A stretch of 64,000 bases of DNA from Tubulanus polymorphus. Its lineage: Eukaryota > Nemertea > Palaeonemertea > Tubulaniformes > Tubulanidae. Numbering within the stretch: position 1 is the first letter of the stretch; each line of letters opens with the position of its first letter. Under the pieces are notes generated by a model. It did no database searches and was not told where the DNA came from. It saw nothing but the letters and a program-made list of their open reading frames with translations. The position numbers and the translations under genes are program-made. Of this stretch, positions 1 to 64,000 are shown one piece after another. The stretch spans positions 7,109,001-7,173,000 of the forward strand of contig NC_134028.1 in NCBI RefSeq assembly GCF_964204645.1, written 5' to 3'.

Positions 1-3000
1 AACTGGCCTGGTGCCGCTCAAGCTGTAAAAATATCTTCCCTGATGGGTATCACGAGGTTTGAGGGTTCCTTTCCGCGGCAAGGAGTGAAAAACTCATCAT
101 TCAGACAACAGCATGATTCGAACCCTAGTTTTACGAGAGACCAGTACATGAAAGGCTGCTTAAGGGGGGGACATACTGGGCTATTTTAGGGGGACATACT
201 GGGCAAATCGCCTAGTGTGTCAGGGTTGGTGCTTGAAGATCACCTTCGGCAATTCAAACTTATTTGCCCAAATCCATCATGTTGGACCAAATCACCTAGT
301 GTGCCAGGCTACGGTGATCGTTTGCCTCAAGTGCCATTTTAATCAGCCAATGACTCTTCTCCGATGGCACGTGATAGCAAAATGGCAGCAAGATTTTTCA
401 AAGGGTGGCGCTAGTGCCTGGCTAGTGTGTCAGCTACTCTTGGCGATCAAATCAGTGAGAAAATTGGCGGTGAATGAGTTGGCCGACTTAATCGCCCAGT
501 GTGTCCAAGGCTTTAGTCAATGAACCACTGAGGCCGTCAAAACCTTTCATTTTCCATCGACGAAACTTGTTCAGTTCAACGGTAACATTTTCATGTGGGG
601 TACAGTTCAATACAATTACAACCATCATGCAACATTCCGTGATGTCATATCATGACATACGATGCGATAAAAATATCGTTTAAAAATTCTATCTAAGCTG
701 AAAGCTAAAAAACAATTGTAAGCTAAAATTGTAACAACAATGTTTTCGTCACATCATTATGATTGTAAAAAGATTTTATCTAAAGTTTTTTGGAAACCTC
801 TTTTGTACTTCGGCATTTGAACCCCTGTAAATACTGAGCTAAATTGTGGAGATCGGCTTTATTTTGTAACAATGAAACTTGAAGCCATTACTGTGTAACA
901 GCCCCAGGCATCCCATAGTGAAAGGCAGGATTGAAACTAACTGGTCAACCAAACATTGCCACAAAATGTTGATCAGTAATTCATTGTTTTCATGTTTTGC
1001 ACCATCCGACCAGACTGATTACTGCGCCATATGTTTCCATTGTTTTCAAGATTCATGACTGAAATGATTTGTTCATGCAGCAGTAGTTCTACATTATATC
1101 AATTCAGAAATGTTGATTGTAACGCGATATATCTCTATTAGAAAACAGCTTGACGTATACCCGGTATGCAAAATCCATCCAAGTGATCGAGTTTTACCCA
1201 TTTTATCTAGGTGTGCCTGACAGGGGTGGATCTAGGACCTGATTCTGGGAGGCGGGTGCACCCCAAAATAGGGCATATCATATAACTAAAAGGGCACCTC
1301 AAAAGAAAGCTCATCGGAGAAAATTAACTAATTTTTGGAAATACAGACAACAAGCCGATGAATTTAAACTATCCAATTTAATATTTTCAGTTTTCCAGTA
1401 AAATTTCAGGCCAAGTGGACATTTTTAGGGGCTGGTACTGCAACTGACATTACTTTCATTGAGAAAGATATTTTCTTTGTTTCTAAATGAAAGTGCTAAA
1501 AATACATGTTTATCATATTTGTATTCAAATCATTGTTGATTTCTACGGACACTGACCAAAGCGCTTTTTGCGTTGTTTTACACTGAGATGCATGGACAAA
1601 CAAACACTGGTTGGTGCGAAAAACATTTGGAGTTTACCACAAATCAATGGGACTTTTACTTATAACTGCATGCGACTTTCACGGCTGTCCATTAAGATAA
1701 AATTGGGAGCGATTTTTTTCATACTGATCGAAGTACTTAATGAACACCCTGATCTTGACTAATTGTATATGCCTTAGAATACCCCAGCAGAAGGACATTT
1801 CAAAATCAACTGACATTAATTATTCACATGGGCAATTCAGGGGTAAATCCAGGACTTTAAGGAGAGAATATGCACCTGTCCATTCGAAGGGGACTCTTAT
1901 ATATATATATTTATATCGCAAAAGGAAGAAGGCAGCCCAGACGTTGTCTGAGGAATTTTGAAGGTCTTCCTTTAGCTATTAGGAAAATACAACATCAATC
2001 TTTGAAATGTTAAAACAACAAATATGATTGGATCTGCCCGTTGAAAAATCCTTTTCAGCCAATATACTACACGATGTTGACCTTGACTTATGTATGTCCT
2101 TCTGCTGCGGGGTGAGGTCAATGTCAAGGAAAAACAGCTATATCTTTGTTACATACTATCGTTATTTGAATATGGTTTTCTTTCCGCCCATCGTCCTGGG
2201 TCTGACGGTATCGAGGCTATGGAATTATTCAAAATTTTGTCGCTACCTAGAGTACAAGATAAACGCTCATGAACAAATATGGAAAATCATTCCAAATAAA
2301 AGATGAATTTCATTGAATTCACGCCGGATGAAATTATACATTAATCTGGTTGAATTATGGTTATTTCTTATTCGCATTAGCAACTCCAAAATAACATTTC
2401 ACTGAAAACATCGAAACAATGATGAATGACGAAACACATTTCGCGGTGTCCATAACAACAAATATGTATCGAATGACGTAAGGTCAAATTGCTCTTTATA
2501 TCGGCACAACATTTCTAGTATATAATCTTAAGAAAATTCTAGTAAAGATGACTACCTCGATCAATCAAAACGTCAGGGCCGGTTGTTCAAAATTTGGTTA
2601 GCGTTAACCAGTGGATGGTTGACAGAGTGACAATTAAAAGCTCATTGTTACTATGGTATCTATCCGCCGCTTATCTTTAGCCAACTTTTGAGCAACTGGC
2701 CACTGATTATTGCTTTCTTATACGTATTTGTGCTGGATATCAAATACCCCCATTACAGACACAGATTTAGAATATTACCAAAATGGTTCAGCCATATTTA
2801 CTAGAGGAATGCTTGTTTTTAAAGTTTTCAGAATAACGATCATGCATTGGACACGTATAATTTACCGTTGAGTTTATCGGTAAATTGGCCATTATCTGCA
2901 GCTAAAAAATAATTGACCAGTTTCAATGCAGGGTTGATTTTGGCTCTGAATTAGTTTGAAATTCTTTACGTGTTTTATTTGAGAATGGAAAATAAAGTGG

Positions 3001-3400
3001 GCTTAATCAGGCTATGCATTTTAGTGTTCGTTGACTAGGTCGCCATATGCAGCCAAAACGGAAATGATTTTATTGAAGAAATATTCAGGAAAACACACAT
3101 TCCTTCGTTACATGCACGTTTGGGTGAAGTTTCCTAAATGAACATAAACATTCTCTCTTATTTTCTAAATTGTTTCACTTTTTTGCATAACGAGGTTTGG
3201 TCCATACACTACAAACAATCAAACTTTTTACCTAAATCACCATTTAACCGATTTTGCTGTTCACTCGCTTCAAAAAAAAGAAAAACAAAAGAAATGCACA
3301 CACGAATTGAAACAAATCATATCTTCATTCAGAACCTGAAATGTTAAAAGATGCAAGTGAACTTTCATTACCTGGTACTAGTATTTTGATAAACACTTAC
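1..3400. other. Last visible CDH23 intron; repeats, no exon found
   Basis: This stretch lies 3' of the last visible CDH23 exon and is probably intron: the exon ends in a donor and no tail-like exon (the NKYSF...NPVWLDPF region of CDH23) could be found on the minus strand. It holds a periodic AGTGTGTC motif near 208-510, a foldback repeat at 2575-2707, a short TA run near 1897 and a diverged copy of a GGATCTAGGA repeat near 1225. Small open frames here show no recognisable protein. Confidence 0.55.
2575..2707. repeat. Foldback repeat (GGCCGGTTGTTCAAAA family)
   Basis: Inverted ends GGGCCGGTTGTTCAAAATT and AACTTTTGAGCAACTGGCC. Related copies: 6366-6488, 13848-13940 and 30923-30999, with a diverged one at 58847-58950. 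The shared core reads GATAACCAGNGGATA. Probably a MITE. Confidence 0.55.
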
Positions 3401-5382
3401 CGAATGCCATAGCAGTTGCAGCTTTCAATTTTCGTCGATATCTGAAAAGAAATAGTGAAAAAATCCTTAATAATTCTGAAAGAAACCTCTGATTTTTTAC
3501 TAGAGCGGAGACAGGATAGTGCAGATGACTGGCAACACCTGATGGGATAACTGGTATTGCGGCTCTTATCTGTGACAATGTGATTTTAAAACTCTCACCC
3601 TGTCCGCGTAACAAAATATTGAGATTTTTAGAACTTACGTCCTTCTGCAGCACCACAGTAAGATAATCAGCAAAATTACAGCCACTCCTAATGCGACAGC
3701 AACTACTGCCAACGCTAACCGTAATGTTCCGACTTCATCGGTCTTTACTTCAGGTTCCACAGCCAACTGTCAAAAACACGAAATTATCATTGATACTTAG
3801 AAGTAAGGCAATATAGTCAGCAATGTGGTCCAGAGTTCTTAAACGGACTGGCCTTAGGATTAAAGTTTATTGAAGTCTGTCCCTGACATTTGATGGTTCT
3901 CACCATAAACAAATTTGATCTAGGACTGACATGTCTGAAGGGAGTTAATCAATGATAAAACAAAATTCATCATAAATCCTGTACTTACCAAAACCTCAAT
4001 GACGTTATACTCTTTAAAGAAAGCTTCTAATGATGCATAGTTTGTGTCGACTAAACTGCAAAATTAAGAAAAAATTTTTAAACATTTCTCTTAATATGAA
4101 TAAGGAGTCTGGTTGCTAGGGTTATGAAACTTACTCTAAGACGTAACGTGCATCTAATATTTGTCCTTTATTATCGACTGCGTGTATAAACATATCAGTC
4201 CTGAAATACAATCATAAACATCCAATCATCGAAATCAAGAGTTGGGGTTCTTGATAATAAACTATACAGCAGGAACAAGTTCTCAGTTAAAACTCTTGAT
4301 GTTCATGGAAAATTAACTATTCTAAAAAGTTGAACGTCACATTCAACAGAAAATTGTTGAACTGGGTTCTGAGGAATAATACCCAGCGCACTACTACAAA
4401 CGGAAACATGGAAACAAGAGACAGAACATGTTTCTGAGGCGTTTCCCTATACCGTATCTGAGTCCGGAATAGTTTTCTAACAGCTCCACTGAGTATCTAC
4501 GATGGCCATAACTTGTTCACTCTTAAGTATGGATCAAAAGCCCTTTTATATTGGATCAAATTTTACTATCAAGAAAACTTATCAACAAATCTTTGTAGGT
4601 TCTACTTCATGAGGTTCTAACAATCAGACAAAGAACAAATAGCAGATATATTACTTACAATTTATCATCAGATTTTCCATCATCTCCTTTATGAGAGGTT
4701 ATCTTATCAACGTTTATAGTTGCACCAGTTTGATTTGATAGAAAGCTGAAAAAAAGACATTTACTTCTTTATAAATATTACGCAGTTGAATCGCTGTAAT
4801 TTCTTTGAGTTTCAGATTGAAGCAACAATAGAAATCGAACAGACGCTTCTGGAAGATTGAACACGTACTCGGCGAATGTCCGGCGTATCTTTCCAACTTC
4901 ATTCGTTGTTCCTCTGAATACGACTTTCACCCTTTGATTTTCATTCAGCAAATAAATCTGTAGGTGATGAGAAAACGTGAGAAAATTCACTCCGATTTTA
5001 GGAGATAAAGGTTTCTAATGATGTGATGATTTTTCAAGTCTTCCTTTCATAGTTTAAACAATGATCTAAGCTTAACACAATTTCTTTCGAATCGTGGAAT
5101 ACTGTAATACCAGTAATTAAACAATTCACTTACGGCCATGTCAGCAGTGTCGAACATTCCAGACGAATCATTCACTTTAACTTTGAAGTTGAAATAGCCT
5201 TGCATATTAGCTTGAAAGAATATGTTCGTGCTTAAAACTGCCGACATCTTTTCCAGAACGAAAGGCACCGATTCGCTACGTTCTTGCAGTTGTTCTTTCA
5301 GTTTTGCAGTGATCTGAATTGGTCCGTCGATGTAGAAGAAATGTATGCTATTATTTCCGATGTCCTTATCGGTGACATCTCT
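3401..5382 (-). CDS. CDH23: CDH23 membrane-proximal domain, TM helix and first tail residues
   Basis: Seven small exons (5134-5382, 4869-4957, 4659-4745, 4135-4200, 3989-4055, 3639-3766, 3401-3441) encode residues about 1519-1760. They give the end of EC14 (TDKDIGNNSI), then the domain following the last EC repeat in CDH23 (NENQRVKVVF, FLSNQTGATINVD, ILDARYVLE, FFKEYNVIEV). The transmembrane helix is at about 1721-1744 (LALAVVAVALGVAVILLIIL), followed by WCCRRTYRRKLKA, like YYRTVHKRKLKA of human CDH23. Donor 4868 is taken at GTACGT inside a longer open frame, because only that choice restores the conserved RTFADFLSNQ join. Confidence 0.85.
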
Positions 5383-8300
5383 CTGAAAGAACGGATACAC
5401 GTTTGATTTATTAGCCGATCATTAATAACTGTTACTTTAAGGTATAAGATCGATGAGAGGCTTCCAGAAGATCTATAGCATTACATACTAGGATCGAGAA
5501 CATGAGCTATTAAGCCACATGATCATCTACCCTGAATTGTACAATATTTGAAGAAACTGAAGTGGTCTTGCCACATCTCGCAATCATCAGGACTGACCGG
5601 CCAAGTTAGTTCTACAAGGAAGTACTGGCAACAAGAGGAAGAGGTAAGCAGAGGAAGTGATAGGAAGACAAACTTTTCCAGAACAGTCAGACAGGCAACC
5701 ACTGATGTTGGTTTCTTCGCCTAGCGATCGATTTGCAAAAACATAATTAGATGTTCTAGTCTAAATACTGAACATATACCGGGTAGGTAAAAACTCACAA
5801 AGAAATTATAAACTTCGTCCCCCTTCTGCGTATCGCGTGTCACACCGGCTGAAAACTTCTTTTTCGTGAACACCGGCGGGTTATCATTTATGTCCTGCAG
5901 TTTGACCTTGATCAGTAACAACGACGGGTCGGTCGCATTATATTTCGTTTGAAAACGATTTGGATCCGTCAGAGGTAGACTGTTCGCCGCGCGTCTCCGT
6001 CGACCAGCAGGCGGCTGCGTGAACGCGGTACGATCCCAATATTCTACAAAATTACGATTTATTCATATAGGACGATCAAAAGGGGGCAGCGCTATTAGAA
6101 AACCAGATTCCGAACGGAGGTCGCTTACTATTGTTGCATTCACCGGTTGCCTTGATTACAATATCGGAAAATGGAACTGTTTCGCGGTCCATTGATTTCA
6201 CCAAGAACAATTTGCCAGACAGCTTTTCCAAGTTGAAATTTAACTGCGGGTCACCGCCTTCAAAAATAGAAATTCGAATAACATATCTATGCATTGGCAA
6301 ACATATGACATCAGGAAACTGAACAGCTCTTTAAAATGAAAACTTTGAACACACTATTTTCTTCTGGGGCCTGATGCTCAAAAGTTTGTTAAGATAACCG
6401 GCTGATAAATACCATAGTATCAATGAACTTTCAATTGTCACTATATCAAGTATCCACTGGTTAAATCTAACTTTTGAGCAATTGGTCCTGAAGTTAAGGT
6501 AGTGGTTTTGGGTTGGTGTCAGTACACTGTACTTAGATAGATGCTGCTCATGACCTTGATTATGTGAACACACTTTTAATATGGACATTTAGCGAATTTA
6601 CTGAAAAAGTGATTTACTGTATCTAAAATGCATGATAAGAATCTGAAATTGATTGAATCTGGATGGAACAGTATTCATATCATAGTGGTATCACTGTATT
6701 CGAACTTACTTACCGACTATGAAATAACAAATGATCGAAAGGTTTTTACTGTCTCTGTCGGTCGCTTTCGGTATCATACCGATGAGAACGTTAGCTTTAC
6801 CCTCCGGTACACTCATTACGTACGGGATGGCAATTTTCGTCTTGTCAAACATCGGTAGATTATCATTCGCGTCTCTGACATGAACAATTATCGATTTAAT
6901 AACCACAAACAGTCCATCGGTTGCTTCAACTTCCAACTAGAATGAAATAAACGAATCTAGTTATAGACTGAAATATTCCAATCATCTGGCATTGATTGTA
7001 CAGGGAGGCCACTTTTATTTGACATGCTTTTCCCTGACTATTCCCTGACATGTGGGTTTGTTTCCTTGACTTGATCTGCTAAGAATTCAATTAATTAACA
7101 CAGAATCTGTTTGTTTTTTGGCACTCAAGTTTCCCTGATCTTAAGCTGTTTTACAAAATTCCCTGGCTTGTTTTAAGAAAAGTCCCTGACTTTCCCCTGA
7201 TTTCCAGGTAAGTGGCCACACATATCATATATATTAGACAAGAATAGGCTGATCAGGGTATTTTCTAGAGTGAATAATACCTGACCTGGTATTGAGCTTG
7301 ATTTTCACGGTCGGCCTGCACGATCATCTTTAACCATCCCGTTTTCGATTCGATAACAAAAGATTGGTAATCCTTCTCGGGTTTCAGTCGATATGTAATG
7401 ATTCCGCTTTGCCCCCGATCGCTGTCTGTAGCTATGAATTGAACGATCATCTTGTTAATCGTTGTTTCATTCTGGAATAAAATCAAATGATTTTCATTAG
7501 GAAATGAAAAATCGAGTTTCACAATCTCAGGAATTGAAAACCACCAAGACACATAAATGTTCATTCACAAACTGGCGAACTGGACCCCCAAATCACAGTA
7601 AACAAAATGCGATATGTATTTTATTCTAAGTATAAAATCATATTTCTAATTCTGGAGTCGAGGTAAGAAAATACCCAGTAAGTTTACTTTCAAATATTAC
7701 GACCTTTAGACCATTGATTTGCTAAAACCTTATATATTTCTGTGAAGGTTCGAATATGTAAGAGATAATGAAGGATTTTGTTAAACCATACTTTATAAGC
7801 CATCGTATGAGACTTCTATGGTAATCAGCATCTACCCCTCTTTGCTAGCACACCGCATCACGGTGTATTGATGATATTAGTTATTAGTTTTCATCTCTAT
7901 TGAAGCAGCACAGTTGGATGAAGAGTTTATACTAATTCGCTACCTCTGATACGTAGAAATCAGCAGCAACTGGCTCTCTAAACACCGGTGGACTATCATT
8001 GACATCGGTAACATTGATATAAACATCAGTCGTGCCGGTGAGAGTGGTCGGTGTGCCTTGATCCGTCGCTCGCAATTTCAAATGGAACAAAGCGATCGTT
8101 TCTTTCAGCGACTTTTTCAACACAATCTGCCCGCTGGTCGGCACGACTTGGAAATAATCGGTGCCGTTCGAACTCGCTGTGTCGATCGAATACGTAAGGA
8201 TTGCGTTGTTTTTGATGTCTTTATCGTCGGCTGTGATCGTCGTCACCGGATTCACGACCGAATGAGTCTCTTGAATTTCGATCAGATATTTCGTTTTCGG

Positions 8301-11300
8301 GAACGTCGGCGTTTCGTCGTTGACGTCGGTTATGCGTATCTGCAGCTGAGCGGTATCGGTACGCCGTTTCTCGGCGGGTGCGTTGTTGTTATCCGCTGCG
8401 ATCACGGTCAAATCGTAGACGGATTTCGATTCGCGATTCAGCGGTTTTTTCACGGTTATCGTCCCCTACAAAATTATGATTTGAGAGACTGGTGAGAATG
8501 ATATCAACAATGTATTTCTTCTGATTACTTGATTAGTGTCTTTGTTCTGGATAGTGTATACATATTTCTTAATTTCTGTTTAAACTCAGATTAGTCTCTT
8601 CATTATGGATTGTATGTTAACCCTTTCAGCGCATCTACACCGCAGTGCAGTGTATAAATCAGTGATAGATTTTGCTAGTACACCGCACTGCAGTGTATTA
8701 ATTTAATTAGTAATTATCTCTCTTGGCAGCACCTGTCAAACATAGTGAAATATTTGTAACTAACGATACACTGCACCGCGGTGTATACACACTATAGTGG
8801 TATTCCCATTATTCAACACACTAGGGTGGAATTTTTGAAAATTTTCAAATTATCTCCAGCACTATAGGGTATTGATTAGCCAGCACTGAAAGGGTTAATT
8901 TCATCATTTATGTTGTAACTCGATGATTTTCAGAGTATAGTTAAAACGTTAAAACTAATAGCTAAACTGAACTACTAAAACTACTAGCTCAAGGAAACAT
9001 TTTTGGAGTGTTATATCATTTTTTCATTTTTATTGTGGGATCCTTTACACATTAACATAAACGATCCTTCTGCACCAGCGAACGAGGATTCCACTAGTGG
9101 CAAGTATGGAACTGGTAGCAATAGATCATCTAATCATGATTCTATCAAAAAAGTAATTTTCCGATACCTGACTTGGGCATGGTTCATGAAAAAGATCAAA
9201 TCGTTTTAAGTTTTAAAATATTTTTGCTTATGAAAACGGACCCAGCGTAATGGGATACTACTCACATTGTTCGGATCAATTTGAAAGTCGCCAGTTCCCG
9301 CTTGTAAGAAGTACTGCACAGCACCGTAATCTCCCAAATCTGGATCATCGGCTTTCAGAGTTATGACCGTCTGTCCGACCGTCGTGTTTTCCGGTACGTC
9401 GATTGTTTTCGAATACGGTTGAAATTTCGGATTGTTGTCGTTAATGTCGAGAATACGCACGCGTACATCGGCAGGCGTCGATAAGCCACCGGTGTCAGTT
9501 GCTACGACGGTGAAGTTGAGCCATTCGTTCGTCTCGCGATCCAAACGTTTTTTCAATGAAATTCCGCCTAAAATATTATGTTTTATTACGAATTCATCGG
9601 TATTTCCAAATATCGAACTTAAATCTTCAACCTCGCCCACAGGTGAGGTATTGAGATACAGGCTCTCTATATTCTCAAAATCTCATTTTCATTTTTTCGA
9701 GAAACGGACTGACCTGATGAAGGATCTTTGATTGCAAAGCTTCCCGTGACATCATTATTCAAGGAATAAGCAATAGTTTTTGCTTTGTCGGCATCAGTCG
9801 CTACGACAGTCAAAATCACCGAGTTCAAATCAGCATTTTCATTCACGTTTACTTGATAACTGGGTTGTTTGAATACGGGAGCATTGTCATTCACGTCAGT
9901 AAGTCCAATCGTCAAAGTTGCTGCGAATAACAAACAATAGCCATCATATGGTAGAGAGACAAGATCGAGGGGGTTGGTATTGAAACCCTGCAAAGCTGAT
10001 AAAGTTAATTGATGTGGTAAGTTTTCTCTTTTATCTGGATATTAACTGTTAGTAATATGTATCCTTGAGAGTTAATAGAAATAGAGTTATCCTCGATGAG
10101 CTGGTTTTAAAAATCAATTTCACTTAAATGTGAGTTTAACTCAAACGATTGATACTCGAGTTTAAGCCAGTCAATTGCTTAAAAGCTGGTAAGAGTTAAC
10201 CTACGGATTACTGAAATAGCAGCAATTGAAAATATATCTTTATTATCATGGTGCTCATCAGGTTGGTTAGGTTGAATTGGACCACAACTTTTAGCAACTA
10301 GCCATGGGCCAAAGAAAATCCTATCTTACCGATTGCTGACTGAACTCCGCCTAACGCATTCTTATCGACCACTTTTATCTTAATCGTAACCTCTTCTGTT
10401 TTCTCGCGATCCAACTGCTTGCTCACGTAAACTTTGCCGGTCATCCGCTGCACTTCGAACAGACGTGTGAAATTGTAAACCACCGGGTCTACGGGGTTTC
10501 CAATCGAGTCCTCGGCCGTTACTAGATCGTAAAGGACGCTGTATTCTAACTGAGCGTTCAAATCGAGGTCGATCGCAGCGTAGTCGTAAACGACTTGCTG
10601 CGGTTGTAAATTTTCGGCGATTTCGATACGGACAGAAGTCGGCTTAAAAGTCGGCGCTTTATTATTGACATCTGTTATCGTAATGGTAACGGTCGTACTT
10701 CCCGTGTTCGTCGGGGTACCGCGATCGATGGCTAAGACTTTCAGCACATATTGAGTTTGCGTATCCCGATCCAAATTTGCGCCCGTTTCTACTTTAATCA
10801 CTCCATCTTGCCCGCCGATTTTGAATTTATCTTTTGCTCCGGATTCGATGCGGTAGAATATTTCGCTGTTCAGAGTTCCAGGTCGGTCGTCATCTTGCGC
10901 AATGACTTGCGTAACATTTGTATCTATGATAAATTTCAAATGATTTTAAAAAAAATCCTATTTCAGTTCCTAGATAGTTTGCGTTTAAGACATAAGAGAC
11001 TTTTTTCATATGAACTTACCTGGTAATGAATTTTCTGGAATACTTGCTGAATAACTGTTTTTGTCGAAGAAAGGCGTGTTGTCATTCGTGTCCTTAACAA
11101 TTAATGAAGAAATCATAAATGCAATATACCATCAACCATGATACTATAAGTCTAGTCCGTTGGTCAGCCCCGTTAGATGCCTACATGGCGATATGAATAG
11201 GCTAGAAGAGTTTTGTTCATAGAGTCAGGGAGCGAAAAGCGAAAAATTTCACGAAAAAATTCAACTCTCATATCGATATTTCATAATTCAGTTCATTCAG

Positions 11301-14300
11301 TAAGATACCGGCATCAAAATCCTTTTATTTTCAATGAACGTTGAAATAGATGATAAGGCTCCCAAATGGAGATTTTGTCAAACAAGTCATCAAATAGGTA
11401 TAAGATTGTTGTTCCCAAAATGAGTGTAAGGTATAGTTTTAAAAATTGATTCAAGTCTCATTGAAATGTAGAGTAAATTGTAGCACAGTAAGCGTTTAAC
11501 CACTTAGCAACTAAACACATTTTCGTGTAACTAGACCAAGACCCACAAATTATTCATACAAACCTCTAGTTTGATGACGACAGTAACATCATTACTGAGA
11601 GGTGGGTTACCCTTATCGGTAGCCGACACAATCAATGTAAACTGTCCGTTCAACGCAGGATCCATTTTCTCATAATCTAAAGGCGCAGTCAGACTGATCT
11701 CACCAGTCGATGGATTGATGGTGAAATTTTTCTGTGGATCGCCGGATTTGATCGAGTAAGTGATTTGATTGTTCGGAGTCAAGTCTCGGTCAGACGCCTA
11801 AAAAACCACAAGAGAAATACACATTCATGTATCACAAATTTTTCACAAAATCATTTGGACTAGACATAGACTGGTATCATGATTAACCCGAGGGCTAACT
11901 CAATTTAATTTCAATTGAGTTATCCCCCGGCTTAAAGATAATACCAGTCTCTAAAACTGGCCCCTAGAACTTTAGTTAAAGATTTCCCCCCTTGAAGATA
12001 TTAAATTGAGAGAAATTACAGAATATGTTTTACTCTACTACATGAATTCAACAAGTACAAATATGTACTTCAAATACTCTTTTCGCCTCGTATTTGCAAT
12101 AAACCGCATGAATTTCCTCAGTTTTTAGATGATATGTATGATGCATTCATCATATCACTTGGTTTTCTTCACATTTTTTCAAGGCAGTAATTCAAAAATT
12201 CCTCATCCTCAAGAATGGTTTCGTTACCTCAATTTTTACAGGTCGTACGAGCTGCGATTGTCCTTCCAAAACTAAGCCATCGTATTTCGTCTGACGGAAC
12301 TCCGGTTTGTTATCGTTTCGATCGGTTAGTTTGATAATCACTTGAACGTTCGAACGACCACCGGCGCCATCTGTAGCGATATACACGAGGTAATACGCGT
12401 CAATCGTTTCGCGATCGAGTAACGTTTTGTCGAGGTTCGCGTCGACGTTAACGCTGATCAAACCGGTATTCGGATTGACAGTAAACCTGTAAACAACATC
12501 GAACGATTCATGAAAGCGATCAAAATCAAAACTAGGATCTGTTTTATTGACTGGGTATAAGGCTAAAAATGGTTCTATGAGGTTAAATTCTTAACTAAGA
12601 GTGACCAGGGTTGGGGACACTTGTCAATGTAAGGACTGATTTCTGCTACAAGGAGACTTGTTGTCAGCAGTGACTCAGCAGTGTTGGGACGGTATTGCAC
12701 ATTGTTGACCAGATCCTCAGGTGAGAATCAAAGAAATTAAAGGTCTTTCCAAATTATCACTGACTTGAGCAGAGTGAGTTGACTGTTACCCGAATAAGGA
12801 AGGGTCTACTGTCTTCAGTACAACCAGTCACTTCCCTGGACACTGATGTATTTTACATTTTGAAATATGAAACAGATCCATGGGCTTGAATTGGCAAGAA
12901 CAGAGAATGCTTACTTCGATGCGCTTGATCCAACAAGAGAGTATGTTATTTTACCATTGATACCTTTATCACTGTCTGTAGCCTGAAGAAAAACAGATAG
13001 ACAATGTTCTAAACAAAAATTCTTGGTTGGCCCATAGACCAATGATTTCATCACTGACAAAATTGATGGATAGTAGTTCATGTTGCATGATGCATCGTTA
13101 AACTCACAGTAATAGTAGTAATCGAGGTTCCTTTGGGTGAGTTTTCAGGAACGGTTGCATCGTAGCTCTGTTTACTGAATACTGGAAAATGATCATTGAC
13201 ATCGGTAATGGACAAAACGATGTCTGCGCTGCTCGAACGTTTTTCAGTCGTCTGCGTTTCCGTCGCAACGACCTAAAAACAAGAAAATGCTTCGATATCA
13301 ATTAAAATGACAAATTCTACAACATGAAATATTGTACAATGCCAAATTCATTTTACTAAACTTTTCATGAAAAAGTGCATAAACTTTTAACCTTTCATAA
13401 CCTGAATTTTGGTTGAAACAGTTTGAACAGAAGTTTAAGACAAGTTTGTGAAGCCCATTAAGGGGCTACAGCTACGTTTGGCTTTTCAAACATCAGGTCA
13501 CATACATAACTGTTTAATCATAACGTTTGTATGCTTTGTAATATCTAACTATATATGGCAAATAAAAAACTATCTATCGAACAAACCTTGAATGTAATCG
13601 TTGATTGTTTTTCGTAGTTTAAAACGCTTGAATTTTTCACGCGTATCATCACATTAGCCGTATTATAAACGACAGACGGCGCCACTTCAAATGCTGTATA
13701 CGGCTGACCGTTTTGTTCTAGTGTTAATTTGAATTGTCCATTGATTCCCTGAAATAGAAAATATCATCATTGAATGGTACGATTATCAGAACTACTCAAA
13801 TCTACTTGTTCCCTGTGGGATGGTCATAAAAGGGTAGGTAGTATCAAGGCCCAAGTGATTTCCTTTGCTCAAAAAGTAGTTGAAGATAACCAGCGGATAA
13901 ATACAGTGGTAATAATGAAATTTTTATTGAACAGATTTGAGCCCAAAAACCCTACACTGACGAGATCAGTTTAAATCCTGATGGTATAAACCTATCCTTC
14001 AAGGTGCATGAACAATAGATTCATTAAAAAAAACCCCATGTATCCTGCCCTGGTTTGGTGAAATTGAGGGGTTTCAACTATTCATTTAAAGCCACGGCAC
14101 AACTCAGCAACAACTATCAAACCAACATGGTGGAGAACTAAAGACTCAAAAAATACCAACCTGATCAAGATCGGTAACTTTCATTTCAGTTTGCGGCGCT
14201 GGCATGAATGTTATCGGTATTCCTGTTTGCGTATTTTCTATAACATTTGCGACATAATTCTGTTGGTTAAACGTCGGTTTCTCGTCGTTGACGTCAGTAA

Positions 14301-17300
14301 CGGTGATCCGAACTACCGTATCGGCTGTCGTCTGTCCTTTCGGGTTCGTCGTCACTTCGCTCGCCTGGTTTAAAAAAGATCGAACTCATCATCAAAACTG
14401 TCAATATTCATATATGAAATAGGAATATACTCTCTTGTTTGGTTTTACAAATGTTCAACTTTAATCTCGTTGTTGCCGTTGGTTACTTCACGTTTTCAAT
14501 GAGGACAACAATTGGGAAGTTCCCAGTTACCAGGAGACATTTTGTAGCGGTCCCAAAGGTCCCACATTGGACAGATTTTAACATCATTTTTAAACTAAAG
14601 CCTTTAGCTCCAATTTGGCCAGGGATCACGGATTAGCACTAACACATAGGATTCAATGGATAGTAACTATTCAACTCTGAATCGATAACTGATAGTTCAG
14701 TGTTGATACTCTAGAATACATGTACAGCATTGGAAATAGAGTAAATTAAAAAAAAAAAAACATCTGCAACTGAAGTGCCTACAGACGGCATTCTTGAACT
14801 ACCCAGAAAAATATCCAATAATTTCTTTTGTTTTATGTACGCGAAATGTTTTATGTAAATACGAGTGAAGTACGTATCGAAATGATTATTCATCATATTA
14901 ATTCATCAAAACAGCTGTCAGCTACTGACTTGCATACGGGAACGGTTGTAGAAATAGCTGTTATTTTTACTAGCAACCTACCGCCGCACGATCCCACTAG
15001 GGTTTTTGACCTGGATCAACCATTCTCACTGGTACCAAAATGTCCATCCGTTTTTGATTAAAGGCCAAATTTGGCCTGAGCAGATATTTTGGATCAGGCC
15101 CATACCAAATTTTAACGAAGGTCAAATTATTGCATGTGAATTGCAACTGGACTCACTCCACTTTGTTTAAGTATTGTTTAATATTGAGTCAGTGGTTTAC
15201 GAGTGAATCTGCTCTCTCAAACTAGCCAAATTTGATTCTGGCCCAACCCAAATCGTCTTGATGTGATCACAGCTATAATTTTTCAAATATTCGATAAACT
15301 CTTGCACATTTTCCAAGAGCCCTAGTTATAAATCCAGCGATTTTCTATGAGTCAATTCTTTATTGCGATAATACGGTTTTTAAATGATGTCAATTTTTTT
15401 TATTTCTGGGTTAAATATGCGAGGTGAATACCATATGCAAAAAAATATTCAATAGCATATGACACAGGCTTTGAATGAAAGAATTATACATACAAAAATT
15501 TCCCCCTGGTCCAGGGATTTGAACATGATAGCATTGAGAAAGATATGTGCATGAGACCCAAGCATTATTTTCAGGGTGGCATGATTTGCTATTTCCCTGT
15601 CTATTCCCTGAATTGCAAGTTGTCTTCCCTGCCTTGATCTGCTACGAGTCCAATCAATCAATACAAGTCAAATACATAGATGGAAACTGTTTGGTTTTAC
15701 GCGCGATCTAGCAATCTCAACAAATTTCCATGACTTTTCCCTGATTTTTAGCTTTTGTTTACAAAATTCCAAGCCTTTTGTAAAAAAATGAAATTTCCCT
15801 GACTTTTCCCTGATTTCCAGGTAAATGGCAACCCCTTATTTCATTTGGCTGTAAGTATCCTTGCAAGACTTTTTCCAGTGTCTCAAGATGCCATCAGTTT
15901 CGAATCCCTGCCAAGGGACGATGGATAGAATACGAAACGATCATATTTACCCTGACTGTCAATTCTAAAACGCCATTTGTAGCTAACAGCGATGGATCTT
16001 CTCGATTCAAAGATTGTTTTACCATTATCCATCCAGTGGTCGGATCGACTTTGAAATACTTCGTGGAACCTGAAATTCCGGAACAAAAGTGAATCGATCG
16101 TTTCAAGCGGTTTTTTTTTGTCAAAGATTATTACGATGCTAAGTTTTCAATTCCAGAAGCCGGCGTCCAAGTTGACTGTGACATTGAAGAAACGAAAAAG
16201 GAATTGAAATCAACTTCATAGGCTGTATGCCGCAAGTTGGGGCACGTATGTAACTCAACCACATTGGGTGAAGCAGATTTCAGAGATGGCCGAGCCTTTA
16301 AACATTTTGTTCTCACCAATCGTTAATCCGCATGCACAAAAATGAAAAGAATCGAATTGAAAAAAGAAATAATGGATTTGAAAATAACAGTTAAAACTAT
16401 TGAAAATGATTTCGATATGGCTACTTTGAGAGGAGGGATTCTTCGTTGCAGGAATTTTTGCTAACATTTAAGGCAGTTAAGGGGAGAAGCTATTCACTAA
16501 AGCTAGTTAGCTAACATTTTCTGGGTAGAAGCCATCCTTCTTCACTGCGATTTGAAATTCATAGCATCGTTCGGTAAAAGCGCAGCCTTACCAGACCAGG
16601 TACACAACTATTTGCTCACAAAAATATCTGGACCGAATCAGAATCTTTGGACCCAGTTCCACAGTATTGAGTAAGAATTAACTCTGGGTTAGTTTAAGAC
16701 CACTTTCAAGTAGAAGTGAGGTGAGTCACCTCCAGAACCAGTCAGCAATCACCTCAAATAATTTGACCCATGTTATCATCCGGCCAATTTGATCGGCCAA
16801 ATATGGCCTGTGTCAAACAAGTGTGAACAGTTAAGTTGGGCCTAATCTGTGTCAGGTCAAAAACGCTTTTGTGATCTAGGCTTAACTCGAGTCACTACTG
16901 TGTAACCAGGCTCTCCTATAGGCCTAGGCCTAAGTTTGCTTTTCTGTAAAAACTATTGACTTCAGATACCCAAATAATTGTTAACTGGTGATTGGTTTGC
17001 TAGGGTAGAGCTTTGAACTCAGCAGAAGCCATCAGGTTCAAATTCAAATTGCCAGGAAGGAACACGGCATTCGCGTCTAAGGATGGCATAAATTCTATTG
17101 ATCCCTGCAAAGGAGGATGGTTGGATCTAAAATCTAAGAAGGTCGTACAACTGAATGACGATCAAGATCTATTTCTACATGACTGGTTGTGATGATGGAC
17201 ACATTTCTAACTGTAGAGGGAAACATCGCTTAATGTGTTAATAAAAACTAGTTTGCGGTTAGTATCAGGGAGAAATTTTATTCAAACGGAAAGTTCAGCC

Positions 17301-20300
17301 GACGAAAATCACAACAGAAAAGTTGTTAATTTGACGTTGTATTGCATATGTATTAGTAAGGTTAAAATCACAAACTTAATAAGGTTCAATTCACAGAATG
17401 TCAAATGAAACTGTCCTAGCTTTAACAACTTAAAACTTTAATTGAAATTTAGTTAAAAATAATAATCCACATTTGTGGAACTAGATGCTTTTTAGGTCAG
17501 ATTTCACAATATTTTCCATACATATTTATTGGGTATCAATTCGCGGACATTGTCTTGGTTTACGAGGGGGTTCTGGATAAGTGGAACAATCCCAGGAAAT
17601 TTTCACACCTTAGGTACATTCATTCATATATATATAGAGATAGGTCTCATGCATATGTTCGCACACTTACCTGGTCCCACTATTTCAAAACAATAACGTG
17701 AACAATAAAATTATGTATCGATTGAAATTGAACGAAAATGTACTGAAATTGAATGATCTAATTACTATAAATTTTGTTAGCACTGAAATAAATCTAAAAT
17801 AGGTTCAACCTTGGGATTTTATGGGATTTGAACGGAAGACTCTCAAAGAAACTTTAATGTGGAAAAGGAATAAAAATGTTTCAGGGATAACTGCGGGACA
17901 AAGTTCCCTAGTTTGCAGGAGTTAGAAATTTGACTCTTCTGAAGTCAGATTCTAACCAACTGTGATACTGGATGCCTATATAACGGTCGGATTCAAACAT
18001 AAGAAATTCAACTACTGGTAACGAAAGCAGGAAAATTCATGAAGTAATGCAGTGAGACACCTTGGATAAACTATGGGGTCCTTCATGTAATACACTATGA
18101 ATATGAATCTAGCTGAATCGAGACTGAACTACCACTATAGATTTTGCCAAACGGTTTTATATGTGCATGTATTACCTAGTGAGCGAATATTGAATATCTA
18201 GTTCAGGGGAAACGTCTGAATATTCAGAGAGAATAATTGATATTTATTTTTAAGGGCGAGGTCGACAGTTAAATTACCTGCTGTAATACTGTACTGTAAT
18301 GGATTAGGTATGCCTCGATCCCCATCATGAGCGATCAATCTTAAAACGCTCTCATCCTACAAAAAAATAATAACTGATTTATACATCTACCTTATGTACC
18401 GCCTGAAAAATGCTGAAAGAAATATTAAGTTTATAAATGAGGCTAATTTTCAGTATGGAGTCCATGGGCGTACATAAAATACAAGCTCTGTTCCCTATGT
18501 AAACCCATCTGTGATATTGTAACATTCCATATAGCGTATAAATATTGCATCCACTCATTACGTATGTGATGAATGATTTTATACGTTTTGTTACAATTTT
18601 TCAGAAAAATAAAGCTATCTTATCTTATCTTATCTTATAGTTTTCTCAGATTGAAACAGGCAAATTTCTGATATCGTTTCACTTACAACGGAAGTATTTT
18701 CTGGTATTTGTATACTGTACGGCAGGTTATCGAATTTCGGTGGTGTATCTTGAACATCTAATACGGTAATCAACAAATTCGTCGTCGAGTTCTTCGTCGC
18801 GTCGTCGTCGTTCTGAATCGGAAAAAAAAACGTCGAAATCATTTCTACATTTAGCGTATCTAGATCTGTGGAAAAATAGGAAAATCCCTTTTTTCAACTA
18901 CAGATGAAGAAAGGAAAATAAACAATTTCTTATTTCTTCAGTTTCAGTGACATTAGCTTCAATTTTCTATTGGTCAGACATCAGGATATAAGGGCATCCA
19001 TGGGATTTTCGCAAAGGGGAGTGCCTTAGGCGCAAATCCCCTTGCAGGAGTCTGGCCGCCCAGAAAAGGTTTGAAAAATCAGAAACATCCGCAATGCATT
19101 TCAATGAATTCTAAAAACAGGATTGGCACTAAATGCCTATTACAGTTTTTGGACCATTTCTTTCACAAAATGAGTACATTTTTGGAATTTTCAAAAGATC
19201 CATGTTTTTCATTATTGGTCACTGTGGCGACGTTACTGAGGAGTGATAAATAGTTTTTTTCAGACTTACCACTGCTATTACTTCCACTTGGAAGAATTTA
19301 TCCTTTTCATAGTCGATCGGTTTAGCCAGCGAGATTTTACCGGTATGCATTTCCATCGTAAACATACCAGCTTCCTGTCCGGCCTGAAACGTATCAAAAA
19401 TTTGATCAACATTTTATTTCTGAAATTTGTTGCCGAAACCAGATTAGCATTTTTCAACATAGCAATCTTATTAACGCGATGATGAATGTAGGCAAGGGAA
19501 AAACTAAGACCTGTTCTCTATAACTACTGATATACGAACTTGCAAAATTTTGATTCAAGTATTTTTGAGAATAAGAGTGGTCTCTATCTAAAAAGAATGG
19601 CCATCGATGCTAAACAAACTGATTTTATCTAAGATTTCTACGATACAACAGGCCCCGAATATCCTATTCAAATTCAAAGAAATATTAGTGAAATTTAAGT
19701 TAAAGTGGGTGTGGGCGATCATTACATATAGCGGAGCAAATATTGAGAAACAGCATACCGATCAATGAAGAAAGCTTATTGATGTACGGATATTGATAAT
19801 GATTTAAGAGCTAAAATATCCCCCAGCCAATATACATATTGATGGATACATTTAGATCGAATCAACTGGCTATGACCACAGCGGAAAGTGATACGAACAA
19901 TTTAACCCGCTGGATAAAAGCGACGAAAGTCCCTCTCGAAAATAAGCGCGAATATAAAAGGTCAGTCCTATCGTGCAAGGATACGAACTCGATAGCAGCA
20001 AAAGACACTATCGTCCTGGATCCAGTTAGACTGGGCAGACGGTCATTCATGCATCACAAAATCAGGTAATCGTCATAAGCCAATCAGAATACCAATGAAA
20101 ACTTTCTACTGTCGAGTAAATATACAATGCGCACTAATAGCAGTACACCTGGCCTAATATGGCAGGGGTTTGTACTTTGGTAGCCTCATGGTACCGTCTG
20201 GTTCAAATCCTTGTAAGATAGGATGAAATAAGAGTGCCAAGCAATATGGATCATGATGTGAAAACACATAATTACAATACATATCATATGCAGGACAAAA

Positions 20301-23300
20301 TTTATTGATTAAGGTTATAAGTAGATAATTGTTTTACAGAAAGAACAAACTTAGCCACAACAGAGAAAACTTACCATAGGCTCATACTGGAAATGAACAA
20401 ATCTTTAGAACGTTAAAAGTTAGCCAAGCATTATTGTATTCCATAAACAAGTGACTCTCTGATATCAATACAGTTAAAACCCACAATAAAATGCGAAATA
20501 AACGCTCTTTTTAAAATTTTATTTTGGGTTTTAACTTTATCTTTATTAAGCATTAATGCGTTTATGCGCAACTTTATCAGTTTTTTAGTAAAAGATGCAT
20601 CGAATGAGTTAGCTTTAGTTGTATTTAGTTATTTAATTCATTTAATTAATTCAGTTATATGACAACGGTCAAATCCTGCTCCTCACTCAGTAAGGCTGCT
20701 TGAAAGTAGGCGCATAGTGCATGACGATTATTTTTCACAAATTTCCTGATTTGCAACTCGATGAAGTATTTGCGATCAACACGCTACTAGCTAATGGGCA
20801 GACCTACGGTAAGTCTCTAACTCAAAGAACCTCTCAATTAGTTCTCAGAGACTTTTAATATCCTTTTGCGGTGGAAATATTTACAGTTCCAATGCTACCG
20901 AATATTACTCCGTACCAGTAAACCTTGATCACCTTACTATAGGGTGATCAAGGTTTACTGGGTAAAAGGGCTATCAAAGGCAAAAAATCATTCATCAATC
21001 AGTCTCACTAAATCAAACAGTTGCAATGTGACTCGTCACTATGACTGACTGACCCAACCTCTTGGGGTATGAATGTTGATTACCTTCATAAGATAGTTAA
21101 TAATAGCACTTTCATCCAAGTCTGAGGCTGAAACAGTGAATATCGTCGAACCCACAGGAGTACTCTGAAAAATACAAATAAAATCATGAATCATGCTTAG
21201 TTAAAACTAAATTGAAACTAGAATGTGGAAATGCCGCATACATCTCCCGGGGTAAAGAGACAAAGATGGGGGAAGAAATTAAGGACAGGTAACATTATTG
21301 CGTACTTCACAGAAAGCAGCAAACTTTACTTAAATGTTCATTAACTTTTTAAGAATAGTCGGTTCAAGTCTGGAATAGATGAACTCGTCGAAACCCTCTG
21401 ATCAAGTTTAGTGGAAATCCATCTAGAATTGTATCGTGCTAATAAGAAATTCAAGAATGATGGCTGATAACTTCCATTTTCCATAGGGGAGGACATCTAA
21501 CCTGCCCCCTCCTCACACCAAGTTTCATAGAAATCCATCAAGATGTAGGTATCGTGCTTATTAGAAATTCAAGATGGCCACTCTGGTGGCCATATCAAAT
21601 AGCTGATAACCTCTATTTTCGATACGGGTGGAGTGCTCACTTGGCCTCTAATCCTCAAACCAAGTTTCAGGGAAATCCATCAAAAATTTTTATCACCATT
21701 ATTCAACACATTGGAATGAATTTACATATATTTTGAAACAATTCTTCCTTTAGATCACAAATCAAATCTTTCTTCTTCATCAAACGCTTACCTCGGATAT
21801 TTCTGCTTCGTAAGGAAGATTGACGAACAACGGATTGTTGTCATTGACGTTTTGAACGAATAAACGAAATTGCAAAATCGGCTACAAAATAAAACGTAAA
21901 ATTATCATTCAAGCAGAGTACACATAGAATAACACTTGTTTTGTGTTGCAGATGGGCTCAACAGTTGTTAATCATGTTCCTGCTACCACAAAATATTTTG
22001 TTGTTCCTTAAAGGTTATGTATTCATGAATGAGAACTGACTAAACAGCCTTAACCCTTTCGATGCCGACTTATTAACACCCCAAAGTGCTGGAGATAATT
22101 TCAAATTTTAAAAGATTCCACCACAATGTTTTGAATAACAGGCATACTGCTTTAGTGTATCTACACCACAGCCCGGTGTTTTGTTAGTCACTGATATCTA
22201 ACTGTTTTTGACAGGCACTGCCATCCTTCATTAGACAAAAACTAATCACATCAATACGCTGCAATGCGGCGTACTAGCCAAGTACATGAGCGATTTACAC
22301 ACCGCACCGCGGAGAAGATGCAATGAAAGGGTTTATGATTACAAACACAACAGGTTCTATTTCGCCAGAAAAAAGAATCCAATCAATTGAATCGAAACCT
22401 TATCAAAAATATATAATCAATTATCAATGGAGAATTTGAAAAGAAATCTTTCTCCAACTGAGCCAGGCGTCAGGTATGACAGAACGGTTTCCTAGCAACT
22501 GAAATAAGTGTCAATATCGCTCGTCGCTATCGTAATGAATTCGGGTTGATTTTCACATGATTAGAGAAATGTAATACTAATACAATGCTGGATGGAATTT
22601 ACTTCATCGAAGTCAGTAGTCGGTTAATTGGGGTAACGTAAGACTTCATCAAATAGTATTATTCATCGAAAATGATATCAACTGCGAATGATTTTCAGGT
22701 ACGAAGGTTTTTGTATGTAATACACAAGATCATTTAAAAGGAACCCAGTAAAAATGCCGCAAGTAAATTCATTCTATTCTAAAGTTTGAATCCACTTCTG
22801 TATATTAAACAGCTGAGTTTTGCCTAGTCCTATTTAGTTGGATTTTGGATGTCTTCAAATAAATTTCTTAATTCTTAATTTCTAATTTTCGATGCCAATT
22901 TCCAGTCTAACCATGGACTCTTAAGCTAAGGGATGGAGAGACCATGCATAAACTATAGCTACGATCACATTTCTAATTTTCGATGCCAATTTCCAATGGG
23001 TAATTTTAACTATGGACTCCTAAACTAAGGGATGGAGAGACCATGCATAAACTATAGCTACAATCATATAGATGATTTTGCCCGGGCCAAAACGGTAAGG
23101 ATCAGGCCTGAGTTAAATTTGGCGCGTGCTTAATTATTAGTTCACACATAAACCACTCACTCGATACTTAACAATGATTAAACAAAGCGAAGTGAGTCAT
23201 TTCCAGAACCAGTTCCAATTCAAAGGCAATCCGGGCCTGTTCCAACGTTTTTGGTCGGGCCAAACCGGCACGGGTCCATTTGGCACCCGTATGAACAGTT

Positions 23301-26300
23301 GTTCCAACCAAAAACTGCAGCCTGGATCCACTATCACCATTCAGAAATTGAACACTAATCATCCAGTTTTTGATCATCCACCGCGGCGTAATTTTCAAAT
23401 GAAAATAAAACATTAGACCACATGATCAACCAAAGGTATAAAAGTATCTGAAGGGTGATTGTAGGCTGCATATTTGTACCCCTGTTATCGAGATGCATTA
23501 ATGTATTGTTCTCATGGCTAATCTGAGCCTGTACTTATGGTCTCATCATCAGAACTAACATCAAAAAGATAAAAGCCTAAAAACGACGTAAGCTAAAATA
23601 ATAATCTAAGGTATACCTAGGGTGACGAGACAGATAGATGAAAAATACACATGAGACAACATTCATTACATAATCTAAATTAAACAGATTGATAATTATG
23701 TTGATAAATTGAAAAACGAAAATATTGGCTAAAAGTGTTTTATGATTATTATATTTTACTAATCACTCGCTATAACGTATATTTCACTAAAACAAAAATG
23801 TCCCAAAAGATTCTCAATTAGTATTTAAAGGACTTTTAAAATGAACTTTTTATCTTTTGTTCACAAACAGACTCATAACGCAATGAGGGGTATTGGTGCT
23901 ACAAAACACTGGGTCATTCGTAGTGAAAATCAGTTTATTTTCAATGAAATTCAAACTTGATTTATAGGCGTACAAATCTGACAATTATCAAACAAGTCTT
24001 TCAATGGACATAAGATTAGCCTTCTCACTCAGTGCATGGTAGGCGATTGATTTCACCCATTTACTTTATGAGAAAAGTTGACTCGAATTTGAATGGAATG
24101 TAGAAGGAAATTGAAGCGCAGTAACCCATTGCCATTAGCAATCCTGGCGGAATCCCGTTTGTGAAACTAAATAGCCTGAATATACAAATCTTTTGACTGG
24201 AGTCAATTCAGTTAATTGGTCATCGGCTGATTAAAACTCTTGATCAAACATGATCAAAAATTGGGTCTATATCGATTTCAGGGTTAACCATAGTTTTAGA
24301 AGAAACAGTAGCAAGTTTAACTACGAAAAAAAACCAACTAAAGTCTCCATAGAATCTTTTTAGATATTCAGATAAATTGAAGACCCAGATATGTGGAGAT
24401 GACAGATCTATCTTTCGGGACATTTTCTAGCTCAAAAAGTTAACAAATCATAATTATGAATAGCGGTAATAATCGTTATATGTATATATACAGGTTTTAA
24501 TCTGAAAATGTAAAAATATTTGCCGATAAAATTCGAAACGAAACACTAAAGCATTAATTGATATAGAAAATGACTGCAATCATGGACTATTAACAGCCCA
24601 CAACGCAATCTACTTACTCCACTGAATTCAGAACACAACCAATGTTGCTTTACATAAATTAATATAATTAATTTCAATGTATTGATAACAAAACTATCTT
24701 TTTATCTATTTATATGCAAATCATTTCATTCTCGGTTCTATCTTATTAAACATAGGCCTTCACATTCTAATAAATTTCGTTATTAACTTAATTATTAACT
24801 CAATTTAAATATCATCTAGATAATCAAATGTGTTTCTATACTAAGTCCCTACAGGTCAGTCATTCGAGTTTTCAACGAGTTTTAAAGGAAAAAATTTCAA
24901 TTTAAAGGAAATGTCTGCATCAATTTCATATCTCAATTGCTGTAGACTCCTCCTAAATCGGTACTGTTTTTCTCGGTAAATCATTAATTCAGTGGTTTTG
25001 TAAGCAAATCTCAACTCAGTTTCTAATTTGCCAACCACATAATTGGGTAAAAAAAATCCGGGTCCCAACTGTACCGATTTAGGCGTAGTTTTCTGTACAA
25101 CTATGTACAAACATTTCTTATCGCCTATTTCTCAAAATAGAGTTTTGAAAGAGTTTTTGCTCAAATTAAAGGAGTTTCAAGCACCTTTAAAATCATTTCT
25201 ATTACGAGTGAGTTTTTAAGGAGGAATCAAGTTGTAGGGACCCTGCTATAATCCATGTTCATGTTTAAAATGGAAATAGAAACTCGTATGAAAATATCTG
25301 GCGATAGAGGGCCCTTCAATTATGCAAAACATCCATGAAGGTGCAAAACAATTTTCTCATATATCAACGCTGATTAGTCAAGATGATTATTAGACAGTTC
25401 AGACGGAGATAAAACAGACAGACGAAAACAGACAGGACAGACGTGTGCACATTAACATGCCCGAAACAATTTTTTGACATCGACTAGATTTAACTTTTCT
25501 CGTAAATGATTTCAGGGCCAACTGTGGCAATCTATACCGGTAAGATCATAAGCAAGATACAACCTCCTCTCGAAAATGGGGGAAACAACCGCCTAAGTGC
25601 TACGTACCTCATTATTTTTGAGATCTTGCGCTTTGATCCGAATTGTATATTGTTTAATTTGCTGTAATGAAAATAAACGTAGAATAGGTAATGACGAACC
25701 ACGCTAAAAGGGAAATAATCTATTAACAATTACTGACGCAAGCAACAGGGACAGTTCAGCTCCAGAGTTAAGACATAAGACAAGAACTAAGACTCAAAGA
25801 ACTAAGAGTAAAATTCAGCTCACTTGTGTATGAATAAAGACAATATTCAGGTATCATTATCCAAAACAACCTCCAAAATAAAGCATTTATATAATTTTTT
25901 TTTCAAATTCCCCTCCTGATCGGTGATGGATTCAATGTTTTAAGACTTTTTAAATATTTTCCGCCCTTCCCCAATTATTTCAAGTTTACCAAATCCGTAA
26001 TCCAACTCATGATAAAAAATCGGCCTAAAGAAGTCATTCTCTGAAACGAGACCCCTTCACCCTGACCAATATAAAACTGATGAATGTTTCGATACGAACC
26101 TCATAATCCAATGGTTCGCGTAATTTCAAATGGTAATGGTAGTTATCCTGGTATCTTTCTAAACGCACAAGTTTGTTGTTCAAATCGCCGAGTATCGTCA
26201 CGGTGACCGGATCATTCTCTTTATCCGTTATGCTTATATTTGTTATCGTGTGACCTGAGGAAAAAAAGGAAGAACATCAGCCTGTGGGAGAGGTTGTTAT

Positions 26301-29300
26301 GGAAAACAGTGTTTCTTGTTTCAAGCAATGTACCAACATCTAAGAAACAAGAAACAAGCCAGAAAAACCTTTCGCTTCTTGTTTATTTCACAGTGGGTTA
26401 GGCTAGCCGTCAAATCACCTGTATCCACCCTGCTTATTACCCCTGAAGCAGCCCGAATCCGCCCTGACTCTGAGATCAATCCGTTGCAGTCTAAGTGCAC
26501 TCATGTCGATAAAAGATTTCCGATTAAAAAGTCGCAGACTTCATCGCTTACGATCTGATGGTCTCATCAGATCTTAGTTGACCGGAGTTAGGCCTTACTC
26601 ACCTATAGGAAGGTCTTCTAGGACTACCAGCGGTACCTTTTGACTTGATTTAATATGCGGTGGGTCATTGCTGACAACTGAAAAAACGATGTTTGAGAAA
26701 TAAGAAATTGATACACATTAGAATACACAAACTGGTACTTAATTTGATTCCCTCCCGACCTTGTAAATGTATTTCATTTTATAGTAATCAAATTTCTGAT
26801 ATCACCATTTATTTCAAGTTAAGCCGAATGCACTTGATGCAGGGAAATGCAGATAGAAATATATTTCCAAGTTTCCAACAACGTTTCCGAGATAAAACAT
26901 ATTTGATTGTGTGTTTCCCTGCATCGTATGCATTCAGCCTCAGTAATAGGTTTGAAAGAAACAAGTTAACAATTTTCTTTTCTTTTTTTGAACTGTTCTT
27001 GAGACTTGATACTATCTATCAAGAAAATTGCATCTGCAGAGAATTTGGAAGAGCTGCCCAGTTAATAATTAGATGAAACCAAGAAGTTATGCACTCAGGG
27101 AAAAGAGTTATAAAATGTCCATGATGCATGAAATGCATGACCCAATTGTTTAAATAGATAGACAATAATCTTTTATATCAACTTTTTCAGTGCGTCTACA
27201 CCACAGTGCGGAGTATAAATCAGCGATGGACTTTGCTTGTGCACTGCATCACAGAGTATTGATTAGTAATCGATTTTTAACTCTCAACTGTCACTGTCGA
27301 ACAGTGAAATAAGTCACTAATGATACACCGCACTGCAGTTGCGGTGTAGACGCACTATAGTGGTATGCTCGTTAGTAAACTGGGTTGAACTCTTACGATT
27401 TTAAAAAATTTTGAAATTACTCCACTTTCGGGAATTAATTCAGTTCAGTTCAGCACTGAAAGGATTATATGTTAAAACTATCATAATAATTGCTTCATTA
27501 TCTGACTAGCAAAGGATTTTAGAAAATACTTTTGTTTATCGAGTTAATAGTTAATTACCCAGTCACCTTTCAGCAACGACTACATCATCATGTGCAATGA
27601 AATTCATAGATTTCACTCAGCGTGATACTCAGTATGCTATTCACGGTGCATTCATTTCGCAGTGCTTTTTTTCCAACAGTACGCGATCAAAAGATACTTA
27701 AACCGATCAAAAGATACTTAAACCGTAATGAAAAAAAAAACATCTGTCGTTCTAGAGAGCTTGAATTATCATGAACGCAGTACAATACAATGAAATCAAA
27801 CTCGTCATACAATATCGACACTGTAAAAAATATTATTCATGTTTTTTTTTTATATCGTGGAATGCAGTGTCATATAATGTATCATCGTTAGCTAGCGTCA
27901 TCAGTTTTATAGATACGTACGGTTGTTTTTCAATAGGAAAGTTAAAATAAGCGGAACGCTTTCACTGGGTTAGGTTCATTTTCATTATTCATGAAATAAT
28001 GCAACGTGAAAGAATGAAAAATTTCATGATTAACCTATTTCGCGAAAACCGGGCCCAAAATGTGTTAAGTTTGAGCTCGATAACCAAACTAACAAACTAA
28101 CTAACATATCAGTGTTCGTCGACTCACTGATTAAAAAAAAAAAGACGCTGTGGGACAATGCCCAACTACGGGTCCTCCACATTACTCTAAAGAAGAAGAA
28201 GAAGAAGAACAGTGTTGATGATATAAAAGTTAATTAGTTTCAAAGTTTTGACCAAACTCTATCATCAGGGAAACAAAAATAATACGTCAGAAAGCTAAAG
28301 GGTAAAACTGACTTGGGACAGTATTCCCATACTATTCTTTGCCTCTTGGATGTTGCAGATTAAGGTATTCACACTATCTGCGACAACCTGGTGCAACTCA
28401 TATTTGTTAAGCTAAGGGAGAGTCAATCTTGGGAAGATTGCCTAACGATTGGAGCAATACATAGCCGCGGTCACACGGACACGATTTGGCCCAGAGTTAA
28501 ATTGGCCCGCATCAGACCCAAGTCAAATTAGGCTTGTGCCTAATTAAAGAGCGCGTTCACAGGTACACCACTTACTCGATACAAAACAATATTGTGACAA
28601 AGGCGGCGGGTCACTTCTGGAACTAGTAAGCAATTATCTGACCTATGCTCAAATCAGTGAATGGATAGGCTGGGCCTTATCTGGTACGGACCGAATGCCG
28701 TGGTGAAAAGGCTCATGCGATTGCGGCTTACATATTCAGTCTATGAAACCAATCCATAACGGAAATGCAAACTCTAGTATGGCTACTGAACGTGTTGTTA
28801 AGGACACAGCTCACTGATCCGTTGCTAAGGAAGCAGCTTCTTAACACAGGAAGTTGTATCATAAATTTCTTCATCAATCCGTCATTGGACTTATGAGCAT
28901 GACCACTGAGAACATGCATCAGTCTGTGTAACATTTAAATTGAAAAAATATTCCCCAATAAAAACACTTATCAGAAGGTCTTCCCCATTTAACAGGTTTA
29001 ATTTGTTAGATTGGTTATTATGGCCAACAAAATGGGCTTAACCAACTAGCGCAGGTGGTTTCTAAAAAATATTTTGGTAAATCAATTTTTAAGTGAAGGT
29101 AATTTCGAAAGTTTTCTGAATAACATGGGCTTAAAGTCATGTCAAATCAGCCTTCAGATTTCTTTTTTGTAATCATTTTACCAAATGATTTTGTAAGAGG
29201 GAGGTGTTAGCAAAAGTTCATCCACAACTTCTTTATGTGCATCGTATCCCACAATGATTTTTACTATTCCTGTCTTAAAGTCAGAATTTGTCTGACACTT

Positions 29301-32300
29301 CAACAGAAGTATCACTAACTGACAAGCAGATAAGCAGAGCTATTTATCTCCCTCGTTCTTATCAGGTTATTAAATCCATCATTGGTCTCTATACGTCAAC
29401 GAATCACTGGGAAAAAATACATTTTGCCCGGAAATTCCAAAAAAACACGTCACAGTTACTTTATTTCCCTTGCAAATGGTGCAACCTCAAATATCCAAAC
29501 ATTCACACAATTTCAAAAAAATCTCAATCATTCAGAGTTAAACGAAATCAAAACACTGTTAAAGGCAGTATTTTCAAGCAGTTAGTTTTAGATTAAAAAC
29601 GTCTACATTATATTTTGCATCTACCGTAGTTTACACGAGGCAGATTTCAATCACAAGCCAGGCTGTTGTTATTCAGGGTTAATTTTGAGCTCAATTAAAA
29701 TTTCGCTTAAAAAGTTCTCTCTCCATTTAGAGAGAGCTTCATTTTTCTCTTGCTGCGGTAAGTAAACACATACCTGGGTTATCAGAACTCGCTGAACAAA
29801 CAAAATAATAAACAAAGACATGAAATATTAATGAAACGCGAATTGGGAAAAAGAACAACATGCAAATAGGAAAAAATGAGAGAAAATAATGATTTTTCAC
29901 ATCGGTTAATGGAAATTAAGTAGAACATGCCACGAGGTATTGATAAAATAATATTCACGTCATTCATCAAAGCAGGGAGTCACCCCGATCTAAGGAATCA
30001 TAACCAAACCTAGGCAATTTTAAAAACAACATGGTGAGCTATAATGCCCAGTGGTCAACTAGCAAGATTGGATTGCTTTTGAGAGTCAGTGTGGTGAGCA
30101 GCCCTAGTAATCTAAGATAGATGAATTGTTTCTATAGAAGATTCCTGGAGTAGCCATGTTAACTGGGTTTAGAATAAATAACAAGACGAATAGTTCTATT
30201 AGGTTAACTATTTATTTGACGCACGAGCTTTCGCTACTTATGTATAGAAACTTCATCAGGTGAATGAGTCGTTTCTATAGAAATGAATGAATTGTTTCTA
30301 TAGAAAATATGAAAACTTCGTTTTTCACTGAAGATTTGGTTGGAATCGATTGTTTTCTACTTGAGTATCAATTTAATATGCAGCACAATAATTCATATGA
30401 AAAATATTATAGTATAATACATATTCAGTGTTTATCATGATGTAGCATGCGCAAACTCTATAATGTTGTTCCGATGAATTATTCATTAAACCGACCAAAG
30501 TAATGGACTGCAAGTCGTTTCATTGGCATGAATGCTTTGAAACATATCAAACAGTATTAATCAAACATCACAGTTATCAATTAAACATAATTAATTCCCA
30601 CTAGGGCATCTCAGGATCCTACAGAAATTTCAGTTGGGCATTTAGCTATGGGTCTTAATATTGGTTCCATGGTAGAGCGGAACCTCGTTACATCAGTGTT
30701 ATTGAAATGCGGAGCAAAACTAGACAAGGAGACAATTTTACATGGAGAAAAGAAGCTAAAATCAATTGCTACCTAGCTGATACCTAGCTAGATGTACCAA
30801 GGCATTGAATCTTAACCCTGGTGTCCAACATTGTCGCTAAGGTTAATGAATTAACTTCTGCTAAATTAATTATACTTAATTCGCTCCATGTTACCCAGCC
30901 TAAGATGGCTTTTAAAAATTCTGGGGCCAGTTACTCAAAAGTTGGTTATAGATAACCAGTGGATAGTTGGACATTTTTGAGTAAACTGGCCCCTGATTGT
31001 TACAAATGCCTAACTGTTTGTTATGAAGTATGAAATAAACAAATTCCTCGTTTTGGTCAAAATTCTAATGAGGTTCCACTAATTCTAAGATTTTTCAGTA
31101 TGAGTGCATTTGAGTGGGTTTACTTAAAAAGCCCGGTCTTCAAAAGGGATATCATTAGGTAAATCAGGATTCCATTGGCGAATTGATAAATGAGTCATGT
31201 TATTACGACATTCATATGGGCAGAAAAGAAATTCTACCTAAGGCAAAATGCACCGTATACAGTACATATGCACGACAAACGATAAGGAACCTGAAATGGT
31301 ATATACAGTTTGCTACGATCATTGCAGAATAGTATTAATTATAATGACATATATACCAGCAGGTGTACTCGAATACTGGACATATAGCATTATTATTATC
31401 AAACCTCAAAGCTTTGATCTCAACAATGAATTCCATATAGTACATATACAGCCGTGTAGCTCGTCCATACAGCTGGATTCATTAATTAATGCATTCAACT
31501 ATGTTTTTCGACGTATATTAATATGCCATTACTTGCATAAGATCTTACAAGTTTCTTTCACTTTTTTATCACCAGTTCCTTATATACCATCTTTATCTCT
31601 AATCATTGTTGCTTATGCTTGTTTGTTTACCGTATATACTTGATTTCACAATGTGTCAGTTGCAATGTTTTAGACAAAAGTTTGAATTTGATTTTGTACA
31701 TACTAATTTCCAGTTGGCCAAAATGGTTTCTAAACATGCCAAAAAGGCTGGTGACAAGCTGACCCTGATTCAAAAGGAATTTGATTGTATATATTGTGTA
31801 AAATGACCAAAGGTTTCAGATCTTGACTCTATGGTTGAATAACTTGAAATGAACTTGCTTTTAACTATAAGTGAAAACAAAAATTTAAGAATTTTTGGTG
31901 AAAAGTAATTCCCACTTGTGCAACGTGGTCCAACAAATTTTTTCCAAATGTTCAGATTAGTGCTAATAAATTCTACAATAACGATTGCACGCTTCTTATG
32001 TTTACGTTTACGGGCTGATCTGTTTTCATGTTTTATTCGCTGATTATGTTTATATTTGGACGGCGCAAATAGCCGGGAAAATTGACAGTGAGTTTATGTT
32101 TGGACGGAGCAAATGGAGCTGTAAAAATTGACAGCAAATTTTTCAATAAATGCGTCTCTGTATGAAAAGATACCGTAATTAATGGGTTTTTATTCGGATC
32201 AAAAATCCGCGTTCACAAGCAATTAACGTGGACCCAGTTCCATGATCGTGGGACAAGATTTGACTCAAGAGTCGACTCATATAACAAGTTTGACACATTT

Positions 32301-33748
32301 AACTCGCAAAACATCGGAACTGGTTTGAAATTGAGTCAAATTCTACCTGGACCGATGGAACTAAGTTCACTATCAAATCAAAACCATTAACCATAAAATA
32401 AAACCCCGAAATTTCAGCTCACATTTAATTCATACTGATGTTAAGCGCACTGATTACAATTTGTAGCAGCGCGCTATATAAGAAAATAATTATTACTATG
32501 ATAAATATTATTAGAATAATATCTACCGCTAACCTATTCTTCTTAATGGGTCCCGAGGCAAATGATTCTTTTAGAATTAGGTGGTAGTGTTTCAAATCCC
32601 ATATTCTGTTATATTTCTAAATGAGCAGTAGTGGTAAGCCTAAGATTTAAAGGCTTATATATGTGTAATACTATCCGGATATTTCAAGGTTTATGAAACT
32701 GAAAACTGATCAATGATTTTCCAATGATTACGAATGAAGTGGTTGGCATAGAATCAAGTATGTATCAGAAATCGAAATTCACGAAGGCAGACATTTTATA
32801 GATCTAAGCACAAGGTATTTGGGTGGAGTCCGCTACTGCAATATGACGTTTAACCCGCGTAGGCCTGCAAATAACATGCAGACATTTAATGCGATTTTAT
32901 ATTTAGAATTTCTAAAAATTCATCTCAAATTAGAATATCTCCTCGCTGTAAAAATTCAAGAAAACGATGAATTTTACCCTCCAAGATTCCGTCGAATGTA
33001 AACTTTGACAAAAAAATTCATACGACGGCGGAAAACTTTTCCTAGAACATTTCCTAGAATTTTCCTAGCAGCATGCCAGGGCTAGGGTAGATATCTTGGA
33101 GTTATAGATCTTGAGTTAAAGTTATTCCGGACTATAGACTATTTCGATAGAATGCGAACAAAATTATATCTATGAGGACCACAAACTCTGAACTTAAAAC
33201 TTTCAGGGTTCAGCAAAATCTATCATCATATCTGTAAAGAATCGAAAAATGATAGAATCTAGAGTGTAGAAGTGTTACGCAAATACGACGTCAAGCTGTA
33301 CAACCAATGGCCAAAGGGACTGGTACTAGTGGTCTACTGGTTAACACACTCGCTTTTTATGCACGAGACCCGGGTTCGATCCCGTCTCTGTCACTTCATA
33401 ATTCATAAATCATTGTAAATTCGAAAAAACCTACGATATAAATACGAAAAAGGAATTAGAAAAAATTGATTTTTCTTTTGTCAATGAGGCACTAGAAATA
33501 ATAAGGAGCTAATGATAAATGATAGGACTGAAATAGAATAATAAATTAATACCTGCTACGCGGAGATAAGAGAGTAGGAGAGTAAGTCCGCAGAAATTGA
33601 TAATTTCGTATATCTTACCTGGTCGAAATAGTAAAGAAATAAGTGCGAGGAATGTAACAGCGGAAATGGAATGTTGTAAGTGTGTCATCGTGGCGACCGG
33701 GTTGAAATATCACAGATAATTGTCAGCCGTGTGCAGCAGTTCAAATTC
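3401..33748 (-). CDS. CDH23: Cadherin-23 homologue, 14 EC repeats, 3' end outside window
   Basis: A calcium-dependent adhesion protein of the plasma membrane; in vertebrates CDH23 forms the upper part of hair-cell tip links with PCDH15. I see 33 coding exons in continuous frame (N to C): 33619-33748 (ATG at 33688), 29774-29791, 26603-26677, 26100-26254, 25608-25661, 21792-21881, 21084-21164, 19270-19383, 18687-18812, 18278-18356, 15951-16069, 14161-14364, 13587-13748, 13108-13272, 12915-12982, 12228-12486, 11564-11797, 11020-11092, 10330-10923, 9714-9920, 9266-9567, 7944-8465, 7286-7471, 6714-6936, 6129-6257, 5799-6043, 5134-5382, 4869-4957, 4659-4745, 4135-4200, 3989-4055, 3639-3766, 3401-3441. 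They give about 1,760 residues ending in phase 1 at a good donor. Assignment rests on the EC1-EC6 order, the membrane-proximal domain (NENQRVKVVF, FLSNQTGA, FFKEYNVIEV) and the segment after the membrane helix, all like CDH23. The tail exons are not in the window. Confidence 0.9.
5799..7471 (-). CDS. CDH23: CDH23 repeats EC12-EC13 and the start of EC14
   Basis: Exons 7286-7471, 6714-6936, 6129-6257 and 5799-6043 encode residues about 1258-1518. EC12 has ATDSDRG, ADREN and the linker RDANDNLPMF. EC13 has ATDRDSKN and MDRET, then a long insertion before the linker QDINDNPPVF. The insertion holds four consecutive arginines (residues about 1451-1454), a furin-like signal, where human EC26 has a proline-rich loop. 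EC14 begins TKKKFSAGVTRD, matching TKAEYTAGVATD of human EC27. Exon phases are consistent throughout (1,1,0). Confidence 0.8.
7001..7222. mobile_element. MITE with CAGGGNGGCCAC ends
   Basis: Starts CAGGGAGGCCACTT and ends AAGTGGCCACAC, with repeated TTCCCTGACTTTTCCCTGA inside. It lies in a CDH23 intron. Related copies are at 15572-15836 and 49396-49671, with fragments near 44714-44752, 45770-45825 and 47041-47175. Confidence 0.5.
7944..10923 (-). CDS. CDH23: CDH23 repeats EC7-EC11, matching vertebrate EC20-EC24
   Basis: Exons 10330-10923 (594 nt, the largest), 9714-9920, 9266-9567 and 7944-8465 encode residues about 716-1257. Motifs in order: LDRDTQ and linker TDVNNKAPTF (EC7), IDLDLNAQLEYSVL and LDREKT (EC8, linker TDVNDNAPVF), LDRETN and LDINDNNPKF (EC9), LNRESK and TDVNDETPTF (EC10), and LKETIA and TDVNDSPPVF (EC11, with its LDRE motif degraded). 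EC8 is the best anchor: IDLDLNAQLEY lines up with IDHDLNPKLEY of human EC21. The EC7-EC8 linker has lost the DXNDN acidic residue, so calcium binding there may be weaker. Confidence 0.83.
8621..8894. mobile_element. piggyBac-type MITE, intact copy 1
   Basis: A 274-bp non-coding element with terminal inverted repeats CCCTTTCAGCGC / CACTGAAAGGG, flanked on both sides by TTAA (8617-8620, 8895-8898). Inside are subterminal palindromes of the form ACACCGCNGTGCAGTGTAT. It sits in a CDH23 intron. TTAA duplication plus CCC ends is typical of piggyBac-type elements. Confidence 0.75.
11020..13272 (-). CDS. CDH23: CDH23 repeats EC5-EC6 and the start of EC7
   Basis: Exons 12915-12982, 12228-12486, 11564-11797 and 11020-11092 (residues about 505-715), with the first strand of EC5 coming from the exon ending at 13108, encode EC5 (ATDSDKG, LLDRET, linker LTDRNDNKPEF), EC6 (TPNNQITYSI, LDYEKM, linker EDTNDNTPFF) and the first strand of EC7. 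EC6 matches human CDH23 EC6 closely, including PNNQITYSI and the ATDKGNPPL stretch. The intron from 11093 to 11563 is only 471 nt and shows no extra cadherin exon. This matters because it is where the vertebrate EC7-EC19 block would be expected. Confidence 0.85.
13108..21164 (-). CDS. CDH23: CDH23 repeats EC2-EC4
   Basis: Exons 21084-21164, 19270-19383, 18687-18812, 18278-18356, 15951-16069, 14161-14364, 13587-13748 and 13108-13272 encode residues about 155-504. EC2 ends with the non-canonical linker LDVQDTPPKF, which parallels TDVQDMDPIF at the same place in human CDH23. EC3 has an LNRE motif and ends TDVNDEKPTF. EC4 is atypical, with a long loop and LNYEKQ in place of the usual LDRE, and ends ITDVNDHFPVF. 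The human EC4 is similarly unusual. Exon 13108-13272 also carries the first strand of EC5 (PENSPKG). Confidence 0.82.
15572..15836. mobile_element. MITE with CAGGGTGGC ends, second copy
   Basis: Begins CAGGGTGGCATG and ends ATGGCAACCCCT, with TATTT on both sides. The interior carries the same TTCCCTGA repeats as the copy at 7001. It lies in a CDH23 intron. Confidence 0.5.
20915..20961. repeat. Perfect 19-bp hairpin
   Basis: CCAGTAAACCTTGATCACC (20915-20933) is followed after nine bases by its exact reverse complement (20943-20961). It lies in the CDH23 intron between exons 7 and 8. Confidence 0.85.
21395..21690. repeat. Diverged tandem repeat, about 125-bp unit, 2-3 copies
   Basis: Recurring blocks AAGTTT(C/A)...GGAAATCCATC, TATCGTGCT(A/T)AT(A/T)AGAAATTC and GCTGATAACNTCNATTTTC. 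It lies in a CDH23 intron. Units have diverged, so the duplication is old. Confidence 0.55.
21792..26677 (-). CDS. CDH23: CDH23 repeat EC1 (four exons)
   Basis: Exons 26603-26677, 26100-26254, 25608-25661 and 21792-21881 encode residues about 30-154. Visible parts are the entry strand (VPLVVLEDLPIG), an acidic loop ITDKENDP, the LDYE motif, and the exit linker VNDNNPLF. The acidic loop matches the place of the human CDH23 EC1 loop DMDNDP, which helps bind an extra N-terminal calcium in the tip-link handshake with PCDH15. That this function is kept here is inference. Introns in this part are large (up to about 3.7 kb) and full of repeats, unlike the compact 3' half. Confidence 0.82.
22054..22331. 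mobile_element. piggyBac-type MITE, copy 2 (opposite orientation)
   Basis: Ends CCCTTTCGATGC / GCAATGAAAGGG, left flank TTAA, right flank TTTA. The interior is the reverse complement of copy 1, with the same palindromes. It lies in a CDH23 intron. Confidence 0.65.
22879..23067. repeat. Tandem duplication, two units of about 95 bp
   Basis: Two adjacent copies of a unit starting TTTCTAATTTTCGATGCCAA and containing GGGATGGAGAGACCATGCAT and AACTATAGCTAC. They are nearly identical apart from a short insertion in copy 2. They lie in a CDH23 intron. Confidence 0.75.
24841..25245. mobile_element. MITE with CAGGGTCCCTACA ends, copy 1
   Basis: About 405 bp, left end decayed (CTAAGTCCCTACAG), right end TGTAGGGACCCTG. 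CTATA stands directly on both sides (24836-24840, 25246-25250), giving a 5-bp target duplication. It lies in a CDH23 intron. Confidence 0.65.
26822..26942. repeat. Short foldback element
   Basis: GCCGAATGCACTTGATGCAG near 26823 and CTGCATCGTATGCATTCAGC near 26922 are inverted repeats extended by GGGAAA / TTTCCC. It is probably a small MITE in a CDH23 intron. Confidence 0.5.
27181..27464. mobile_element. piggyBac-type MITE, copy 3
   Basis: Same orientation as copy 1. Ends ACTTTTTCAGTGCGTC / GCACTGAAAGG. The flanks have decayed. The interior palindrome ACACCGCACTGCAG is kept. It lies in a CDH23 intron. Confidence 0.6.
29774..33748 (-). CDS. CDH23: CDH23 start: signal peptide exon and 18-nt microexon
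   Basis: Exon 33619-33748 opens after a clean acceptor, carries about 60 nt of 5' leader and then the ATG at 33688. It encodes a hydrophobic signal peptide (MTHLQHSISAVTFLALISLL). A further non-coding exon must lie upstream, because an acceptor precedes the leader. It is joined by a microexon, 29774-29791, only 18 nt long, flanked by a good acceptor and a GTATGT donor. It adds six residues (ASSDNP) and keeps the frame, so it could be skipped without harm. The next exon starts EC1. The start is chosen as the first in-frame Met before a signal peptide. Confidence 0.8.
33321..33393 (+). repeat. tRNA-like sequence, probably a SINE head
   Basis: TAGTGGTCTACTGG (33327-33340) resembles a Pol III A box and GGTTCGATCCC (33373-33383) is a B box, correctly spaced. 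The pattern is closest to tRNA-Glu/Asp (GGTCTANTGG, CCCGGGTTCGATCCC). T-arm and acceptor pairing are imperfect, so this is a tRNA-derived repeat or pseudogene, not a working tRNA. Confidence 0.5.
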
Positions 33749-36700
33749 CTGAAAATATACGGGAAAAATTTATAAATTATTAATGAAATTGCTCGAAAAA
33801 CCAGGTTAACACACTAGACATAACTTCTCTAGAAAACATTTCAGAAAAGTTGCCAAGAAAGATCATTTACTGATACTTTTCTAGAAAAGTTCAATATACT
33901 TTCATTTCATTTCTTATGGAACAATTCCTAGAATTTTCCTAGCTTCATACCACGGCTAGGGTAGATATCTTAAGTTTCAGACAATGAATTCTGGCGTTTT
34001 AGATCTTGAGTTGAGGCAGGATTTCTAAAGATCGACTTATGCTTCCGAGCGGAAGCTTGTTTCTCAGTGATTGAGGCAGGAAAGAAAAGGAAAATTAAAT
34101 CAAAATTTGAAGGGAAATTTTTCAGCATCATTTTCAAAAATTCTCGATATTGACAGACAGAAAATTAATCCATCTTTTTCTAATTCAAGAATAAGAAAAT
34201 TGATGCGTTACTTTTTTCCTTAAAGAAAAACAAATAAAATATACTGTACACATCTTTATAGGTTTTCACACCTGGCAAAATATGGCATATACATCTGTCA
34301 TGGTTGGTATTTAGAAAAAAAAAACTCTTTTCAATATTCAAGTGCCATTGTACATAGTAAACACTATATAAACGCAACGTAGAAATTTTGAGCATTTTCT
34401 AAGTACTCTATAAGAAACACTCGAAAAATTCATAGCAAAAATAACGATCACACATTTAAATGGCAAAGAGATATGAGACATATCAATGATTCAACTTAAG
34501 GCCTATGTAAACCAATGCGTGGTTTCGGAAATCTAAGGTTTCATCCCGTAGCTATGGGTTCGCGTGAACCCCTTTGACAAGAAGTTGGAGACACTTCAAA
34601 ACTTGAAGGAAAACAACTAATACTCAGTACATGTCATAATGTAAATGCATAAGTAAAAATGTATGAAGATGTGTGAAAGCTGAAGCATATATTTCTTGGA
34701 TCTGTATAATTGGTAATGTGTGTTATTGGTCTGTATTGGTAATGTGCTTGACACAGTGGCGGATCTGGCATTTTCACAACCTGGCTTAAGAAAGTCACAC
34801 ATGCGGTGGCAAATTATTGCCTGTCATATTGTTCTACAATCCCTCTAGATGCTCAAAATTTTCTTGGGGGGGGGGACCCTTTAAAATGTACTTAAAGCAA
34901 GGTGTTACGTGCATCTGTGCCAACAGCCCCGACTAAATGGCACAAGAATCCCCTGGCATAAATGTTAGGTTACAAACAAATTGATATATGATTTAAGTGA
35001 CACAAACCTCTTCCGATGAGACAGACATGCGATAATAATCATAGAAAACCTAATCCATCGTTAGAAATATGTAAATCCAAAGTCGACACCAGTTTTTTTT
35101 CAAACTAATGTCAGCAATATAGTAATAATCCAGAGTGTGATATTACGAGGGAAATGTATGTTGACTACGATTAATATATATACTGATTTCCCTTTCTATC
35201 TGAACACCACCACTCCCGTGCTTTTAACTAATGTTTTATTCATATTCAATAGTCAATACTGAAGTCTATGCGAGACCCTGCCACCGCTTATTGGTACTGT
35301 TTTGTGCATGTATATACATTAAGGTTCACCCACGAACATATATACGTTCAACAACAGTTGTATTACTAGTAGTCGGTAGTATTGACAATTATTTGTGTTA
35401 AAAGTGACAGCGAGTGTACTATGTGTGACGCGCAATCGCGAGGTGTGATAATCCTGAGAGCACTGGCGAAATCGGAAATTGCAGTTACATAGGCCTATAG
35501 CGAGCACTGTCTCCCAGACATGAAATGATAGAAACCTGTATTTTCTCTTATCTTGCAATATCTTGCAAAAAACTTACGCAATAACAGAAGAATAGCCACA
35601 CTCCAATGCAGAGTATATATAAGTTTAAAACCCATTATATACAAAATCTAGAAGATTATGTAGAAGTGAATTCTATTAATCAAAAATTAAAATTAAAAGA
35701 CACAACAACCTTTTGAGCTCTCGCTAAAGGTCATCGCCAGGTGACATCTGTTGATGATCTTGCGTCAACCTTTGTCACGTGTTAAGTTCACACCTGACTG
35801 TTCTAATTCTAGTCAAATTTAACTCAGAACTGTGGAACTGGACCCTGACATACAAATTCAGAACGGTATCAATCAGGAATAGTCGACTTTTTCCCTTTTA
35901 TCGTCCTTAAACATCTGTCCTACATAATCATAAATAATAACACAATGCGAAGAATCTACGAATAAACAAATTATTGCGTAGATTACGTGTTATGTTGTTA
36001 CCGCGTGTTATTTCCATGGAAACAGTTTTCATAGAAATGTACGGTTGGTACTCAGGGCGGCTTCAAGTGTTTAAGCAATACTGTGCATTATGAGTTACAC
36101 CCTTATATATTTCATATACAAAAACTTATATGCATTTTATTATTTTTACAGCATTGTTCCCATTGTAACATATATTCAAAATTTCAAATATTTCATGGGC
36201 CCAATTGGAAATGAACAGCTATACCATCATACTACAGGGATGATGTCAACACTTTTTAGTGATAGCTGGTTGATAAATGCAATTTTCAAAAACAATTGCT
36301 GGAGAAAGTTGCCCCGGGCAAACAATTGACATGCCAGAACTATGCTACACGAAGCGTAAAGTAAATTTCCCAAATATTTCCCAGTTTAGAGAAAAATCTA
36401 ATAAAATTCCCAAATATTTCCAGACCGAGAAATATCGTCGTGAAGTTTCTCTCAATTTCCCCGTACGATGGGAACCTCGGGCAGCCAACAGTCATTCAAA
36501 CGAAGTGAGTTCGTACTTGATATAACAAACGTAAGATAAAGAGAATCAAATTAATTTCATACTGGTTTTCAACGTTGATTTTGTTTATAATGAAGCTTTA
36601 ATTTCATTATATCAAGGTTAAGGTAGGCTACATGCTGACATACCTATGAATAACACAATAACGCAGATGTCAGTTATTTCTATATCATCTGTTTCGCAGC

Positions 36701-39700
36701 GATTGTTGGCCGATTCCTGTGACAACAATAATCCACTTGATCGAACGAGATTATTCCATGCATCGTAAGACAAACGTCTTGTGACGATGACGATGAATTC
36801 AGCGCAGTCAATAGAAAATTACTGTCGAAGTCGAAGCCGATACGTTGAGTACCACACCCAGCACGGCGCTTACTGACAGCATATCGCATGACGACGTAGT
36901 ATCGCTGCTACGTGCAAACACCAACCAGGTGAAAGGGAAATCTGTAGTCTTAATGACCTTTACGCGGGGTATCTATCAATCTCTAGCCCTAAACCATCCT
37001 CTGTCAGTAAGAAAATGGCGTCGGTTTTTCATTTTCGTTCAATCAAAATATGTCCTGAAGAAAGGTCAAAGCCTTGCCAATCAGAAATTGGCAAAATAAT
37101 GACGATAAATTATCAAATGTCTGAATGGGTGGATTTGGGCAGCAGCAGCCGCATCGATAGGCTTGTCGCTTACATGTATGGAAAAAGATTGGATCTACAG
37201 GTGTAACCTTCTATGACGGCGTTCACACAAGATTCTAACCAAGTTGCATTCACATGGATTCAACACTTAGGAAGTCATTAGGTCTGATGCTGATTAAGGG
37301 GAGCGTTTTCAAAATGGCATTTCCATAGGAAGGGTAGTTTGAATTGCCAATTCGGCGTAAACTTAACAGTAATATCAAACTCCTTCCAAACATGAACAAA
37401 AATATTTGTCCATGTATTGATTAAAGTGAGCATCAAATCATCTAACTCATACAACTGCCTAAACATTTTCGTTCTTTTTAATGGCTTCTTATTTGTTTTA
37501 AAAGTAAAAAATGATTTTAAAAACATTGGTCATCCCCTCGTTTAGTATCTAAGCTAAGTCTAGTATCTATGTCCAGACTACTGAAAATATGCGGCCATCT
37601 ACAGTAAGTACCCCTACAACTCTAGATCCAGTGTTCTGAGTGGCATCATATCCTGTGCTTGCTAAGTCTGTTAAGCCCTGTATTTCGGTACCTTGCCTTG
37701 AAAAATTCAACTGTGCGAATGCTTAGTACCGTACTGAAATCCCTGAGTGAATGCAACTTATTATTCCTACACTATCCCTCATTTCAAATGCAAAAATTAA
37801 CCAACAAATCTGCTAGTGATGGAACACTTTTGAAAACACATTACCGGTATTTTGTTTTCTGAAGGGACTTTTGGTATTTGGAAATGGAAGTGAAAGAAAA
37901 ATTCATTATACAAAATATGACAAAAATGAAAACTGATACTATATTCGTTTTATTTTGGGAATGAAATTTTCGACAACATGAGAATGTAATCAAACTGGGT
38001 TCATGAAATGGTCATCGCCTAACTGCTATGAACTGCCGTTGCTGGGAGTGACTGATGGGCAAGGCATTTTAAAACCACCACACCCATAGTGTCTGAACAC
38101 TGATACAACAACTGTCATAAACAATAATAGTGATGAAAACAACGATATTTCATGACACAATCGACATATACAATGTATGCATATCCATATCCGCTCAAAT
38201 TTGGAGTTCCATCATATTCAAGCCTAACAAATTGGACTTACTTATCGAATATATCTTACTTATCTTAGCCTACTCATTCAGATAGATTTTGTGATATTTA
38301 ATAAACCAGTTTAAGCTCAGTTCAACAAAATCGAACAAATTGCGGGCAATCTCACATCACAAAAGTAGTTATTCTAATGGTATTTTACTCTTGTCTTAAA
38401 TACATAGATAAAAAACATGGACCCTTATGAAAGTTATCACAAGAAAAGGCCTAAGAACTTAAAAGATTCTGAAATAAAAGTTTCATATGAATATCGCGAA
38501 CTAGCCAGTTCAGTATAATCAGCTATGATTTATTTTCTGAAAAAAAAAGATTTAATCCAATCTAAATTGAACATAGGATCATATGGAGCCTACCTAGATT
38601 AATCAATCCCTATTACACACAAGAGCTGGCTGTATCCATGTACACAGAGAATGAGTAATAATGGTTATCACATTACTGAATTTCCCAAGCATATACTATA
38701 CTACATTACAAACCCTGGTTTCGAATAACCATAGAATTTCACTTTCATTGTTAATAAAGAGAATATTGTTTTGTAGCCCGCAGAAAGTTTCATTTATTAT
38801 TTAAACCTAACCTGGCATGCATATCAAGGCGGGCGTAGTAGGAATACAATACAACTTTTCTATAAACGACACCACAATTGACGTCAGGGGTATCATAGTA
38901 ATCTTGTGAAAATTGAGAGTCCACTTCAGAAGGAACATATGCGCATCCTTGCTTTTGGCGAAAACAATACAAAGTATTCATTGGAAAATGAAAGATCAGT
39001 TTTTAAATTATGATCTAGTTTTGCTAACAGATGTTTGTCGTCGACGGTTTTGATGTTCCGCAGAGAAAATCAATTGAGGCCCAGCTGAGGGTAGTTTGGG
39101 TGAATAGGATCCTAGCATTGATTATCAAATAAACAGGCTTAGCACATACAGTACATAAGCCTAGAAACCTAAACATTGATTTAAAATATTTGAACAAACC
39201 GATTCAATTAGTTCATTCTGACGAACACCCCCAAAGCCTTTTGCCCGTTTTCTGTTCAGCTAAAAACAGTTTCAGCCCAATTATCTTTTATTAGCTTTGG
39301 TTGGGCCATTGAAAATTAAATTAAACAATACCATTGATTAATAGTCGACGTTAATAAAATTATACTAAATTTAGTCACTACAGTTCAGTGGTGTACTGTG
39401 GTACTGGTATGGTTTGTACAACGGAAGATCGTCCCAGGTTTCAATCCATAAACAGTTGGGAGTTCATCAGTGTTAGGCTGGTTTGAGGTTGTATCTATTT
39501 AGATAGAATATTGTTTTAGTTTCGTATTTAACTGCCTTTCTGGCAGAAAAATTCCCATTTTAGAAAAAAAAACGACGGAGAACCTGGAAATTCCATGGGC
39601 TGTGTCCCATTTTTCTTCTATTCACAATATGATTACAATGATGTCAATGACTGGTCATCAACCTGTAAAAGCGGGGGCGAATCCAAGGGGGCCAACGCCG

Positions 39701-39990
39701 CCCAAACCCCCCTATTTTTTGCAAAGACGACCTGAAAGTTTACATGTAGTGGCAGAATTATTGTGGGTCATTTTGTTGTAGAATCACTTGGCTCAAGTCC
39801 ATGTGATGTATGTATACAACTAACGAGGCGTCAGATTCGGAATTGATATTTCTAAAATAAAAACTGTAAAGAATTGTGCTTATGCCGTTCAGGAATAGGT
39901 AGAGTATATCTGGTCGAAATGAACGTGCCTGACATGCCAGCAGTAAAACGAGCCAGAACGGCAGAATCAGAGTACGTACAATCAATCACA

Positions 39991-40376
39991 AGGGCTGGTA
40001 TCAGAGTTGTAGGTAATGTAAAAACGATGTCTATAGTATATATAAAATAACAATGGTCGGTAAAAGTGCAGATCCGCACCTCTCCGCATAAACGGTTCAA
40101 TCAATTACATGAAATATCATTGTTTCAGATTCAAAATGTCATCAGCAATTCAGTACATTGCCATTGGCTAATTTTAAGATATCTTCACTAGAGAGAGTAG
40201 AAAGATTTTAGCCTGGATTCTGTCATTCAGCAGATTGCGTCAACCACGAGAGTTGCGGATCTGCACTTTTACCCAATGGTCACCTGTCAGTTATTAATAG
40301 TTATTTTATATATACTATAGACATAGGATTAACAGATTATCGTTTTTTATAACCTACAACTCTGATACGAGCCCCT
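39991..40376. repeat. Long inverted repeat, arms about 90-125 bp
   Basis: Arm 39991-40080 and arm 40252-40376 are inverted copies. Shared blocks include TATCAGAGTTGTAGGT, GTCTATAGTATATATAAAAT and TAAAAGTGCAGATCCGCA. The right arm has short insertions. The 171-bp spacer is unique. Confidence 0.65.
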
Positions 40377-41170
40377 CTGTGCGAGCGTACAATCAGAGAA
40401 ACTTGCGTTTCCGAGCCAGGACCTCATTGACTAATACAGAAATAATTCAATCAACCTTCACTACCTTCTTCTACAAATTTTTAAATTTTTATTTAGGACC
40501 AGTTTTTCATTACCTGATCATGTTATCTGACTTGTTTCCGATTATCCTGTTGATGATCACTGAGACCGAGAGCCGAGCAGCGAACGCGCAGAACGCGGAA
40601 GTGAAACCGGGGGAAATCCATACCAGGAAGTATTAGAGGGAAGCACTGTACGGTAAGCTACTTCAAATGTTTCAGTTACGCGGTTCGAGATTTCGTGCCC
40701 GCGGGATAAACTTTTCATACAAATACTAATGAAAAATAAATAACTATTCGAAATGACCTATAAACATTACAGTTTTCATGGTTTATTTCGGATAGCAAAT
40801 TAGCACTGTTCCTTCTTTAGGCAAACAAATTTATACCTTGTTTCTCATTTCTGCTGAGCTTAGAAGTTGACCCAGCTGGCCACTTACAACAGACCCGGCA
40901 GCTATTGAAATGAAATGATTACAAATTTTATTGCAGTTTACAAAAGTGACCAGCAGTCTCCTTCAAAACTACCTATATGCAGGAATGACTGAACTGTAGG
41001 GACCCTGTATCCATCGTAGGCCCTACACCAGAATAGTTCCATGAAAACGAGACCACAAGAAATAACGACAAAAATACTCAAGTTAAATCGAAAAGTACAG
41101 TATCTTTTAGTTTATTCTACTGCGAGAAATCCACTCCTATCGTCATCATAAATCGATAAATAAATTATTC

Positions 41171-41328
41171 AGGGGCGGATTTAAAGTCCGATTCAGAGGG
41201 GTGCACCCCAAATGAATCTAAATTTTTTGCTATCAGTTCATTATTTTCAGTGTCCCATAAAATTCAGGGCAACTTGACTTTAAAAGAGGGTAACACACCC
41301 CCTGCACACTCTCCTAGGATCCGTCCCG
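41171..41328. repeat. GGGGCGGAT...ATCCGTCCC foldback repeat
   Basis: Ends AGGGGCGGATTTAAAGTCCG and CTCCTAGGATCCGTCCC are imperfect inverted repeats, and GGGGTGCACCCC lies inside. A related copy runs about 46785-47034 (ending CTAGATCCGCCC), and a diverged one starts near 1225. Confidence 0.5.
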
Positions 41329-42488
41329 GTTAACAAAATAATCTCGAAACATTACAATTCATATCTCAACTGGGTGTACTGCCAAAAATTTCGAGCTCAT
41401 GTCGCGAGACCCAGAAAATTATCAAACAAACATCGTCATAGAGTAGTACACTAAAATCATTTTCTGAAAATGTTTAAAATATGAGGTCAGTTCACAAATT
41501 TTGGCAGATGTCAGACATAAACATCAGCGCAGATAGAAATAGTCCATATAGACTACTTTAAATGGCAGATATCGATGAAAGTAACTGCGCTTTATCGACT
41601 ACATAATTCTGTAATGCAGTATATCTTGCGAAAGTCGGATCCTTTGGGACTAAGAAAAATCTGGATATTCAATTCCGGATGTTATAAGTCGGATATTTAG
41701 CCTTTTTTCCCGAAAACTACGAGAAATACTTTCTGTAAATGGAAAAATTATCTACATCTACGAGAAATGATTTAAATACAGGGTTTTTTTTTTCTATTCT
41801 AACACATTAGCCACAACTAAAGTAACGACTGTTGACATGAATCGTCGATTTCAAACCAGGAACAGGGGTTGGGACAGGGAAGAAATCAAACTGCAAGAAA
41901 ATAGCCCTCCAACTTTTGGTGAGTAATTTAACTGATTCTTTATTTTCTTACCAGGAAAAGTACAACAAGATTAGTCTTCTTTTCCTAGGCGAATTTCTGA
42001 CTTATAAAATCCAACTTTGGAGTATTCAAGTTTCTTTGAAAAAAAGAACGAAAAATCAGGACGATCAATATTCATTCGATATAAACGATTATCTGACTTT
42101 CACCGATCCGACTTACGGAAGGCTTACTGTAATTTCTCACACCTGTACAAGCATCGATACTAATCAATTTTATACACAAGCTTCATATGTATACATATAT
42201 GTATATATATATATCTAAATATATGTACAATTATAAAATTAGTATATCGGTTATCATCTTTATTACTGCATTCTACAATGAGCGTTCTAAAATTCTTGTA
42301 GAATGAATGTCTTTTTTTCCATAAACAATTCAATCGTGTTTCCCCCCCAGCCCAGCCATTTTATCTTTAAACCGCCCGATGACCAAATTGATAGTCAACT
42401 AAGCTAATCTATGCAGTCCCAGTTGTTTTGGGAACAAAAACTACGCGGTAAATACTGGAATAAGATTCACAAAATAGGTTTGATTATA

Positions 42489-42665
42489 TAGTAGAACTAA
42501 CTTAATTCGGATTTCTCGATCAGGATTTTCATATGATTCCGATGCTGAAATATTTGATCCGTTTAAAACCTGGAACAACTGTGTTAACTATTATTCAATT
42601 CGGATTATCTGTATTCGAATAAATCGTGGCAGTCCCTAGTCATCCGAATTAACGGAGTTCTACTG
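42489..42665. mobile_element. pogo/Tigger-like MITE
   Basis: 177 bp with inverted ends TAGTAGAACT...TTAATTCGGAT and ATCCGAATTAACGGAGTTCT...G, flanked by TA on both sides. The ends resemble pogo-type elements. It lies in the LIN54-CDH23 spacer. Confidence 0.55.
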
Positions 42666-43319
42666 TATTTGCATATCTTCTGAAAATTAGACATCAGTAC
42701 AAATCTATCGGAGTATAATTCCAGTCGAGATTGCCGGTGATTAAAAATAAACCTATCCCCCCTTCCCGTTAATGTCGAAATCACAAATTTCCCGAGTTTC
42801 GATAATAAAACGAGAGTTTCCGAGACTGTACTTGTGACCGTACTCCCTGTACTTGTGCGTCGAGAGCACCAGCCCCTGAACAGTCCAGTCACAGATGCGC
42901 GTGTAAATCAAGGAAACGAATGAAATAAATATCGAATTCATCGAAAAGCATAGGAAATCCTCTCGGCCGTGATACATCTCTGTCCGTATCGACGTTAATT
43001 CATTGCATAGATTTTCTTAAAAAATAATTCCCCGTTTCAAATCGCGTAGACGAACGATGTCTCCGATCACCGCTACCCGACATTCGGTTCTACGTAGCGT
43101 CTCTCAAAGATCAGCGAGGCAGCACGAAACTCAGAACTCCCGGTCATAACAACCGGCGAATCTAAACAACCGGACAGCTGCGCTTTCATACCGGTATACA
43201 CGCGAAAGTGGGTAGTTCTTCTCCACAGTAAAAACACAATAAATAAATAATCCGATTTCGGTAAGAAACAAAGCTGCCATAGTTCAATAAATGTCATATA
43301 CGGTAGCCAACTTCTAATG

Positions 43320-46300
43320 TCACTGTTGCATGGGACTTTGAGCTGAAAAATAGGATAAACGAAAAATTGACACGTAGAATCTTTTTTCTGGTCTGGAATA
43401 AAAAACCACAATTTACTCATAACTGTATATTCCGAAACAAGCCAAATGATTCCACGGAATAACTTGAACATACCTCTCGTCCGGTTCGCCGATTCGACAA
43501 TTTGTAACAAGCACCTTCCGAATTCTTCTAAAATCATTTTTTCTTGCATAGCATTGCTTTGCCTGGTTCGTTCTCCGTCTTCAGCCTGCGCCAGTAAACA
43601 CGCGCACGTGGCCTCGACGACCTCCGGAGTTATAAACGTATATGGCAACCTGAATATATAGATACACAAAAGTCAAAGATGCACTATGGCAGTATGCCCA
43701 TTACAAAATGCGCCGGGGTGGACTTTTTCTGCCATTTTTAAAATATCACAGGTATTTTAAGTCATCGCTGAAAAATTTACCTTTCCCCCGACGAGGTCTG
43801 GTGTTTCACGTCGGACATTTGAGATGATAATTTACTATTAACAGCAGCCTGTTGATTGACGCGAACCTCGGCTGCGTCGGCTAAATTCATCAACGTCTTC
43901 CGGAGCGGACTTTCTTCGTAGTTTTTACAGCCGACGCAACGACACATGTTCGAACATAAAATCTTCGCCTGTAAGCATATCGAGACGTTAGCATTGAAAT
44001 CATTAGAGTTGGAGTTATAACCACAATAACAAAGTACCATGGGTCCAGTAGGATCAACTTAGTACAGTTGTTCTGGGATTTGCAATAAACATGGAATCTG
44101 CGCAACCCCTCTGTAGTAAGAAGGTTCAACTATGATAAGGTTACGTAGTAAGGTTTTCAGGGCACAAGGCAGAACCATCAATACTATGTTTATTCTAAAT
44201 TCATTGAACTTTTGGATGCTGAAGGGCTTTCCCAGTGATGTCATTATCACGAAACAAGGTCAAGCATCCATAAGTAGAATAGGGAAAAATTCTTTGAGAT
44301 TTTGCACATTTTTCCCAAGAACTTACTAAAGACTTAGAGCTGATGGGCGAAACTTCCCATAATTAATTCCAACACCTATTTCCCTCCTAATGTCAACTGT
44401 CAGCTGTGTATATATTTGTGCCACCAAGAGCTAACAGAACGTTACTCTCAGGACCATTCTATGAGGATCAACGCAGTTGGATGTCGAGTAGATAGAACAC
44501 TTACCTCATAACATTCGCAGTAATTTTTCAAACAGCCGGACTTTTTACAATTACAACCTTTATTGTGACGTCTGCTTCCTCCCGTGCTTTTACCAGCACC
44601 TAGAAAATATACGTACATTGTATACATACACGCCTAAAAACTATAGGACCAGAACAATTTAGGAAAACGCAGAATTCTGTAACGTGATCCTAGGCACAAC
44701 GAAGCACTTTTCGAAGTTCAGTTTTCCAGGTTTGCCGGGTCAGTGGCCACATAAATTCATCCATGGTTTCACCAAATGCGAATCATTTCATATAGGATAT
44801 TATCAACTCGACCACGCGTTTCGATTGCGTCATATTTCGGCGCATGATAATAATAATACACATACCGATTTTCGGGTGAAAAGCGAACGGGTTTCGATCG
44901 AGACAAGATTTAATTGCCCGCGATCGTTCCTCCTCGTGTTCGAGATTGTTCGCACACGTCGTACAGTTACAGTTGCTACAGAATTCACCATTCGCGAAAC
45001 AGTCACAATACCTGCCAGAGAGAGAAATCGACGACAATTTTAAATATCAGCAATAGCAATATCATTTCATTATATGTACCCTAATAGAACATGACATCCT
45101 AAGATACTTATTAAAGAACTCAACAAGGCCAAGAATTGCAATGAAAAATGGCAAACCTAAAGTAAACAAGCTACAAGTCTCTAAATTCAGAAATGCTACA
45201 AGTTCAGACAAAAATGACTGTTTTAGGTACAAAAATGATCAATCGCAGCCATCTTTCCTATCGACCTAATTATTCATGGATCATGAAGAAATTAATCTAA
45301 GTGTCTTCAAAATTTCCATTGAAAATTCTGTATCCAATTCAATCTTATTCAAAATGATGTGAAATCAATGTCTTCTATTCCTCATAGAGACTGACGTTTT
45401 TGTCTCATTTTGATAACTTACAATTTAAGACATTGAGATTTGGTACAGTTGCAGGGTTTTCGCGGTCGCTGTCCCGGAGCTGCAGTCTCTGCACTACTCG
45501 ATCTGTAAAGAAAATACATTCAAGCATCGCTAGTATAGACGGGAATTCATTTATAATTGCAGTATCTATGGTTCAAAATGTTACAATTTATTCGCCCTTA
45601 ATGAATTTCTATTAATAAAGAAACGTGGTTAATAACATATCCAAATTCCCTGGATCCAGTTCCACAGTAGTGAGTTAGAGTTAACTCTGAGTTAAAATTA
45701 GTTCATTTTCTATGAGTTATCTCAAATCATAACTCAGAACTGTGGAACTGGACCCTGAGTTTTCTGTGATTCTTTTCCTAGATTTTTCTGATTTCCCCAG
45801 TTTTCCAGGTCAGGGGTCGACCAAGTTAGTCAAGATAGTTGGTGTCTTGGCAATCATGCCCGAGTTAGGCAAGGAAAACTGAGAAATATTGAGCAATGTT
45901 TAGACGAAGTTGCAAGTAAAGATATCTTACCCGTTCGTATGTCGAGACACGCTCGGCGGTTCAGCGAGTGGCAACGATTCGCTCACTATCATTTCAGACA
46001 CCGGAGTAGCTTGCGCAGAGGGCGCTACCGGTCTCACCAATGGCTTCTTCATCTACGAAAAAAAAAATCGAACAACATTCAGACTTCAGAGATTGCAATG
46101 AGCGTATTTAATCTAGCAACAAATGACAACTGTCTCATCACACATGTAACATTTTGGTCCGTAATTTCGTTAATACTAAATTGATCTATGTATTTTATGC
46201 ATCAATTTGTTATGTAAGGAATATGCATTCAAAAACAACTTTCTGATGGCAAATTCCTCACTGAACAAATTGATGCATAATAAAGGTAGATCGACTGATT

Positions 46301-49300
46301 ATTAACGAAACTATGGATCAAAACGTCACGCGGAGAGCGTTGCTCGAGAAGTCTAAATACGCATTACTTACAGGGTTAGTCGAGATATATTGAGCTGGAA
46401 GTAACGTATAACGCGCCGTGTTGCTATCGCCGGTCGATAGAAGCGTCGCGCCGGGAGGAAGCGTGACTATCCCTCCGCCGCTCGGCGGTCGTATCTGAGC
46501 CGTCGTGACGAGCGTCGTTCCCGTCGACCGGACGACCGACGTGGTCGCCGGTAACAGAATACGCTGAGTGACCGGCTGAGACGACTGACCGGTGATCAAC
46601 CGAGCTGCGGCGATCTGTTAATGAGACTAAAGTACATTAGTTACGGTTAAAACAAGAAACGTTTCCACAAGGCGACCACTTTCATCTGTTTTGCTCCCCC
46701 CGACTATTCTCCAACTGTTTATCCAGATTTAACTAAGAATTCGATCATCAATTAATTAGACTGAAACTGTTCGACCAATGGCAGATAAAGGGGGGAGGGG
46801 GCACCTGGATGGATTCAAAATTTAAGTGTGCCCTCCAGTCAATAAATCCAAATGGGTCATGATGAGGGTCAGAAAAGTCCCCTTATGTCCTAATTTTTCT
46901 GTGGAGGGCCTCTAGAAGCCCACACCAATTGTCATCCTTGCAGGCTTCACATTGCCGAATCTTTCCCACTCAAATTTAGTGCCCGTTCCAATTTTCAGGT
47001 TCACCCCCTTCGAAGAATCCTAGATCCGCCCTTGTGGACTATGCACCCAATCTAACTATCTCAACAAATTTCCCTGACTTGATAATTTTTAGCTTTTCTA
47101 CAAAATATTTTCAAAACTATTTTTTCAAGAAAAGAAAATTCCCCGGCTTTTCCCCAATTTCCCAGTAAGTGACTACCCTGATTCCATTCATTGGGAATTC
47201 GCCGGAACTGAAAAGTTATCAATTTCGCCGTTTTCTATTACCTGCTGTTGAGTGACTGAATTCATCGCGACCGTCGCAATTTTCATCGGCGCGGATACCG
47301 GCGCGCCGGTAGCAGGCGCTATCTGTCGAACCTGGTTTATGCTAGCCATCGGTATCGTGGCTACCTTACCGCCTGAAAATAAAATGGAATTACGTCGTTT
47401 AATAATTGCACGAATAAATCGGCCTTTTTCACGGAAAACTCACAAAGCGAAGAGGGTAGAAGTTCGCAATTTAGCGCGAATGATAACTAGTCTCAACTGA
47501 TAAAAAGAATAGTAATTTATTAACTTTAACTGGTCGATGTTTCAAATAACCAGTCAATTGTTAGATTATGGGGTCGGGACTAGATGGTGCATAGCAACCG
47601 CGCCAGAATACATTTCACGGCATTCCAGGTTTAATTCCACCCGTTTCAAAATGAATCAGAATTCGTTTTCACCTCGGAGCTTGGTTTCATTCATTATTAA
47701 TCTATTTCAACTAAATTTGTGCTCAGTCACTTCTTGTTTTTTTTCTTCAATTTAAGACTATTACAATCAAAAACTTATAATCAACCGCTTCAAGCTTTCG
47801 AACTTGCATTTCGTTTATATATTTCTGGCCTGAAATCGTTAAATATCAAACATCATTCAAGATGTACCAACCTTGACTTTGCGTGCCGCTAGCAGGATTC
47901 GATACCAATCGTATATAATTGAATTTCGAGCCGGGTACTTGTATTTGCTGTACTGTATTGCCAGGTATAGGTATAGTTATCTGTTTAATGGTTCCACCCT
48001 GATTGATCGTCGATAACGGCTTCGACTGAAATCAGATCAATACAGATACATATACAAAGTAACGGCTGAATCCCCAAACATAAAATATTGATTACAACAG
48101 GGTCCCTACAGATCAGTCATTCCTTGAGATGAAGAGTTTTAAACACAAAAATTTCAAATTTTGAAGAAGCATCTGCATCACTTTCATATCCAACTATGGA
48201 CTCCTAAATCGGTTCTGTTTATCTCGATAAACCATAAATTCGGTGGTTTTGTAAAGCAAATTTTCATCCTTTACACTACCTAAACTTAAAGGCACTTTTT
48301 ACTCAAATTAAATGACTTTCTAGCACTTATAAAAGCATTTTCTGTTAAGGAGTTATTAAGGAATCAGGAGTCATAGGGACCCTGTACATTCTAGTGTCCT
48401 AGGTTTAACTGGGCAATGTTCTATACATAGTTTTCTCGACTCATCACCGTATAGGGCATAGCATGGTTTTAATACCACTGACTCATTCAAGTATAAAGGG
48501 TATTCCACTGACCAATCCCAATTATAAACCCTTGCACCAACCCAGAGAGGAAAACACTTTCACTGACCCAATAGTCAAACATTTCAAACTTACCAACTGA
48601 ACTATAGATTGTCGCGACTGTGTTTGCTGCGGAGGCTTTAACGCAATCGACCCGGTTCTGCTCGGCGATAACGTCAACATTTTACTACTGCTATCGGTGG
48701 CCACCGACGTCAGTACGGCTCCTTTCGGCAACACGGTCAACGCGCCCGACAGAATCTTCTGCGGCGACTTACCCGCCGAAACGGGAATCATTGTGATTTT
48801 CGTCGGCGTTTTCGACAACGGCAGTTTATTTTTCGGCAGGATGTTCTTCGGCGGAGTCGTCGTCGACGACATGAGGATCTTAGCCGGCGAGATTAGTCCT
48901 CCTTTCGATATCGTGATAGTTTTAGTCGGCGACGCCGCCGGTAGTCCGATCACGGCCGCCGTTTGACTAGTCGACCGTGGCAACGGTAAAACTTGCGGCG
49001 TAATCGGGATCGTCGGTTTTTTGACGATCACCTTCGTAACGTTCCTTTCCGCAGTGGGTGTTGTTTCGTTCGAACCGACGGTCGCCTCGTTGACGTCGTC
49101 GGCGCCCGATTTCGTTTGACCGGTCGCGGAATCGTCCGTCGCGTCCTCACCGACGCTTGCCGACGTCGACACGCCCTGTATTCGATCCAATTCGGCCTGG
49201 ATGTTCTGCAACGCGACCAGTTCGTTTTCCGCCGGCTGGGAGATGGCCCCCAGTGCCAGCGAACTCGTCATTTCTGACGACGCCACGTTGAGACGCTGCA

Positions 49301-49349
49301 ACACGGAATTCCCGAAAATCAACTCTCCGCGGATATTTCCTCGACAAAT
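43320..49349 (-). CDS. LIN54: LIN54, CXC-domain DNA-binding subunit of the MuvB/DREAM complex
   Basis: LIN54 recruits MuvB to CHR promoter elements of cell-cycle genes in the nucleus. Eleven exons (N to C): 48594-49349, 47872-48025, 47242-47372, 46372-46614, 45931-46052, 45422-45502, 44866-45011, 44505-44599, 43781-43968, 43474-43649, 43320-43342. They give 704 in-frame residues plus stop, against 749 in human. The N-terminal half is low-complexity Ser/Thr/Pro/Gln with conserved islands [25 protein letters not shown] and LPAQYI. Two CXC domains follow: [18 protein letters not shown] and [18 protein letters not shown]. Both DNA-contact tyrosines (LKLYC, LKNYC) are present. The C-terminal helices ([24 protein letters not shown]) match the family. 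The start is unresolved: the first exon opens in phase 0 after an acceptor, its first Met codon is at 49269-49271, and an upstream exon may add residues. The short last exon is the weakest call. Confidence 0.92.
44505..45502 (-). CDS. LIN54: LIN54 CXC1 domain and first half of CXC2
   Basis: Exons 45422-45502, 44866-45011 and 44505-44599 encode the first cysteine-rich domain, the linker ([11 protein letters not shown]) and the first half of the second domain. The following exon, 43781-43968, completes CXC2 ([20 protein letters not shown]). Cysteine spacing is intact in both, so zinc binding and CHR recognition should be kept. Intron positions split CXC1 after CLKL and CXC2 after CECYE. Confidence 0.9.
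45650..45757. repeat. Foldback repeat (CCAGTTCCACAGT family)
   Basis: Ends GGATCCAGTTCCACAGT and ACTGTGGAACTGGACCC fold onto each other, with TGAGTTA repeats inside. Related pieces are near 16645-16745, 32230-32360, 35815-35850 and 63290-63435. Confidence 0.55.
48098..48384. mobile_element. MITE with CAGGGTCCCTACA ends, copy 2
   Basis: 287 bp, ends CAGGGTCCCTACAG / ATAGGGACCCTG, flanked by TACAA and TACAT. It shares the interior ACTCCTAAATCGGT with copy 1. It lies in LIN54 intron 1. Confidence 0.65.
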
Positions 49350-49395
49350 CTGCAAAAAAACATTGAAAATTATCCTAAAAATAATGGTAATACGA

Positions 49396-49671
49396 GATGG
49401 CCACTTTCCATCAGTTACAAATCCCCCGAGTTTTCCCTGTTTTTTTGCATGTGGTTACACAACATTCCCCGAGCATTCCCTGAGTGACAAATGCTTAGAA
49501 TGTTACAATTCATTCACTTTTCATTGAATCACGCGCTGATTAAGAAATTTGGTCAATAGCATCATCCAAATTCTGGTTGTTGGTAAAATTTGTCAAATTC
49601 CTCGAGTTTTCCCAGAATCTTTTAACGATTCCCTGAGATTTCCAGGTTTTCCAGGTCAGTGGCCGCCCTCT
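49396..49671. mobile_element. MITE of the CAGGGTGGCCAC family, third copy
   Basis: Begins GATGGCCACTTTCCATC and ends TTTCCAGGTCAGTGGCCGCCC, with TTCCCTGAG-type repeats inside. It lies just upstream of the first recognised LIN54 exon. Confidence 0.45.
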
Positions 49672-51766
49672 ATTAGGATAGATATCATAAAGATGACAAT
49701 CAGAAGTAGGTCAATTAACAGTTTCCCTCGGTAGACAAGACCCTGCCGTGGTTCCACATGATAATACAATAGACAGGGTTAATACGTAGAAAAAGTCTTG
49801 ACGTAATCAGGTCTTTTTTTCACCCAGTCCTGGCAGTGTGGCTGTCTCTACGTTGCTCTACGATCCTGTGTAACCACTGTCTGTGGTACATCAGATCATT
49901 AATTAGGTCAAATCTCTTCCCACAAGGCTCAAGATACAAGGCTCGATTTATACAAATCTGTAGAGTATCATCACAGGATATGAGATCCGCAATTGTCAGT
50001 ATTCAGTTTCAAAGCTTTGGATACCAGTTTTGAATTTGCCTTTGATTTTATTTTGTAATCGAAAGCACAGGACGGAAAGAAAGAATGCATCACGGGCCGT
50101 CAGGAAAGTTTCATTTAATTCTTAGTATCCCAACTAAAAATGTAGTACCCTCAAAACGAAGCCATCCTGCCGAGGGGGAAAGGATAAAAAAGTCGTTGGC
50201 AGTGATTTTTGGCCCAGCCCTCCGGCCAATTAGAAAATGTAAATTTAGCAGGCAGGCTATCCCTATCGATTGCGCAGGTCAAATAATATTTGGTATTTTT
50301 CAGGAAAACATAAACAATTGAAAATCTTCCACAATAAAATCATTAACATGCCCAGTTTGTGACGACAAAACGTATTTGTACGACTATAAACGTTGTTTTT
50401 TTCTTCATTGTTTTGATTGACCCGCCATGGCGGCCATATTGGACGCGAAATTTGAATTCGAAGCATATAAACCGATAGCGGAAAATGAGCTAAACCGAAT
50501 CAAAACACGCTATATAAACTTATTCAACCCGAAGATCTAATTAGAATCTAGCATCCGAGTGAATTCTGGCGCTGAAAACGGCGCCCTAAAGAAAATAGAG
50601 CCGATAATCGGGTGGGGTTTTTCCGGACACGATCTTGGTAACGTAAAAATCGTTGATCACCTTTTTATGTCCGTAATCGACGGCGACGCCGGGATCAAAT
50701 ACTCGAATCTCGAATAAACACGTTGGATTATCAATCCGATGAGGTCATTTAAGAGGTTTTTAGTCGGGAACACCTTCAGATCACATTTGAATTTTAGATT
50801 TGTTCAAAATCACGCGCCCACCATTACATCCCATAATAGTAATTGGCTCCGCGAAGCTCGACAAATCGCAGATCCGCACTTAATACATAAATACGTAAAT
50901 TAGTTTGAAAATGAGAATAAAATGTCCATTAATAGTTTGGCAATTCAATAGATTGTGCTTTGAAATAAGATGAATTTTCTATTCTAAATGTTTCCCTCTT
51001 CAATTTATATAGGGCCTGCCTAAATAACTATACAGTGAAAATTTACACTTTCACTTTTACTTCGATGGAGTACCGGTACCCGATGCTATGAATAGCTGTT
51101 TTTAAGTGCAGGTTCACGTTTTAAACTATATGGATTTTTTTTCTACGTCAATTGATCAGTAGAATCGTTTGTTAACGAGGGTGCGGAGTTGTGTTTGATT
51201 TCACAAATAGGTTTTTTTAACACATTGATTTTGGAAAGGATTTTTTTTGTTGTAAAACTCATACCGGTATTGTTTTGAGAAAAACTTGAAAATGATATTA
51301 CCGATCCAATGTAAGTAATTTGAAAATTTTGAGAGTTTATAAATAATAACAAAAATGTAACGCCTTTGTTTTTTTCGATTGTACGGAAGTTTTGGCATAA
51401 AAATTGAAGTTAACATAAAAAAACCCGCGTAATGCACTCATGCATGCAGTTAAAGTCAGGCCGTACTGCGCGCACTTTTACCAGAAATTTGTTTACATAA
51501 CATCCCAATCCAGAGAATCATACGTTTTCTATGTTGTCGTCGATTTTGGGATTTCTCGATTTTTTTTAACATAAAAGTAAAAAATGACCTGTGAAAATGT
51601 GGAACCCGTCCTAACCCCGTGGTCAAACTGAGTGAAGAAGACGTGGCAAACTTCCCTTTATCATCGAATTTTAGAATTAGCATAACACCCATTTGATGAC
51701 TCACGGAGCCCCGTTCATCCCGGCCTCAGGTGAAACTTGTTTGTTTTTATTTTGAACTTCGAAAAA

Positions 51767-51767
<1 letters not shown>

Positions 51768-51797
<30 letters not shown>
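51768..51797. repeat. (CTA)n microsatellite
   Basis: About ten CTA units, followed by further diverged CTA-rich sequence to about 51830. It lies in the LIN54-COPS4 spacer. Confidence 0.9.
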
Positions 51798-52283
51798 ACC
51801 TACTACACTACCACTACAACTACTAATATAATATTACACCACTTTAAATAGTCTAGTAGTAGAAGTCGGGGTCCCTTAGAATTGGGATTAGTCTACTAAT
51901 CACCTTATAATTGTTAATTGCCATAAAATAGGTATTAACTTATCAACAACGGCGCCTTACAAATCGACCCGCGTTAGTGTGATTACCCGGCCCGGCGTGC
52001 CAGATTATGACCGTTAAGTGCTGCCCCATTATATATTAGCGGTGAAAATGTGAAACAACTGGACCACGAAATATTCCCACTATAGCGCGCGAGTAATATT
52101 CACCGCAAACATTTCAATTCAATAAAGTCTATTTATCTTAAAACAAATCAGGTTTCTGGTGAAACAGAAGGGAAAAAGCAAGAAATAATTCATAAGTAAA
52201 CCATGATTAAGAAATTAAAAAAATATGAAGATAATTTAATAGGACTATTGACCAATCACAGCGAGTGGAATATTCAGTACAAA

Positions 52284-56888
<4,605 letters not shown>

Positions 56889-57048
56889 ACCGTGAAAGAT
56901 CGTGCTTTCAACGCGAAAAGATCATTCAAAGACTATATTCTGTTTTGCTTCTGGATGCATATGGCCGAAAGTCTTTAGCTTCGACGATGTGCTAAGATAA
57001 ACCTGTCTTGTAAAATAGGATTGCTGATATTTGTTGATTTACACGTGT

Positions 57049-57054
57049 AATAAA
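57049..57054 (+). terminator. COPS4 polyadenylation signal AATAAA
   Basis: A canonical AATAAA sits 161 nt after the COPS4 stop codon, followed by a T/G-rich stretch. It is the first such hexamer downstream and the likely 3' end signal. Confidence 0.55.
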
Positions 57055-57079
57055 TATATGTATATGTACCATATGTATT

Positions 57080-58697
57080 ACCGTTGAAAATCAATGCTCA
57101 ATCTTGTGTCGCTCTCGATTCCAGTTCCACAGCTTTGTGGGATAAGATTAATTCAACTACGGATGAAGATAATGATTTCTGGGCCCTGGTCTCAAATTTA
57201 ATTCAGATTTGCAGTCCTCTGGTATCCCTTGTGGTAAACATTTGATGCGTACGTAAGATCCAAACCCCTTAACACGTTCGCTACCACCATATTTCCAGTT
57301 GCTACTACAAAACAAGTTATTTTGTAGTTGGCCATAGTGATAGTTCAGTCGGCCATAGTTAAAAATCGATCAATAAGTGTTGAGAATGAAGCAGAGATTA
57401 TTCGCATTGCCAGCCAATCGGGAACTGTGTCATTCCAATTGCCAGAGTGCAAATATCTTAACAGTGAATATGATCAGCTACAAGAGATTACTCATAGTGG
57501 CAACAGTCGCAGAACCGCAGACATCTTGTAGTTGGCAGCAAATAGTGGTAACTGTTAATCTGACATCAAGAAACAAGAAAGCGTATTTCAGAGAAAATTT
57601 TTTTTCGAAACGTGCACTACTACATTACACAAAAAACACTTATAAAATATATAAAATTCTTGATTAACTTGCTCGTACAAGATAAATGTAGCACCTCTAA
57701 ACTTCCTGATCCAGGAATTCGCTATCAAAATCAGTTCTTAATATAATGTATGGTAATAATTTATACTCGGGTAATATACGAAAGTTTTACTAATACTCAT
57801 CGAGTTTTTTGTAAATGAATGAAAATTTGTGACCCAGATGAAAATCAAATATTGTATTTCAAGTTTCGGAGTAACAAAAATAAATACGAGACAAAAGTCA
57901 TTAGAATTAGTACAACATATTGCATACATTTAAACGAGACCAAATACCCTTACTGACTCTACACTTCTTCTTTCTGGGGTAAATTAAATGCACCGTTCTT
58001 GTCTTTCAATGATTGCTCATTCGATAACAGAACACATATCCCAGCACAGAGTTCATTTAAACATAGGTAAAGATCAAGTCAGAATTTTAGGTATCGATCT
58101 GTTTCCCCTACAGACATTCAACACTATTTCAACATTCTTCCAAGCATATTTTTGTCATCATGTGCTCAAGAGACATATTTCTTTAATAACACGTAAAAGC
58201 AATTCCATCACTACATCTTCAGATAGCGGTCAACTAAGAATACATATGGTTTGATACTTGGCTTCACCTACTTATTTCTAATGCAGGAGACTAAAGAGTT
58301 CTACGGAGAGTACAACATTGCAGCACTATGTGTGTTATAGTAGAAAAGAAATGGATGAATAAATAAGAAAAGAATTCTAAAATACACAATGATTCATACC
58401 TGATTGGCACAGGTAAAAGAAAACTGTCTTGATTGACGAATGAAATTTTACTGTATTCACCCTAAAATACTGAATAGAACCAACAGAGTAAGGTATAAGG
58501 GGGACTGGAACTAGTCCACGGATGTAAATATTGTTGAGTCATTGATGACTGCAGAGTCAAATCAAACTCAATATCATGAAATGGTCCTCCTATAGATAAC
58601 TTCTCAGCAGTAGAAAACAGATTCGCAGCAAAGGGACAGAGGAAGATTCTAAAAGAAAAGGGGCTCGGAATGTTTAAAGCTGGTAGTAGTACGGTCA
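57080..58697. other. Convergent spacer between COPS4 and the Canopy gene
   Basis: The two genes point toward each other here. The stretch should hold the 3' UTR of the Canopy gene at its right end, but no good minus-strand AATAAA was found. A repeat related to the CCAGTTCCACAG family begins near 57120. The open frames at 57328-57667 and 57988-58254 are AT-rich and show no domain. Confidence 0.45.
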
Positions 58698-61600
58698 TCA
58701 TAGTTCTGTTTTCTTGGTGTCTGGCTTGCCGGTGTCGCCTTTCAATTTGCCCGTAACTTTTCCCTCAACTTCGTAAAGACAGTCTACAGAAAAACAGATG
58801 AATCTTATATGAGTAAGTGTACTTGACTGGATAAATAGGCTGCACGAACAGGGATTAAAGATAACCGGCAGATAAACGCCATAGTAACAACGAACTTTTA
58901 ATTGTTAATATGTCTCAACCATCCATCGGTTTTTACTCAAACGGGTTTTTATTGTTTCAAATGTAATACCAGATGATCTATTAAAGCATAGAATTCAAGT
59001 TCTATGATTAAAGGTTCACTTTGAACCAACGGTTATAACTATATCCTATAGAAAAGATACAACCATAATGAATATCAGTATTGTTTGTAACTTGATGTTA
59101 GCCTGGAGGAACGCATTTGAACTTGCTTTTTTGCATGGAATTAACGCGCCATACAAATTTTATTATCATTACTATCATTATTGCTTAGTGGAACGAACCT
59201 TTATTTGCATTGGTTTGTTTCAGGATACGTTTAGCGCACAGCCAGTCCGCTAAATCTTCATCCTGGTGGTGAAAGTACCATTCTTCAATTTCGTCTTCAT
59301 AATCGCCGACCATTGTATAACACTGAAGTAAAATGGAAAGAGAGAAACTACAAATGACGAATGTCACAGCAATGAGTCGACATGAAAAACAAAGAGAGCA
59401 ACTTTAATTGATAATTCTTCAGTGAAATATCATGTTTAAGTATATAAATATCAAACGCTTTGAGTCCTTTCTAAAAAAAGTTTAGGAGACTTTTAGCATA
59501 CCAACCTAGAACTATTGGAATCTAGAACAACAGAGAACTTTATAGCTTACGTGTTTTTGCATTTCCGTAACTTCGGCTGAAGGTGAATCCCACAAATCGT
59601 GGGGAATTCCTAAATCGACTTTAACGCCTTTATTTCTACAATAATAAACACACTGCACCACAACATTGAAAGCAAACATTACCGGTATTCGAGTTTGTTG
59701 GACTTGGTGATAAGGGTCGGGCATAGAATGCATTTGCGGTTTGTGAAAATAGCCTATTGTAATCTAACCATATTCTGGTTACCAGTAAACAATGCAATGT
59801 ATTTGCAATATTGAAAAAACCTTTTCGGAATATAAATCCTAGTGAAAGCTAGCTGAGAACATGTTGAAAGGTGTCTCAAGTAAAGAAATTCTTTTTCACA
59901 ACACAACTGTGGGACAGTGAAGTGCAATCAGTGTGATGGAAAATATGTATACACCTTCTACACTTCTGAATGTGGTAAATCATCAACAATTTTTTTCATC
60001 TGTGCCTCACATTATTGGTCAGTTCATACGAACAGTATGATTAACAAACATCTTAAGAGTAGTGTGTGTAGTAATGCTGAGTGATGGAGAACCAGTGCAG
60101 TGGAACTCGTGACCTGCCGGTGACCAGAGATTCCATTTACCATGAAATGATACCTTTTTCTGCATGAGAGTCACTTCTGCAGGAGGTTTATCCCATAAAT
60201 CATACGGTAAATCCATTTTCACATTAACGCCTTTATCGCTGATTTAAATTCATCATAAACGAATCATTTATCAGCAGATCATCGGGAAAAATTTCTGGAA
60301 AATTCTCGAAAAAGCTACTTACACTAAACCATGCAGAGTGCGCATGGTTTCACTTTGTCCCTTCGCGAAACGGAGACTGCCTTCTTTCTCTTTATGTACG
60401 TTGTACTGCAGAATTCGGTCGCAAATATGAGGATCGACGAGAGCTTCGGCTAAACGCAATTCACTGAAAAATTATGATAATGCCTACATGAATGCTCATA
60501 AGGAGTACTCACTGAAACTAATGCGGAAAATTTAGATCAACTTCATTAAAATCTCAAGTGGCTCAATAGTTAATCGCAGTTAAACGTTACCACCTCGCAT
60601 ATTAAGATTGAAGGGGGTCTAACCCTCGAGTGCAACTACACCGTGGTGCATCAATCGGTGCTGCACTTTACTAGTACATCGAACCGCGGTGTATTGATGT
60701 TATTACCGTAGTAATTAGTTTTTATCTCTATCAAAAGATGGCAGTATCTGTCAAACAATGTGAAATATTAGTAACTAACAATATATCGCACTGTGATGTG
60801 GATGCACAAAGCGGTATGCCTGCTATTCAACACACTGGGGTGGACATTTTTAAGATGTTCAAATTATCTCCAGCACTTTTGGGTATCAATTAGTGAGCAC
60901 TGTAAGAGCTAACACTATCACAATCTTACTAATGCCCGAATGTTCTAGGTTCTAGCCAAAGTCACATCCCTCATACGCTAGGAATTAATGTCAATGAGAT
61001 AACCTCATCTGGCATAACGGGACTGCTCACTCCCTATGACAAGTGTTTTAGTAATGATTATGAAACTGAGCCTGGAAACATTTTCGATAGTACGCCGTAC
61101 TTACGAAGTTCGATAGTCTATTTTCTTCTTGTTCATGTCGAGGTTATAACCGGTTTCGATAGTTTGTTTGTATTTGCCAGTTTCCCTCAACCGGTCCTGT
61201 AGTTCCGTCACTAAATACTTGCAAACTGCGAATGAAATCGAACCAAAAACAGTGTGAAATGAAATACAACGCGAAGTGTGAATATTACATTTGAAGACGT
61301 CTTCTCAGCAACTGACATTTTAGTCATGTGCTCATTTCTGCAATTTTTCCACGTAGCTTTATTGATGAGTGGGATGAAGATTGAATGAGATAAGGAATGG
61401 GTCGAGATAAGGTTTATTGGTGATAATACGGTATAGGCCTAGACTAGAAGTACAAGTAACTTATACACGTCCAGCATGCGTCGGATGAAATGATGAAACA
61501 TGGGCGAGCTAGAAATATTCGAAGGATATAGGGAGAGGAATTTTCATGGCTTTAGCCATGTCCCAAACTCGATGTTAGATATTCTTGAAGAATTACATAC

Positions 61601-61923
61601 GAAAACTTGCAATTTCCAAAAGTCAAGAGTGTCTAATTGGCAGATTTTAACGATCTCTTTCTAGATAAAAAGGGCAACCTGAGTGGGAAGACAGGGCAGG
61701 AGTCGGCTCATGGGATATGAGTATCAAATCAGTAACTACTGCGGCTCAAATTCAACCTGCTCGACATGCTCGAAAGCGAACAACAAAAAAAGTTGTCTAT
61801 CTTTTTTGTTGAATACATTCACTTACCTTCACATTTTGACGGTGGCTTCACCCAGTTGTCATCAGAGTTAACGTCGAATACCAAAATGGTGATAATTACT
61901 GAACTGATTATCAACTTATCCAT
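58698..61923 (-). CDS. Canopy family ER saposin-like protein (CNPY3/4-like)
   Basis: Canopy proteins are ER-resident saposin-like folding factors; vertebrate CNPY3 and CNPY4 assist surface delivery of Toll-like receptors with gp96. Exons (N to C): 61827-61923, 61105-61225, 60323-60463, then either 60154-60238 or 59551-59635, 59199-59322, 58698-58783. With one alternative exon the product is 217 residues. It shows a signal peptide ([16 protein letters not shown]), the first cysteine pair [29 protein letters not shown] as in CNPY3/4, [15 protein letters not shown], and DCLYE. That is six cysteines, as in the family. It ends KTEL, a KDEL-type ER-retention signal. The start is the first ATG before the signal peptide. 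CNPY4 is slightly closer than CNPY3 (WYFHHQ, GSLRYAKGQS), but an invertebrate gene may be ancestral to both, so no number is assigned. Confidence 0.9.
59551..59635 (-). CDS. Canopy alternative exon 4b (canonical version)
   Basis: An 85-nt exon encoding [20 protein letters not shown] then EVTEMQKH. It has a good acceptor and a GTAAGC donor with the same phases as 4a. It is closest to human CNPY4 ([18 protein letters not shown]). Joined after 4a, its first in-frame codons read AAA TAA, so both exons together stop translation at once. Confidence 0.82.
60154..60238 (-). CDS. Canopy alternative exon 4a (divergent version)
   Basis: An 85-nt exon encoding [20 protein letters not shown] then EVTLMQKK. 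It has a good acceptor and a GTATCA donor, enters needing one base and leaves in phase 0. It aligns without gaps to exon 4b at 17 of 28 residues. It lacks the VDLGIP motif of vertebrate Canopy proteins and is the more diverged of the pair. Confidence 0.8.
60623..60908. mobile_element. piggyBac-type MITE, copy 4
   Basis: Ends CCCTCGAGTGC / GCACTGTAAGAG, flanked on both sides by CTAA (60619-60622, 60909-60912). It lies in the Canopy intron between exons 2 and 3. A fifth, broken copy is at about 7843-7920. Confidence 0.6.
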
Positions 61924-63039
61924 GACTAACACCCTTAAATGACTGCTGTCACAAAATGCACCCGAACTGTCAAACTGAAAACAAATCCGGAAGTACGTAT
62001 TACATACTCCAACTGACCTTGGAAATTGGTGCTACTAAATACCGACACCAAGACTAACCTTTGCTTTATTTTAACCAGAAATTAGCTAACGCAAGGGCCA
62101 ATAGTGTCGGGCTGATACCGATCAACATACATTTGACTTCTTCATATCATTTCTTATTGATTATCAAATTAGATAATATGTTAGATTTATACGCCCTATA
62201 TTTTGAATTAATAGACAGATTATTAGTCCATGCCAGCTAACCATAGTTTCTGATTACTTACCAGTCGATAGTGATTGCGATCGAGTCGTATCATCAATAC
62301 AGAAATTTTACAGATTTTTTTTCTCAAGTAATTTTTGATTTCTTCATTCTAATGTTTGCTGTTTTGAAGTTACATCGGCCCCTGATTGTATTGGTCCAAA
62401 AAGTGGCATGTGTGACCATCGATCTTTTAGAAATTATATTGTACCCCTCTTCCCTCGTGTTGTGTTCCATCCAAATGGCCTGCTGCTCACACAGGAGGGG
62501 CTCGTATTTGAAGAAGTTTGGGGGTGAACTGTAGCTTAGATCACCCAGTATCCCTGGTACTATATATATAAAAAGAAAAGATATTCAAAAAACTTCAAAA
62601 TCAAAAAACATCCACCTGCCACAGGAGGGTAGCACGTTACTGACTTAAGCAGGCACGTTGGACGCATCTTTTTATTGCTGCGGCCAAATACCGATTCTGG
62701 ACAAGCCCTAAATATTGCCATGGCGAGTTTACTTAATTTCTTCAAAAACGTGGTTTTCAAAGAAAAAAAGCGTAAATTATTTGTTGCACTTCCGAAGCCA
62801 CTGTTAAGTAAACCCCAAGCTTGATGATAATTGACTCCGAGCCTGCACTGGGGATAGTCACATTTGATACTGCATGGTCTCTATTAACACTAACCAACAA
62901 CTGCGCTGAGCAGATCCGCTTGAATGGAAGGGTTACAAGCCCACACAGTCACAGACCTAAACATTACTATATGTTATGTGTAAATGTTATTGAAGTTGTC
63001 TATCATTGATTTCTGCTTTAAGGAGATTGGAACGAGAAT
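61924..63039. promoter_or_regulatory. Divergent spacer between the Canopy gene and the next gene
   Basis: This 1.1-kb stretch lies between two start codons pointing apart, so it should hold both promoters. An acceptor-like TTTAAG precedes the plus-strand leader at about 63022, so the right-hand gene may have an upstream leader exon. No TATA box or known motif was recognised. Confidence 0.4.
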
Positions 63040-64000
63040 ATGGCCGGAAAGAATACAAAATCTAACACTAACGATATGGCTCTATCGTTGACTGGAATGC
63101 CGGTTACATCAGTCAAAAGACCGAACTCGTCGCGCAGTTCAGTTTCAGGCTCCGGCAGGTTGAAAGAAAAATCTTCATCTCTGGTAAGAAAACGAATCGA
63201 TTACTGGTATTACCAATCTAAACGCAGTTCAACAGTTTGGACTTTGAAACTTAAGATTTGACCCGAGCGTTAACTGATCAGAAATGAGTGAATTTTAACT
63301 CTGACTCACAACTGTGTAGTCGGTAGCGTGTCTGTGGTTTAGTTTCACAATCGGATTAAGCCCATCCGATTATAAAAGCTTAGGCCTACCACCAATGATA
63401 AGGTAGCTAACTAACAACTTTGGAACTGGGTCAAGAATTTTTATCGCTTTTTTCGGGCATCATTTATGGTCCCGCTTATTTTCATTCAGACATCTTTGAA
63501 CATCCAACAGTCGTCTAAATCTAGCGCGGCAGCAGGAGACAGCAGCAAAAAACATATTCGCAGTAAGTAGTTTGTATTTTGTCTCAATTGTGAAATGTGT
63601 GTACGTTCAACGATCGGTAGTTAATCGCAGAGATTTTATTATTTTCAGCCAGCAGCCAAAATCTCGGTTCAATGACACCGGATAACTCAACGCGCAGAAA
63701 TACGGGCAAACTTGATGTCATGAATGATACTACTAGGTACAGTTGGCGTTTTCCAATTGTCTAGAAAATAATGTACTTTGTAAGGTGATGTTGGGCGCTT
63801 CAGAGTTGAACTCTGGCTATCTTCTTCTAGTGAATTTCTGAGTTCTATGGAATCCGATTCAATAATGTCAACTGAAAGTTAAGATATCAATGTCGGTCCG
63901 TATTATCATTAATGTCCCATATAGTTGTAAAATTGTCGGGGTAATCTAAGATTGGCAATCTCTAATAACAGTAACTGATTCATTTATTTTCAGTGATGAT
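63040..64000 (+). CDS. Unrecognised serine-rich protein, N-terminal part
   Basis: Four exons are visible, 63040-63183, 63490-63562, 63649-63736 and 63994 to the window end, all with standard splice sites and consistent phases. They encode about 104 residues: MAGKNTKSNTNDMALSLTG at the start, then a Ser/Lys/Arg-rich stretch (SSRSSVSGSGRLKEKSSSL) and NSTRRNTGKLDVMNDTTSDD. The stretch looks disordered and has no signal peptide or membrane segment. I do not recognise the family. The short exons in good phase make a real gene likely, with its domains to the right of the window. Confidence 0.65.

Follow-up and report, generated by a model that had tools for sequence, protein, structure and literature searches.

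A gene of the Canopy family in the nemertean Tubulanus polymorphus was found to carry two adjacent alternative exons, and this pair, as judged from the sequence, is real and well formed. By frame logic, the two exons (designated B and C) can yield protein only if they are used in a mutually exclusive way. They lie on the minus strand of the 64,000-nucleotide stretch of contig NC_134028.1 analysed here (the window, whose numbering is used unless another contig is given), B at 60154–60238 and C at 59551–59635, and are homologous, of equal length (85/85 nt) and of equal phase. No description of such an exon pair in a Canopy gene was found in the literature searched (main texts, mostly of openly accessible papers), in agreement with the earlier note on this DNA, which knew of none. 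Tandem-duplicated mutually exclusive exon pairs, e.g. those of FYN and the calcium channels, have been surveyed in human (PMC9741552, PMC5740500), and the pairs resemble B and C in that homologous exons of the same length and phase lie side by side, many of them also with a length that is not a multiple of three; the gene here differs in being a Canopy gene, and “CNPY” is absent from the main text of both surveys.

The gene occupies 58.7–61.9 kb of the window on the minus strand, with six coding exons per transcript. Exon 1 (61827–61923, coding part from the ATG) specifies a hydrophobic N-terminus resembling a signal peptide by eye, and is followed by exon 2 (61105–61225) and by the constitutive exon 3 (60323–60463), which encodes the GSLRFAKG block and leaves two codon bases at its end. 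Exons B and C each encode 28 residues past this split codon. An 84-nt intron (60239–60322) precedes B, 518 nt separate B from C, and 228 nt separate C from the constitutive exon D (59199–59322), which starts at a codon border and encodes the CYTMV...WYFHHQ block. The last coding exon (58698–58783) ends with KTEL and a stop. Placing B alone or C alone between exon 3 and exon D gave an open frame of 217 aa, while inclusion of both gave AAG AAA TAA, an immediate stop, and skipping of both gave a frameshift and then a stop. Since 85 nt is not a multiple of three, single inclusion is needed for an open frame. The coordinates, lengths, phases and residues of the two exons were the same as those in the earlier note, and its claim that only one-at-a-time splicing yields a full protein was borne out by these frames. 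Its mutually exclusive reading of the pair also fits the homology and adjacency of the exons, the frame logic and, as described below, indications that both copies are under coding constraint.

Exclusion might instead arise from crowding of splice sites or from a mixture of U2 and U12 sites. The short intron before B (only 84 nt) would suit crowding, but the intron between B and C is 518 nt long, and PMC5740500 counts steric interference where donor and branch point lie less than 50 bp apart, so crowding does not explain the exclusion. All introns of the gene are GT-AG and none looks U12-like by eye. Both forms of this explanation were rejected on the B–C spacing and the GT-AG sites, and we regard it as extremely improbable.

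Both isoforms matched the Pfam profile PF11938 (Canopy; “TLR4 regulator and MIR-interacting MSAP”; cut-off 21.1 bits) over profile positions 1–146 of 150, the C isoform at 144 bits and the B isoform at 139.7 bits. Six cysteines were counted by eye on the translation, none of them in the exchanged segment, and the C-terminal KTEL is an atypical variant of the KDEL type. Six conserved cysteines, a KDEL-type C-terminus and a signal peptide are given as Canopy hallmarks in PMC13093825. Of the 28 exchanged residues, which come just ahead of the fourth cysteine, 11 differ, and the rest of the domain is the same in both isoforms. A phmmer search of the PDB returned no Canopy structure; its two hits, both to RNase III, were chance ones (best E 0.57). 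Among 52 and 2 pattern matches of the 217-aa protein in prokaryote and virus contig collections, respectively, none was confirmed as a relative, a negative of little weight given what these collections contain.

Exons B and C were identical at 56 of 85 bases and, without gaps, at 17 of 28 whole-codon residues, the latter being the value given before. The likeness is beyond chance: their ungapped BLOSUM62 score was 93, against a maximum of 26 for B when the 6-kb region was shuffled 300 times by mononucleotide and read in three frames of one strand. A third copy of the exon was not found within 57.5–63.5 kb, and a search of the genome with the B peptide gave two matches, B and C themselves, and no further copy.

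Splice sites were ranked with a generic weight matrix, among 213 GT and 191 AG sites at 58.6–62.0 kb. By this matrix the C donor ranked 3rd of 213 and the C acceptor 34th of 191, the latter being the second lowest acceptor of the gene; the exon 2 donor and acceptor ranked 30th and 23rd. The B donor (34th of 213) and acceptor (64th of 191) were both the lowest in the gene. The two exons had been described as having good splice sites, which holds for the C donor, less so for the C acceptor and not for B. As ranked from sequence, the sites of B are weak yet not absurd, since those of exon 2 rank near them and the C acceptor is second lowest. Because its acceptor and donor are the lowest in the gene, B may be rarely used. 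Such ranks would suit a B exon that is a relic of duplication, open by luck and seldom or never spliced, with C as the sole working exon, and the B isoform also scores 4.3 bits below the C isoform on PF11938.

The substitutions between the exons bear on this possibility. Differences at codon positions 1, 2 and 3 numbered 9, 3 and 16, with no stop and no indel. By the Nei-Gojobori method dS was 1.59 and dN 0.31 (dN/dS ~0.19), so that third-position changes dominate and the frame is intact although synonymous sites are near saturation, which speaks against a relic. When 28 differences were placed at random on one copy, at least 17 residues were kept in only 22 (starting from B) or 38 (starting from C) per 100,000 trials. 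In a stricter simulation one copy was constrained and the second was neutral. With stops barred, P was 0.55, 0.20, 0.048 and 0.005 at 5, 8, 11 and 14 synonymous changes per branch. At 5 changes per branch P was 0.50–0.55 on identity alone, and 0.28 when stops were allowed and none was present; a short divergence of this order would leave a neutral second copy plausible.

Runs were then conditioned on 26–30 base differences and taken as on target if they were free of stops and reached the identity and the synonymous count seen between B and C. A neutral second copy was on target in only 0.5% of the runs when stops were allowed and in 1.6% when they were barred, compared with 45%, 24% and 12% at omega 0.2, 0.35 and 0.5. 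Runs near the observed values were commonest at omega 0.2–0.35 (17%), and the two neutral models gave 16/1351 (1.2%) and 64/1431 (4.5%). The fit of B to the family profile was also compared with controls. With the exchanged segment masked, the PF11938 score fell to 106.6 bits. When the 11 changed positions were filled at random, the scores were 131.5–137.9 bits, below the 139.7 of B in 7/7 controls; when they were filled by BLOSUM62 draws starting from C, the scores were 135.8–141.8 bits, below the 142.4 of B in 8/8, by a small margin; B was above all 15 of these 15 controls. Because a neutral second copy rarely fits the conditioned runs, translation has probably included both copies over much of the time since the duplication, as far as a single exon pair of modest power can tell, and we consider it unlikely that B is a relic.

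The immediate stop on joint inclusion would also be compatible with B acting as a poison exon, which together with C would shut the gene off via mRNA decay. The amino-acid sequence of B seems to have been kept, and this is needless for such a role, making it a distinctly improbable one.

Introns flanking B were predicted to pair with each other. The 84-nt intron upstream of B paired with the intron that follows B at −41.2 kcal/mol, with 2/200 shuffles as good. For the same upstream intron with the one that follows C, 167/200 shuffles were as good, and for the B–C with the C–D intron 29/200. These values lend no support as yet to a docking/selector scheme of the Dscam type, in which a single docking site could pair with a selector at each exon. 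In an exon-by-exon test, run after the pairing had been sighted among these three intron pairs, the 84 nt upstream of each exon was set against the 90 nt downstream. None of 1000 shuffles paired as well across B, while 774, 411, 937 and 446 of 1000 did so across exons 2, 3, C and D. Ensemble pairs crossing B amounted to 36.4, against 8.9 ± 6.8 with shuffled flanks (0/100 as good); for the other four internal exons 36, 60, 48 and 67 of 100 shuffles were as good. When 1000 places were drawn at random from the window and given this geometry, 18 paired equally well. Folded as a whole, the region had an ordinary energy (z −0.76, 45/200 shuffles as good). In the predicted stem, the first 90 nt of the B–C intron (60064–60153) is complementary to the intron before B; the innermost pairs lie at about 60250/60145, and the stem reaches to ~10 nt from each splice site of B. 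Searched with a mobile inverted repeat in mind as a possible origin, each flanking intron matched only itself. We regard the modelled stem across B as a good lead. In human genes, inclusion is lower for exons that conserved pairings loop out (PMC8052449), and the simplest reading by this precedent would be that C is the default and B is used once the stem has been opened. The likeness to known cases in which paired flanking introns loop an exon out (PMC8052449 and PMC7404189) is that the intron stretches flanking B are predicted to pair; the difference is that the stem around B is a prediction from one genome only.

Taken as a whole, the explanation that we hold to be probable is a tandem exon pair in a CNPY3/4-type gene, spliced singly, with C as default and B regulated and masked by a stem, serving to tune client choice. 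An 85-nt exon of an ER co-chaperone gene of this type would have been duplicated in tandem long ago. Exon 3 would then be joined to B or C, and B or C to D; transcripts with both exons or with neither run into a premature stop by computation, which presumably leads to mRNA decay. C is the likely default by its better sites. B would lie in a loop closed by the predicted pairing of its flanking introns, with its acceptor side hidden, which would favour splicing of exon 3 to C, and opening of the stem, by a factor specific to a tissue or state, might switch splicing to B. From what is known of the family, the exchange would most likely tune which client (e.g. a Toll-like receptor) or which GRP94 complex is served. 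On this reading, one gene would probably make two folding helpers with different partner preferences. A swap of 28 residues within a single gene would amount to a natural domain-swap experiment, pointing at the segment expected to decide which clients are chosen in the GRP94 pathway. Splicing and gene duplication would thereby become testable as two routes to one division of labour.

Toll-like receptors are clients of the CNPY3/4 class of co-chaperones. TIR domains gave 23 matches in the genome at E up to 0.001, all 23 over the cut-off. Of these, 12 are on contig 10, and 11 of the 12 are listed with open frames of at least 764–785 aa. One locus on contig 10 (L008; TIR at e.g. 1586416–1586826) has a 675-aa frame with leucine-rich repeats and a TIR domain. 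By sequence, the matches on contig 10 suggest an enlarged set of Toll-like receptors. In fly, CNPY3 and CNPY4 have the orthologue CNPYb, a co-chaperone of gp93 that is required when Toll-like receptors are folded (PMC7503973), and CNPY3 and CNPY4 are reported to raise and to lower, respectively, the membrane levels of these receptors (PMC9065090). In the same two sources, vertebrate CNPY3 and CNPY4 (PRAT4A and PRAT4B) and fly CNPYb appear as Toll-like receptor co-chaperones or regulators; they share with the present gene the Pfam family, the six cysteines and a KDEL-like end.

Exons B and C were compared with provisional sequences of human CNPY3 and CNPY4, and every residue count given on them is equally provisional. 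On these sequences, the 28-residue segment of C has 19 matches to CNPY4 and 14 to CNPY3, and that of B has 14 matches to CNPY3 and 13 to CNPY4. At two adjacent sites (M/L and D/G) B groups with CNPY3 and C with CNPY4. At a third site B and CNPY3 have Y in common, C and CNPY4 differing from one another. Three conservative sites of the same sequences conflict with this, placing the two exons in one group and the two human proteins in another; no site puts B with CNPY4 and C with CNPY3. The earlier note had contrasted VDLGIP, as the family motif kept by one exon, with VKMDLP in the other. Both are present, but an opposition of family motif and odd one is too simple, as on the provisional human sequences both flavours occur in vertebrate paralogues, CNPY4-like and CNPY3-like. 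With two to three agreeing sites and three conflicting ones, common ancestry of the two exon flavours with CNPY3 and CNPY4 is a possibility.

The Met at the switch site is residue 145 of the provisional 278-aa CNPY3 sequence. Kiyokawa et al. 2008 reportedly tied Met145 of CNPY3 to receptor preference. If that is right, the exon swap would alter the very residue that affects this preference. Neither the provisional CNPY3 and CNPY4 peptides nor the link of PRAT4A Met145 found confirmation in the literature searched. Vertebrates obtain their variety from two genes, each apparently with one exon type, whereas here one gene has both types. Exon pairs split between paralogues are described for CACNA1F/CACNA1S and the FYN family in PMC9741552. 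The likeness to such subfunctionalisation is that the two exon flavours resemble two vertebrate paralogues at two to three residues; the difference is that the resemblance here runs through provisional human sequences and that three other sites conflict. It is conceivable, and in our estimate unlikely, that the pair is old, that a single gene, before the vertebrate genes split, made both types of co-chaperone by splicing, of which CNPY3 and CNPY4 each kept one, and that the Met/Leu switch sets Toll-like receptor preference. With many Toll-like receptors in the genome and a switch between Met (B, CNPY3) and Leu (C, CNPY4), the animal would, if this were true, choose its clients by splicing.

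The gene with the B/C pair is taken by eye to be CNPY3/4-like. A search of the genome with PF11938 gave eight matches, six of them over the cut-off, three being pieces of this gene and three pieces of one locus on contig 6 (L005), which we take, by eye, to be a CNPY2-like gene. The gene described here was the sole one of CNPY3/4 type found in the genome, a missing match not being proof of absence. Below the cut-off were a match of 18.9 bits on contig 3 (L006), which we presume to be CRELD-like, by eye, because a cysteine-rich EGF-like stretch follows it, and a further match of 17.1 bits on contig 6. By eye, the CNPY2-like gene extends over about 2590–4800 of L005 and ends with DANKDEL. Its segment matching B and C sits, by eye, inside a longer exon and forms no separate exon, and its intron at 3300–3900 of L005 appeared full of an AT-rich tandem-like repeat.

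Elsewhere in the window, an open frame on the plus strand at 54244–54681 presumably encodes a protein resembling COP9 signalosome subunit 4. On the minus strand at 5050–12590, open stretches with repeated motifs of the D.NDN type looked by eye like a large cadherin-like gene.
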